From the NCBI GenBank assembly GCA_027452245.1, contig DAIDGW010000012.1:1-39414 (forward strand): 39,414 nucleotides of DNA, given 5' to 3'. Of the stretch, positions 1 through 39,414 are shown piece by piece. The position numbers and the translations under genes are program-made. The stretch is from Acidobacteriaceae bacterium. Its GTDB lineage: Bacteria; Acidobacteriota; Terriglobia; Terriglobales; Acidobacteriaceae. The notes below the pieces were generated by a model that worked only from the letters and a program-made list of their open reading frames with translations, searched no databases and had not been told where the DNA came from. Every line of letters starts with the position of its first letter. Position 1 is the first letter of the stretch.

Positions 1-184
1 TAGCTGTATCGATGTTGCCGCGCACAGCCGTGACGGGCGCGATCTCCGCCAGTTGATCGAGTATTTCGGGGGCTCCGACATCGCCGGCGTGAATGATGTA
101 ATTCGATCCGCGAAGGGCTTCGACGGCTTCTGGACGCAACAGCCCGTGAGTGTCAGAGATGACGCCAACTTCAATCGAGTTCAA
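1..184 (-). CDS. YfcE/MJ0936-type metallophosphoesterase, 3' part outside the window
   Basis: The first 61 codons of a minus-strand gene run off the left edge. The translation begins LNSIEVGVISDTHGLLRP and continues with IHAGDVGAPEIL and AVRGNID. These are the D-x-H, GD and GN metal-binding motifs of calcineurin-like phosphoesterases of the small YfcE class, which bind two divalent metals and cleave phosphodiesters or phosphomonoesters in the cytoplasm. The start is a TTG at 184-182 that overlaps the TGA stop of the upstream isocitrate-lyase-family gene by 3 nt, so the two are probably translationally coupled. An earlier in-frame start cannot be excluded, but it would lie inside the upstream gene. 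The substrate cannot be told from this fragment. Confidence 0.82.
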   Translation of the reverse strand, partial: MNSIEVGVISDTHGLLRPEAVEALRGSNYIIHAGDVGAPEILDQLAEIAPVTAVRGNIDTA

Positions 185-1017
185 CGGCGATCCATCAAAC
201 GATTGATTTCGGCATGCGAAGGAGCGCCGAGCATTTGTTCGTAGGTGCCGCTGGTCTTCAGTTCATCGGCGATGCGGCTCAGCAATCCCATGCTGGCGCG
301 CATTGGGCCTGAACCCAGGCTCACGCGTGCGACTCCCATTTTGTGCAGCTCACCAATCGACGGCGAACCCGGACCGCACAGAATGTTTACTGGGCAGCGC
401 AGATCCGCGACCAGCCGGCCTATGGTCGCGGCATCGCGCAGGCCAGGGGCAAAGACGCAATCGGCGCCAGCGTCCCGGTAGGCCTGCAAGCGGCGCAGCG
501 TGGCTTCGTAGCGAGTTTCAGGTTCACCGATCTGCAGCAGGTAGATGTCTGTGCGGGCGTTTAGGACAAGAGGAACGTTCAGTTGCTCGCAGACTTCACG
601 GATGGCGCGAATTCTCTCCACTTGAAGAGATAGGTCGAACAAGGGAGTGGCGGGATCGTCAGCGGCGTCTTCGAAGTTCAAGCCGACGGCCCCCGATTCT
701 ATGACAGCGCGTGCCGTCCAGGCGGCGGCTTCAGGAGTAGTGCCATACGCTGCCTCGACATCGGCGGTCACGGGGACCTGTACCGCTTTTGCGATGCGTG
801 TGACCGCCGCAATCATTTCTTGTTTGGGAATTTTCTGACCGTCCGGGTAGCCAAGTGCAAAGGCGACGCCGGCGCTGGTAGTGGCGATCGCGGGAAACCC
901 GGACTGCTCAATGAGACGCGCACTGACCACGTCCCAGACGTTGGCCAGCAGCAGAATCGGATTTCCGGAGTGCATCTGCCGGAACGCTTGCGCTTTCTGT
1001 ACCTGCGAGGCTTGCAT
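181..1017 (-). CDS. Isocitrate lyase/PEP mutase superfamily protein
   Basis: The 278-residue protein has the family's N-terminal pattern LLANVWDVVSARLIEQSGF, then ATTSAGVAFALGYPDG, PVTADVEAAYG and VGLNFEDA. These fit the Mg-enolate binding barrel of the PEP mutase/2-methylisocitrate lyase superfamily. The catalytic-cysteine KKCGH motif of true isocitrate and methylisocitrate lyases is not visible; the equivalent stretch reads GYPDGQK. It is therefore more likely a member of the oxaloacetate-decarboxylase or PEP-mutase-like branch than a glyoxylate-cycle enzyme. The ATG lies at 1017-1015, 16 nt after the thioesterase stop. The protein acts on a small 2-oxo or carboxy acid, but the exact substrate cannot be read from the sequence. 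Confidence 0.9.
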   Translation of the reverse strand: MQASQVQKAQAFRQMHSGNPILLLANVWDVVSARLIEQSGFPAIATTSAGVAFALGYPDGQKIPKQEMIAAVTRIAKAVQVPVTADVEAAYGTTPEAAAWTARAVIESGAVGLNFEDAADDPATPLFDLSLQVERIRAIREVCEQLNVPLVLNARTDIYLLQIGEPETRYEATLRRLQAYRDAGADCVFAPGLRDAATIGRLVADLRCPVNILCGPGSPSIGELHKMGVARVSLGSGPMRASMGLLSRIADELKTSGTYEQMLGAPSHAEINRLMDRR

Positions 1018-1033
1018 GATGTATTAGACGCAG

Positions 1034-1429
1034 TTACCGGCGTCCGTTTTTCATTTTCTCGCGGAGCTTGCCGACGCTGACCACCGCACGTCCCACCGTG
1101 CCCCTGCCGATTTCCTGTGAATCGTCGCGAGCAGTGACGCGAAGGGTATAGAAGCGTCCGTCAAACGATTCCAGAACGGCTTCGGCCAGGATGTGAGCGC
1201 CCACACCACTGGCAGCGCGGTGCTCGATATTGATCGAGGTGCCGACGGTAATCTCGTCGCCGTCGCAGTAGGGCTGCATGGCGCAGAACGCCGCCGTTTC
1301 CATGAGGCGGATCATGTCGGGAGTGGAATAGACTGGCGGCAACTGAGGATGATGTGCCGTCAGCGTGTGCTTGAACTCGACGATTTCCTCAGCGTCGCCG
1401 CGAACACCCAGGGGGATCGCTTTGGGCAT
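1034..1429 (-). CDS. FlK-like hot-dog acyl-CoA thioesterase
   Basis: A 131-residue single hot-dog domain protein resembling the fluoroacetyl-CoA thioesterase FlK family. The motif VYSTPDMIRLMETAA, the VGTSINIEH stretch and the EIGRGTVGRA segment carry Thr36, Glu44, Gly63, His70 and Arg114. If counted from a TTG 18 nt upstream (1447), these become 42, 50, 69, 76 and 120, which are the positions of the FlK catalytic residues. I chose the ATG at 1429 because it is the better codon; neither start has a good ribosome-binding site. Family members cleave diverse short acyl-CoAs, so fluoroacetyl-CoA activity should not be assumed. It sits 32 nt after the Sel1 gene and 16 nt before the lyase gene, probably co-transcribed. 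Confidence 0.88.
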   Translation of the reverse strand: MPKAIPLGVRGDAEEIVEFKHTLTAHHPQLPPVYSTPDMIRLMETAAFCAMQPYCDGDEITVGTSINIEHRAASGVGAHILAEAVLESFDGRFYTLRVTARDDSQEIGRGTVGRAVVSVGKLREKMKNGRR

Positions 1430-1461
1430 AAGATTCGATCCGAACAACAGGTTCGATCCGA

Positions 1462-2607
1462 TTATTTCGAAACCGGAACGGGTGACAGAATTCGGCTTAC
1501 ATTCGAAGCATCTGGTGGATTGGGGTCCATCATAAAGGTATAAACCTTCTTTGGATCCAATCTATGATCGAGGAATTTCCTATCGAGTTGTTTGAGCTCG
1601 TGCCTGTTCATTTCTCCTCGTATCACACTGGCCTGAGCTTTTGCCTTCATCACTCCGCGACTCGCTGCCGAATACAGTAAGTAATAAGCCTCGGGTCGAT
1701 CGACTTTACCGTCATTACTGTTTGAGTAGATGTCAGCAAGGGCAAGCATCGCACGAACGTCACCCTGGGCGCTGGCATCTTTGTAAGCTCGAACAGCTTC
1801 CTTTCGGTCAGTCTGCACCCCTAGCCCCTTATCGTACATGTATCCTATGCAATAGGAACCCTGTGGGAACTGTTGCTTGGCAGCCCGGCGGCAAAGATCT
1901 AGCGCTTGCGCGTAATCTCGTGTGATCTCTTTGCCGTCAATGAGGAGTGCCGCTAGCTTGACCTCGGCGGTTGGGCTGTGCAGGTCTACCGCTTTTCGAT
2001 ACCAGCCTACGACCTTGTTGTAGTCTTGTGGCACATCGCCCCGTTCGCAGATGGCGGCCGCTTCGAGGAGGGCTTGCTGCTGCTCAATTCTGTTCGCCAC
2101 TGCCGTACTCCGGCGCACCGCATCGTTCGCGGCGGGATTTCCCGCTTCCTGGGCCAGCAGGAACCAGGCAAATGACTTTGTGGCATCGTCCGGGACTCCG
2201 TCTCCGTTGTAATAGGCGGCCCCTAGGTTGAACATTGCGAGCGCGTTCCCTCGCTTGGCGGCTTCAAGGTACCAGCGAACTGCCTCCGCCTTATCCTTCG
2301 CTACGCCTGCTCCCAGGCGGTACATCACCCCAAGGCTATTCTCCGCTTCTGCATCTCCTTGGTTAGCCGACTTTCGGTACCACGCGACCGCTTCCTGATC
2401 GTTGCGTGGAACGCCGTTTCCAGATTCGTAAGCTCTTCCAAGTTCAAACTGTGAGGAGGCGTCGCCAGACTCGGCCTTGCTCAGTAGCCCACGAATTTCT
2501 TGCGGTGTATGAGTGGCGTTTGCGACCGGAGACTGTGCGAATCCCAGAGCACAGCCGGAGGTAATTCCTGCGGCCAGAAGAACAATACTGAGCTTTGTTC
2601 TACACAT
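1462..2607 (-). CDS. Exported Sel1-like (TPR) repeat protein
   Basis: The protein of 381 residues begins MCRTKLSIVLLAAGITSGCALGFAQ, a typical export signal, possibly a lipoprotein signal with the Cys in TSGC. The mature part holds about six to seven Sel1 repeats, recognisable by A..LG..Y..G.GV..D...A..WY..AA..G, followed by a short C-terminal tail. Such solenoids mediate protein-protein contacts in the periplasm or at the envelope; no enzymatic motif is visible. The open frame extends 55 codons further upstream, but that extension is arginine-rich and runs into the CADD gene. The ATG at 2607 has an AGAGG ribosome-binding site about 10 nt upstream, so it is the start used here. Confidence 0.87.
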   Translation of the reverse strand: MCRTKLSIVLLAAGITSGCALGFAQSPVANATHTPQEIRGLLSKAESGDASSQFELGRAYESGNGVPRNDQEAVAWYRKSANQGDAEAENSLGVMYRLGAGVAKDKAEAVRWYLEAAKRGNALAMFNLGAAYYNGDGVPDDATKSFAWFLLAQEAGNPAANDAVRRSTAVANRIEQQQALLEAAAICERGDVPQDYNKVVGWYRKAVDLHSPTAEVKLAALLIDGKEITRDYAQALDLCRRAAKQQFPQGSYCIGYMYDKGLGVQTDRKEAVRAYKDASAQGDVRAMLALADIYSNSNDGKVDRPEAYYLLYSAASRGVMKAKAQASVIRGEMNRHELKQLDRKFLDHRLDPKKVYTFMMDPNPPDASNVSRILSPVPVSK

Positions 2608-2656
2608 GACTAAAAGACCTCTGGCGTCAGGAATGAGAGGCGTCGCGAGTTCAGGT

Positions 2657-3358
2657 TTAGGCGACCATGCTGCCGCGGTTCGCTTCGATCCCATCGAGCG
2701 CCTTCCACAACATGCGGGCGGCGTTCTCTGCGGCGTCAAGCGCCTTCTCCGCCGCAGCTGGATTGGCTTCAACTCGTTTCTCGAGTTGTTTTCGCCACAC
2801 CTGCGAATGATAGACGTCGGCCTTGGCGTGCAGCGTGAAATATCCGCGAGTCTTGGGATCGGCGGAGTACATCTCCCGCAGTCCGCGATCCTTCTCTGTG
2901 GCTATCCGGGGGACCTGGGATTCGTAGGCGTAGAAGGCCGCCAGCGCTTCTTCCGGTGTTCCTTCACTGGCAACCTGGTGGAAGTGCTTCATCAGGGCAC
3001 GAATTTCAGGCACCGTCTGATGCCAGCGGAGATCGCGGCTGGAGCCCATGCCCTCGGCGAAGTCGAGCCAGAGTTCGGAATGCGGGACGCTTTCTCGCGT
3101 GGAGCGGCCCTCGACTCCCTTTTCGTCGCACATGTTGGCCAATACCGCTTGCCGAAGATCACCCTCATCCAGGCGGATGCTAAAGGCGGCAAGATATGCC
3201 GGAAAGGCTTCCACGTGGGGGTAATAGTTTTGGGCATATTCCCGAAGGTCGTCACGGTTCAACTTGCCGGCCGACCAGGCTTGATAAAAGGGATGGCAGA
3301 GAAGATCGTACTTGGCGATGCGGGCGTCCAGGTTCTGCAGGAATTCAGCGGTAGTCAT
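2657..3358 (-). CDS. CADD-family pABA synthase-like protein (folate pathway)
   Basis: The 233-residue all-helical protein belongs to the TENA/PqqC-like fold, CADD branch. The Chlamydia CADD protein makes para-aminobenzoate for folate using its own tyrosine and lysine side chains and a dinuclear metal site. Residues visible here: Tyr25 and Tyr41 (16 apart, as Tyr27/Tyr43 in CADD), Glu146 and Lys156 (10 apart, as Glu142/Lys152), and His177-Asp181-His184 (spacing 4 and 3, as His174/Asp178/His181). Glu79 and His93 are the likely remaining ligands, with a short loop insertion between them. The ATG at 3358 has GGGGGA 5 nt upstream. It is the first gene of the minus-strand run and lies behind a Fur-box-like dyad. 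The pABA role is inferred from residue conservation. Confidence 0.88.
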   Translation of the reverse strand: MTTAEFLQNLDARIAKYDLLCHPFYQAWSAGKLNRDDLREYAQNYYPHVEAFPAYLAAFSIRLDEGDLRQAVLANMCDEKGVEGRSTRESVPHSELWLDFAEGMGSSRDLRWHQTVPEIRALMKHFHQVASEGTPEEALAAFYAYESQVPRIATEKDRGLREMYSADPKTRGYFTLHAKADVYHSQVWRKQLEKRVEANPAAAEKALDAAENAARMLWKALDGIEANRGSMVA

Positions 3359-3389
3359 TCAGTCCCCCAAAATTCTGCGGCGATGAATA

Positions 3390-3418
3390 ACTATACGGTT
3401 GCACCCGCGACTGGGCAA
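3390..3418 (-). promoter_or_regulatory. Candidate promoter of the CADD-Sel1-thioesterase run
   Basis: Read on the minus strand, TTGCCC (3418-3413) is followed after 17 nt by TATAGT (3395-3390). This gives a leader of roughly 25 nt before the CADD start codon. It matches the -10 consensus well and the -35 moderately. It abuts the Fur-box-like dyad at 3418-3436, a typical repressor position. Confidence 0.5.
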
Positions 3419-3436
3419 GTGATGAGAATCACTATT
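3418..3436. promoter_or_regulatory. Fur-box-like operator
   Basis: The 19-mer AGTGATGAGAATCACTATT matches the E. coli-type Fur site GATAATGAGAATCATTATT at 15 of 19 positions, with 14 of the last 15 identical. It contains the dyad GTGAT-GAGA-ATCAC. It lies in the divergent spacer between the CADD gene and mnmG, touching the -35 of the candidate CADD promoter and upstream of a possible mnmG -10 (TAGAAT, 3450-3455). No Fur gene is in the window, so iron control is an inference. Confidence 0.5.
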
Positions 3437-3506
3437 ATCTGTAAGTTGTTAGAATAAAAGCCAAGATTGCGACACTAATCTGGGGTTCCCGGCGTAAGCA
3501 ACCGGA

Positions 3507-5459
3507 ATGCAGAATTTCACGGAACAATTCGATGTGGTTGTGGTCGGGGCCGGACACGCAGGGTGCGAGGCTGCGATGGCGGCTGCGCGCATGGGGTTGA
3601 AGACGGCCCTGTACACGCTGAATGTCGACCTGATTGCGCAAATGTCGTGTAATCCGGCAGTTGGAGGCATCGCCAAGGGCCACCTCGTGCGCGAAGTCGA
3701 TGCCCTGGGCGGCATCATGGGTGAAGTCACCGACGCCGTTGGCATCCAGTTCCGATTGCTGAATACTTCACGGGGACCGGCCGTCTGGTCTCCGCGGGCG
3801 CAATGCGACAAGCAGGCCTATCGCCTCAAAATGCGCGAAGTACTGGAATCGCAAGCGAATCTCAAGATCAAGCAGGCGGAAGTGGCGGACCTGATTGTGG
3901 AAGGCGGTCGCGTGCTGGCTATCGCCCTGCGCGACGGCCGCACCGTAGGGGCACAAGCGGTCATCATCACAACTGGAACATTCCTGAATGGATTGATTCA
4001 TTGTGGCGAGCAGCAATATCCAGCCGGCCGTTCGGGCGAGCCTCCTGCGGTTTTGCTGGGGGAGGCCTTGAAGAAACTGGGCTTGCGTGGCTGCCGTCTG
4101 AAGACGGGCACTCCGCCACGGCTGGATGGGCGCACCATCGACTGGTCAAGGTTTCCAGTACAGCCCGGAGATGACGATCCTACCCCTTTCAGCTTTCGGA
4201 CGAAGCGTGTAGCCCACCACGATTCGCAAGTCCCCTGTTACATCGCTTGGACAACGCCGGAGACTCACCAGATCATTCGGGACAATGTACACCGGTCGCC
4301 TATGTATAGCGGGCAGATTCAATCGATTGGGCCACGATATTGCCCATCGATCGAAGACAAGATCGTGAAGTTTCCCGACAAGGCAATGCACCAGCTTTTC
4401 CTCGAGCCCGAGGGATTGAACACGCACGAGATCTACGTGAACGGCATGAGCACCTCGCTGCCGGTCGAGGTGCAACTGGCGATCCTGAAATCCATTCCGG
4501 GACTGGAAAATGCGGAGATGCTGCGCCCCGGATACGCCATTGAATATGACTCGATCGATCCGACCGAGCTGGAGCGAACACTGGAAACAAAGAAGATTGC
4601 CGGACTTTTTCTTGCCGGACAGATCAACGGCACTTCGGGCTATGAAGAGGCGGCATGCCAGGGACTAATGGCAGGAATTAATGCATCGTTGCAGGTGAAG
4701 CAGCTACCGGCGCTGATCCTCGACCGGACTGAGGCCTATACCGCGATCTTGATCGACGATCTGATTTCCAAGGGCACCAATGAGCCGTACCGGATGTTCA
4801 CTTCGCGGGCCGAGTTCCGCCTGCATCTGCGGATCGACAATGCCGATCGGCGCCTCACTCCGCATGCGCGGCGTGTGGGCCTGATCTCGGATCACGCATG
4901 GGACGATTTCGTCAGCAAGCAAGAGCGGCTCGAAGCGATGAAGAAGCTGCTGGAAACAACGAGGCTCACGCCAGACATGCTGGAAGGCGTCGCGGCGGGT
5001 GTTGAGACGACGAATCTGAAGGGTGCAGCGGGACAAACCATTGCCCAGTTGCTGAAGCGGCCGGAAGTCGGGATTGAACAGATCGTGCCCCTGCTATCAC
5101 AGCTTGCACCTGAGTTCTTCCACGACATCTCAACTAACTCGGCGGTGCATCTGCCGGCGCAACTCCGCAACGAGTTGAAGTCGGTGGAAACGGAAATCAA
5201 ATATGAAGGCTATCTGCAGCAGCAGCAGAAAGCGATCGAACGCCTGAAGAAGTCGGAGCAGCGCAACATCCCGGAGTGGTTCGATTACCGCTCAGTGAGC
5301 GGGCTCTCGCGCGAAATGCAGGAAAAGCTTTCGCATGTGCAGCCGCGGACGCTAGGGCAGGCCTCGCGCATTCCGGGTGTGACTCCGGCAGCCGTTTCGC
5401 TGGTCAATGTCTATATAGAGATCCAGTCGCGGCGCCGGGAACAGGCGACGGCGATCTAA
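3507..5459 (+). CDS. mnmG: tRNA uridine-5-carboxymethylaminomethyl modification enzyme, FAD subunit
   Basis: MnmG (GidA) works with the GTPase MnmE to install the carboxymethylaminomethyl group at the wobble uridine of certain tRNAs, using FAD, NADH and methylene-tetrahydrofolate. The 650-residue length is normal for the family. The N-terminal Rossmann motif [13 protein letters not shown] (residues 11-23), [46 protein letters not shown] and the C-terminal [14 protein letters not shown] block are all present. The ATG at 3507 begins [14 protein letters not shown], as expected, and no shorter alternative fits. It is divergent from the CADD gene. Both proteins touch folate chemistry, though that link may be chance. 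It ends 18 nt before a terminator hairpin. Confidence 0.97.
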
Positions 5460-5476
5460 ACTCGCCTCATCGTGAA

Positions 5477-5506
5477 TAAAAAAAGCCGCCGAGATTCTCG
5501 GCGGCT
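5477..5506 (-). terminator. Intrinsic terminator between convergent genes
   Basis: A perfect 10-bp stem AGCCGCCGAG (5484-5493) / CTCGGCGGCT (5497-5506) has a 3-nt loop. On the minus strand it is followed by a run of seven T (5483-5477), so it mainly ends the exported-protein gene. The stem may also stop mnmG read-through, but no T-run follows on the plus side. Confidence 0.85.
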
Positions 5507-5525
5507 TAAGGATTCCAGGAGGTAA

Positions 5526-6491
5526 CTACATCCCCGGAGTTTCGGTTGGAACCGGTCCTCCGTGCAGAGTCATGCGAACACCCCGGCGTGCGTTGGCGCG
5601 CATGGTGGAATCCCAGTCGACGTCACTGGAGTTCAGGACGCCGCCGCCGCCTGTGGCCAGAGTGTAGATGATGCGTCCGTTGCTGTATGCGTAATTGCCC
5701 AGAACAATGACGGCTCCGGTTTTCAGGACAACAACCGGACATCCTGGGGAGGCGTTCATTGCGCTGGAGGCGAGTTGGACCGAGGCGGGATTGCGGGTGA
5801 TCACGCTGGCATAGGTTGCTTGCGGAACAGATGACAGCTGTGGCCCCGGGCTAACCGCGTTCTGATATGGAGAATCACTGGCCGGCTGATGCAACTGCCC
5901 AGATTCCCTTTTGAAGAAGTGCCATCCTGGACCATAGGTTTGCGCAACCTGGGGAATTTCCACATCATCCATCAGACGAAGGCTGAGCGTCGCCTCGTTG
6001 GAAAGCTTGGGACGTGGTCCGCGGGCTGGAAGCATTAGCACCTTCCAGGGCCAAAGCGGAGGCAGCATCCATTCCACGACATCCCGCCGGGGGTGTCCAT
6101 GTCCCACTATCTTTCCATCTTTGCTGACACGATAGCCGTTGGTGCCGATCACCTTGGCGTCGAGCGGCAGGTCCCCGGTCGGCAAACCGATGCGGTCGAA
6201 CTGCAGCTTGAGATATCCCTTGCCGACAAAATGGCCGGGATCCTTAGCTTTTTCCAGATGGCCGACGAGGTAGCTTCCCCGCGGGAATGCCTGTTGGCCG
6301 AATTCGGTGACACCGCGCAAATGACATAGCACCGGATCCCCGACAGCTACAGTATTGGTCGAGAAGTTTGGTTCATTGATCGTGCACTGCAAAATCGTAC
6401 CGGCGGGCAGGACAGAATCCCGTGCGCTGGCACTCAGGCACAACGACAACATAGTGACACCTAGGGTTGTAAACAGCAGACTGCACTTCAT
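5526..6491 (-). CDS. Exported protein with VirB10/TrbI-like core, function unknown
   Basis: The 321-residue protein starts MKCSLLFTTLGVTMLSLCLSASARD, a clear Sec signal peptide. The next part, LPAGTILQCTINEP, then FPRGSYLVGHLEKAKD, GYLKLQFDRIGLP and GDLPLDAKV, reads like the beta-barrel core seen in TrbI/VirB10-type proteins. There are no other secretion genes nearby, so a type IV secretion role is not suggested. The remainder is low-complexity and then a hydrophobic segment VVVLKTGAVIVLGNYAYSNG. A GTG 18 nt upstream (6509) would give a longer form, but the ATG at 6491 has GAGG 6 nt before it. It is divergent from the superoxide dismutase gene. Confidence 0.75.
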   Translation of the reverse strand: MKCSLLFTTLGVTMLSLCLSASARDSVLPAGTILQCTINEPNFSTNTVAVGDPVLCHLRGVTEFGQQAFPRGSYLVGHLEKAKDPGHFVGKGYLKLQFDRIGLPTGDLPLDAKVIGTNGYRVSKDGKIVGHGHPRRDVVEWMLPPLWPWKVLMLPARGPRPKLSNEATLSLRLMDDVEIPQVAQTYGPGWHFFKRESGQLHQPASDSPYQNAVSPGPQLSSVPQATYASVITRNPASVQLASSAMNASPGCPVVVLKTGAVIVLGNYAYSNGRIIYTLATGGGGVLNSSDVDWDSTMRANARRGVRMTLHGGPVPTETPGM

Positions 6492-6635
6492 ACAGCACCT
6501 CGATCGCACGCCCGTTCTTTGGACGACTATGGCGCGCTATGGTTGGGCGCATCTAATCACAGGTTTGTACCCCGGTCAATCCGGGTATTGCAGGATTGGC
6601 GAACTGTACATCAGGCCGATCGGCGCTCGAAATGC

Positions 6636-6665
6636 TGTCGATTGAATGCCTTGCGGCGATATAAT
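6636..6665 (+). promoter_or_regulatory. Candidate promoter of the superoxide dismutase gene
   Basis: A perfect TATAAT (6660-6665) is preceded after 18 nt by TGTCGA (6636-6641). The predicted transcript starts about 58 nt upstream of the ATG at 6731. Further upstream, near 6567-6586, lies a CCCGG-TCAAT-CCGGG hairpin of unknown role in the divergent spacer. Confidence 0.5.
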
Positions 6666-6730
6666 GAGGGCCACCGAGACTTGCATCGAAACCCAACTTC
6701 CTGTCATCAGAAAGGCTTTGGAGGAAAATC

Positions 6731-7378
6731 ATGGCACATGAACTACCACCGCTGCCGTATGACTATGCGGCGCTGGAACCGACCATCGATAAGCAGACCA
6801 TGACTCTGCATCACGACATGCACCATGGCGCGTATGTGAAAAATCTGAACGCCGCCCTGGAAAAGCATTCCGAGCTGTTTAAGAAGACCGCCGAAGAATT
6901 GCTTCGCGACTTGAATGCCGTTCCCGAGGACATCCGTACGACAGTTCGCAACAACGGCGGCGGACACGTCAATCACACAATGTTCTGGAAGATCATGAAG
7001 CCGAAAGGCGGCGGCGAGCCGAACGGTCCAATCGCCGAGGTCATCAATAAGAAATTCGGCAATTTCAACGATTTCAAGGCAAAGTTCAACGACGCCGGAG
7101 CGAAACAGTTCGGCTCGGGATGGGTCTGGCTAGCTGGCAAGAGCGGAGAAGTGCAGATCATCACGACCGCAAACCAGGACAATCCGATTTCGCAAGGCAT
7201 GTTCCCGATCTTCGGTAACGATGTCTGGGAGCACGCGTACTACCTGAAGTACAACAATCGGCGCCCGGAATATCTGGCGGCATGGTGGAACGTGGTCAAC
7301 TGGGACGAGATCAATCACCGCTACGAAGCCTTCAAATCCGGCAAGTCCGTGCACGAACTCGAGATGGCTCACCGCTAA
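6731..7378 (+). CDS. sodA: Superoxide dismutase, predicted Mn type
   Basis: This is a cytoplasmic enzyme that converts superoxide to oxygen and hydrogen peroxide. The 215-residue protein has the metal ligands His27 ([11 protein letters not shown]), His81 (NHTMFW), Asp163 and His167 (DVWEHAYYL), and active-site Tyr35. The glycine-rich [11 protein letters not shown] segment and Gln148 in ANQDNP are typical of Mn enzymes; Fe enzymes carry the key Gln in the earlier segment. A cambialistic enzyme remains possible. There is no signal peptide. The ATG has a GGAGG site about 8 nt upstream, a TATAAT promoter lies 66 nt upstream, and a strong terminator follows, so it is a single-gene unit. Confidence 0.96.
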
Positions 7379-7414
7379 GAACCGCGCATCTTTATAGAAT
7401 CAGGCAAGTTATGG

Positions 7415-7438
7415 AACCCGGCGAAAGCCGGGTTTTTT
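7415..7438 (+). terminator. Intrinsic terminator of the superoxide dismutase gene
   Basis: The stem AACCCGGC (7415-7422) / GCCGGGTT (7427-7434) closes a GAAA tetraloop and is followed by further T residues to 7438. It sits 37 nt after the stop codon. Confidence 0.9.
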
Positions 7439-7603
7439 CGTTCCCAAAGATTAAAGTCGACATCTATGTAAGTAGGAGGAGCTTTCCCGCTGCTGGAGCG
7501 GATGAACATTCTTCGCCAACTGGAGTTGTCCGCACGTAACTAGCGGCACAGGATCGCTAAAGCTACTATCGAGCTTCACCTTGGGTCTTTTCGGGAGGAA
7601 GCT

Positions 7604-9145
7604 TTGCGCCATTCGTCCATTTTCGTTGTGGTTGCCTCGTCCTGCCTTCTGGTGGGAGCCGCCGCCTGGCAGATTACCTCCAGTTCTTCTTCTTTGGCGC
7701 ATGCGGAAAGCTCGCCGCAAGCGAGGCTGCTGGCGTTGGGCGGGGATGGAGCCACGGTAAAGCCAGTGAGCGCGAGCATCCCTGGATCGGCCAGCGTTCC
7801 GCCCAAGTCTGTTGCCGCTCCGGGAACGGAACTCTATACGACGAAGCGCGGCGACACGATTCCCGGAATTGCGCATCGCTATCTTGGACGCACGTCTTAT
7901 TTGACTTCGTCGGAACTTGCCGGCGCCATTCGTCAGGATAACGGCAACATTTCGGGAACCTTCCTCAAGGCCAATGAAACGATCACGATTCCAGGAATTC
8001 TGCCGGCGCCGATCGTGGAAAAGAACATTCCCGTGGCGAAAGATTTCGAAGTGCGCGCGATTTATCTCACCGGCATGATGGCGGGGAGCGACAAGGGCAT
8101 TGAGATTATCCGTCACTGGCGGCAGGTTGGCGGGAATGCCGTTGTCTTCGACATCAAAGACTCCGATGGTAGCGTGAGCATTGCCTTCCAGCATCCGCTT
8201 TTGGATAAGCACAACATCTATATCCACGACCTGCCGAAATTCATCCATTTCCTGCACGAGCAGAATATGCACGCGATCGCGCGCCTTGCCATCTTCCGCG
8301 ATGAGCGCCTGGTGACCGAGCATCCCGAACTGGCGGTCCGATCCCATCGCACGAATCAGCCATGGCGGGAGAACGGAAAGCTGGTCTGGACCGATCCCTC
8401 GAACCCGAAGGTGGAGGATTACAACATCGCGCTGGCAAAATATGCCGCGCAGCTCGGTGCCGACGAAATTCAGTTCGATTACGTGCGCTTTCCCGCCGAA
8501 GGCGACCAGAAGGATGCCAGTTTTGCTTTCCAAGCCGAGCATCCTGACTGGCAGCGCTCCGACGTAATCGTGGGATTTTTGAAGAAGGCGTATGCGGAGA
8601 TCCATCCCACCGGTGCACTCTTCTCGCTCGATGTCTTTGGCGTGATGGCATGGCAACGACCGGTTGATCTCTCCCATACCGGACAAGATATAGTGGGCAT
8701 GGCCAAGTATTGCGATGTGCTCTCGCCGATGATTTACCCCTCGCACTTCTTCGGCATGGATCACATCAGTGACCCGGGCGATGCGCCGGAGCACTTTATC
8801 GGCGAGTCAATGGACCGCTTCATTCTTATCACCAAAGGCAGCGGCGTGGTGATCCGGCCGTGGCTGCAAGCGTTCCACTGGCGGACCAAGACCTATTCTC
8901 CCGATTACATCAAGATCCAGGTCGAGACGGCTCGCAAGGAAGGCGGGATTGGGTTCCTCTTCTGGAATGCTGCCAACGACTATAGCAAGCCATACGTGGC
9001 CATGCCGGAAATGCGTACAGCAGATCTGAAGGATTCAGGCAAGGGTCCGCGCTACTTCCGTGGCGATGAATTGCCGGGAGCGGCGACCCGCGCGGCGCTC
9101 GATCACACTCCGATACTCGCGCCATCGCAATCCAATACGCACTAA
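7604..9145 (+). CDS. Exported LysM and DUF4015 putative glycoside hydrolase
   Basis: The 513-residue protein has an N-terminal export signal (to about residue 34), a LysM-like module at about 77-130 (YTTKRGDTIPGIAHRYLG, then ANETITIPG), and a DUF4015 putative glycosyl-hydrolase barrel from about 148 to 480. Barrel landmarks are VRAIYLTG, NAVVFDIKDSDG (178-189), DEIQFDYVRFP (288-298), LFSLDVFG and LSPMIYPSHF; the acidic residues in these are the likely catalytic ones. LysM suggests binding to peptidoglycan or another GlcNAc polymer in the envelope. The start is TTG at 7604 with a strong GGGAGGAA site 3 nt upstream, and no better in-frame codon is near. The substrate is unknown. Confidence 0.87.
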   Translation: MRHSSIFVVVASSCLLVGAAAWQITSSSSSLAHAESSPQARLLALGGDGATVKPVSASIPGSASVPPKSVAAPGTELYTTKRGDTIPGIAHRYLGRTSYLTSSELAGAIRQDNGNISGTFLKANETITIPGILPAPIVEKNIPVAKDFEVRAIYLTGMMAGSDKGIEIIRHWRQVGGNAVVFDIKDSDGSVSIAFQHPLLDKHNIYIHDLPKFIHFLHEQNMHAIARLAIFRDERLVTEHPELAVRSHRTNQPWRENGKLVWTDPSNPKVEDYNIALAKYAAQLGADEIQFDYVRFPAEGDQKDASFAFQAEHPDWQRSDVIVGFLKKAYAEIHPTGALFSLDVFGVMAWQRPVDLSHTGQDIVGMAKYCDVLSPMIYPSHFFGMDHISDPGDAPEHFIGESMDRFILITKGSGVVIRPWLQAFHWRTKTYSPDYIKIQVETARKEGGIGFLFWNAANDYSKPYVAMPEMRTADLKDSGKGPRYFRGDELPGAATRAALDHTPILAPSQSNTH

Positions 9146-9170
9146 GCCGGCGATCTCAGCGCGGCTTTTT
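9144..9170 (+). terminator. Weak terminator-like hairpin after the LysM gene
   Basis: The hairpin AAGCCG (9144-9149) / CGGCTT (9162-9167) with five T in all is placed at the stop codon of the LysM gene. It overlaps the 3' end of the convergent Nudix gene. The loop is 12 nt, so the structure is modest. Confidence 0.4.
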
Positions 9171-9956
9171 CGGAATAGTGCGCTTTGAACTGTCTGCCGA
9201 AAGCAGCTTCAACGGCGGAACGAACGGCAATACCTCGCCGGGCTGGGCCGGTCGCAATGCAAGTCGCTCTGGCCTTTTCTCATTTGACAATTCTGGAGAG
9301 CTGAGTCGACCGGCACGCGCCCGGAAATATGCCTCGGACGCTCTCGCATAAGCCACCGCTAGTTCTGGCGCTTCAAACCTGACACGCAGAAATTCGTGAT
9401 TGTGTCGAGCGTGTGCCGAAGGTCCCGAATCACGGCGCATGCTGATCCGCACCACTGCCTCATTGATGAGGTGGGCGAAGGCCTTCTGATCCTGAGCGCA
9501 TCGTCCTTCCGCCAGCCGGAGCCTGGCCTCCGAGGCTGAAAACCAGGTGCGATTGCGTCCTGCTTCCTTGGGACGAGCGAGCCTACAAACCTCACACAAA
9601 TACGCGTTGACGATCAGATCGCCACGATTGCGGTTCCCGGAAGCCCGCCGGCGGTACTGAAGAAACGCGTTTTCCTCAATCCGGCCATGCACGCCAGCTT
9701 CTTCCAACGATTCCAAGGCTGCCGTCTGGGCGAGCGTCAGCTTCGATTCCACTCCGCCCTTGGGAAAAGTCCAGCGTCGACGCGCACCGCGTGTTTGCAC
9801 CAGAAGAAACTCGACCTGGTCATTTTGCATGCGGTAGCAGACGCTTGCCACCTCGTCAGGCTGGCGGACACTCTCCCGTTTGTTCGAGGCGCGATGCAGG
9901 TCGGTTCTAACCGTCTGGCCGAATCGGAGTCGAAACGAACGCGAGGCCGTACTCAT
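9156..9956 (-). CDS. Nudix hydrolase with C-terminal extension
   Basis: A Nudix domain is recognisable from RWTFPKGGVESKLTLAQTAALE followed by SLEEAGV. The Nudix box keeps the metal-binding EExGV core, but has Leu where the consensus has the first Glu and the Arg of REUxEE. The protein resembles the diphosphoinositol/Ap4A-type branch with a WTFPKGG lead. About 110 residues follow the domain and have no recognised fold; they are rich in Arg, Ala and Pro, ending PKKPR. A GTG at 9983 would add 9 residues; the ATG at 9956 is used as the more ordinary codon, and neither has a clear ribosome-binding site. It is convergent with the LysM gene and divergent from the zinc-ribbon gene. The substrate is not predictable. 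Confidence 0.8.
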   Translation of the reverse strand: MSTASRSFRLRFGQTVRTDLHRASNKRESVRQPDEVASVCYRMQNDQVEFLLVQTRGARRRWTFPKGGVESKLTLAQTAALESLEEAGVHGRIEENAFLQYRRRASGNRNRGDLIVNAYLCEVCRLARPKEAGRNRTWFSASEARLRLAEGRCAQDQKAFAHLINEAVVRISMRRDSGPSAHARHNHEFLRVRFEAPELAVAYARASEAYFRARAGRLSSPELSNEKRPERLALRPAQPGEVLPFVPPLKLLSADSSKRTIPKKPR

Positions 9957-10109
9957 GCTGCTAGAGTGCGAGACTTGCCACACCGCTGCCTAGAGCAAAC
10001 TTGGTTCTGGTTTGCACTGTGGCGCTATTTGCCGGCAGGAATCTGTTTACTTACTTGTATTTGGGAACAGCCCGCGCCAGCATGACGCGAGCAGCACAGA
10101 AAGGAAGTC

Positions 10110-10448
10110 TTGCAGAATCTCTTTTGCCTTCGCTGTAACCGCGAACTGGGGTCCGGCTCGAAGTCAGTTGCGGTCTACCTGTTCGCACAAACGGTAGGCG
10201 TGCGGCCGCGGCAAAAGTCCTCGGCGCAGCGCATCTGCTTCTGCCCGCAATGCTCGGTATCGCTGGCCATGGGACCTCCTCCGGAGGGGGCATTGAATAT
10301 TGCAGCGTGGAAGATGATTCGCGACATGGTGAGCGCCGATCCTGCCCTGAACGAGGCTGCCTGGGAAGATTTACGCGGAGTAGAAGGCCTGCTACCCGAA
10401 GCCGAAGAGCAAAACCTTCCGCGCGCCGCGGGATTTATCGAGTTCTGA
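10110..10448 (+). CDS. Small zinc-ribbon-like protein, function unknown
   Basis: The 112-residue protein carries two cysteine pairs, FCLRC (residues 6-9) and CFCPQC (46-49 region), arranged like a zinc ribbon. It is followed by an acidic helical tail with the pattern AAWKMIRDMVSADPALNEAAWEDL. No enzymatic motif is visible. The start is TTG at 10110, with AAGGAAG just upstream at a rather short spacing, so a slightly different start is possible. Codon use and the conserved-looking cysteines argue that it is real. It precedes a 760-nt region without protein genes. Confidence 0.6.
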   Translation: MQNLFCLRCNRELGSGSKSVAVYLFAQTVGVRPRQKSSAQRICFCPQCSVSLAMGPPPEGALNIAAWKMIRDMVSADPALNEAAWEDLRGVEGLLPEAEEQNLPRAAGFIEF

Positions 10449-10738
10449 GTCAGATCACAGCGGCGCAAGGGCCCGTTTCTACCTTTCATTCCCAAAACAG
10501 GAAAACCTGTCCCTTTCAAATCCGGCGTCCAGCATGGCATTTGCCCGATTTTCACAAGAGAGCACGATGCCGGCAAATAGGGACTGTTCGCAGTTGTTCT
10601 TCAGAAATTCGCGAAAAGCCGCACTGCGGATGGGCTTTGCAAAAAGATGAATCGCACTTTGCACAATTTCCGGTCAGCGGCCTGTGAACCAGCTGCACTC
10701 GATTGAAAATGCATGTAGTTGCAGGCTCGTATTTTTCG
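10449..10738. other. Non-coding spacer before the tandem RNA
   Basis: No credible gene is visible; open frames here lack ribosome-binding sites and family features. The only structure I see is a small hairpin ACAGG-GAAAA-CCTGT at 10496-10510. Confidence 0.5.
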
Positions 10739-10766
10739 TTGACGAAAAAAATAGAAAGAGTAAAAC
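10732..10766 (+). promoter_or_regulatory. Candidate promoter and dyad of the tandem RNA
   Basis: TTGACG (10739-10744) and TAAAAC (10761-10766) are 16 nt apart, which would start a transcript near 10773, just before the first closing helix of the RNA. The -35 lies inside a perfect dyad TTTTTCGT-TG-ACGAAAAA (10732-10749), a possible operator. Confidence 0.45.
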
Positions 10767-10776
10767 CATAATCGTT

Positions 10777-10917
10777 CTTTGACATTTCCTTGGTTTTGCC
10801 GGTTGGTGCCGAGTCCGGGGCTCAAGCAAGATCACCTTTGATTGCGCAAATCGAAGGAGGGTCCGCAAGGGTCTATAGCAAAGCGCTGGTCGAGAGGAAC
10901 GAGGAGACAAGTCAAAG
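10777..10917 (+). repeat. RNA module 1 of the tandem pair
   Basis: A 141-nt unit closed by the 7-bp helix CTTTGAC/GTCAAAG. About 28 of 35 positions match module 2 across the block from CCGGTTGG to GATC, and the downstream motifs keep the same order. Confidence 0.6.
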
Positions 10918-10924
10918 GCAGGAT

Positions 10925-11091
10925 AGAGTTCCGAGGCGTTGAGTCGGTTTATCCGGTTGGCGGTGAGCCCGGAGCCCAAGCAAAGATCGCGCGCTGAAAT
11001 CCCGCAAGGGAAGAAGCGAGAGCAGGTCGAGCAAGGGTCTAACGCGAGCTACTGGCCGAGACGAATGGACACAACACCACCTCGGAACTCT
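10925..11091 (+). repeat. RNA module 2 of the tandem pair
   Basis: A 167-nt unit closed by a perfect 12-bp helix. It differs from module 1 mainly by about 12 extra nt in the middle, which includes a CCC-GCAA-GGG hairpin with a GNRA-type loop (11001-11010). Confidence 0.6.
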
Positions 11092-11207
11092 TAATTTTTG
11101 GTGCGATCGTCAATCGCTGTCCTTTGCGTGTATTCTCCGCGTTTCCCATTCTCGCAATGATCCGCTTCGAACTAATGGGCCGCTGAAGTTGACTCGGCAG
11201 CTGATTT

Positions 11208-14200
11208 CTAGTCCACGTGCTCGCCTTCGGCAAAACCGGGTTCGGCGGGCGGTAACACGTCGCGCTCCCCGGCCACCCAGACATATAACGTAGGAAGCAG
11301 GAAAATACTGAGCACGAGCGCCGCGATGAGTCCGCCGACGATGACAATCGCGAAGGGACGTTGAGAATCCGATCCAATCGCATGCGAGAGCGCGGCGGGG
11401 AGAAGCCCGAGCGTCGCGACGAGCATCGTCATCATGATCGGACGGAGTCGCAGCACGGCTCCTTCCACCGCGGCGTCTTCAATGGAGAATCGCCGTACCC
11501 GCAGCTGATTGATGTATTCCAGCATGATGACGCCGGTCTGGACGGATACCCCGAAAAGGGCGAGAAAGCCTACGCCCGAGGACACGCTGAAGTTCGTCCC
11601 TGTAATCAGCAGCGCCCACTTAAACGATTTAAACATCGTGTAAAGAATGATGAAGATAATGAGAATCGTAATCGGAAGAACGATCAGCAAGCGGGCATCA
11701 GCGCGCTGTTTGCTCTGGTATTCGCCCTCCCACTTCAGGTGATAACCGCCCGGCAGCTTCACTTCGTCGTTCACCTTCTTCATCGCCTCTTCGACAGTGC
11801 TGCCGAGATCGCGGCCGCGTACGCTGTACTTGATGGCGATGTAACGCTGATTCCCCTCGCGATAAATCTCCGAACCGCCGTCCGCCGTTTCGATATTGCA
11901 GAGCTGCGCCAGGGAAACACGTTCGCCGGTCGGAGACAACAGCCGAATGTTTTCAATCGCCTCTTTGGTGTCGCGGTATTTTGGCAGATAGCGCAGCACC
12001 AGATCGTAGCGGGCTTCGCCTTGTAGAACCTGGGTTAACGCACTGCCGCCCACCGCCGTCTGGATCGCATCCTGCACGTCGGCCACGTTGATCTGATACC
12101 GCGCTGCAGCCTCGCGGTTGACGGTGACATTCAGGTTCGGCTGCCCGAGAACCCGGAACACTCCCAGATCCTCGATGCCGTTGACCTTGCTCATCACGTT
12201 GACGATTTCGTCTGCTTTGGCGTCGAGAACGCGGAGGTCGTCGCCGAACAGTTTCGTAGCAAGTTCTCCTTTGACGCCGCTGACTGCTTCTTCCATGTTG
12301 TCTTCGATAGGCTGCGAGAATCCCCAAACGACTCCGGGAATTTTGTCGAGTTCCCTCCCCATAGCGGCGATCAATTTGTCTTTATTCTGGTGGAACACCG
12401 GACGCCACTGACCTTTGGGTTTCAGATCGACGAAATACTCGGTATTAAAAAAGCCGGTCGTGTCGGTGCCGTCATCGGGACGCCCCACCTGGCTGGTACA
12501 CTGCGGAACTTCGGGGAATGAGCACAGCACATGACGCGCCTCATTCGAGACACGGATGCCTTCATTCGGTCCGGTGCTCGGCGCCAATGTTCCGCGCACC
12601 CAGAGTGCGCCTTCATCGAGGTGTGGCAGAAACTCCGAGCCAATCGCACCGCTAAACGCTAGATACAGGGCAAGAGCGAGGAAGCAGCCGGTCACACCCA
12701 CCGTTACCGCTCGATGACGGATCGCCCACCGCACCGCATGCCGATAGCGCTCGATCAGGTACGACATCACCGGGTTATGCCATTCCTTCGCGCCGTGCGC
12801 GAAAGCAAAACTGGCCAGCACCGGTGCGATCAGGATCGAGAAGATCAACGCGCCGAGCAAGGCAAAGGCCACCGTCCACGCCATCGGGTGGAATAAGCGG
12901 CCTTCGACGCGCTGCAGCGTGAAGATTGGTAAATAAGCCGTGATGATGATGGCGATGGCATAGAACACCGGGCGTTGTACTTCGTGCGAAGCCTCGGCAA
13001 TCTTCTCTGTGGGTGTGTCCGTGCCGTTCGAGAAGCTCATGTGGCGCACGATGTTTTCGATCATGACCACCGCGCCGTCTACTACCATGCCGAAATCCAG
13101 CGCTCCTAGCGAGAGCAGGTTGGCAGGAACATGCTTCAGGTCAAGGCAAATCGAGGCAAACAGCAGCGAAAACGGAATCGTCGCCGCCACAATGATTGCG
13201 CCACGAATATTCCCGAGAAAAAGAAACAGGATGATCGAAACCAGAATCATTCCTTCAGTCAGATTGTGCAGAACAGTATGAGTCGTGAAATGCACCAGGT
13301 CGCTGCGGTCGATGAAGGGAACGATTTTCACTCCTTTGGGAAGGATGTGATCGTTCATTTCCTGGATCTTTTCGTGCAGGGCTCTCAGCGCGTTATCGGC
13401 GGGCGCTCCCTTGCGTAGCAGCACGATTCCGGAAACCACGTCGTCATTGTCGACAATCGTTCCGTCCTCGCGATGAATCGCGCGCGCGAATTGACCGAGA
13501 CGAATCTTTGGACCTTGTTCCACGACGGCGATGTCTTTCACCCGCAAAGGGGTGCCGTTCTTGGTATAGATCACGGTCTCCTGGATGTCGTGGACGTGAT
13601 CGACCAGTCCGACCTCGCGGACGTTGACCTGCTGCAGTCCCTCCTGAATGAAGCTTCCCCCGGCATTTGCATTGTTATTGGCAAGTTGCTGTTCAACCTG
13701 ACTCAGGCTCAACCCGTAGGCAATTAACTTGTCGGGGTCAAGCCGCACCTGATATTCGCGCGTCGGTCCGCCGAAGCTGGAGACGTCCACGATGTCGGGA
13801 ACGGATTTTAGGTTCTTCTCGACGACCCAATCTTCGAGCGACTTCAACTCCATTGGGTCGTATTTTGGGTTGTCGCTGTGCAGGGTGAAGAAATAAATCT
13901 GTCCCACGGGGCTCCAGTCCGTTCCCATCTGCGGACTGACGCCGGGCGGTAGGGTGACTTGGCTCAGGCGTTCCAGCACGCGCTCGCGATTCCAGGCATT
14001 ATCGGTCTGGTCGTCGAAGATGAGTTTCAAGTCCGAAAGTCCGAACAGCGAAAACGAACGCAAATGCACAACGCCTGGAATCCCGTTCATCACGGTTTCG
14101 AGCGGAATCGTGACCTGCTGCTCGATCTGTTCGGCCGAGATGCCCGGCCATTGCGTGATGACTTCGACGTAGTTGTCGGCAACGTCGGGATAGGCTTCGA

Positions 14201-14306
14201 TCGGCAAGTTGTGAAACGATACGACGCCCCAGGCAAACAGGACGAGTGCCAGCGCCAGCACCAGCAGGCGGTTTCCAAGGGCGAAATCGACGACGCGGCG
14301 AATCAT
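11208..14306 (-). CDS. czcA: Heavy-metal efflux RND transporter, inner-membrane pump
   Basis: The 1032-residue protein has the RND layout: transmembrane segment at 12-30, large periplasmic loop, a group of six helices, second periplasmic loop, second helix group. The helix-4 motif DFGMVVDGAVVMIEN (404-418) carries the acidic residues for proton translocation and is the signature of the heavy-metal (HME) subfamily that exports Co, Zn, Cd or Ni. The pump takes metal from the cytoplasm or periplasm through the adaptor to the outer-membrane channel. It starts directly after the czcB stop (TAA ATG), as last gene of a czcCBA operon. The exact metal cannot be decided; the motif favours divalent cations over Cu/Ag. 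Confidence 0.95.
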   Translation of the reverse strand: MIRRVVDFALGNRLLVLALALVLFAWGVVSFHNLPIEAYPDVADNYVEVITQWPGISAEQIEQQVTIPLETVMNGIPGVVHLRSFSLFGLSDLKLIFDDQTDNAWNRERVLERLSQVTLPPGVSPQMGTDWSPVGQIYFFTLHSDNPKYDPMELKSLEDWVVEKNLKSVPDIVDVSSFGGPTREYQVRLDPDKLIAYGLSLSQVEQQLANNNANAGGSFIQEGLQQVNVREVGLVDHVHDIQETVIYTKNGTPLRVKDIAVVEQGPKIRLGQFARAIHREDGTIVDNDDVVSGIVLLRKGAPADNALRALHEKIQEMNDHILPKGVKIVPFIDRSDLVHFTTHTVLHNLTEGMILVSIILFLFLGNIRGAIIVAATIPFSLLFASICLDLKHVPANLLSLGALDFGMVVDGAVVMIENIVRHMSFSNGTDTPTEKIAEASHEVQRPVFYAIAIIITAYLPIFTLQRVEGRLFHPMAWTVAFALLGALIFSILIAPVLASFAFAHGAKEWHNPVMSYLIERYRHAVRWAIRHRAVTVGVTGCFLALALYLAFSGAIGSEFLPHLDEGALWVRGTLAPSTGPNEGIRVSNEARHVLCSFPEVPQCTSQVGRPDDGTDTTGFFNTEYFVDLKPKGQWRPVFHQNKDKLIAAMGRELDKIPGVVWGFSQPIEDNMEEAVSGVKGELATKLFGDDLRVLDAKADEIVNVMSKVNGIEDLGVFRVLGQPNLNVTVNREAAARYQINVADVQDAIQTAVGGSALTQVLQGEARYDLVLRYLPKYRDTKEAIENIRLLSPTGERVSLAQLCNIETADGGSEIYREGNQRYIAIKYSVRGRDLGSTVEEAMKKVNDEVKLPGGYHLKWEGEYQSKQRADARLLIVLPITILIIFIILYTMFKSFKWALLITGTNFSVSSGVGFLALFGVSVQTGVIMLEYINQLRVRRFSIEDAAVEGAVLRLRPIMMTMLVATLGLLPAALSHAIGSDSQRPFAIVIVGGLIAALVLSIFLLPTLYVWVAGERDVLPPAEPGFAEGEHVD

Positions 14307-15446
14307 TTATTGCTCCACCGTGCTCTGCAGGTCGAGGGCGTTGGCAACCACTTGATCGCCAGGCTTGATCCCCGAGCGGACCTCCTGCTGTCCATTCGGC
14401 AGCATCGGCCCGGAGACTACTTCCATCCTTTTGAAATGCCCATTGCCAAGCGGCGCGTAGATCCACTCGCGATCGTGCAGATGCAAGATCGCCGTAGAGG
14501 GAACAGAAGCATGTATCTCTGCCTGCTTGCCGTAGAAAGTGGCTGTGACAAACATCCCAATGCGCATCAGCCCGGGGTTGGGAACTTCCAGCCGTACTTT
14601 GGCCGTGTGGATATTCGGATCAAGCACGGGAAGAATATTGTCCACGCGTCCCTTGAACGTCTTGTTCGGATAGGCGTTCAGATGAATGTCGGCGTAGTCG
14701 CTCACGCGCACCGCGTCCAAATCATTTTCGTAAACGTCACAAACGATCCAGACATATTCAAGGTTTGAGATCGTGAACGGATTCGGCCCGGAAAGTCCCT
14801 GCACGCCCGAGGCGTTTGTCACTTGTTGGTCGGTGATGATGCCGGAAATTGGCGCGACTACGTCGACAATGCCGGAAGGATGATTCCTATCGATTCCCAG
14901 CAGATGCAGCTGTTCAGTAGCCGCATTCAGATCGGCTTGCGCATCCTGCTCGGTGGTCTGCGCCGCTTCCAGCGCGCTCTGTGCAATGGCGCCTTTGGAA
15001 TACAGAAGCTGGGCGCGGTCCAACTGGATGTGCGCCAGCCGTTCATCGTTCTCAGCTTTGATGTAAGTCTGATACGCGCCGGAAACGTCGTTGCTCTGCA
15101 CCTGCAGCAGCACTTGTCCCTTCTTTACTTCATCGCCCAGCCGCGCTTTGATTTCCACCACGCGGCCGGAGGCCAACGAGACCACGGGCACCGCGCGGGA
15201 AATATCCGGCTGCACGACGCCCGTGACATTCAGCGCGGGGACCGACTTATATGCCACCGCGGTGACCAGCGGAAACTGCTCTGGATGGTCGACTTTGAAA
15301 TTGTTGGCATCCATTTCCGGTTCAACTTTGGCGGGCGGAGGAGCCTCCTGTTGCGGATCCGCTTTGCCCTCGCTGCAGGCAAACAGCGCCAGCATTAGCA
15401 AGGCGCAGGCGGCCAGAGACCAAATTCGCCAGGTTAGATGTTTCAT
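14307..15446 (-). CDS. czcB: RND efflux membrane-fusion (adaptor) lipoprotein
   Basis: The 379-residue periplasmic adaptor bridges the RND pump and the outer-membrane channel. The N-terminus MKHLTWRIWSLAACALLMLALFACSEG has a lipobox with Cys24, so it is probably lipid-anchored in the inner membrane. The lipoyl-like half motifs (RVVEIKARLGDEVKKGQVLLQVQSNDV and VDVVAPISGIITDQQV) flank an alpha hairpin rich in Ala/Glu. The beta-barrel and membrane-proximal domains follow (VRLEVPNPGLMRIGMFVTATF). There is no His-rich metal-binding N-terminus. The start overlaps the czcC stop (4 nt), which indicates translational coupling. Confidence 0.93.
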   Translation of the reverse strand: MKHLTWRIWSLAACALLMLALFACSEGKADPQQEAPPPAKVEPEMDANNFKVDHPEQFPLVTAVAYKSVPALNVTGVVQPDISRAVPVVSLASGRVVEIKARLGDEVKKGQVLLQVQSNDVSGAYQTYIKAENDERLAHIQLDRAQLLYSKGAIAQSALEAAQTTEQDAQADLNAATEQLHLLGIDRNHPSGIVDVVAPISGIITDQQVTNASGVQGLSGPNPFTISNLEYVWIVCDVYENDLDAVRVSDYADIHLNAYPNKTFKGRVDNILPVLDPNIHTAKVRLEVPNPGLMRIGMFVTATFYGKQAEIHASVPSTAILHLHDREWIYAPLGNGHFKRMEVVSGPMLPNGQQEVRSGIKPGDQVVANALDLQSTVEQ

Positions 15447-16744
15447 TGGATTACCTCTCTTCCTACGGCCATGTTCAGCTGTGCGGCAGCGTTCAGATAA
15501 GCGCCGATGAGGTTCACGTAATTCAACTGCACGCTGCGGTAATCGCTTTCTGCGCTCATGAAATCCAGCAGCGAAGCGCCTCCGTGCTGATAGGAGAAAA
15601 ACATCGTGTCGCGCACGCGCGTTGCCTGTTGCAGATACTTCTGCTTGTAAGGACGAAGCAGCGTCAGATTGCTCTCGACCATGGCGTAGCCCGAGTCCAC
15701 ATCACTCAGTACCGTGTTTGCCGCGGCAACTTGCAGTTTCTGATTGCGATGGATATCAATCTGCGTGCGCAGTTTTTCTCCCTGATTGCGATCGAAGAGG
15801 CGCAGCGGAATGCTGATGCTGCCGCCCACGGTTTCCGTGGCGTAGGGATTGTTGGTCGACGCGTTATGCGTGTACCACAAGCTGAATGTCGGATCGGTCG
15901 AGCCGTTTGCGATGGCCAATTTGTGATCTGTTTCGGCTTTAGTGACGGCCTCGACCGCCTCCTTCAGGTCTGGGCGCGTGTCCATGGCCATCGTGCGATA
16001 TTCATCACGGCTGGCCATCGAGTCGTCGAAGTCGTAAACGTCCGTGACATCAAACTGTTCGACGGGCGTGTGGTCGTTCAGCATGGTAAGCAGTTGGATC
16101 TTCGCCGTACGCAGATTGACTTCTGCGGTCTGCACATCGGACTCATATTGCACGCGCTGCAGTTCCAGGCGGTCCAGATCTATCTGCGCCATGTCTCCAG
16201 CCGAGAAGCGGTCTCGGCTGATCTGCAAAACACGATCCCAGTAAGCGAGATCCGATTTCGCCAGCTCCAGAACTGCTTTGGCCTGCAGGATCGAAACAAA
16301 CACGCTGCGCAGGTTGAACAGAAGCGTGCGGTCAAGATCCTGATGGGTAAACTCGGTGATCTGCGTTCCTTCCCGCGCGCTGTCCCGGCGCAACTCCCGT
16401 TTGTGCGCGCGTTCGTGCAGATAGCTGAAGCTCGGGGTGATAAACGTTCCCGCGAACGGTTTCCACACTCCCTGGTTGGGCGCGATCTGGTTACCATCGG
16501 CAGAGACCGTGAACTGCGGGTTTGGCCGCAGGAAAGCCGTGATCTCCTCGGCTCTCGATTCATCGATGTTCAGCTTGTCGGCCAGCAGCGTCGGATTGTC
16601 GAGCTCGAAATGATCCTTCACCTGCTGCCACGACCATACTTTTGGCGGACCCGCGGTCGCTTGTCCGTTCGGCTGAGCAGCCGCTGCCGCCGCGCTACCC
16701 AGCGCGATCAGCACAAGCGAACAGTGCCAGAATGTGTTGCGCAT
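15443..16744 (-). CDS. czcC: TolC-family outer-membrane channel of the metal efflux system
   Basis: The 433-residue protein has a signal peptide (MRNTFWHCSLVLIALGSAAAAAAQ) followed by two OEP (outer membrane efflux protein) repeats. These are visible as long amphipathic helices with the patterns ILQAKAVLELAKSDLAYWDRVLQISRDRFSAGDM and SYQHGGASLLDFMSAESDYRSVQLNYVNLIGAYL. It forms a trimeric outer-membrane and periplasmic tunnel for the Czc pump. The ATG at 16744 has AGGAAG about 5 nt upstream. It is the first gene of the operon and is followed by czcB with a 4-nt overlap. A 433-codon open frame on the opposite strand is only a mirror of this gene. Confidence 0.92.
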   Translation of the reverse strand: MRNTFWHCSLVLIALGSAAAAAAQPNGQATAGPPKVWSWQQVKDHFELDNPTLLADKLNIDESRAEEITAFLRPNPQFTVSADGNQIAPNQGVWKPFAGTFITPSFSYLHERAHKRELRRDSAREGTQITEFTHQDLDRTLLFNLRSVFVSILQAKAVLELAKSDLAYWDRVLQISRDRFSAGDMAQIDLDRLELQRVQYESDVQTAEVNLRTAKIQLLTMLNDHTPVEQFDVTDVYDFDDSMASRDEYRTMAMDTRPDLKEAVEAVTKAETDHKLAIANGSTDPTFSLWYTHNASTNNPYATETVGGSISIPLRLFDRNQGEKLRTQIDIHRNQKLQVAAANTVLSDVDSGYAMVESNLTLLRPYKQKYLQQATRVRDTMFFSYQHGGASLLDFMSAESDYRSVQLNYVNLIGAYLNAAAQLNMAVGREVIQ

Positions 16745-16922
16745 TGAATCTTCCTGACTCTCTGCAGTCCGGGTACGCGCGCGTCCAAATTGTCCCTAAG
16801 CGCAGGTGCTCCGGAGTATGCAGTCTTGGCTGTAACAATCAGGTAAATAGGACAATCGCGAACGTTCACAGGCTCGAAGCTATTTCGAGCGCATGTCACT
16901 CGGCTATTCGCGATAGAGAAAA

Positions 16923-17342
16923 CTAGGCAAGGCAGGAAGTTGGCGGTGCGCGGCTCGGACGAAGAACCGTCCTCGCGCTTAACTCGACCACAGGGCGGTG
17001 GATAAATTGCAGCCAGCTTTGAGAATACCCAACAAAGGAAAAAATCCCCGTAAGCGAAGCCGGCGTATTTTGTGCGTGTCCCGCTGCAAGAGAAGACTTC
17101 GGCGCGGAGGCTTGCCGCACGCTGCGCTTGTTAATCCCTGGTTCTTCGATCTCCGCTCGCATCGCATGCAGGTCATCGGTGGCGGAAATTACCGGGAAGA
17201 GCAAAACCAGCAAACATCCGAGGGCAAGAATGGAATGAAACGAACCGAACCTGTGCTCACGTCCCGTGTTTGTGCGATTGCGCCAGAGCCAGAAGGCCGG
17301 CACAACCAAGAGTAGCCACAGGAGATTGAGTAACAGTTCCAT
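16923..17342 (-). CDS. Small two-helix membrane protein upstream of czcCBA
   Basis: The 139-residue protein begins MELLLNLLWLLLVVPAFWLWRN, one transmembrane helix. A basic linker and a second helix, ILALGCLLVLLFPVISATDD, lead into a soluble, Ser/Pro-rich tail ending SRAPPTSC. It resembles small proteins I recall from acidobacterial heavy-metal efflux loci, although no domain name is known to me. It lies on the same strand as the czc operon, 178 nt upstream, and may share control. No good ribosome-binding site precedes the ATG at 17342. Its function is unknown; a metal-sensing or accessory role is only suggested by position. Confidence 0.68.
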   Translation of the reverse strand: MELLLNLLWLLLVVPAFWLWRNRTNTGREHRFGSFHSILALGCLLVLLFPVISATDDLHAMRAEIEEPGINKRSVRQASAPKSSLAAGHAQNTPASLTGIFSFVGYSQSWLQFIHRPVVELSARTVLRPSRAPPTSCLA

Positions 17343-17470
17343 TCAGCCAAACAGATTATTGGGATCACGGGACACAGCCCGTCCCGAACAGTTTTCCAGA
17401 TTACGGAAGGTCGCGTCAATGTGACCAGGGTCATCTAATCCAAAAAATCCAGAACAGATGGTGCAGCACC

Positions 17471-18226
17471 TCACGGACCTACTGCCACGTTGAGCGGTTT
17501 TGGCATTACCAGGCGCTGGCGATAAATCACATTCCGACTGGTGATTTCGCCAATGCCGTCCACATTGATCAGATAGGCTCCGTGCGGAAGCGTCTCGCCA
17601 AACGGAAGCTCCATATCGCGCGTACCCCTGCGCAAGAGGAAGTGCTGGTAGCCGATCGCGGTCGCCCGTCCGTTTTCAGCGACAGCCTCCACGATGAAGG
17701 TCAGGTCAACATCGTGCCGGGTGGTATTTGACACGTCGACGCTTCCTTCGATCCTGTTGCCTGTGACATGGGCTGGGACCTTCCATTCCAGTACCAGGGC
17801 TTCAATTACCCGAATCACAAATTCCCGTTGTACCGCCTGAGCTGGTTTCCCAGTGTCGGTGGCAGACACAGTAAACCGAAACTCGCCGGTTCTTGTGGGT
17901 TCGCCATGGAGCAGGCCGTCATCCTCCAGCCGCAATCCCGGAGGCAGGGCTCCTCCGATTACACGCCAGCGCACTGGCGGAGCAAATTCCCCTCGAGCGG
18001 AGAAGCGGTATTCATAACGTGCTTGTAGATAAGTATTCGGCGGCAACTCTCCGTCGCTGATGATGAGCCCGCGACTGTCTGTTTGGCGGGACTCCCCATT
18101 TTTCGACGGTTTGGGGTTATTTGACTGCGCCGGTGCCTCGACCCGGCATCCAATCAACACCAGCATGCACAGTGTTGCGATCTTCAACAGGTTCGACTGT
18201 CGGGTTTCGCTTGCGGGCCTATGCAT
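17471..18226 (-). CDS. Lipoprotein with a putative Ig (He_PIG-like) domain
   Basis: The 251-residue protein has a lipobox LVLIGC (Cys27). A domain at about 58-145 has the pattern YRFSARGEFAPPVRWRVIGG, ALPPGLRLEDDGLLHGEPT and GEFRFTVSATDTG, which is the Greek-key cadherin/He_PIG form found in many bacterial surface proteins. The C-terminal half (SVDVSNTTRHDVDL, then FIVEAVAENG) looks like a second beta-sandwich. It is probably at the outer surface or periplasm and may bind protein or polysaccharide. There is no enzyme motif. The ATG at 18226 lacks an obvious ribosome-binding site. It is transcribed in the direction of the czc operon. Confidence 0.78.
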   Translation of the reverse strand: MHRPASETRQSNLLKIATLCMLVLIGCRVEAPAQSNNPKPSKNGESRQTDSRGLIISDGELPPNTYLQARYEYRFSARGEFAPPVRWRVIGGALPPGLRLEDDGLLHGEPTRTGEFRFTVSATDTGKPAQAVQREFVIRVIEALVLEWKVPAHVTGNRIEGSVDVSNTTRHDVDLTFIVEAVAENGRATAIGYQHFLLRRGTRDMELPFGETLPHGAYLINVDGIGEITSRNVIYRQRLVMPKPLNVAVGP

Positions 18227-18554
18227 GGGGAAGATTAGTCTGTTACTGGAACGGGCTTAAATCAGGATATTGCGAATATCTCAGATTACCCCTGTTGGCT
18301 CCGAAACACTCCAGGCGCCCTGAATACCTCGTTCCCGCGATGGTAGGATACACATTCAGTACCACAGGGCTGCAGGCCGCCGGTCCTTGTTCCAACCGGC
18401 GTAAAGTTTTCTATCCAAAGAGGGTTGTGGACAAAATCGAAACTTTTTCCACAGAATTGGGTTTTTTTAGTGCTGCAACTTACATCTAATTAGTCTAAAG
18501 AGCCTAAGCTTCGCTTGCGTACATTTTGCGATGATTTCCCGGAGGGGTAGAGCC
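18227..18554. other. Spacer between divergent lipoprotein genes
   Basis: No gene is visible. An inverted repeat TGTGGA (18426-18431) / TCCACA (18448-18453) with a 16-nt spacer lies about 100 nt before the repeat lipoprotein. Each arm is one mismatch from a DnaA-type 9-mer (TGTGGACAA and TTTTCCACA). Confidence 0.45.
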
Positions 18555-20165
18555 ATGTCGTTGCGCCGTAGTGTCGCCGCTTTTCTTGCCGTCATCTCTC
18601 TTGAATTCCTGGTTGCCTGCGGAGGTAACTATGGCACAAGAGCCCCTGCCCCGGTCCCCCCTCCTAGTGGAGGGTTCACCAACAGCAACTTGAACGGTAC
18701 CTATGTCTTCTCCGCTTCGGGTACGGACCAGTCCGGTTATCCCTACGCGATAGTCGGATCTTTTACCGCCAACGGCAATGGCGGCATTTCGGGAGGCACC
18801 GTCGATCTAAGCGACGCCAGTCTGGGTTCTATAACAAAGCAGCAGATCCAGAGCAGTAGCACATACAGCGTCTATGCCGACGGACGGGGAACGATTACGA
18901 TGAATGCGCCAGGAGTTTCCCGCACCAGCTTGACCATCGGCATCGTCCTCCAGAACAAGTTCCATGGGCTTGTCTCGGAACTCGACACTCTGGGCAGCGG
19001 CAGTGGCACGATCGATCTCCAGACAGCTGGCGCAACCCCCACCGGAAGCTATGCATTTCTACTTTCGGGAGCGGCGGCGGGTAGCACCGCAACTACTGTT
19101 GCTGTTGGTGGCTTCACCGTAGGTTCAGGAGGATCAGCAACGGGGGTCGAAGATATCAATTCGGGCGGCATTGTGACTTCGGATACCGCCATCAGTGGGA
19201 CCGTAGTGGCGGCGGCTAGTGGAGCCTCTACTCTGGCCAGCGTCGGCTACGACGTATATGTCGCGGATTCGAACCATCTGAAGTTCATCGAGACGGATGG
19301 AAAGGGAGTGCTCTCAGGTGATGCGTATTCCCAAACCAGTGCGACATTCCCGACGGGCACAATGAGCTTTACCCTTATTGGTACCAATACGGGCAACGCC
19401 GCGGCAGTTGGCGGATACATGACGGCCAATTCCTCCGGCACCATCACCAACGGGACTGAAGATGCTAATTTCAACGGACAAGTTCCTGCTACCCCGATCC
19501 CATTCACTGCAACGTATGCCGCTGGGGGAACAGGTCGGTTTACGATCACATTCGCTCCATCGACGTTTGTGGGCGGCTCTACATTCGCTGCCTACCCCTC
19601 CACCGGAGGTCTTCTTCTGCTGCAGCTGGACCAGAGTGTCGGCACATCCTTGGCGGGAGCAGCCTACTCGCAGGTGTCCAGTGCCGCCATTTCCGCCTCA
19701 CAGGGATACGCTATGAATTTCAGCGGCACTAATCTGGCCGGAGCATCGTCATTCTCTGGTTCAAGCGGTCCGGTGGAAGTGGACGACCTGGCGGAGTTCA
19801 CGGTGGCCAGCTCTGGTGCACTTACCGGCCTTATCGATGAAAATTACGCCCCTGGCGGGAGCGGTGCCGTTCCGGTCGGTATCAGCGGCAACGTTACAGG
19901 CCCAGATTCAACTGGCCGATACGGAATCTCCGCAACCAATGCAGCAAACGGAGCCGGTAGCACGCTGAATGGAGGGTTCACGGTTACAGTCTATACAGCG
20001 GATGGCAACAACTTTCCCTTCATCGAAGTCGACCCCGGACAGGTATCGGCTGGCGTCCTGATACTGCAGAACGCTGCCGCGACCTCACCGACGCAAGTAC
20101 GGCCGAGTCTGTTTGTGATGCATCAGTTTGTGCCCTCTCGAATGCTACGCCAGCGCGCGAAGTAG
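18555..20165 (+). CDS. Surface lipoprotein with four glycine/serine-rich beta repeats
   Basis: The lipobox LEFLVACGG puts Cys22 at the mature N-terminus. The rest consists of four loosely related modules of about 110-130 residues, each with Y.F..SG, a GGF/GSFT..G.G patch and a final ALIDLD/FIEVD-like strand. Examples are NGTYVFSASGTDQSG, TGSYAFLLSGAAAGS, TGTMSFTLIGTNTGN and GYAMNFSGTNLAG. The composition is rich in Gly, Ser and Thr with few charges, as in acidobacterial extracellular proteins. No catalytic motif is seen; an adhesive or structural role is possible. The ATG at 18555 has GGAGGGG 7 nt upstream and replaces an earlier in-frame ATG at 18531. Confidence 0.82.
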   Translation: MSLRRSVAAFLAVISLEFLVACGGNYGTRAPAPVPPPSGGFTNSNLNGTYVFSASGTDQSGYPYAIVGSFTANGNGGISGGTVDLSDASLGSITKQQIQSSSTYSVYADGRGTITMNAPGVSRTSLTIGIVLQNKFHGLVSELDTLGSGSGTIDLQTAGATPTGSYAFLLSGAAAGSTATTVAVGGFTVGSGGSATGVEDINSGGIVTSDTAISGTVVAAASGASTLASVGYDVYVADSNHLKFIETDGKGVLSGDAYSQTSATFPTGTMSFTLIGTNTGNAAAVGGYMTANSSGTITNGTEDANFNGQVPATPIPFTATYAAGGTGRFTITFAPSTFVGGSTFAAYPSTGGLLLLQLDQSVGTSLAGAAYSQVSSAAISASQGYAMNFSGTNLAGASSFSGSSGPVEVDDLAEFTVASSGALTGLIDENYAPGGSGAVPVGISGNVTGPDSTGRYGISATNAANGAGSTLNGGFTVTVYTADGNNFPFIEVDPGQVSAGVLILQNAAATSPTQVRPSLFVMHQFVPSRMLRQRAK

Positions 20166-20614
20166 ATTCGTTATGGGATTGCAACAAGTCGGGCCATGGG
20201 GTTCTCTCACGGCCCTTCTTCTTTCTCTCCGCCTGATTCCCGCAAGTTGAGAGCTCGCTCAAACTGGCGGGAAATTAAAGTCAGGGATATGTTCCTGTCC
20301 CCTTGGTGCAAAGTATTTCTCTCGCCTTCTAATCCTGCCTTCCGGCAGCTCCGACCTCGGTCGGTCCAAGCGCTGTAAGTGTTTCATTTTCAATTGCTTC
20401 GAATAATTCCTAGAAAAGCAAATGCGGTGGCGAACAGTTTGCTCTCTACGAAGCTGCGGTACAGGACGGACCTGTTCCAGAAGGTTGTCGAGACTTCTGA
20501 CCGCGGGGCAAGGAAGACGAAAATACCGGAAGAAAACCCGGTGTAACCGGAACAAATCTAAGAAGAAGCCCTCCAGGAAAGGAAATTCAGTCGGAAAATA
20601 CCGGCATTGACCCT
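20166..20614. other. Spacer before the AAA+ ATPase
   Basis: No gene is visible. A weak hairpin with GGGCC/GGCCC arms after the lipoprotein gene may end its transcript. A second dyad, GGTACAGG-acgga-CCTGTTCC (20458-20478, one mismatch), and a CCTGTCCCC patch near 20297 resemble palindromic intergenic repeats. Confidence 0.4.
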
Positions 20615-21781
20615 ATGAGAACCAATCTCGCCACTGTCCTCGACCCGAATCGCCGCAGCAGCGATGCTGGAGAATTTGAATCAGCCCTGCGCCGCCGCAT
20701 CGTCGGCCAAGATCAGGCAATCGAGAAGGTTGTTGAAATCTATCAGATGTTCTTGGCAGGCCTGAATCCTCCGGGACGTCCGGTGGGCAACCTGCTCTTC
20801 CTTGGACCTACTGGTTCTGGCAAGACGCGGGTGGTCGAGGCCATGGCGGAAGCTCTGTTCGGCGATGCCCGGGCCTGCATCAAAATCGATTGCGCCGAGT
20901 TCCAGCACTCGCACGAGATCGCGAAGCTGATCGGATCGCCTCCGGGATATCTAGGCCATCGCGAAACTCACCCGCTCCTCACGCAGGAAGCTTTGAACCA
21001 ATGGTTTACGGAAAAACTCAAGCTGTCGATCCTGCTGTTCGATGAGATTGAAAAGGCGTCGGACTCGCTCTGGCAGCTTTTGCTCGGCATCCTCGACAAG
21101 GCGACCTTGACCCTTGGCGACAACCGCCGCGTGGATTTGTCGCAGTGCATCATCATCATGACCTCCAACCTGGGTGCGGGAGAGATGATGAACCTAGTCG
21201 ATGGCGGCTTCGGATTCGCTCCCAAGGCGGTCGAAGTGGATGCTTCGTTCGACGACAAGATCCAGCGCACCGCGGTCGAAGCGGCGCGCCGCAAGTTCAC
21301 GCCCGAGTTCATGAACCGCATCGACAAGACGGTCGTATTCAAGACTCTGCGCGACGAGCATCTCAAGCAGATCCTGGAAATCGAACTTGGCATGGTGCAG
21401 CAGCGCGTGCTCATGGCCGCCGGGGTGAATCAGTTTGTCTTCAACTGTACTTCGAGCGTGAAGGAGTACTTGCTGAAGGAAGGAACCGACCCGCGGTATG
21501 GTGCACGGCATCTCAAGCGCGCGATCGAGCGAAATCTAGTCTTCCCGCTGGCCAATCTCGTTGCCACCGGGCAGGTGAAGCTTGGAGATTTCGTTCGGGT
21601 CGATATGGCTTCCGAAAATCAGATGATCTTCGTCAAGGAAGCCGAAAACACCATGAGTCCCATGCTGCTCGAGCGCTACGGCGCAGCCGCAGCTTCGCAG
21701 CCGAATGCTCGCGCTGCTCGCACGGCCGCCAACAGCCGCCGCGACTTCGGAGCCAGTCCTTCGGTCGCGGAAAGCAAATAA
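20615..21781 (+). CDS. Stand-alone Clp/Hsp100-type AAA+ ATPase (ClpB-D2-like)
   Basis: The 388-residue protein is a single AAA+ module closest to the second ring of ClpB/ClpA. Visible landmarks: Walker A GPTGSGKT (64-71), pore-loop Tyr112 in PGYLGH, Walker B ILLFDEIEK (Asp143, Glu144), sensor-1 Asn185, arginine finger Arg235 in FMNRID, and sensor-2 Arg298 in GARHLKRAIE. It lacks the N domain, the first ring and the ClpB middle domain. I see no IGF/L loop for ClpP, so it probably unfolds or disaggregates proteins without the protease. No good ribosome-binding site precedes the ATG at 20615. The last 40 residues are disordered and Ala/Ser-rich. Confidence 0.9.
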   Translation: MRTNLATVLDPNRRSSDAGEFESALRRRIVGQDQAIEKVVEIYQMFLAGLNPPGRPVGNLLFLGPTGSGKTRVVEAMAEALFGDARACIKIDCAEFQHSHEIAKLIGSPPGYLGHRETHPLLTQEALNQWFTEKLKLSILLFDEIEKASDSLWQLLLGILDKATLTLGDNRRVDLSQCIIIMTSNLGAGEMMNLVDGGFGFAPKAVEVDASFDDKIQRTAVEAARRKFTPEFMNRIDKTVVFKTLRDEHLKQILEIELGMVQQRVLMAAGVNQFVFNCTSSVKEYLLKEGTDPRYGARHLKRAIERNLVFPLANLVATGQVKLGDFVRVDMASENQMIFVKEAENTMSPMLLERYGAAAASQPNARAARTAANSRRDFGASPSVAESK

Positions 21782-21835
21782 GCTTCTGGATTTGTAGACT
21801 CTCGCCTGACCGCATCTCGCGAGATTTTCTCAGAC

Positions 21836-21864
21836 GGCGCCGGAACGTTCCGGCGCCAATTTTT
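21836..21864 (+). terminator. Intrinsic terminator of the AAA+ ATPase gene
   Basis: A perfect 22-nt palindrome GGCGCCGGAA-CG-TTCCGGCGCC (21836-21857) is followed by AA and a T-run to 21864. Confidence 0.9.
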
Positions 21865-21882
21865 TGCTATCAGATTGCCACG

Positions 21883-21910
21883 AAAAAAACGACCCGGCCG
21901 AAGCCGGGCC
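21883..21910 (-). terminator. Intrinsic terminator of the TonB-dependent receptor gene
   Basis: On the minus strand, the stem GGCCCGGC / GCCGGGTC (21910-21891) closes a TTCG tetraloop and is followed by a run of T (21889-21883). It lies 16 nt after the receptor stop codon. Confidence 0.9.
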
Positions 21911-21926
21911 GCAATGTGCCAGGGGG

Positions 21927-24900
21927 TTAGAAAGTTAGAGTTCCACGAAGCTGGAAAGCTCGCGGTGAAGCATCGGCACCCAGGAACGAACCGAAGATGC
22001 TGGTTGGACTTGCCACCGTGCGAACGCTGGTTCCGAACTGCGGATTGGCAATATCCGATATTGGTTGATCGAAGTTCGGATGGTTCAGCAGGTTGAACGC
22101 CTGCGCGCCGATTTGGAGTTCCGCTCCCTCCCAGTGAGGCAGGTGGAAGTTCTTCGAGATCATCATGTCCGTGTCGAAGAACCACGGGCCGTAGACCTGA
22201 TTGCGCCGCTCGGCACCGAAGTGGGCGATGCCGGCAGCGTTAACCGGCGCGGTGAACTGCGAGGCCGTCATGCATGGCCGGGCCGTTCCCTCAATCGTGA
22301 ACGCGTCGGTGGGATGGCATTGCAGCGTTCCCGGTACCAGATCGTTGGCGAATAGAGACGTCCCGGTAGCCGGCCCATAGTTGTACGCGCTAAGGCCCGA
22401 AGTTAACGCGCCATCGATCGGCGTGAATGGGAGTCCCGAGTTCACGAAGAAATCGCCGGCAATGCTCCAGTCGAGCAATGCGTTCAACAGGAAGCTGTGC
22501 ATCTTGGGTGTCTGCCATACGTAATTCGCATTAAATGCCTTGCGGATGTCGTAGTCGGAGTTACCGTAGTTGTACAACTTCAAGTTGAAAGGATCCTGGG
22601 GGGCCAGAACGGCTGTATTCGTGCCAAAGTTGAATGGCAGGAAGCCGCCGTTCGAGATATCGTCCAGCGCGTGACTCCAGGTGAAATTTGCCTGCATCTG
22701 GAAGCTGGTCGAAACATGGCGCGTGAATGAGACGACCAGGCCGTTATAATTCGAGACGCCCGGGGTCGAAACGTCAGATACCGTACTGAAACGCGGGTCC
22801 GTTGGGGCCGCAGGAAGCCCGGCAAATCCTGCGACTCCCAAAGTGCCGGCGCAGCCGGCGCCGCAGTAGGCGTTCACCCCCGTATTAACCAGCGAGAGGT
22901 GCGTTCCGTGGTTTCCGACGTAATCGAGCGAAATTGAGTTTTTGGTTCCGAGCGCCTGCTCTACCTCAATGTTCCATTCGTAATAGGTCGGATATTTCAA
23001 GTTAGGTTCAGCCGCCGTAAACCCGGGGGGAGAGAACGCAGGAACCAGTGCTGTAATCTGGCTGAAGTTCAATCCTGAATTGAAGCCAGAGAGGAAGGCT
23101 GAGTTCGAAGCGATGGCCGCCGCTTGTGCACTTCCCGCAGAACCCGGAGCCAGCGAACCCGTTGTTACGAAGGTGTTTTTCAACGGAGAATTTGTATCCA
23201 TGGCGGAAGCGATCGTGCCCGGGAAGATGTCAGCAAAGATGCCGATGCCGCCGCGTACCACCGTCTTTCCATTTCCGTAGGGTTGCCAGGCGAAACCGAG
23301 CCGCGGTTCCCAGGCGATGCTCTGCAAACCGGGCAGGGCCGAGTGCAGGCCTGTGCGAATCGCGGAATTATAAGGCTGCGACAGATTGTGGGAGATGCCG
23401 AAGAACGGTCCAGAAAGATTGGCGAAGCAGTTCGTCTGGCAGACCGGATTCGAGTTATGTTCGGCACGCAAGGAGAGCGTCAGGTTCAGGTTTGACCGAA
23501 CTGTCCACGTGTCTTGCGCATACAGGTCGAAACTGTAGAGCGCAATCGGTTCTGTCGGGCGGGCCGCGAAACCTTGCACAAACGAATCCACCGTTCCAGC
23601 TTCAAAGGAAGCTTCTGTGCCAAAATTTGCAGTCGGGATCTGGGTGTTGAACCCTCCCGGAGTGTAGTCGGTGATGTCGTTCCGGCGGAAGTTTACACCG
23701 AACTTAAAATTGTGTGCTCCGTGCTCCCATGCCAGATCATCTTCAATTTGGTATTGGGTCACGTTGCGTCCTTGCGGCCACGTACTGTAAAACCCGCTGC
23801 CTGGGACAGTGAACTGTCCCGCCAGAAAGTTCAGTTCGTACGGCATCAACGCTTGTGCTGCCGACAGACTCGGTGGACCGAACACCGCACCGTAATATGA
23901 TCCCGCCAGAATAAACTGGTTGATCATATCGTTTCCGATCTGATGGTTTTCCTGGATCTGACCTTCGTATTGGGGTTGGATGCTCTGCGCGTTCAAGACC
24001 GGCGACAGAGGATCGGTGATGGAGGCTTGCAGTCCGTGATCGGTGCGGAAGTGAACGAATGCGCGGTCGCGGCTGGAGAATATGTGATCAATGCGCGTGG
24101 TCAGCAGCCATTCGGTAGTCAGGTTGTTGATGTTCGAATTGTACGTAAGCGCACACGGTGCGCCTGGGGCAAGTCCTGTGACCGGAGAACCATCGCAGCC
24201 GCCGGCAGGGAGACTGTTGGTGGCGCGTGAGACTCCCGGGGCATGGTTGTAAATGCTGAAAATCCTGTTATAGAACGAAGTCTCATCGGCCGGTATGGTG
24301 GCTAACGTCGCCGCCTGAAATTGCGGACTGGGAACGTTTACTGGAATCGCCGTCGGAATCAACAGTCGCAGTCCTTCCGTATCCACAAAGAAGAATGTGT
24401 TGTTCTTGATGATCGGGCCACCGATTGACGCTGCCCATTGATTCGCATTATCAAACGGACGCGGCGTCCCTCGGTTGTTGTTGAACCAGTCGTTGGCGTT
24501 CAGAATGCTTCCATTCCAGAAATACTCCGCGTTCCCGTGGAACTTGTTACCGCCCGACTTGGTTACATAGTTGATATTAGCCCCGGCCATCTGGCCATAC
24601 TCGCCCGAGTAGCCATTGGTTACAACTGTGGCCGTCGAGATATCGTTCGCCCCCAACATCAAGTTGGTCGCACCCGAATTGCTCAGATTCAGGAAGGGGT
24701 CGTTTTCATTCATCCCATCCACGGTAAACAGGTTCGATGTGCCAGAAATGCCGAAGAACGCTGTGTTGCCGTAGCCGGCCTGCGTATTCATCACCGCGCC
24801 TGGAGCGACCTGTGCATAGTATGTGAGATCGTTCCCGGGGTTCGGTTGATTAGCGATGATTTGCGGGCTGATCGCAGTGGAAACGTTGCCATTCTCCGTC

Positions 24901-25304
24901 TGGATCACGCCCGGCTCAGCGGTTACTTCCACTGTTGTCTGTGCTCCCTTGACCTGGAGTTGGACATTCAACATCGCCGTTTGTCCGACGGCTACAGTGA
25001 CGGTTTGCGGAGAACTCGCCTGCAACCCGGTCGATGCTGCCGAGACATCGTAGTTGCCTGGATTCAGCAAGGAGAAGCGGTAAGCGCCAGTGCCGTTCGT
25101 TTGGGTTGTCAGGGTTTGGCCCGTATCCACATTTTTCAAAGTTACGGTCGCCTTGGCAACTGCTGCGCCACTGGGGTCAGTGATTGTGCCGGTAATTCCA
25201 CCGCTGGTGACATTCTGCGCAGTTAGCAGGGTAGGGACCGCAAATAGCAGGGCAGTAATAAGACACAGCAACAGCAGGCGAATGGGGAGCACTCGCGACG
25301 TCAT
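21927..25304 (-). CDS. TonB-dependent receptor, Oar type with carboxypeptidase-regulatory domain
   Basis: The 1125-residue protein has a signal peptide (to about residue 29), a carboxypeptidase-regulatory-like domain at about 34-118 (GGITGTITDPSGAAVAKATVTL, then GNYDVSAAS), a plug-like segment at about 130-240 (FTVDGMNENDPF, NYVTKSGGNKFHGNAEYF), and a long beta-barrel ending LRGTLTF with the terminal Phe usual for outer-membrane proteins. This architecture is abundant in Acidobacteriota and usually imports complex glycans or peptides. No neighbouring hydrolase or SusD-like gene indicates the substrate. The ATG has GGAGGA about 9 nt upstream. Its promoter must lie in the 530-nt divergent spacer, which carries two dyads. 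Confidence 0.93.
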   Translation of the reverse strand: MTSRVLPIRLLLLCLITALLFAVPTLLTAQNVTSGGITGTITDPSGAAVAKATVTLKNVDTGQTLTTQTNGTGAYRFSLLNPGNYDVSAASTGLQASSPQTVTVAVGQTAMLNVQLQVKGAQTTVEVTAEPGVIQTENGNVSTAISPQIIANQPNPGNDLTYYAQVAPGAVMNTQAGYGNTAFFGISGTSNLFTVDGMNENDPFLNLSNSGATNLMLGANDISTATVVTNGYSGEYGQMAGANINYVTKSGGNKFHGNAEYFWNGSILNANDWFNNNRGTPRPFDNANQWAASIGGPIIKNNTFFFVDTEGLRLLIPTAIPVNVPSPQFQAATLATIPADETSFYNRIFSIYNHAPGVSRATNSLPAGGCDGSPVTGLAPGAPCALTYNSNINNLTTEWLLTTRIDHIFSSRDRAFVHFRTDHGLQASITDPLSPVLNAQSIQPQYEGQIQENHQIGNDMINQFILAGSYYGAVFGPPSLSAAQALMPYELNFLAGQFTVPGSGFYSTWPQGRNVTQYQIEDDLAWEHGAHNFKFGVNFRRNDITDYTPGGFNTQIPTANFGTEASFEAGTVDSFVQGFAARPTEPIALYSFDLYAQDTWTVRSNLNLTLSLRAEHNSNPVCQTNCFANLSGPFFGISHNLSQPYNSAIRTGLHSALPGLQSIAWEPRLGFAWQPYGNGKTVVRGGIGIFADIFPGTIASAMDTNSPLKNTFVTTGSLAPGSAGSAQAAAIASNSAFLSGFNSGLNFSQITALVPAFSPPGFTAAEPNLKYPTYYEWNIEVEQALGTKNSISLDYVGNHGTHLSLVNTGVNAYCGAGCAGTLGVAGFAGLPAAPTDPRFSTVSDVSTPGVSNYNGLVVSFTRHVSTSFQMQANFTWSHALDDISNGGFLPFNFGTNTAVLAPQDPFNLKLYNYGNSDYDIRKAFNANYVWQTPKMHSFLLNALLDWSIAGDFFVNSGLPFTPIDGALTSGLSAYNYGPATGTSLFANDLVPGTLQCHPTDAFTIEGTARPCMTASQFTAPVNAAGIAHFGAERRNQVYGPWFFDTDMMISKNFHLPHWEGAELQIGAQAFNLLNHPNFDQPISDIANPQFGTSVRTVASPTSIFGSFLGADASPRAFQLRGTLTF

Positions 25305-25834
25305 AAGAATCCGTCCTCCAAGAATTAGTTAACCGGGATTTAGCCAGCATTCATCGGCATCGGCGGACGAATCGTCCGACACGATTACCTGCATCGCCTC
25401 GTGACATTGATCAGTGAACGGAGAGTATTTTTTTATCTAATCAGTTCATGAAACTGTACGACGCAGAAGCGAGGAAGGAAGACGACGACGAACATCAATA
25501 ACTTCGGTCTCGTTCAACTGCAGCGTGCAGCAAAGTCCGATTTCGGAACAGTGCTGTCCGAAATCATGCGGAATTCGATGCAATTGAGCAATGCGGGGAT
25601 GGCCGTAGAGCGTTGCAGAATTAATACTAATCCGATCGCATTAATTATTTAAGAGTTAATATCCGTGAAACCAGTAAGAGTGTCGCTTGAATTTTTTTTG
25701 GCCTTGTATGTGGGGACTCTCACAACTCCTCTGCGAAAGCAGTGACCTTCGTAATCGCTCACGGCCGTTACTGGATTGCTGCGGGGGGGAGGCACTCCTA
25801 GAATCTCAAGAGGAACTGCTCCGCCCCCAATTCC
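25305..25834. other. Divergent spacer with two operator-like dyads
   Basis: No gene is visible. Dyad 1 is CGGACGA-A-TCGTCCG (25364-25378). Dyad 2 is GATTTCGGA (25539-25547) / TCCGAAATC (25557-25565), with an overlapping palindrome TCCGATTTCGGA (25536-25547). Palindromic AT-rich ATTAAT words lie near 25620-25655. Confidence 0.5.
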
Positions 25835-28432
25835 ATGCCTGAGATCACAAGACGAGTAGACCGAGCCGAGATCGCAAGGCGTGTCGAGCGCGCCGAAAAA
25901 CTTCTGCAGAAGGGGAAAACCGCCGACGCTCTGCAGGAGTATCTGCACGTACTCAATGAAGATCCGGAAAACGATGTCGTTCGCCAGCTGGCTGCCGATC
26001 TTTGCCTGTCGTTGAGCCGTAACCGCGAGGCCGTAGATCTATTAGGAGATCTCTTCGAACGTCAGGTCACTGCCGGAGACGCCACTCGCGCCAGTCTTAC
26101 CTACAAGAAACTCGCTCGTCACGGCAATCCGACCTGGCAGCAGAAGTTTCGTTTCGGTCAATTGCTCGAAGGTTCGAATAAGAAACTCGCGGTCGGAACC
26201 TATGAGTCGGCACTGGCCGACCTGGTGAAATCAGGCAGCAAGAATGACCTCGCTCCGGTTCTCGACCGCATCGTCGCCCTTGAACCCACGCGCGCCAACT
26301 ATCTGCGCATGGCGGAACTGGCGGCGGAACTAGGAGATCGCAAGGTCGCGGCGCAATCCTTCCGCAAGGTCGCGGAATTGGCAGCCGCGGAAAGCACCGA
26401 TCCCGCGCAATGGTACGAACGCGCCTACCATGAGGATCCTTCCGATCCGGAAATTGCGCTCGCCTACGGCAAGAGTCTGCTGGGGCAGGGGCAGGTTGGC
26501 GCCGCCATCTTTATTCTCGAGCCGCAGCTCAATGCCGGACCGGCGAGCCTGGAATTACGCGATACCTATGCCGAGGCTCTGCTGGCCGCAGGCCGCTACG
26601 GCGATGCTGAGCCGATTGTATGGCAATTGTTCGAACAGAACCCGTCGCGGGTGCAGCAAGTGATCGCACTGGTTGGCTATCTGGTCGACGGCGAACAGGA
26701 TGCCACCGCCGTTGCCCTGGCGAAAAAGCTGGAAGAATTCCAGCGGCGCCGCGGCGAACGCCGCCAGTTTCTTGCCGTCATCCAGGACATTGTTTCCGGC
26801 CATCGCACCTCTGCGCCGATGCTGGAGTTTCTCTGCGAGCTGTATAACGGCGCCAACCGCGAGACTGATTACTGCGCGACGCTGATCAAGTTGTTCGATC
26901 TTTACTGTGCTACCGGAGAATTCAACAGAGCCGCCGAATGCCTGGATCGCGCTGCGGAAATCGATCCTTACGAGTCCGGCCATACCAAGCGCCTGGAGAT
27001 GTTGAAAGGGAAGATCGACGAGAATCGATACAAAGTAATCGCAGCTCGATTCAGTCCCGTAAACAAAGCGCCCGAATTGCCCTCGCCTTCGGAAGCGCCC
27101 ACGCTCGGCGCCTCCACTCTGCAGGACCTCATGTTGCAGGTGGAAATTCTGGTGCAGTACGGCATGCGCAATAAAGCCGTCGAGCGGCTGCAAAGGATTC
27201 AGGAACTCTTTCCCCGCGAAGAGGAACGGAATGAAGATTTGCAGCGGCTCTATCTGGCCGCAGGCGTAACCCCGAAATATTCGGGATCCGCGCCGCTGCC
27301 GCCTCCCTCCGCTCCGCAACCGCCGGTTGCCGTAGCTGCCGCTCCTCAAGCGGTTCCGGCTGCTCCGGTTGAGCCGATGCCTGACGTGCGCAGCTTTACC
27401 CGCGTTGCCGAAATCACACGTAAGCTCTATCACCAGAGCAGCGCCACCGCAGTGCTCTCCACCGCGGCGAAGGAAATCGGGTCGCATTGGGAAGCTACGC
27501 GCTGCATCGCCGCAACCGGCAAGCCCGGACTGCCTCCCACTTCGGTCGAGGAATATTGCGCAGAAGGGCTTAAACCTAGTTCCTCGGCTGCTTTGGCCGA
27601 ACTGGTCTCCTGCGCGCAAGACGCCGCCGAAAGTTCCGAGCCGCTCGTGGTACAGGACGCGATGAAGGCGCCCCAGTTAAAATCCGCCGCGAAGGTTCTG
27701 TCACAATACGACGCCAGTTCGGTACTCATCCTTCCTCTCACTGACGGTGAGGAGCGCGTTGGCGTCCTCGTGCTCATTCACACAACATCGTATGTGTGGC
27801 GTCCGCCGGACGTGCTGGTTTTGAAGACGCTGGCCGATCAGATGGTGATCGCGCTGAATAACGTCGGCCTGCGGCGTCTGGTCAAGAATCTTTCCGTTAC
27901 TGACGAAAAGTCAGGCCTGCTTAAACGCGCTTCCTACCTAGATCTTTTGTTGGCGGAGAGCAAGCGGGCCATCCAGAATGCGGCTCCGTTCTGCGTGATG
28001 CTGCTGCAGTTCGGCAAGAGCGCGGCCATGATCAAGGAACACGGCGAAGCTGAAGTGCAGGCCGCCATGGAACGCGTCGGACAGCTGTTCGGGACGAACA
28101 TTCGCTCCAACGACCTCGCCTTCCGCTATGACACGACGACCATCGCAATCATTCTCGGCGACACCTCGGAAAAAGAAGCGACCCTTGCAGTCGAGAAGCT
28201 GCGCAAAGTGATTGCGGACGTCCGCCTGCCCGCCAAAGAAGCGGAGAGCCAAGCCCTGACCTTTTCCGCAGGAATAGCCGAAGCCGTGGTGCGATCCGAA
28301 TATGACGCCGTCGATATCGTCACTGAAGTGATCAATCGCGCCGAGCACGCCTTAGGGACTTCGGCGTCGCAAGGACCGGGCAAAGTTGTGGCTCTTCCTC
28401 CGGCGCTTGTCGCCGCCGGAGCCGTTGCTTAA
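25835..28432 (+). CDS. TPR-GAF-degenerate GGDEF regulator
   Basis: The 865-residue protein has a TPR-rich N-terminal half (about 10-490), a Pro/Ala linker, a GAF-like domain (about 515-690) and a GGDEF-type domain (about 690-850) beginning VTDEKSGLLKRASYL. The catalytic GGDEF loop reads DTTTI (766-770), and the metal-binding Asp of the domain is missing (LLQFGKSAAM). It is therefore predicted not to make c-di-GMP and may act as a scaffold or ligand sensor. There is no transmembrane segment. The ATG at 25835 has no ribosome-binding site, so a later start is possible. It is divergent from the TonB-dependent receptor, and the thiolase gene follows. Confidence 0.88.
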   Translation: MPEITRRVDRAEIARRVERAEKLLQKGKTADALQEYLHVLNEDPENDVVRQLAADLCLSLSRNREAVDLLGDLFERQVTAGDATRASLTYKKLARHGNPTWQQKFRFGQLLEGSNKKLAVGTYESALADLVKSGSKNDLAPVLDRIVALEPTRANYLRMAELAAELGDRKVAAQSFRKVAELAAAESTDPAQWYERAYHEDPSDPEIALAYGKSLLGQGQVGAAIFILEPQLNAGPASLELRDTYAEALLAAGRYGDAEPIVWQLFEQNPSRVQQVIALVGYLVDGEQDATAVALAKKLEEFQRRRGERRQFLAVIQDIVSGHRTSAPMLEFLCELYNGANRETDYCATLIKLFDLYCATGEFNRAAECLDRAAEIDPYESGHTKRLEMLKGKIDENRYKVIAARFSPVNKAPELPSPSEAPTLGASTLQDLMLQVEILVQYGMRNKAVERLQRIQELFPREEERNEDLQRLYLAAGVTPKYSGSAPLPPPSAPQPPVAVAAAPQAVPAAPVEPMPDVRSFTRVAEITRKLYHQSSATAVLSTAAKEIGSHWEATRCIAATGKPGLPPTSVEEYCAEGLKPSSSAALAELVSCAQDAAESSEPLVVQDAMKAPQLKSAAKVLSQYDASSVLILPLTDGEERVGVLVLIHTTSYVWRPPDVLVLKTLADQMVIALNNVGLRRLVKNLSVTDEKSGLLKRASYLDLLLAESKRAIQNAAPFCVMLLQFGKSAAMIKEHGEAEVQAAMERVGQLFGTNIRSNDLAFRYDTTTIAIILGDTSEKEATLAVEKLRKVIADVRLPAKEAESQALTFSAGIAEAVVRSEYDAVDIVTEVINRAEHALGTSASQGPGKVVALPPALVAAGAVA

Positions 28433-28548
28433 TTCATCGCATTCCGCCCACCGCTTCATTTCCAAAACCACTCATCCCGCTGCTAAACTGGAAAGTTTGG
28501 TTCGAGGCCGCTCATTCCTCTTGAGAGGGCTGCCTCATTGAGAGAGAC

Positions 28549-29748
28549 ATGCTTAAAGCTGGGGATATTGCTATTGTCAGCGGGGCGCGCACGCCCTTCG
28601 GCCGCTACTGCGGAAAACTCAAAGACTACAGCGCGCAGGAACTCGGCGCCATTGCGGGCAAGGGCGCGATGGAGCGCGCGGGAGTCGATCCCAAAGAATT
28701 CGATCATGCCGTCTTCGGCAACGCGCAGCAGACCTCCGGAGACGCACTCTACGGCGCACGCCACGTCGGCCTTCGCGCCGGCTTGCCGATTGAAACTCCG
28801 GCATTGACGGTCAATCGCCTGTGCGGCAGCGGGATGCAATCCATCGTCAGCGCCGCGCAGATGATTCAGACCGACGAGGCCAGGATTGTTCTAGCCGGCG
28901 GCATGGAAGCGATGTCGCAGGCGCCATTTGTGATTCGCGGGCGCGACGGTTTTACGCTCGCTCCCGGAGGCAAGCTCGAAGATTCGCTCATGGTCGCGCT
29001 GCTCGACAGCTACTGCGGTTCCTACATGGCGAATACCGCCGAACTCTACGGATCGCAGCAGGGCATCACGCGCCAGATGCAGGACGAATTTGCACTGCGC
29101 TCGCAGAAATGCGCCGAGGATGCTTACCAAGCCGGGCGCCTTCAGGAAGAACTCGTTCCGGTTCCGCTGAGGAATCACAAAGGCGAACCCACCGGAGATT
29201 CGCTGACCGAAGATGATCATCGCCGTCCGCAGACTACGATGGAAGGTCTGACGAAGCTGAAACCCGCGTTTGGAAAGAACGGCACCGTCACCGCAGGGAA
29301 TGCCAGCGGCATCGTTGACGGCGGCGCGGCCGTTGTAGTGATGTCGATCGAAAACGCGCTCAAGCGCAATCTCAAGCCGTTGGGACGAATAGTCAGCTGG
29401 GGCATCGCTGGAGTTGAGCCCAAGCTCATGGGACGGGGCCCTGTTCCCGCGACCAAGATCGCTTTGCAGAAAGCTGGGCTTTCGCTCGACTACATCGACC
29501 TGATCGAAGTGAACGAAGCCTTTGCCGCGCAATACCTGGCGGTTGAAAAGGAGCTCGGCCTCGATCGCGAAAAAGTAAATGTGAATGGCGGCGCTATCGC
29601 CATTGGACATCCGTTGGGTGCGACGGGCACCCGGCTGGTAATCACGCTGCTCTACGAATTGCGTCGCCGCAAAAAGAAATACGGACTGGCCACGGCTTGT
29701 ATTGGCGGCGGACAGGGCATCGCGATGGTCGTAGAAAGTATGAACTGA
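28549..29748 (+). CDS. Acetyl-CoA acetyltransferase (thiolase)
   Basis: Thiolase interconverts two acetyl-CoA and acetoacetyl-CoA plus CoA. The active residues are all visible: Cys92 in [11 protein letters not shown], His354 in [14 protein letters not shown], and Cys384 in ACIGGGQG, together with NEAFAAQ. The 399-residue length is normal. It is the first gene in a plus-strand module with 3-hydroxybutyryl-CoA dehydrogenase and enoyl-CoA hydratase, so short-chain acyl-CoA metabolism (fatty acid beta-oxidation end steps or butyrate/polyhydroxybutyrate synthesis) is likely. The direction cannot be decided from the sequence. The ATG at 28549 has GAGAGA close upstream. Confidence 0.95.
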
Positions 29749-29762
29749 CTTGATGTGGGCAT

Positions 29763-29808
29763 GTGACCCGGAGCGCAGCGAGGGATGTATCACTCGGCTT
29801 CGCGTCAC
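29763..29808. repeat. Palindromic intergenic repeat-like hairpin
   Basis: GTGACCCGGAGCG at the left end pairs with the inverted CGCGTCAC-end, giving a 46-nt imperfect hairpin between thiolase and the dehydrogenase. The left half resembles the common bacterial intergenic pattern GTSAYCCKGAGCGCAGCGAGGGAT. Confidence 0.4.
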
Positions 29809-29846
29809 CCAGAACGAACAAACTTTCTTAAAGCAAGGACGCAATT

Positions 29847-30740
29847 ATGGAGATCAGGAAAGTAGGCGTACTCGGTTGTGGTTTGATGGGATCCGGCATC
29901 GCCCAAACCTGCGCTACCGCCGGGTTTGACGTCACCGTGCTCGAAGTCGAGCAAAAGTATCTGGATAAGGGATTTGCAGGAATTGAGAAGTCGCTGGCGA
30001 AATTTGCCGAGCGTCCCCCGGAGAAAGGCGGCATCACGGCGCAGCAGAAAGATGCGATCCGCGCCCGCCTGAAAGGGACGACGAACAAGTCCGATCTTGC
30101 GGATTGTGACATCGTCGTCGAAGCGATCATCGAGAATGTTCCGCAGAAAAAAGAAATGTATGCCGCGCTCGACGCGATCGTGAAAAAAGACGCGATCTTC
30201 GCCTCGAACACCTCATCAATCTCCATCACCGAACTGATGACGGCTACGAAGCGTCCCCAGCGTTTCATCGGCTTGCATTTCTTCAATCCCGTGCCGCTGA
30301 TGAAGCTGGTCGAAGTTGTGCGCACCATCGCTACGGCTGACGACGTCTACGAAACGGCCTATCAGTTTGGAAAGAAGTTGGGTAAAGTTCCGGTGCGCAC
30401 GTCCGACAAGACGGGATTCATCGTCAACCGCCTGCTTGTTCCCTATTTGCTCGATGCCATTCGCGCGTATGAGGAAGGCGTCGGCTCCGTTGAAGATATC
30501 GACAATGCCATGAAGCTGGGCTGCGGATATCCCATGGGCCCGTTCACGCTGCTCGACTTCGTTGGTCTCGACACCACGTACTACATCACGCACGTGATGT
30601 ATGACGAATTCAAGGAGCGTCGCTTCGCGTCCCCGGCTTTGCTGAAGCGCTTGGTCATGGCAGGATGGTACGGGCGCAAGTCCGGCAAGGGTTTCTATGA
30701 CTACAGCGACGTGAATAATCCTAAGGCAAACAAGCTGTAA
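29847..30740 (+). CDS. 3-hydroxybutyryl-CoA dehydrogenase
   Basis: The 297-residue enzyme reduces acetoacetyl-CoA to 3-hydroxybutyryl-CoA, or the reverse, with NAD(P). The Rossmann motif VGVLGCGLMGSGIA starts at residue 6. SNTSSISITEL (120-130) and LHFFNPVPLMKLVEVV contain the catalytic His144 and Glu156. The C-terminal dimerisation domain includes NRLLVPYLLDAIRAYEEGVGS and ends with KSGKGFYDYS. The ATG at 29847 has AAGGAC about 7 nt upstream. It stands second in the acyl-CoA module. Confidence 0.96.
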   Translation: MEIRKVGVLGCGLMGSGIAQTCATAGFDVTVLEVEQKYLDKGFAGIEKSLAKFAERPPEKGGITAQQKDAIRARLKGTTNKSDLADCDIVVEAIIENVPQKKEMYAALDAIVKKDAIFASNTSSISITELMTATKRPQRFIGLHFFNPVPLMKLVEVVRTIATADDVYETAYQFGKKLGKVPVRTSDKTGFIVNRLLVPYLLDAIRAYEEGVGSVEDIDNAMKLGCGYPMGPFTLLDFVGLDTTYYITHVMYDEFKERRFASPALLKRLVMAGWYGRKSGKGFYDYSDVNNPKANKL

Positions 30741-30919
30741 GACACTACAATTGCCGCGGATTAGGTACTAGAAAAAGTCTCGCCGCCGCTAATGGCGTGC
30801 GCATTGCTGCGCGGAGGGTGGCGATGAAGAGGGTTTCCGGATTTCTGGTTATCATTTTGCTGGCTCCGAAAACACGGCACTCGTTGTGGCCGTAACTAAT
30901 TCCTGGAAAGCGTCCTGAT

Positions 30920-31702
30920 ATGAACTTCGAAAACATTCTGCTCGAAAAGAAAAACTCCATTGCCTACGTTACCGTGAACCGTCCAAAAGTTCTTAACGCG
31001 CTGAATATGGCGACGATGGAAGAGTTGCGGGCGGCGTTCCATGACATCAAGAACGATGCCTCGATCCGCGTTGTCATCATGACCGGATCGGGTGAAAAAG
31101 CCTTCATCGCCGGAGCCGATATTGGCGAGCTGTCCAAGAACGATGCGGTCGCCGCGAAGGAATATACCCACCGCGGTCAAAACGTGCTTAACCTGATGGA
31201 GAATCTTGGCAAGCCCGTCATCGCGTGCATCAATGGGTTTGCTCTTGGCGGCGGATGTGAAATCGCCATGGCCTGCACCATGCGCCTGGCCAGCGAAAAT
31301 GCCAAATTCGGCCAGCCGGAAGTGAAGCTGGGGATCATCCCGGGCTATGGGGGCACGCAGCGATTGCCGCGCCTGGTCGGCAAAGGCATCGCCATGCAGT
31401 TAGTGCTCGCCGGAGAGATGATTACGGCGCAGGAAGCGCATCGCATCGGACTGGTCAACGAAGTCACGGCGCCTGCCGATCTGATTCCGCGCGCCGAAGC
31501 CATTGCCGTGAAGATCATCGCCAACGCGCCGCTGGCTGTCCAGTACGCGATGGAGGCGGTTAACAAAGGCATGGAGATGACGCTGGCCGAAGGCCTTTAT
31601 CTGGAAGCCGTGCTATTCGGTGTGGCCTGCGCGACGGAAGACAAGAAAGAAGGTACGACGGCATTTCTGGAGAAGCGTCCGGCGCAATTCAAAGGACGTT
31701 AA
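30920..31702 (+). CDS. Enoyl-CoA hydratase (crotonase)
   Basis: The 260-residue crotonase-fold protein hydrates crotonyl-CoA and related enoyl-CoAs to 3-hydroxyacyl-CoA. The CoA-binding stretch AFIAGADIGELS, the oxyanion-hole segment GFALGGGCEIAMAC and the catalytic acids Glu114 and Glu134 (in GQPEVKLGIIPGYGGTQRL) are present. It completes the thiolase-dehydrogenase-hydratase set. An acyl-CoA dehydrogenase for the remaining step is not in the window. No strong ribosome-binding site is seen at the ATG (30920), so translation may depend on the upstream genes. Confidence 0.95.
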   Translation: MNFENILLEKKNSIAYVTVNRPKVLNALNMATMEELRAAFHDIKNDASIRVVIMTGSGEKAFIAGADIGELSKNDAVAAKEYTHRGQNVLNLMENLGKPVIACINGFALGGGCEIAMACTMRLASENAKFGQPEVKLGIIPGYGGTQRLPRLVGKGIAMQLVLAGEMITAQEAHRIGLVNEVTAPADLIPRAEAIAVKIIANAPLAVQYAMEAVNKGMEMTLAEGLYLEAVLFGVACATEDKKEGTTAFLEKRPAQFKGR

Positions 31703-31747
31703 TCTTGCCGCGGAATTGTTGATTCCTTCGGCCTGCCGTTTATGATT

Positions 31748-31831
31748 GTCATCCTGGCGCGGTGCTGTTCGTCCAGGAATCCATGTAGCTCCCAGCAACA
31801 TGCATAGGTTCTCCGTTGCACTCAGAGTGAC
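31748..31831. repeat. Degenerate palindromic intergenic repeat
   Basis: GTCATCCTGG at the left end is inverted at the right end as CAGAGTGAC. This 84-nt unit with imperfect inverted ends sits between crotonase and ribH and resembles the unit at 29763. Confidence 0.35.
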
Positions 31832-31843
31832 AAACTGAAAACC

Positions 31844-32443
31844 GTGAACATCAAAAACCTGAAAATAGAATTACCGGCCGAGCCAAAACTTCCAGCGGCA
31901 CAGGGCCTCTTGGATGCTACTGGGCGTCGATTTGCCATCGTAGTTTCGCGCTTCAACTCATTCATCACGGAGCGCTTGTTGATCAGTGCTTGCGATGGCC
32001 TGCAACAACTAAAAGCGAAACGCGGGGACATCGCCGTCGTTCGTGTGCCCGGAGCCTTCGAAATTCCTTCCGCGGCGAGGACGCTCGCGCTCACGAGGAA
32101 ATACGACGCGATCATCTGTATCGGCTGCCTGCTCCGCGGAGACACCGCCCACTACGACGTAATCGTTAACGAAGTCACACGCGGCATCGGCCAGTCCTCG
32201 CAGGAAACTGGCATTCCGCATGCCTTCGGAGTTCTCACCTGCGACACTCTCGAACAGGCCATTGATCGTGCCGGATTGAAATTGGGCAATAAGGGATTCG
32301 AGGCGGCGCTGGCGGCGGTGGAAATGGTTTCGCTGACCGAAGGCATACGGAACTCGGCCAGTCCGCGGAAGAACCGGAAGCAATCCTCAGCTAACGCCAG
32401 GCGGTCGGCCGCAAAGGCAAACGCCAGCCGGAAAAAGAAGTGA
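31844..32443 (+). CDS. ribH: 6,7-dimethyl-8-ribityllumazine synthase (riboflavin pathway)
   Basis: Lumazine synthase condenses 5-amino-6-ribitylaminouracil with 3,4-dihydroxybutanone phosphate, the penultimate step of riboflavin synthesis. FNSFITERLL, VRVPGAFEIPSAA and the active-site block IGCLLRGDTAHYDVIVNEV with His103 are visible. The protein is 199 residues, about 40 longer than usual, because of a Lys/Arg/Ser/Ala-rich C-terminal tail (from about residue 171, PRKNRKQSS onward). The start is GTG at 31844. nusB follows 87 nt later, a common pairing in bacteria. Confidence 0.95.
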   Translation: MNIKNLKIELPAEPKLPAAQGLLDATGRRFAIVVSRFNSFITERLLISACDGLQQLKAKRGDIAVVRVPGAFEIPSAARTLALTRKYDAIICIGCLLRGDTAHYDVIVNEVTRGIGQSSQETGIPHAFGVLTCDTLEQAIDRAGLKLGNKGFEAALAAVEMVSLTEGIRNSASPRKNRKQSSANARRSAAKANASRKKK

Positions 32444-32530
32444 TTCCAGCCTTTTCTTAGCTCCGCAAAACTTCTTCATCTGTCCTGTACACTGAACAAT
32501 CTGGCACCTACGTACAGTCGCTTATTCTCC

Positions 32531-32953
32531 ATGGGCTCACGCCGCAAATCCCGCGAACTGGTTCTGCAGATGCTGTTTCAGTCCGACATGGGCAAACAGG
32601 ATGCCGAACAGGTCTGCCGCACCTTCTGGAAAGAAAACGCGTCCGCCAGTCCCGAAGTGCGCGGATTCGCCGACGACTTGTTTCGCGCGGCCATGGATCG
32701 TACGGCCGAGATCGACGCGTTAATCGAGAGGCATGCTGAGCACTGGCGGATGGGACGTATGGCCGCCGTCGATCGCAACCTGCTTCGCGCCGCGGTTGCT
32801 GAGTTCCTGGCTTACCCCGAAACTCCGCGGGCCGTGGTTATCAACGAATCGATCGAGATCGCGCGCAAATTCTCCTCCCCTGAATCGGCGCAATTCGTCA
32901 ACGGCGTGCTCGACAGCGTGGGAAAAGAGCTGGAAAAGTCTCCAGCGCCCTAA
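32531..32953 (+). CDS. nusB: Transcription antitermination factor NusB
   Basis: NusB binds boxA RNA together with ribosomal protein S10 and supports antitermination in rRNA operons. The 140-residue length and all-helical sequence fit: SRELVLQMLFQSDM at the N-terminus, AVDRNLLRAAVAEFLAYPETPRAVVINESIEIARKF, then SAQFVNGVLDSVGKEL. The ATG at 32531 opens MGSRRKSREL. It is downstream of ribH and probably co-transcribed; no terminator is seen before the convergent lipoprotein gene. Confidence 0.96.
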   Translation: MGSRRKSRELVLQMLFQSDMGKQDAEQVCRTFWKENASASPEVRGFADDLFRAAMDRTAEIDALIERHAEHWRMGRMAAVDRNLLRAAVAEFLAYPETPRAVVINESIEIARKFSSPESAQFVNGVLDSVGKELEKSPAP

Positions 32954-33032
32954 CCCTCCCTGATCAGACCCCAATTTCGTTTGCAGGTATCCCTGTCTTG
33001 GGAATACGTGCCTTCGGAGATCCCTTCGGCGG

Positions 33033-35450
33033 CTAAGGTTTCACAGCGATCAGATTGAGATTGCAGCTGGGACTGCTGGCGCCGTTCGAACAGAATGGAT
33101 TGGTGACATTGGGCAGGCTGGGGAAGGGTATCTGTGCAATGTCTGCCCCTGCAGGGATACTGATCTGGTGCAGCATCTGATCATTGCCTGCGATGTATAT
33201 CAGAAGCCCGTCACTCGTCATCGACGCGGCAACCGGGGTGACGTTGTTGGCGATGGGAATGCCCGTCACGCTACTCGTGATGAAGTTGTAGACAAGAACC
33301 AGGCTCAAATCTTTGGAGACGATATAGGCCAGTGATCCGTCAGGTGAAGTAAACAAGGCGATGGGCTGCAGAACTCCTTGGCCGACAGTGTACTTCTGCA
33401 CGGTGTGCGTGATGTTCTGAGGGCAAGAGGGCAGGGGAATTGGCGGGTTCGCCGGGATTGTTGAAGTCGTGGTGACCTTCGCCGTGACGATATCCAGGAC
33501 GGTCCCAGCAGCGTCCATGGTCACAAAGCGCGGCTCATCAACTTGGTTCGGAGTCTGCAGCGCTGGCAGAGGAGCCGTAAAGGCAGGCACCGCATCCACC
33601 GTGATTACCTGTGGAGTCACCACGCCGCTGGTTGGATCCGTGTAGGTAGCGACCTGGTTGTTGCAGACGTTCATGGCGGTCAGAGTCGGAACCGTGGTGT
33701 TGCTCCCGTAATACATAAAGGCGCCGTTGGGCGAGAAGTTGATTGTCGTCGCCGGCGCGGACAGCGGTACAGTTTGCACATACTGCAGGGGCGAATTGAT
33801 GTACAAGGTGTTGCCCGCGGGAGTCCCCGTGGTGGTTCTGCAAGGTATAGCGCTGTTCGGCGTGCAACCCAAAATGTAGGACTTCAGGCCATCTGGAGTG
33901 AAACCTGCCGCGACCGCTGCTGTGATATTTAAAGCTGTGCTGCTGGGTGTGGTTCCGGTCAAGGTCGTGACATACACCTGGTTCGGTATCTGGAATGAAT
34001 CCGCAAAAATCGCATTATTGCCATTATTGGAGACCGCCAATACGGTTCCGGTCACGCTGGGAAGGGTGGTGAAGGGGCTGGTAGAGCCGCCGATATTCGC
34101 CGGGTTGATTGCATAGGCTCCAAACTCGCTACCCGCATAGGCCTTGTCTCCCGGAGGGTCAAACAGGAGAGAGTTCGGCGCCGTTGGGAGAGTCACGGGC
34201 GCATTGGTGGCATTCTTTATGGTTGGAACCACATAGAGAGACACCGTGCAATCTTGCGAAGGTTGATTCTGGCAATCGGCACTGGTGGCCAGTACTGAAG
34301 TGGAAACAGGGATGCCCTTGCCAATTACTTCGCCGGAGAGCGCCGTGGTGGCATAGACCGGGAGCGGGATGAAATACGACCCGTTAGGCACTTGTCCTCC
34401 CGTCTGCAGGGCAGTGGGCACAAAGGGAAAGCCCACGTTACACGTGGGAGGAGTGCAGCTGGCCGTGACACTCCCGTAACCAGCTGCAGGGGCGCCCAGC
34501 GAACAGGTCTGGGCGCTGCAGGTGGTAGCGGCCGAAACGGCACCGGGATTTGAAGCTGACCAGGTCAATGGAGCTTTTGTCAGCTGATTGCCAAGAACAT
34601 CGAAAACGATGGCGGTGGCGGGCTGTGCTTTCCCCGCACTGGTCGCGAAACTGGTGATTCCCGTCTGCTGGATATTCGACCCGCCCACCTGAAGAAGGAT
34701 GTTCTGCACGGGGCAACTGAGGAAATAATTGAGATTGTTATACGGGGCGGCCTGCACGAATGCCGTACTGGTCACGCCACTGGCGGACGCGTAGATTTGA
34801 GTCATGCCCGGAGTTCCAGCAGTCGCTGTCACCTGATTCAGCGGCAGATTCAAAGAAGGGTCGATGATGGGAGTCAATGTGACTACATTCGCGACTGAGG
34901 AGCTCCAGGTGAATGGTCCCACGCTGGCAGTGATGTTGTTGTTCTGACTCCAGGCTGTCGCCTGCAAGGTCTCGCTTTGTCCCATGGAAAGGCAGGGCTC
35001 GGGCGTCGGCTGCGGAACCACGGGAATGGCGGTCACGCTGACGTTGTCGATGGGAGCGTGCACGAAGACGTAAGTGGGCGCGCTGATCGCTCCCAGAGCG
35101 CTCGCGGTGACTTGGACAAGTCCAACGTTCTGGGGAACGCACACCGTGTAATTCTGCTGCCAGATACCGGCGCAGGCCGCACCTTGTGGCGAAATAGTCA
35201 AAACTCCGGTGTTGGTGGACTGGTAGTAGAACGATGGATTCAGGTTCGAATTCCGGCTGTTTTGAGCGGTGGCGATGAAATTAAGTACGCTGCCCAATTG
35301 CATTGAAACGCTGTTGGACGGCGTCAAAATAATTTTGGCGGGAGCGAAGGAAGTCGATCCGGACGAGTGACCTCCGCAACCAACGAATCCAGATACCATG
35401 ATGACAGCCGCCGATACGAAGGCGAGCCGACCAGAACACAACCTGCCCAT
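33033..35450 (-). CDS. Surface lipoprotein with Ig-like and beta-propeller-like parts
   Basis: The 805-residue protein has the lipobox MVSGFVGCGG (Cys25). The N-terminal half contains several Big-2/Ig-like sandwiches with repeated strand patterns (AKIILTPSNSVSMQLGSVLNF, PIDNVSVTAIP, LTWSASNPGAV). From about residue 435, blade-like repeats such as LLFDPPGDKAYAGSEFG, AAGFTPDGLKSYIL, INFSPNGAFMYYGSN and ALFTSPDGSLAYIVS look like a YncE-type propeller. It probably lies on the cell surface and binds a ligand; no catalytic signature is seen. The ATG at 35450 has a strong GGAGGG upstream. Confidence 0.82.
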   Translation of the reverse strand: MGRLCSGRLAFVSAAVIMVSGFVGCGGHSSGSTSFAPAKIILTPSNSVSMQLGSVLNFIATAQNSRNSNLNPSFYYQSTNTGVLTISPQGAACAGIWQQNYTVCVPQNVGLVQVTASALGAISAPTYVFVHAPIDNVSVTAIPVVPQPTPEPCLSMGQSETLQATAWSQNNNITASVGPFTWSSSVANVVTLTPIIDPSLNLPLNQVTATAGTPGMTQIYASASGVTSTAFVQAAPYNNLNYFLSCPVQNILLQVGGSNIQQTGITSFATSAGKAQPATAIVFDVLGNQLTKAPLTWSASNPGAVSAATTCSAQTCSLGAPAAGYGSVTASCTPPTCNVGFPFVPTALQTGGQVPNGSYFIPLPVYATTALSGEVIGKGIPVSTSVLATSADCQNQPSQDCTVSLYVVPTIKNATNAPVTLPTAPNSLLFDPPGDKAYAGSEFGAYAINPANIGGSTSPFTTLPSVTGTVLAVSNNGNNAIFADSFQIPNQVYVTTLTGTTPSSTALNITAAVAAGFTPDGLKSYILGCTPNSAIPCRTTTGTPAGNTLYINSPLQYVQTVPLSAPATTINFSPNGAFMYYGSNTTVPTLTAMNVCNNQVATYTDPTSGVVTPQVITVDAVPAFTAPLPALQTPNQVDEPRFVTMDAAGTVLDIVTAKVTTTSTIPANPPIPLPSCPQNITHTVQKYTVGQGVLQPIALFTSPDGSLAYIVSKDLSLVLVYNFITSSVTGIPIANNVTPVAASMTSDGLLIYIAGNDQMLHQISIPAGADIAQIPFPSLPNVTNPFCSNGASSPSCNLNLIAVKP

Positions 35451-35712
35451 GCACCCTCCTCGCCCCGGATTGCGGGACGAGCCTACTTCTGATTTGGAAT
35501 AGCTGACGGAGTTGAGAAACGTGTAGTTTAGAAGCTGAACGCAGATTCAGCAAGTCGGTGCGCCCTGCGCCCGGGCCAGATCCCGCACTCTCTAGCTTTT
35601 TATAGTCTGCAAGTGGCAGTTCGCAACCGAAATCTTGGCGTAGGGCGTTTGAGATGTGTTGGGAGTATTTTCAGCCTCTCCCTTCCGTCGATCATGGTAC
35701 GTCAGCATAAGG

Positions 35713-35741
35713 TTGACGATGTTTGCACAGGCTTGTTATAT
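35713..35741 (+). promoter_or_regulatory. Candidate promoter of the str operon
   Basis: TTGACG (35713-35718) and TTATAT (35736-35741) are separated by exactly 17 nt. This gives a 5' leader of about 395 nt before rpsL. It is the best sigma-70-type match in the spacer. Confidence 0.55.
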
Positions 35742-35889
35742 TTATTTGGTTCCGCGAGTTCATCTAGGCTTGCTGTAATGCTTCGACCTTTTCCCGGATT
35801 GGTGTACGTGGACGGGCTGGAAGCAAGAGCTACTGAAATACTTTTCTGGTAGGCTGTAGTTGCCGGAAAAAATTCCTCGCTGAAACGTT

Positions 35890-35929
35890 CCTGCGGCGCC
35901 TGTCACCCTTTCGTGACGGGATATGCAGG
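35890..35929 (+). promoter_or_regulatory. Leader hairpin in the str operon
   Basis: A two-part stem-loop: CCTGC (35890-35894) pairs with GCAGG (35925-35929), and CTGTCAC (35900-35906) pairs with GTGACGG (35913-35919), separated by a symmetric 5 x 5 internal loop. A smaller hairpin CATGAC/GTCATG follows downstream. A regulatory role is inferred only from position. Confidence 0.4.
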
Positions 35930-36143
35930 GCAAGGCTGACGAAACGGAGTGCCCCCGAAATTTGGGCCGGGCGCCACCGTCGCCAGCGTGGGTCTGACAG
36001 GAATCCAGAATCTCCTGCGTACGTGCGCGGTGAGAGGCATGACTGAGCAGTCCGTCATGCGTCCGGATGTGCGTCGAGAACAAGTTTTCCGCTGGGCGCT
36101 GATCTGCTGAGGTGGATGAGTGCGCGGCAAGGAGCGGCAAAGA

Positions 36144-37003
<860 letters not shown>

Positions 37004-37044
37004 GGAATTTGTAATTTTTGGAGCCCAGAAAGAGTTATAGCGTC

Positions 37045-39132
<2,088 letters not shown>

Positions 39133-39273
39133 TGGTGATTTGCGAGCGTGGGCGGGAATCGGTAGCGATCATCCTGCGCGAATTGCAGAATCCGGTTTGA
39201 CAGGGCATGCCTTTAGGTGTGCCGATAAGCGAATTTAGAGATTCGGGGCTTTAGCTCCTGAGGAAAAGCAATC

Positions 39274-39414
39274 ATGGCGAAAGAAAAATTTGATCGGACA
39301 AAGCCGCATTGCAACGTGGGGACGATTGGTCACATTGATCATGGCAAGACGACGTTGACGGCGGCGATCACGAAGGTGTTGTCCAAGCACAATCCGAACA
39401 TCAAGTTCCGGTCG
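39274..39414 (+). CDS. tuf: Translation elongation factor Tu, cut by the window edge
   Basis: The first 47 codons of EF-Tu are present: [20 protein letters not shown], followed by [14 protein letters not shown] with the P-loop Gly-His-Ile-Asp-His-Gly-Lys-Thr. EF-Tu delivers aminoacyl-tRNA to the ribosome in its GTP form. The ATG at 39274 has GAGGA about 10 nt upstream. The 141-nt gap after fusA holds no gene. It is the last gene seen of the str operon. Confidence 0.96.

What the first reader, a model, noticed from the sequence alone, without database searches (positions are those of the whole stretch)
10732..11099. Tandem structured RNA of unknown family, each module closed by a different helix
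Seen: two non-coding modules (10777-10917 and 10925-11091) share the ordered blocks CCGGTTGG, CAAGCAA, GCAAGGGTCTA and CTGGYCGAGA. Their closing arms have no sequence in common, yet each pair is fully complementary (7 bp and 12 bp). This is the pattern expected when structure, not sequence, is conserved. Module 1 adds a 9-bp hairpin with a G-U wobble that fixes the plus strand. A TTGACG-N16-TAAAAC promoter lies just upstream and a T-run just after. Inference: an independent RNA of about 325 nt with a duplicated domain. The adjacent gene is convergent, so this is not a simple riboswitch leader. I cannot match it to a known class.
Basis: partly seen in the sequence, partly recalled or inferred. 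Interest (0 to 1): 0.75.

Follow-up and report, generated by a model that had tools for sequence, protein, structure and literature searches.

The report
Unknown modular noncoding RNA, soil Acidobacteria
Two tandem folded RNA segments in this window are one free-standing RNA gene that is absent from the Rfam catalogue, is kept by many Acidobacteria and is longer in some relatives; its job is unknown.

Summary
Window 10772-11099 (+) reads as an autonomous structured RNA of about 325 nt: own promoter, two homologous rod-like modules, terminator. Rfam 15 has no credible match. Homologues occur in 76 of 150 genomes of the same family. In 52 selected homologues both modules, closing helices included, covary: 97.6% and 97.5% of cells pair, against at most 53.3% when partners are slid. 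No conserved neighbour gene was found.

(2) The module 1 apical loop can expand by up to about 340 nt. (3) A sister family has an RNA of about 940 nt, z = -12: a model built only from two-module RNAs finds four modules clearly, and a later model supports a fifth. (4) A block upstream of the promoter is conserved.

Transcription was not tested and function is undetermined. My best guess is a multivalent protein-binding scaffold or sponge.

The parts
10660..10725 (+). Conserved upstream block (TGCAC..CCTGTG..GCTGCACTCGATTGAAAA), perhaps a regulator site or UP-type element of the promoter
   Evidence: 0.41-0.72 bits per position in the 10-nt bins from -110 to -60 relative to boxA over 152 homologues, against 0.03-0.06 bits in the bins from 30 nt after the start of the 3' closing arm; consensus. 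Function inferred.
10739..10744 (+). -35 hexamer TTGACG
   Evidence: TTGAC present upstream in 152 of 153 homologues
10761..10766 (+). -10 hexamer TAAAAC, spacer 16
   Evidence: TAAAAN is the commonest hexamer found by the script; spacer 16 in 114 and 17 in 5 of 153; the other 34 got other spacers from its automatic choice of -10, at least some of them misplaced
10772..10784 (+). boxA-like 5' end TCGTTCTTTGACA; 10774-10782 is also the 5' closing arm of module 1
   Evidence: GTTCTTTGACA exact in 130 of 157 distinct homologues, which were themselves chosen by at least 9 of 13 matches here; 10 of 11 identical to a site in each of the four 16S leaders examined
10774..10919 (+). Module 1, closed by 10774-10782 with 10912-10919
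   Evidence: 43 pairs, 97.6% of cells paired, 21 pairs with a change on both sides in 52 homologues
10793..10900 (+). Core of module 1, homologous to the core of module 2
   Evidence: Joint core alignment and model R1; its 100-bit match here is by construction
10834..10860 (+). Apical hairpin of module 1; site of insertions in relatives
   Evidence: Split BLAST matches around query 97-118; folds of nine expanded forms
10920..10937 (+). Linker and 5' closing arm of module 2 (10925-10936)
   Evidence: Pairs with 11080-11091: 11 pairs, 99.0% paired, 7 with a change on both sides; CARGATAG within the RNA in 127 of 157
10925..11091 (+). Module 2
   Evidence: 51 pairs, 97.5% of cells paired, 24 pairs with a change on both sides
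10947..11066 (+). Core of module 2
   Evidence: 106 bits, by construction
11080..11099 (+). 3' closing arm CCTCGGAACTCT followed by TAATTTTT: terminator formed by the closing helix (inferred)
   Evidence: 5 or more T in the 12 nt from the last base of the arm in 145 of 155 homologues. The simple terminator scan does not list it, the helix enclosing a whole module.

Best explanation
Shown (by conservation, not by experiment): window 10772-11099 (+) encodes a free-standing structured RNA of a family absent from Rfam 15. It has its own conserved promoter region and a T-run after its closing helix, is usually found in one or two copies per genome, and no conserved partner gene was found. It is built from rod modules of about 150 nt with near-invariant internal loops: two modules in the window's family and at least four, probably five, in a sister family.

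Inferred: the 5' boxA-like end recruits the Nus (NusB-S10) complex, so that a long untranslated RNA is made to full length; it is then masked when module 1 closes over it.

Inferred, my commitment: the RNA acts in trans as a multivalent scaffold or sponge. Each module's conserved internal loops and wobble pairs bind a protein, and module number sets valency. I put the RNA family itself at about 0.97 and the scaffold or sponge mechanism at about 0.4.
For: RNA family: 76 of 150 family genomes match, the window's own included. Covariation with shuffle and slide controls. Promoter and T-run conserved, with conservation at background from 30 nt after the start of the 3' arm. No conserved neighbour: the largest protein family within 4.5 kb occurs at 24 of 157 places, the nearest downstream gene belongs to one family in at most 18 of 126 and is convergent in 93 of 126. 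No match in the phage and plasmid collections (blastn) or, for an exact module 2 pattern only, in viral contigs.

Module repetition: model R1, made from window-family sequences only, finds four same-strand modules at E <= 5.3e-5 (33 kb searched) in each of two sister-family genomes, with start spacings of 149-167 nt once a fifth, weaker one in register is counted. The fifth scores 25.1 and 22.8 bits with R2, which was not trained on it. Same-position modules are 74-92% identical between the two genomes but 42-56% between positions, so the array is old and fixed.

Multivalency is suggested by one core reused with different closing helices and different module number, and by core positions kept beyond what pairing needs, including four adjacent G-U/U-G wobble pairs kept in 51-52 of 52 sequences.

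boxA; the 5' arm is near-invariant while its 3' partner drifts through G-U.
Against: No binding partner, transcript or phenotype is known. No boxA-like site better than 8 of 12 lies on the coding strand of the G164 locus of the long RNA, though the sister family's own 16S boxA was not examined; so boxA may not be part of the core design. The boxA reading rests on four 16S leaders, and the 11-mer GTTCTTTGACA also occurs at many other places (64 matches in 10 genomes, 26 for the reversed control). Variable module number equally fits a self-assembling or purely architectural RNA. 74 of 150 genomes of the same family gave no match, so the RNA is not universal.
Confidence: 0.5

Rival explanations
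1. RNA polymerase-binding regulator, working like 6S or Ms1 RNA: a long rod with internal loops that docks on polymerase.
For: Long rod-like hairpins and a conserved promoter. Ms1 shows that a second polymerase-binding RNA type can exist (abstract and passages of PMC9130861).
Against: A 6S RNA over Rfam's cut-off is present elsewhere in the same genome (G000:C161:44297-44486, 56.3 bits), so the 6S role looks taken. No match to the 6S model here. Tandem modules and sequence-invariant internal loops are not 6S-like (recalled). No comparison with Ms1 was made.
Confidence: 0.13
2. Self-assembling ornate RNA, working like OLE, ROOL or GOLLD: modules pack together within and between molecules.
For: Repeated modules, invariant internal loops, and an expandable multi-hairpin domain with recurring C(GACG)G, C(GGCG)G and C(GGCA)G loops (23 of 78 predicted hairpin loops in 15 elements, some of them close relatives; ACGGC[AG]GT 14 times against 0.2 expected). 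Very stable folding of the long form (z = -12). OLE, ROOL and GOLLD form homo-oligomers (PMC12286853, abstract and section 8).
Against: No test of contacts between molecules was possible. The two-module RNA (about 325 nt) is smaller than those RNAs (sizes recalled). The module 1 and module 2 CCGG loops showed no covariation by eye.
Confidence: 0.17
3. Decoy for the Nus antitermination complex: the boxA end titrates NusB-S10 and so tunes rRNA synthesis.
For: Near-invariant boxA-like 5' end; CARGATAG in 127 of 157 homologues, with CAAGATAG in three of the four 16S leaders and CAAAATAG in the fourth.
Against: boxA is paired in the folded RNA (99.3% of cells), which should weaken a decoy. The long RNA lacks a clear one. 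The CAAGATAG match is short and was not tested against chance.
Confidence: 0.1
4. Cis-acting leader, tandem riboswitch or antisense regulator of a neighbour.
For: It lies between genes; tandem riboswitches exist.
Against: Nearest downstream gene convergent in 93 of 126 and of many unrelated families; the RNA ends in its own closing helix and T-run.
Confidence: 0.04
5. Mobile or selfish repeat, or a decayed rRNA-operon leader.
For: Two copies at different places in many genomes; copies 95.8% identical in G014; some copies break off at contig ends; boxA-like end shared with the 16S leader.
Against: Copy number is usually one or two; copies belong to separate lineages in 5 of 8 genomes tested; paired structure under selection; no rRNA match in the window or within 1.5 kb of 15 homologues.
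Confidence: 0.04

Closest known systems
6S RNA (Rfam RF00013)
   Same: Long rod-like hairpin, stand-alone gene
   Different: No model match; two or more tandem modules; sequence-invariant internal loops; a separate 6S gene in the same genome
Ms1 RNA of Actinobacteria
   Same: Stand-alone structured RNA of about 300 nt (size recalled; passages of PMC9130861 seen)
   Different: Ms1 has conserved neighbours (same passages); none was found here. Sequence and fold were not compared.
OLE, ROOL and GOLLD large RNAs
   Same: Large, stable, ornate RNAs without a known coding role (the sister-family form is about 940 nt)
   Different: No Rfam match; built from homologous repeated modules; narrow host range so far; multimers untested
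16S rRNA leader with boxA
   Same: boxA-like site at the 5' side and a CAAGATAG-like element
   Different: No rRNA match in or near the RNA
Acido-1 and Acido-Lenti-1 (RF01686, RF01687)
   Same: Structured RNAs of Acidobacteria listed as not cis-regulatory (Table 1 of PMC2864571, passages)
   Different: Both are in Rfam and neither model matched. The Solibacter-1 and Soil-1 motifs of that paper carry no Rfam number and could not be compared.

Membership tests
6S RNA (RF00013) | Match to the covariance model | tested here: not met
   No 6S match at E<=10 in 10500-11250; 6S found elsewhere in the genome
6S RNA (RF00013) | Binds polymerase holoenzyme through a central bubble | not testable with these tools
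   Needs biochemistry
Riboswitch or cis-regulatory leader | Conserved position upstream of a particular class of gene | tested here: not met
   Largest nearest-downstream family 18 of 126; convergent in 93 of 126
Any of 4227 Rfam 15 families | Match at or above gathering score | tested here: not met
   Window; 15 homologous loci; long RNA (best 28.4 bits, E 0.0063, MIR8622, against a 197-bit cut-off); expanded form (20.5 bits against 86.3)
OLE / ROOL / GOLLD | Rfam model match | tested here: not met
OLE / ROOL / GOLLD | RNA-only homo-oligomers | not testable with these tools
   Needs mass photometry or cryo-EM
boxA-bearing transcript (Nus antitermination) | boxA sequence as in the organism's own rRNA leaders | tested here: met
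   10 of 11 identical in the four leaders found, of 10 genomes searched; none of the four is the window's own genome
boxA-bearing transcript (Nus antitermination) | NusB-S10 binding and antitermination | not testable with these tools
   Needs biochemistry
Free-standing structured RNA | Covarying helices in homologues | tested here: met
   with shuffled and slid controls
Free-standing structured RNA | Own promoter and terminator | tested here: met
   By sequence conservation only; the generic scan lists neither
Free-standing structured RNA | Discrete transcript | not tested
   No RNA-seq reads available here

The most novel reading that the evidence does not exclude
A modular RNA machine: an RNA rod of about 150 nt was duplicated into fixed arrays of two (one family) or five to six (sister family), with an optional multi-hairpin crown of up to about 340 nt. 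The molecule is made under Nus antitermination like rRNA and assembles, with itself or with a protein, into a defined multi-subunit particle whose module number sets its size.
Probability: 0.15. Interest if true: 0.92.

Novelty: categorically new. Interest (0 to 1): 0.73.

Why it matters
An RNA family this conserved, this independent of its neighbours and outside Rfam is worth a specialist's time. It offers a natural series (two modules, an expandable loop, four to six modules) for asking what module number does, and a testable case of an rRNA-type boxA on a non-ribosomal RNA. A direct test may already sit in public data: the RNA lies on contig OMOD01000136.1 of peat MAG SbA1, and peat metatranscriptome reads were mapped to that MAG (PMC6018796, passages). 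'Categorically new' is meant at the level of RNA family: stand-alone structured RNAs as a kind are known, and the mechanism here is not.

Tried and rejected
6S RNA: set aside by model and by a separate 6S gene. Riboswitch or leader: context. Coding: lengths change by single bases. Phage or plasmid origin: no blastn match; viral contigs were scanned only for an exact module 2 pattern, without a match. Degenerate rRNA operon: no rRNA match in the window or in 15 loci of about 3 kb.

Wider distribution: model R1 hit 7 of 346 phylum genomes, all of the same family. Model R2 hit 36 of 399 class genomes: 31 of the same family, 2 of the sister family, and 3 weak single hits (E 0.003-0.008) that overlap long open frames and that I count as chance. 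Both searches used strict filters and scored few candidates per genome, so they miss copies. With lax filters, R1 hit 16 of 34 chosen genomes at E <= 1; the single hits with E above 0.003 in eight of them (G013, G042, G035, G016, G066, G163, G019, G034) are unproven. I looked at six of the eight for end motifs and at three with R2 (19.9-22.7 bits, no second module).

Sister family: BLAST with the long RNA matched 5 of 14 genomes; one (G497) is a 36-nt match that I judged by eye to be chance.

A promoter-plus-boxA pattern search used wrong spacing and failed its positive controls. The corrected pattern hit only one of the two control genomes, so neither says anything about genera without a match.

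Rows dropped: of 74 full-length elements 61 were under 440 nt; nine of these were left out of the module alignments as divergent, truncated or badly aligned, leaving 52, which raises the percentages paired. The 157 elements were chosen by matches at both ends (9 of 13 and 9 of 14), 210 of 231 places passing, so end conservation is somewhat favoured. The core alignment used 77 of 104 cores, chosen by eye. Alignment A5 was not used for a model because expanded elements were split in halves; A6 was.

Weak spots: the 5'-most 150 nt of the long RNA match no model, so 'six modules' is not shown. Unrelated sequence in the sister-family loci reaches 14.9 bits with R1, so the fifth module's 13.4 and 14.0 bits rest on register and on R2. 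Whether sister-family modules are of type 1 or 2 could not be decided. Shuffle control (a) ignores relatedness; slide control (b) keeps it. A module 1 to module 2 CCGG loop pairing was considered by eye and dropped. Supplements of papers were not available.

Full report
What is there. The window is contig 12 of a 274-contig, 6.2-Mb assembly. Of three flanking proteins scanned, a NUDIX protein lies on one side and an RND pump, running towards the RNA, on the other. Between them lies 10660-11099: a conserved upstream block, a promoter (TTGACG, 16 nt, TAAAAC), and an RNA of about 325 nt made of two homologous modules and followed by a T-run. The modules share two aligned stretches of 79% and 74% identity. 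The whole folds far better than shuffles on the plus strand (z = -4.61). Module 1 alone does too (z = -3.14), while module 2 cut without its 3' arm does not (z = -0.47).

Is it known? Rfam 15 gives no match in the window at gathering scores and, with relaxed filters to E = 10, only an 18-nt hairpin in the promoter region at 15 bits. Fifteen homologous loci at gathering scores, the long sister-family form (best 28.4 bits against a cut-off of 197) and an expanded form (20.5 against 86.3) gave nothing credible either. Paper searches (listings only) showed no description of it. I saw passages of PMC2864571, PMC8632094, PMC5725501, PMC9130861 and PMC6018796, and the abstract and section 8 of PMC12286853. 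The Solibacter-1 and Soil-1 motifs listed in PMC2864571 without Rfam numbers could not be compared.

Who has it. BLAST finds it in 76 of 150 genomes drawn from the window's family, the window's own included, in 48 of 79 genera. By my count of that table, 24 of the 76 have two matches over 200 bits on different contigs. No match was found in phage or plasmid records, nor in viral contigs for the exact pattern used. In 8 of the 24 two-copy genomes that I compared, the copies are each other's closest relatives in 3 and belong to separate lineages in 5: mostly old paralogues.

It is an RNA, and on the plus strand. In 52 homologues, module 1 (43 pairs) and module 2 (51 pairs) are paired in 97.6% and 97.5% of cells, with 21 and 24 pairs changed on both sides. 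Sliding the partners by 1-3 columns drops pairing to 41-53% and 36-47%, and none of 500 shuffles reaches the observed values. In module 1's closing helix two of eight do. The core is more conserved than pairing requires: four adjacent wobble pairs of module 1 are kept in 51 or 52 of 52 sequences, and the loop stretch TCCGGG is invariant.

It is a gene of its own. TTGAC is present upstream in 152 of 153 homologues. Conservation falls to 0.03-0.06 bits per position from 30 nt after the start of the 3' arm, but is 0.41-0.72 bits from -110 to -60. There a block TGCAC..CCTGTGGAC..GCTGCACTCGATTGAAAA lies. Part of it, TGAAAATAAAC and its distance to TTGAC, recurs before the sister-family RNA in the one pair I compared by eye (L159 and G167). 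Neighbours are unrelated: the commonest nearby protein family occurs at 24 of 157 places, and the next gene downstream is convergent in 93 of 126.

boxA. The RNA begins TCGTTCTTTGACA (120 of 157; core GTTCTTTGACA exact in 130 of 157, among elements chosen by 9 of 13 matches there). A 16S start was found in 4 of 10 genomes searched, and all four leaders carry TCGGTCTTTGACAA, 10 of 11 identical to the core. The 11-mer itself is not specific: it occurs 64 times in 10 genomes, 26 times for the reversed control. The same arm pairs with the 3' end of module 1 in 99.3% of cells and stays fixed while its partner drifts between A and G, so it seems to have a constraint beyond pairing. That it recruits Nus factors is inference from known boxA biology (PMC5725501, passages).

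Expansion inside the family. In 13 of 157 distinct elements the RNA exceeds 400 nt, up to 669, through growth of the apical loop of module 1. The added part folds into a run of short strong hairpins. Of 78 predicted hairpin loops in 15 elements, 10 are C(GACG)G, 7 C(GGCG)G and 6 C(GGCA)G; ACGGC[AG]GT occurs 14 times against 0.2 in shuffles. Some of these elements are close relatives, so the counts are not independent.

The long form. With lax filters R1 found clear related modules in two genomes of a sister family (G164, G167), and BLAST added G166. The RNA is about 940 nt, with a TTGAC promoter and a T-run end. It folds at -517.6 kcal/mol, z = -12.07 against 20 shuffles. R1, which saw no sister-family sequence, marks five same-strand modules in register in G164 (23.8, 30.8, 13.4, 33.1, 45.4 bits) and in G166 (29.8, 29.4, 14.0, 24.1, 44.8). 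In the truncated G167 two are clear (37.1, 34.0) and three lie at noise level (9.6, 12.6, 8.2). Unrelated sequence in these loci reaches 14.9 bits, so four modules are clear in G164 and G166. The fourth in order (13.4, 14.0) is supported by R2, which was not trained on it, at 25.1 and 22.8 bits. Three modules are closed by arms of 23-36 nt that are 81-91% complementary. The same position is 74-92% identical between the two genomes, different positions 42-56%. So the array is old and fixed, not a recent stutter. The 5'-most 150 nt also fold as a hairpin but match no model.

What it does. I commit, at about 0.4, to a trans-acting multivalent scaffold or sponge: one core reused two to five times, with fixed internal loops and free-to-vary closing helices, is what repeated protein-binding sites look like. 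The self-assembling ornate RNA is the strongest rival and the most novel reading. 6S-like polymerase binding is less likely, because the genome has a normal 6S. A Nus decoy is possible, but the boxA is masked. None of these has been tested.

Verdict. It is the two-module member of a modular RNA family with a larger relative, and nothing that I found in Rfam 15 or in the papers searched covers it.

Noticed in passing
L289:5985-6925 (+), genome G164; L301 (-), G166; L290/L267, G167: Relative of about 940 nt in a sister family with four clear, probably five tandem modules and long complementary linkers.
   Followed up: yes
window 10660-10725: Conserved block upstream of the promoter with CCTGTGGAC-like and TGCAC sequences; could be a regulator's site.
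   Followed up: partly
L065, L066, L069, L070, L076, L077 (module 1 apical loop): Expandable multi-hairpin domain with recurring GACG, GGCG and GGCA tetraloops, far above shuffles.
   Followed up: partly
L258-L261, upstream of 16S genes: Four 16S leaders share the boxA site TCTTTGACAA; three have CAAGATAG and the fourth CAAAATAG, an element like the linker of this RNA.
   Followed up: partly
window 7604-9145 (+), 9156-9983 (-), 11208-14306 (-): Neighbours: a DUF4015 putative glycosyl hydrolase, a NUDIX-domain protein, and an AcrB-type RND pump.
   Followed up: no
G000:C161:44297-44486 (-): 6S RNA of the same genome.
   Followed up: no
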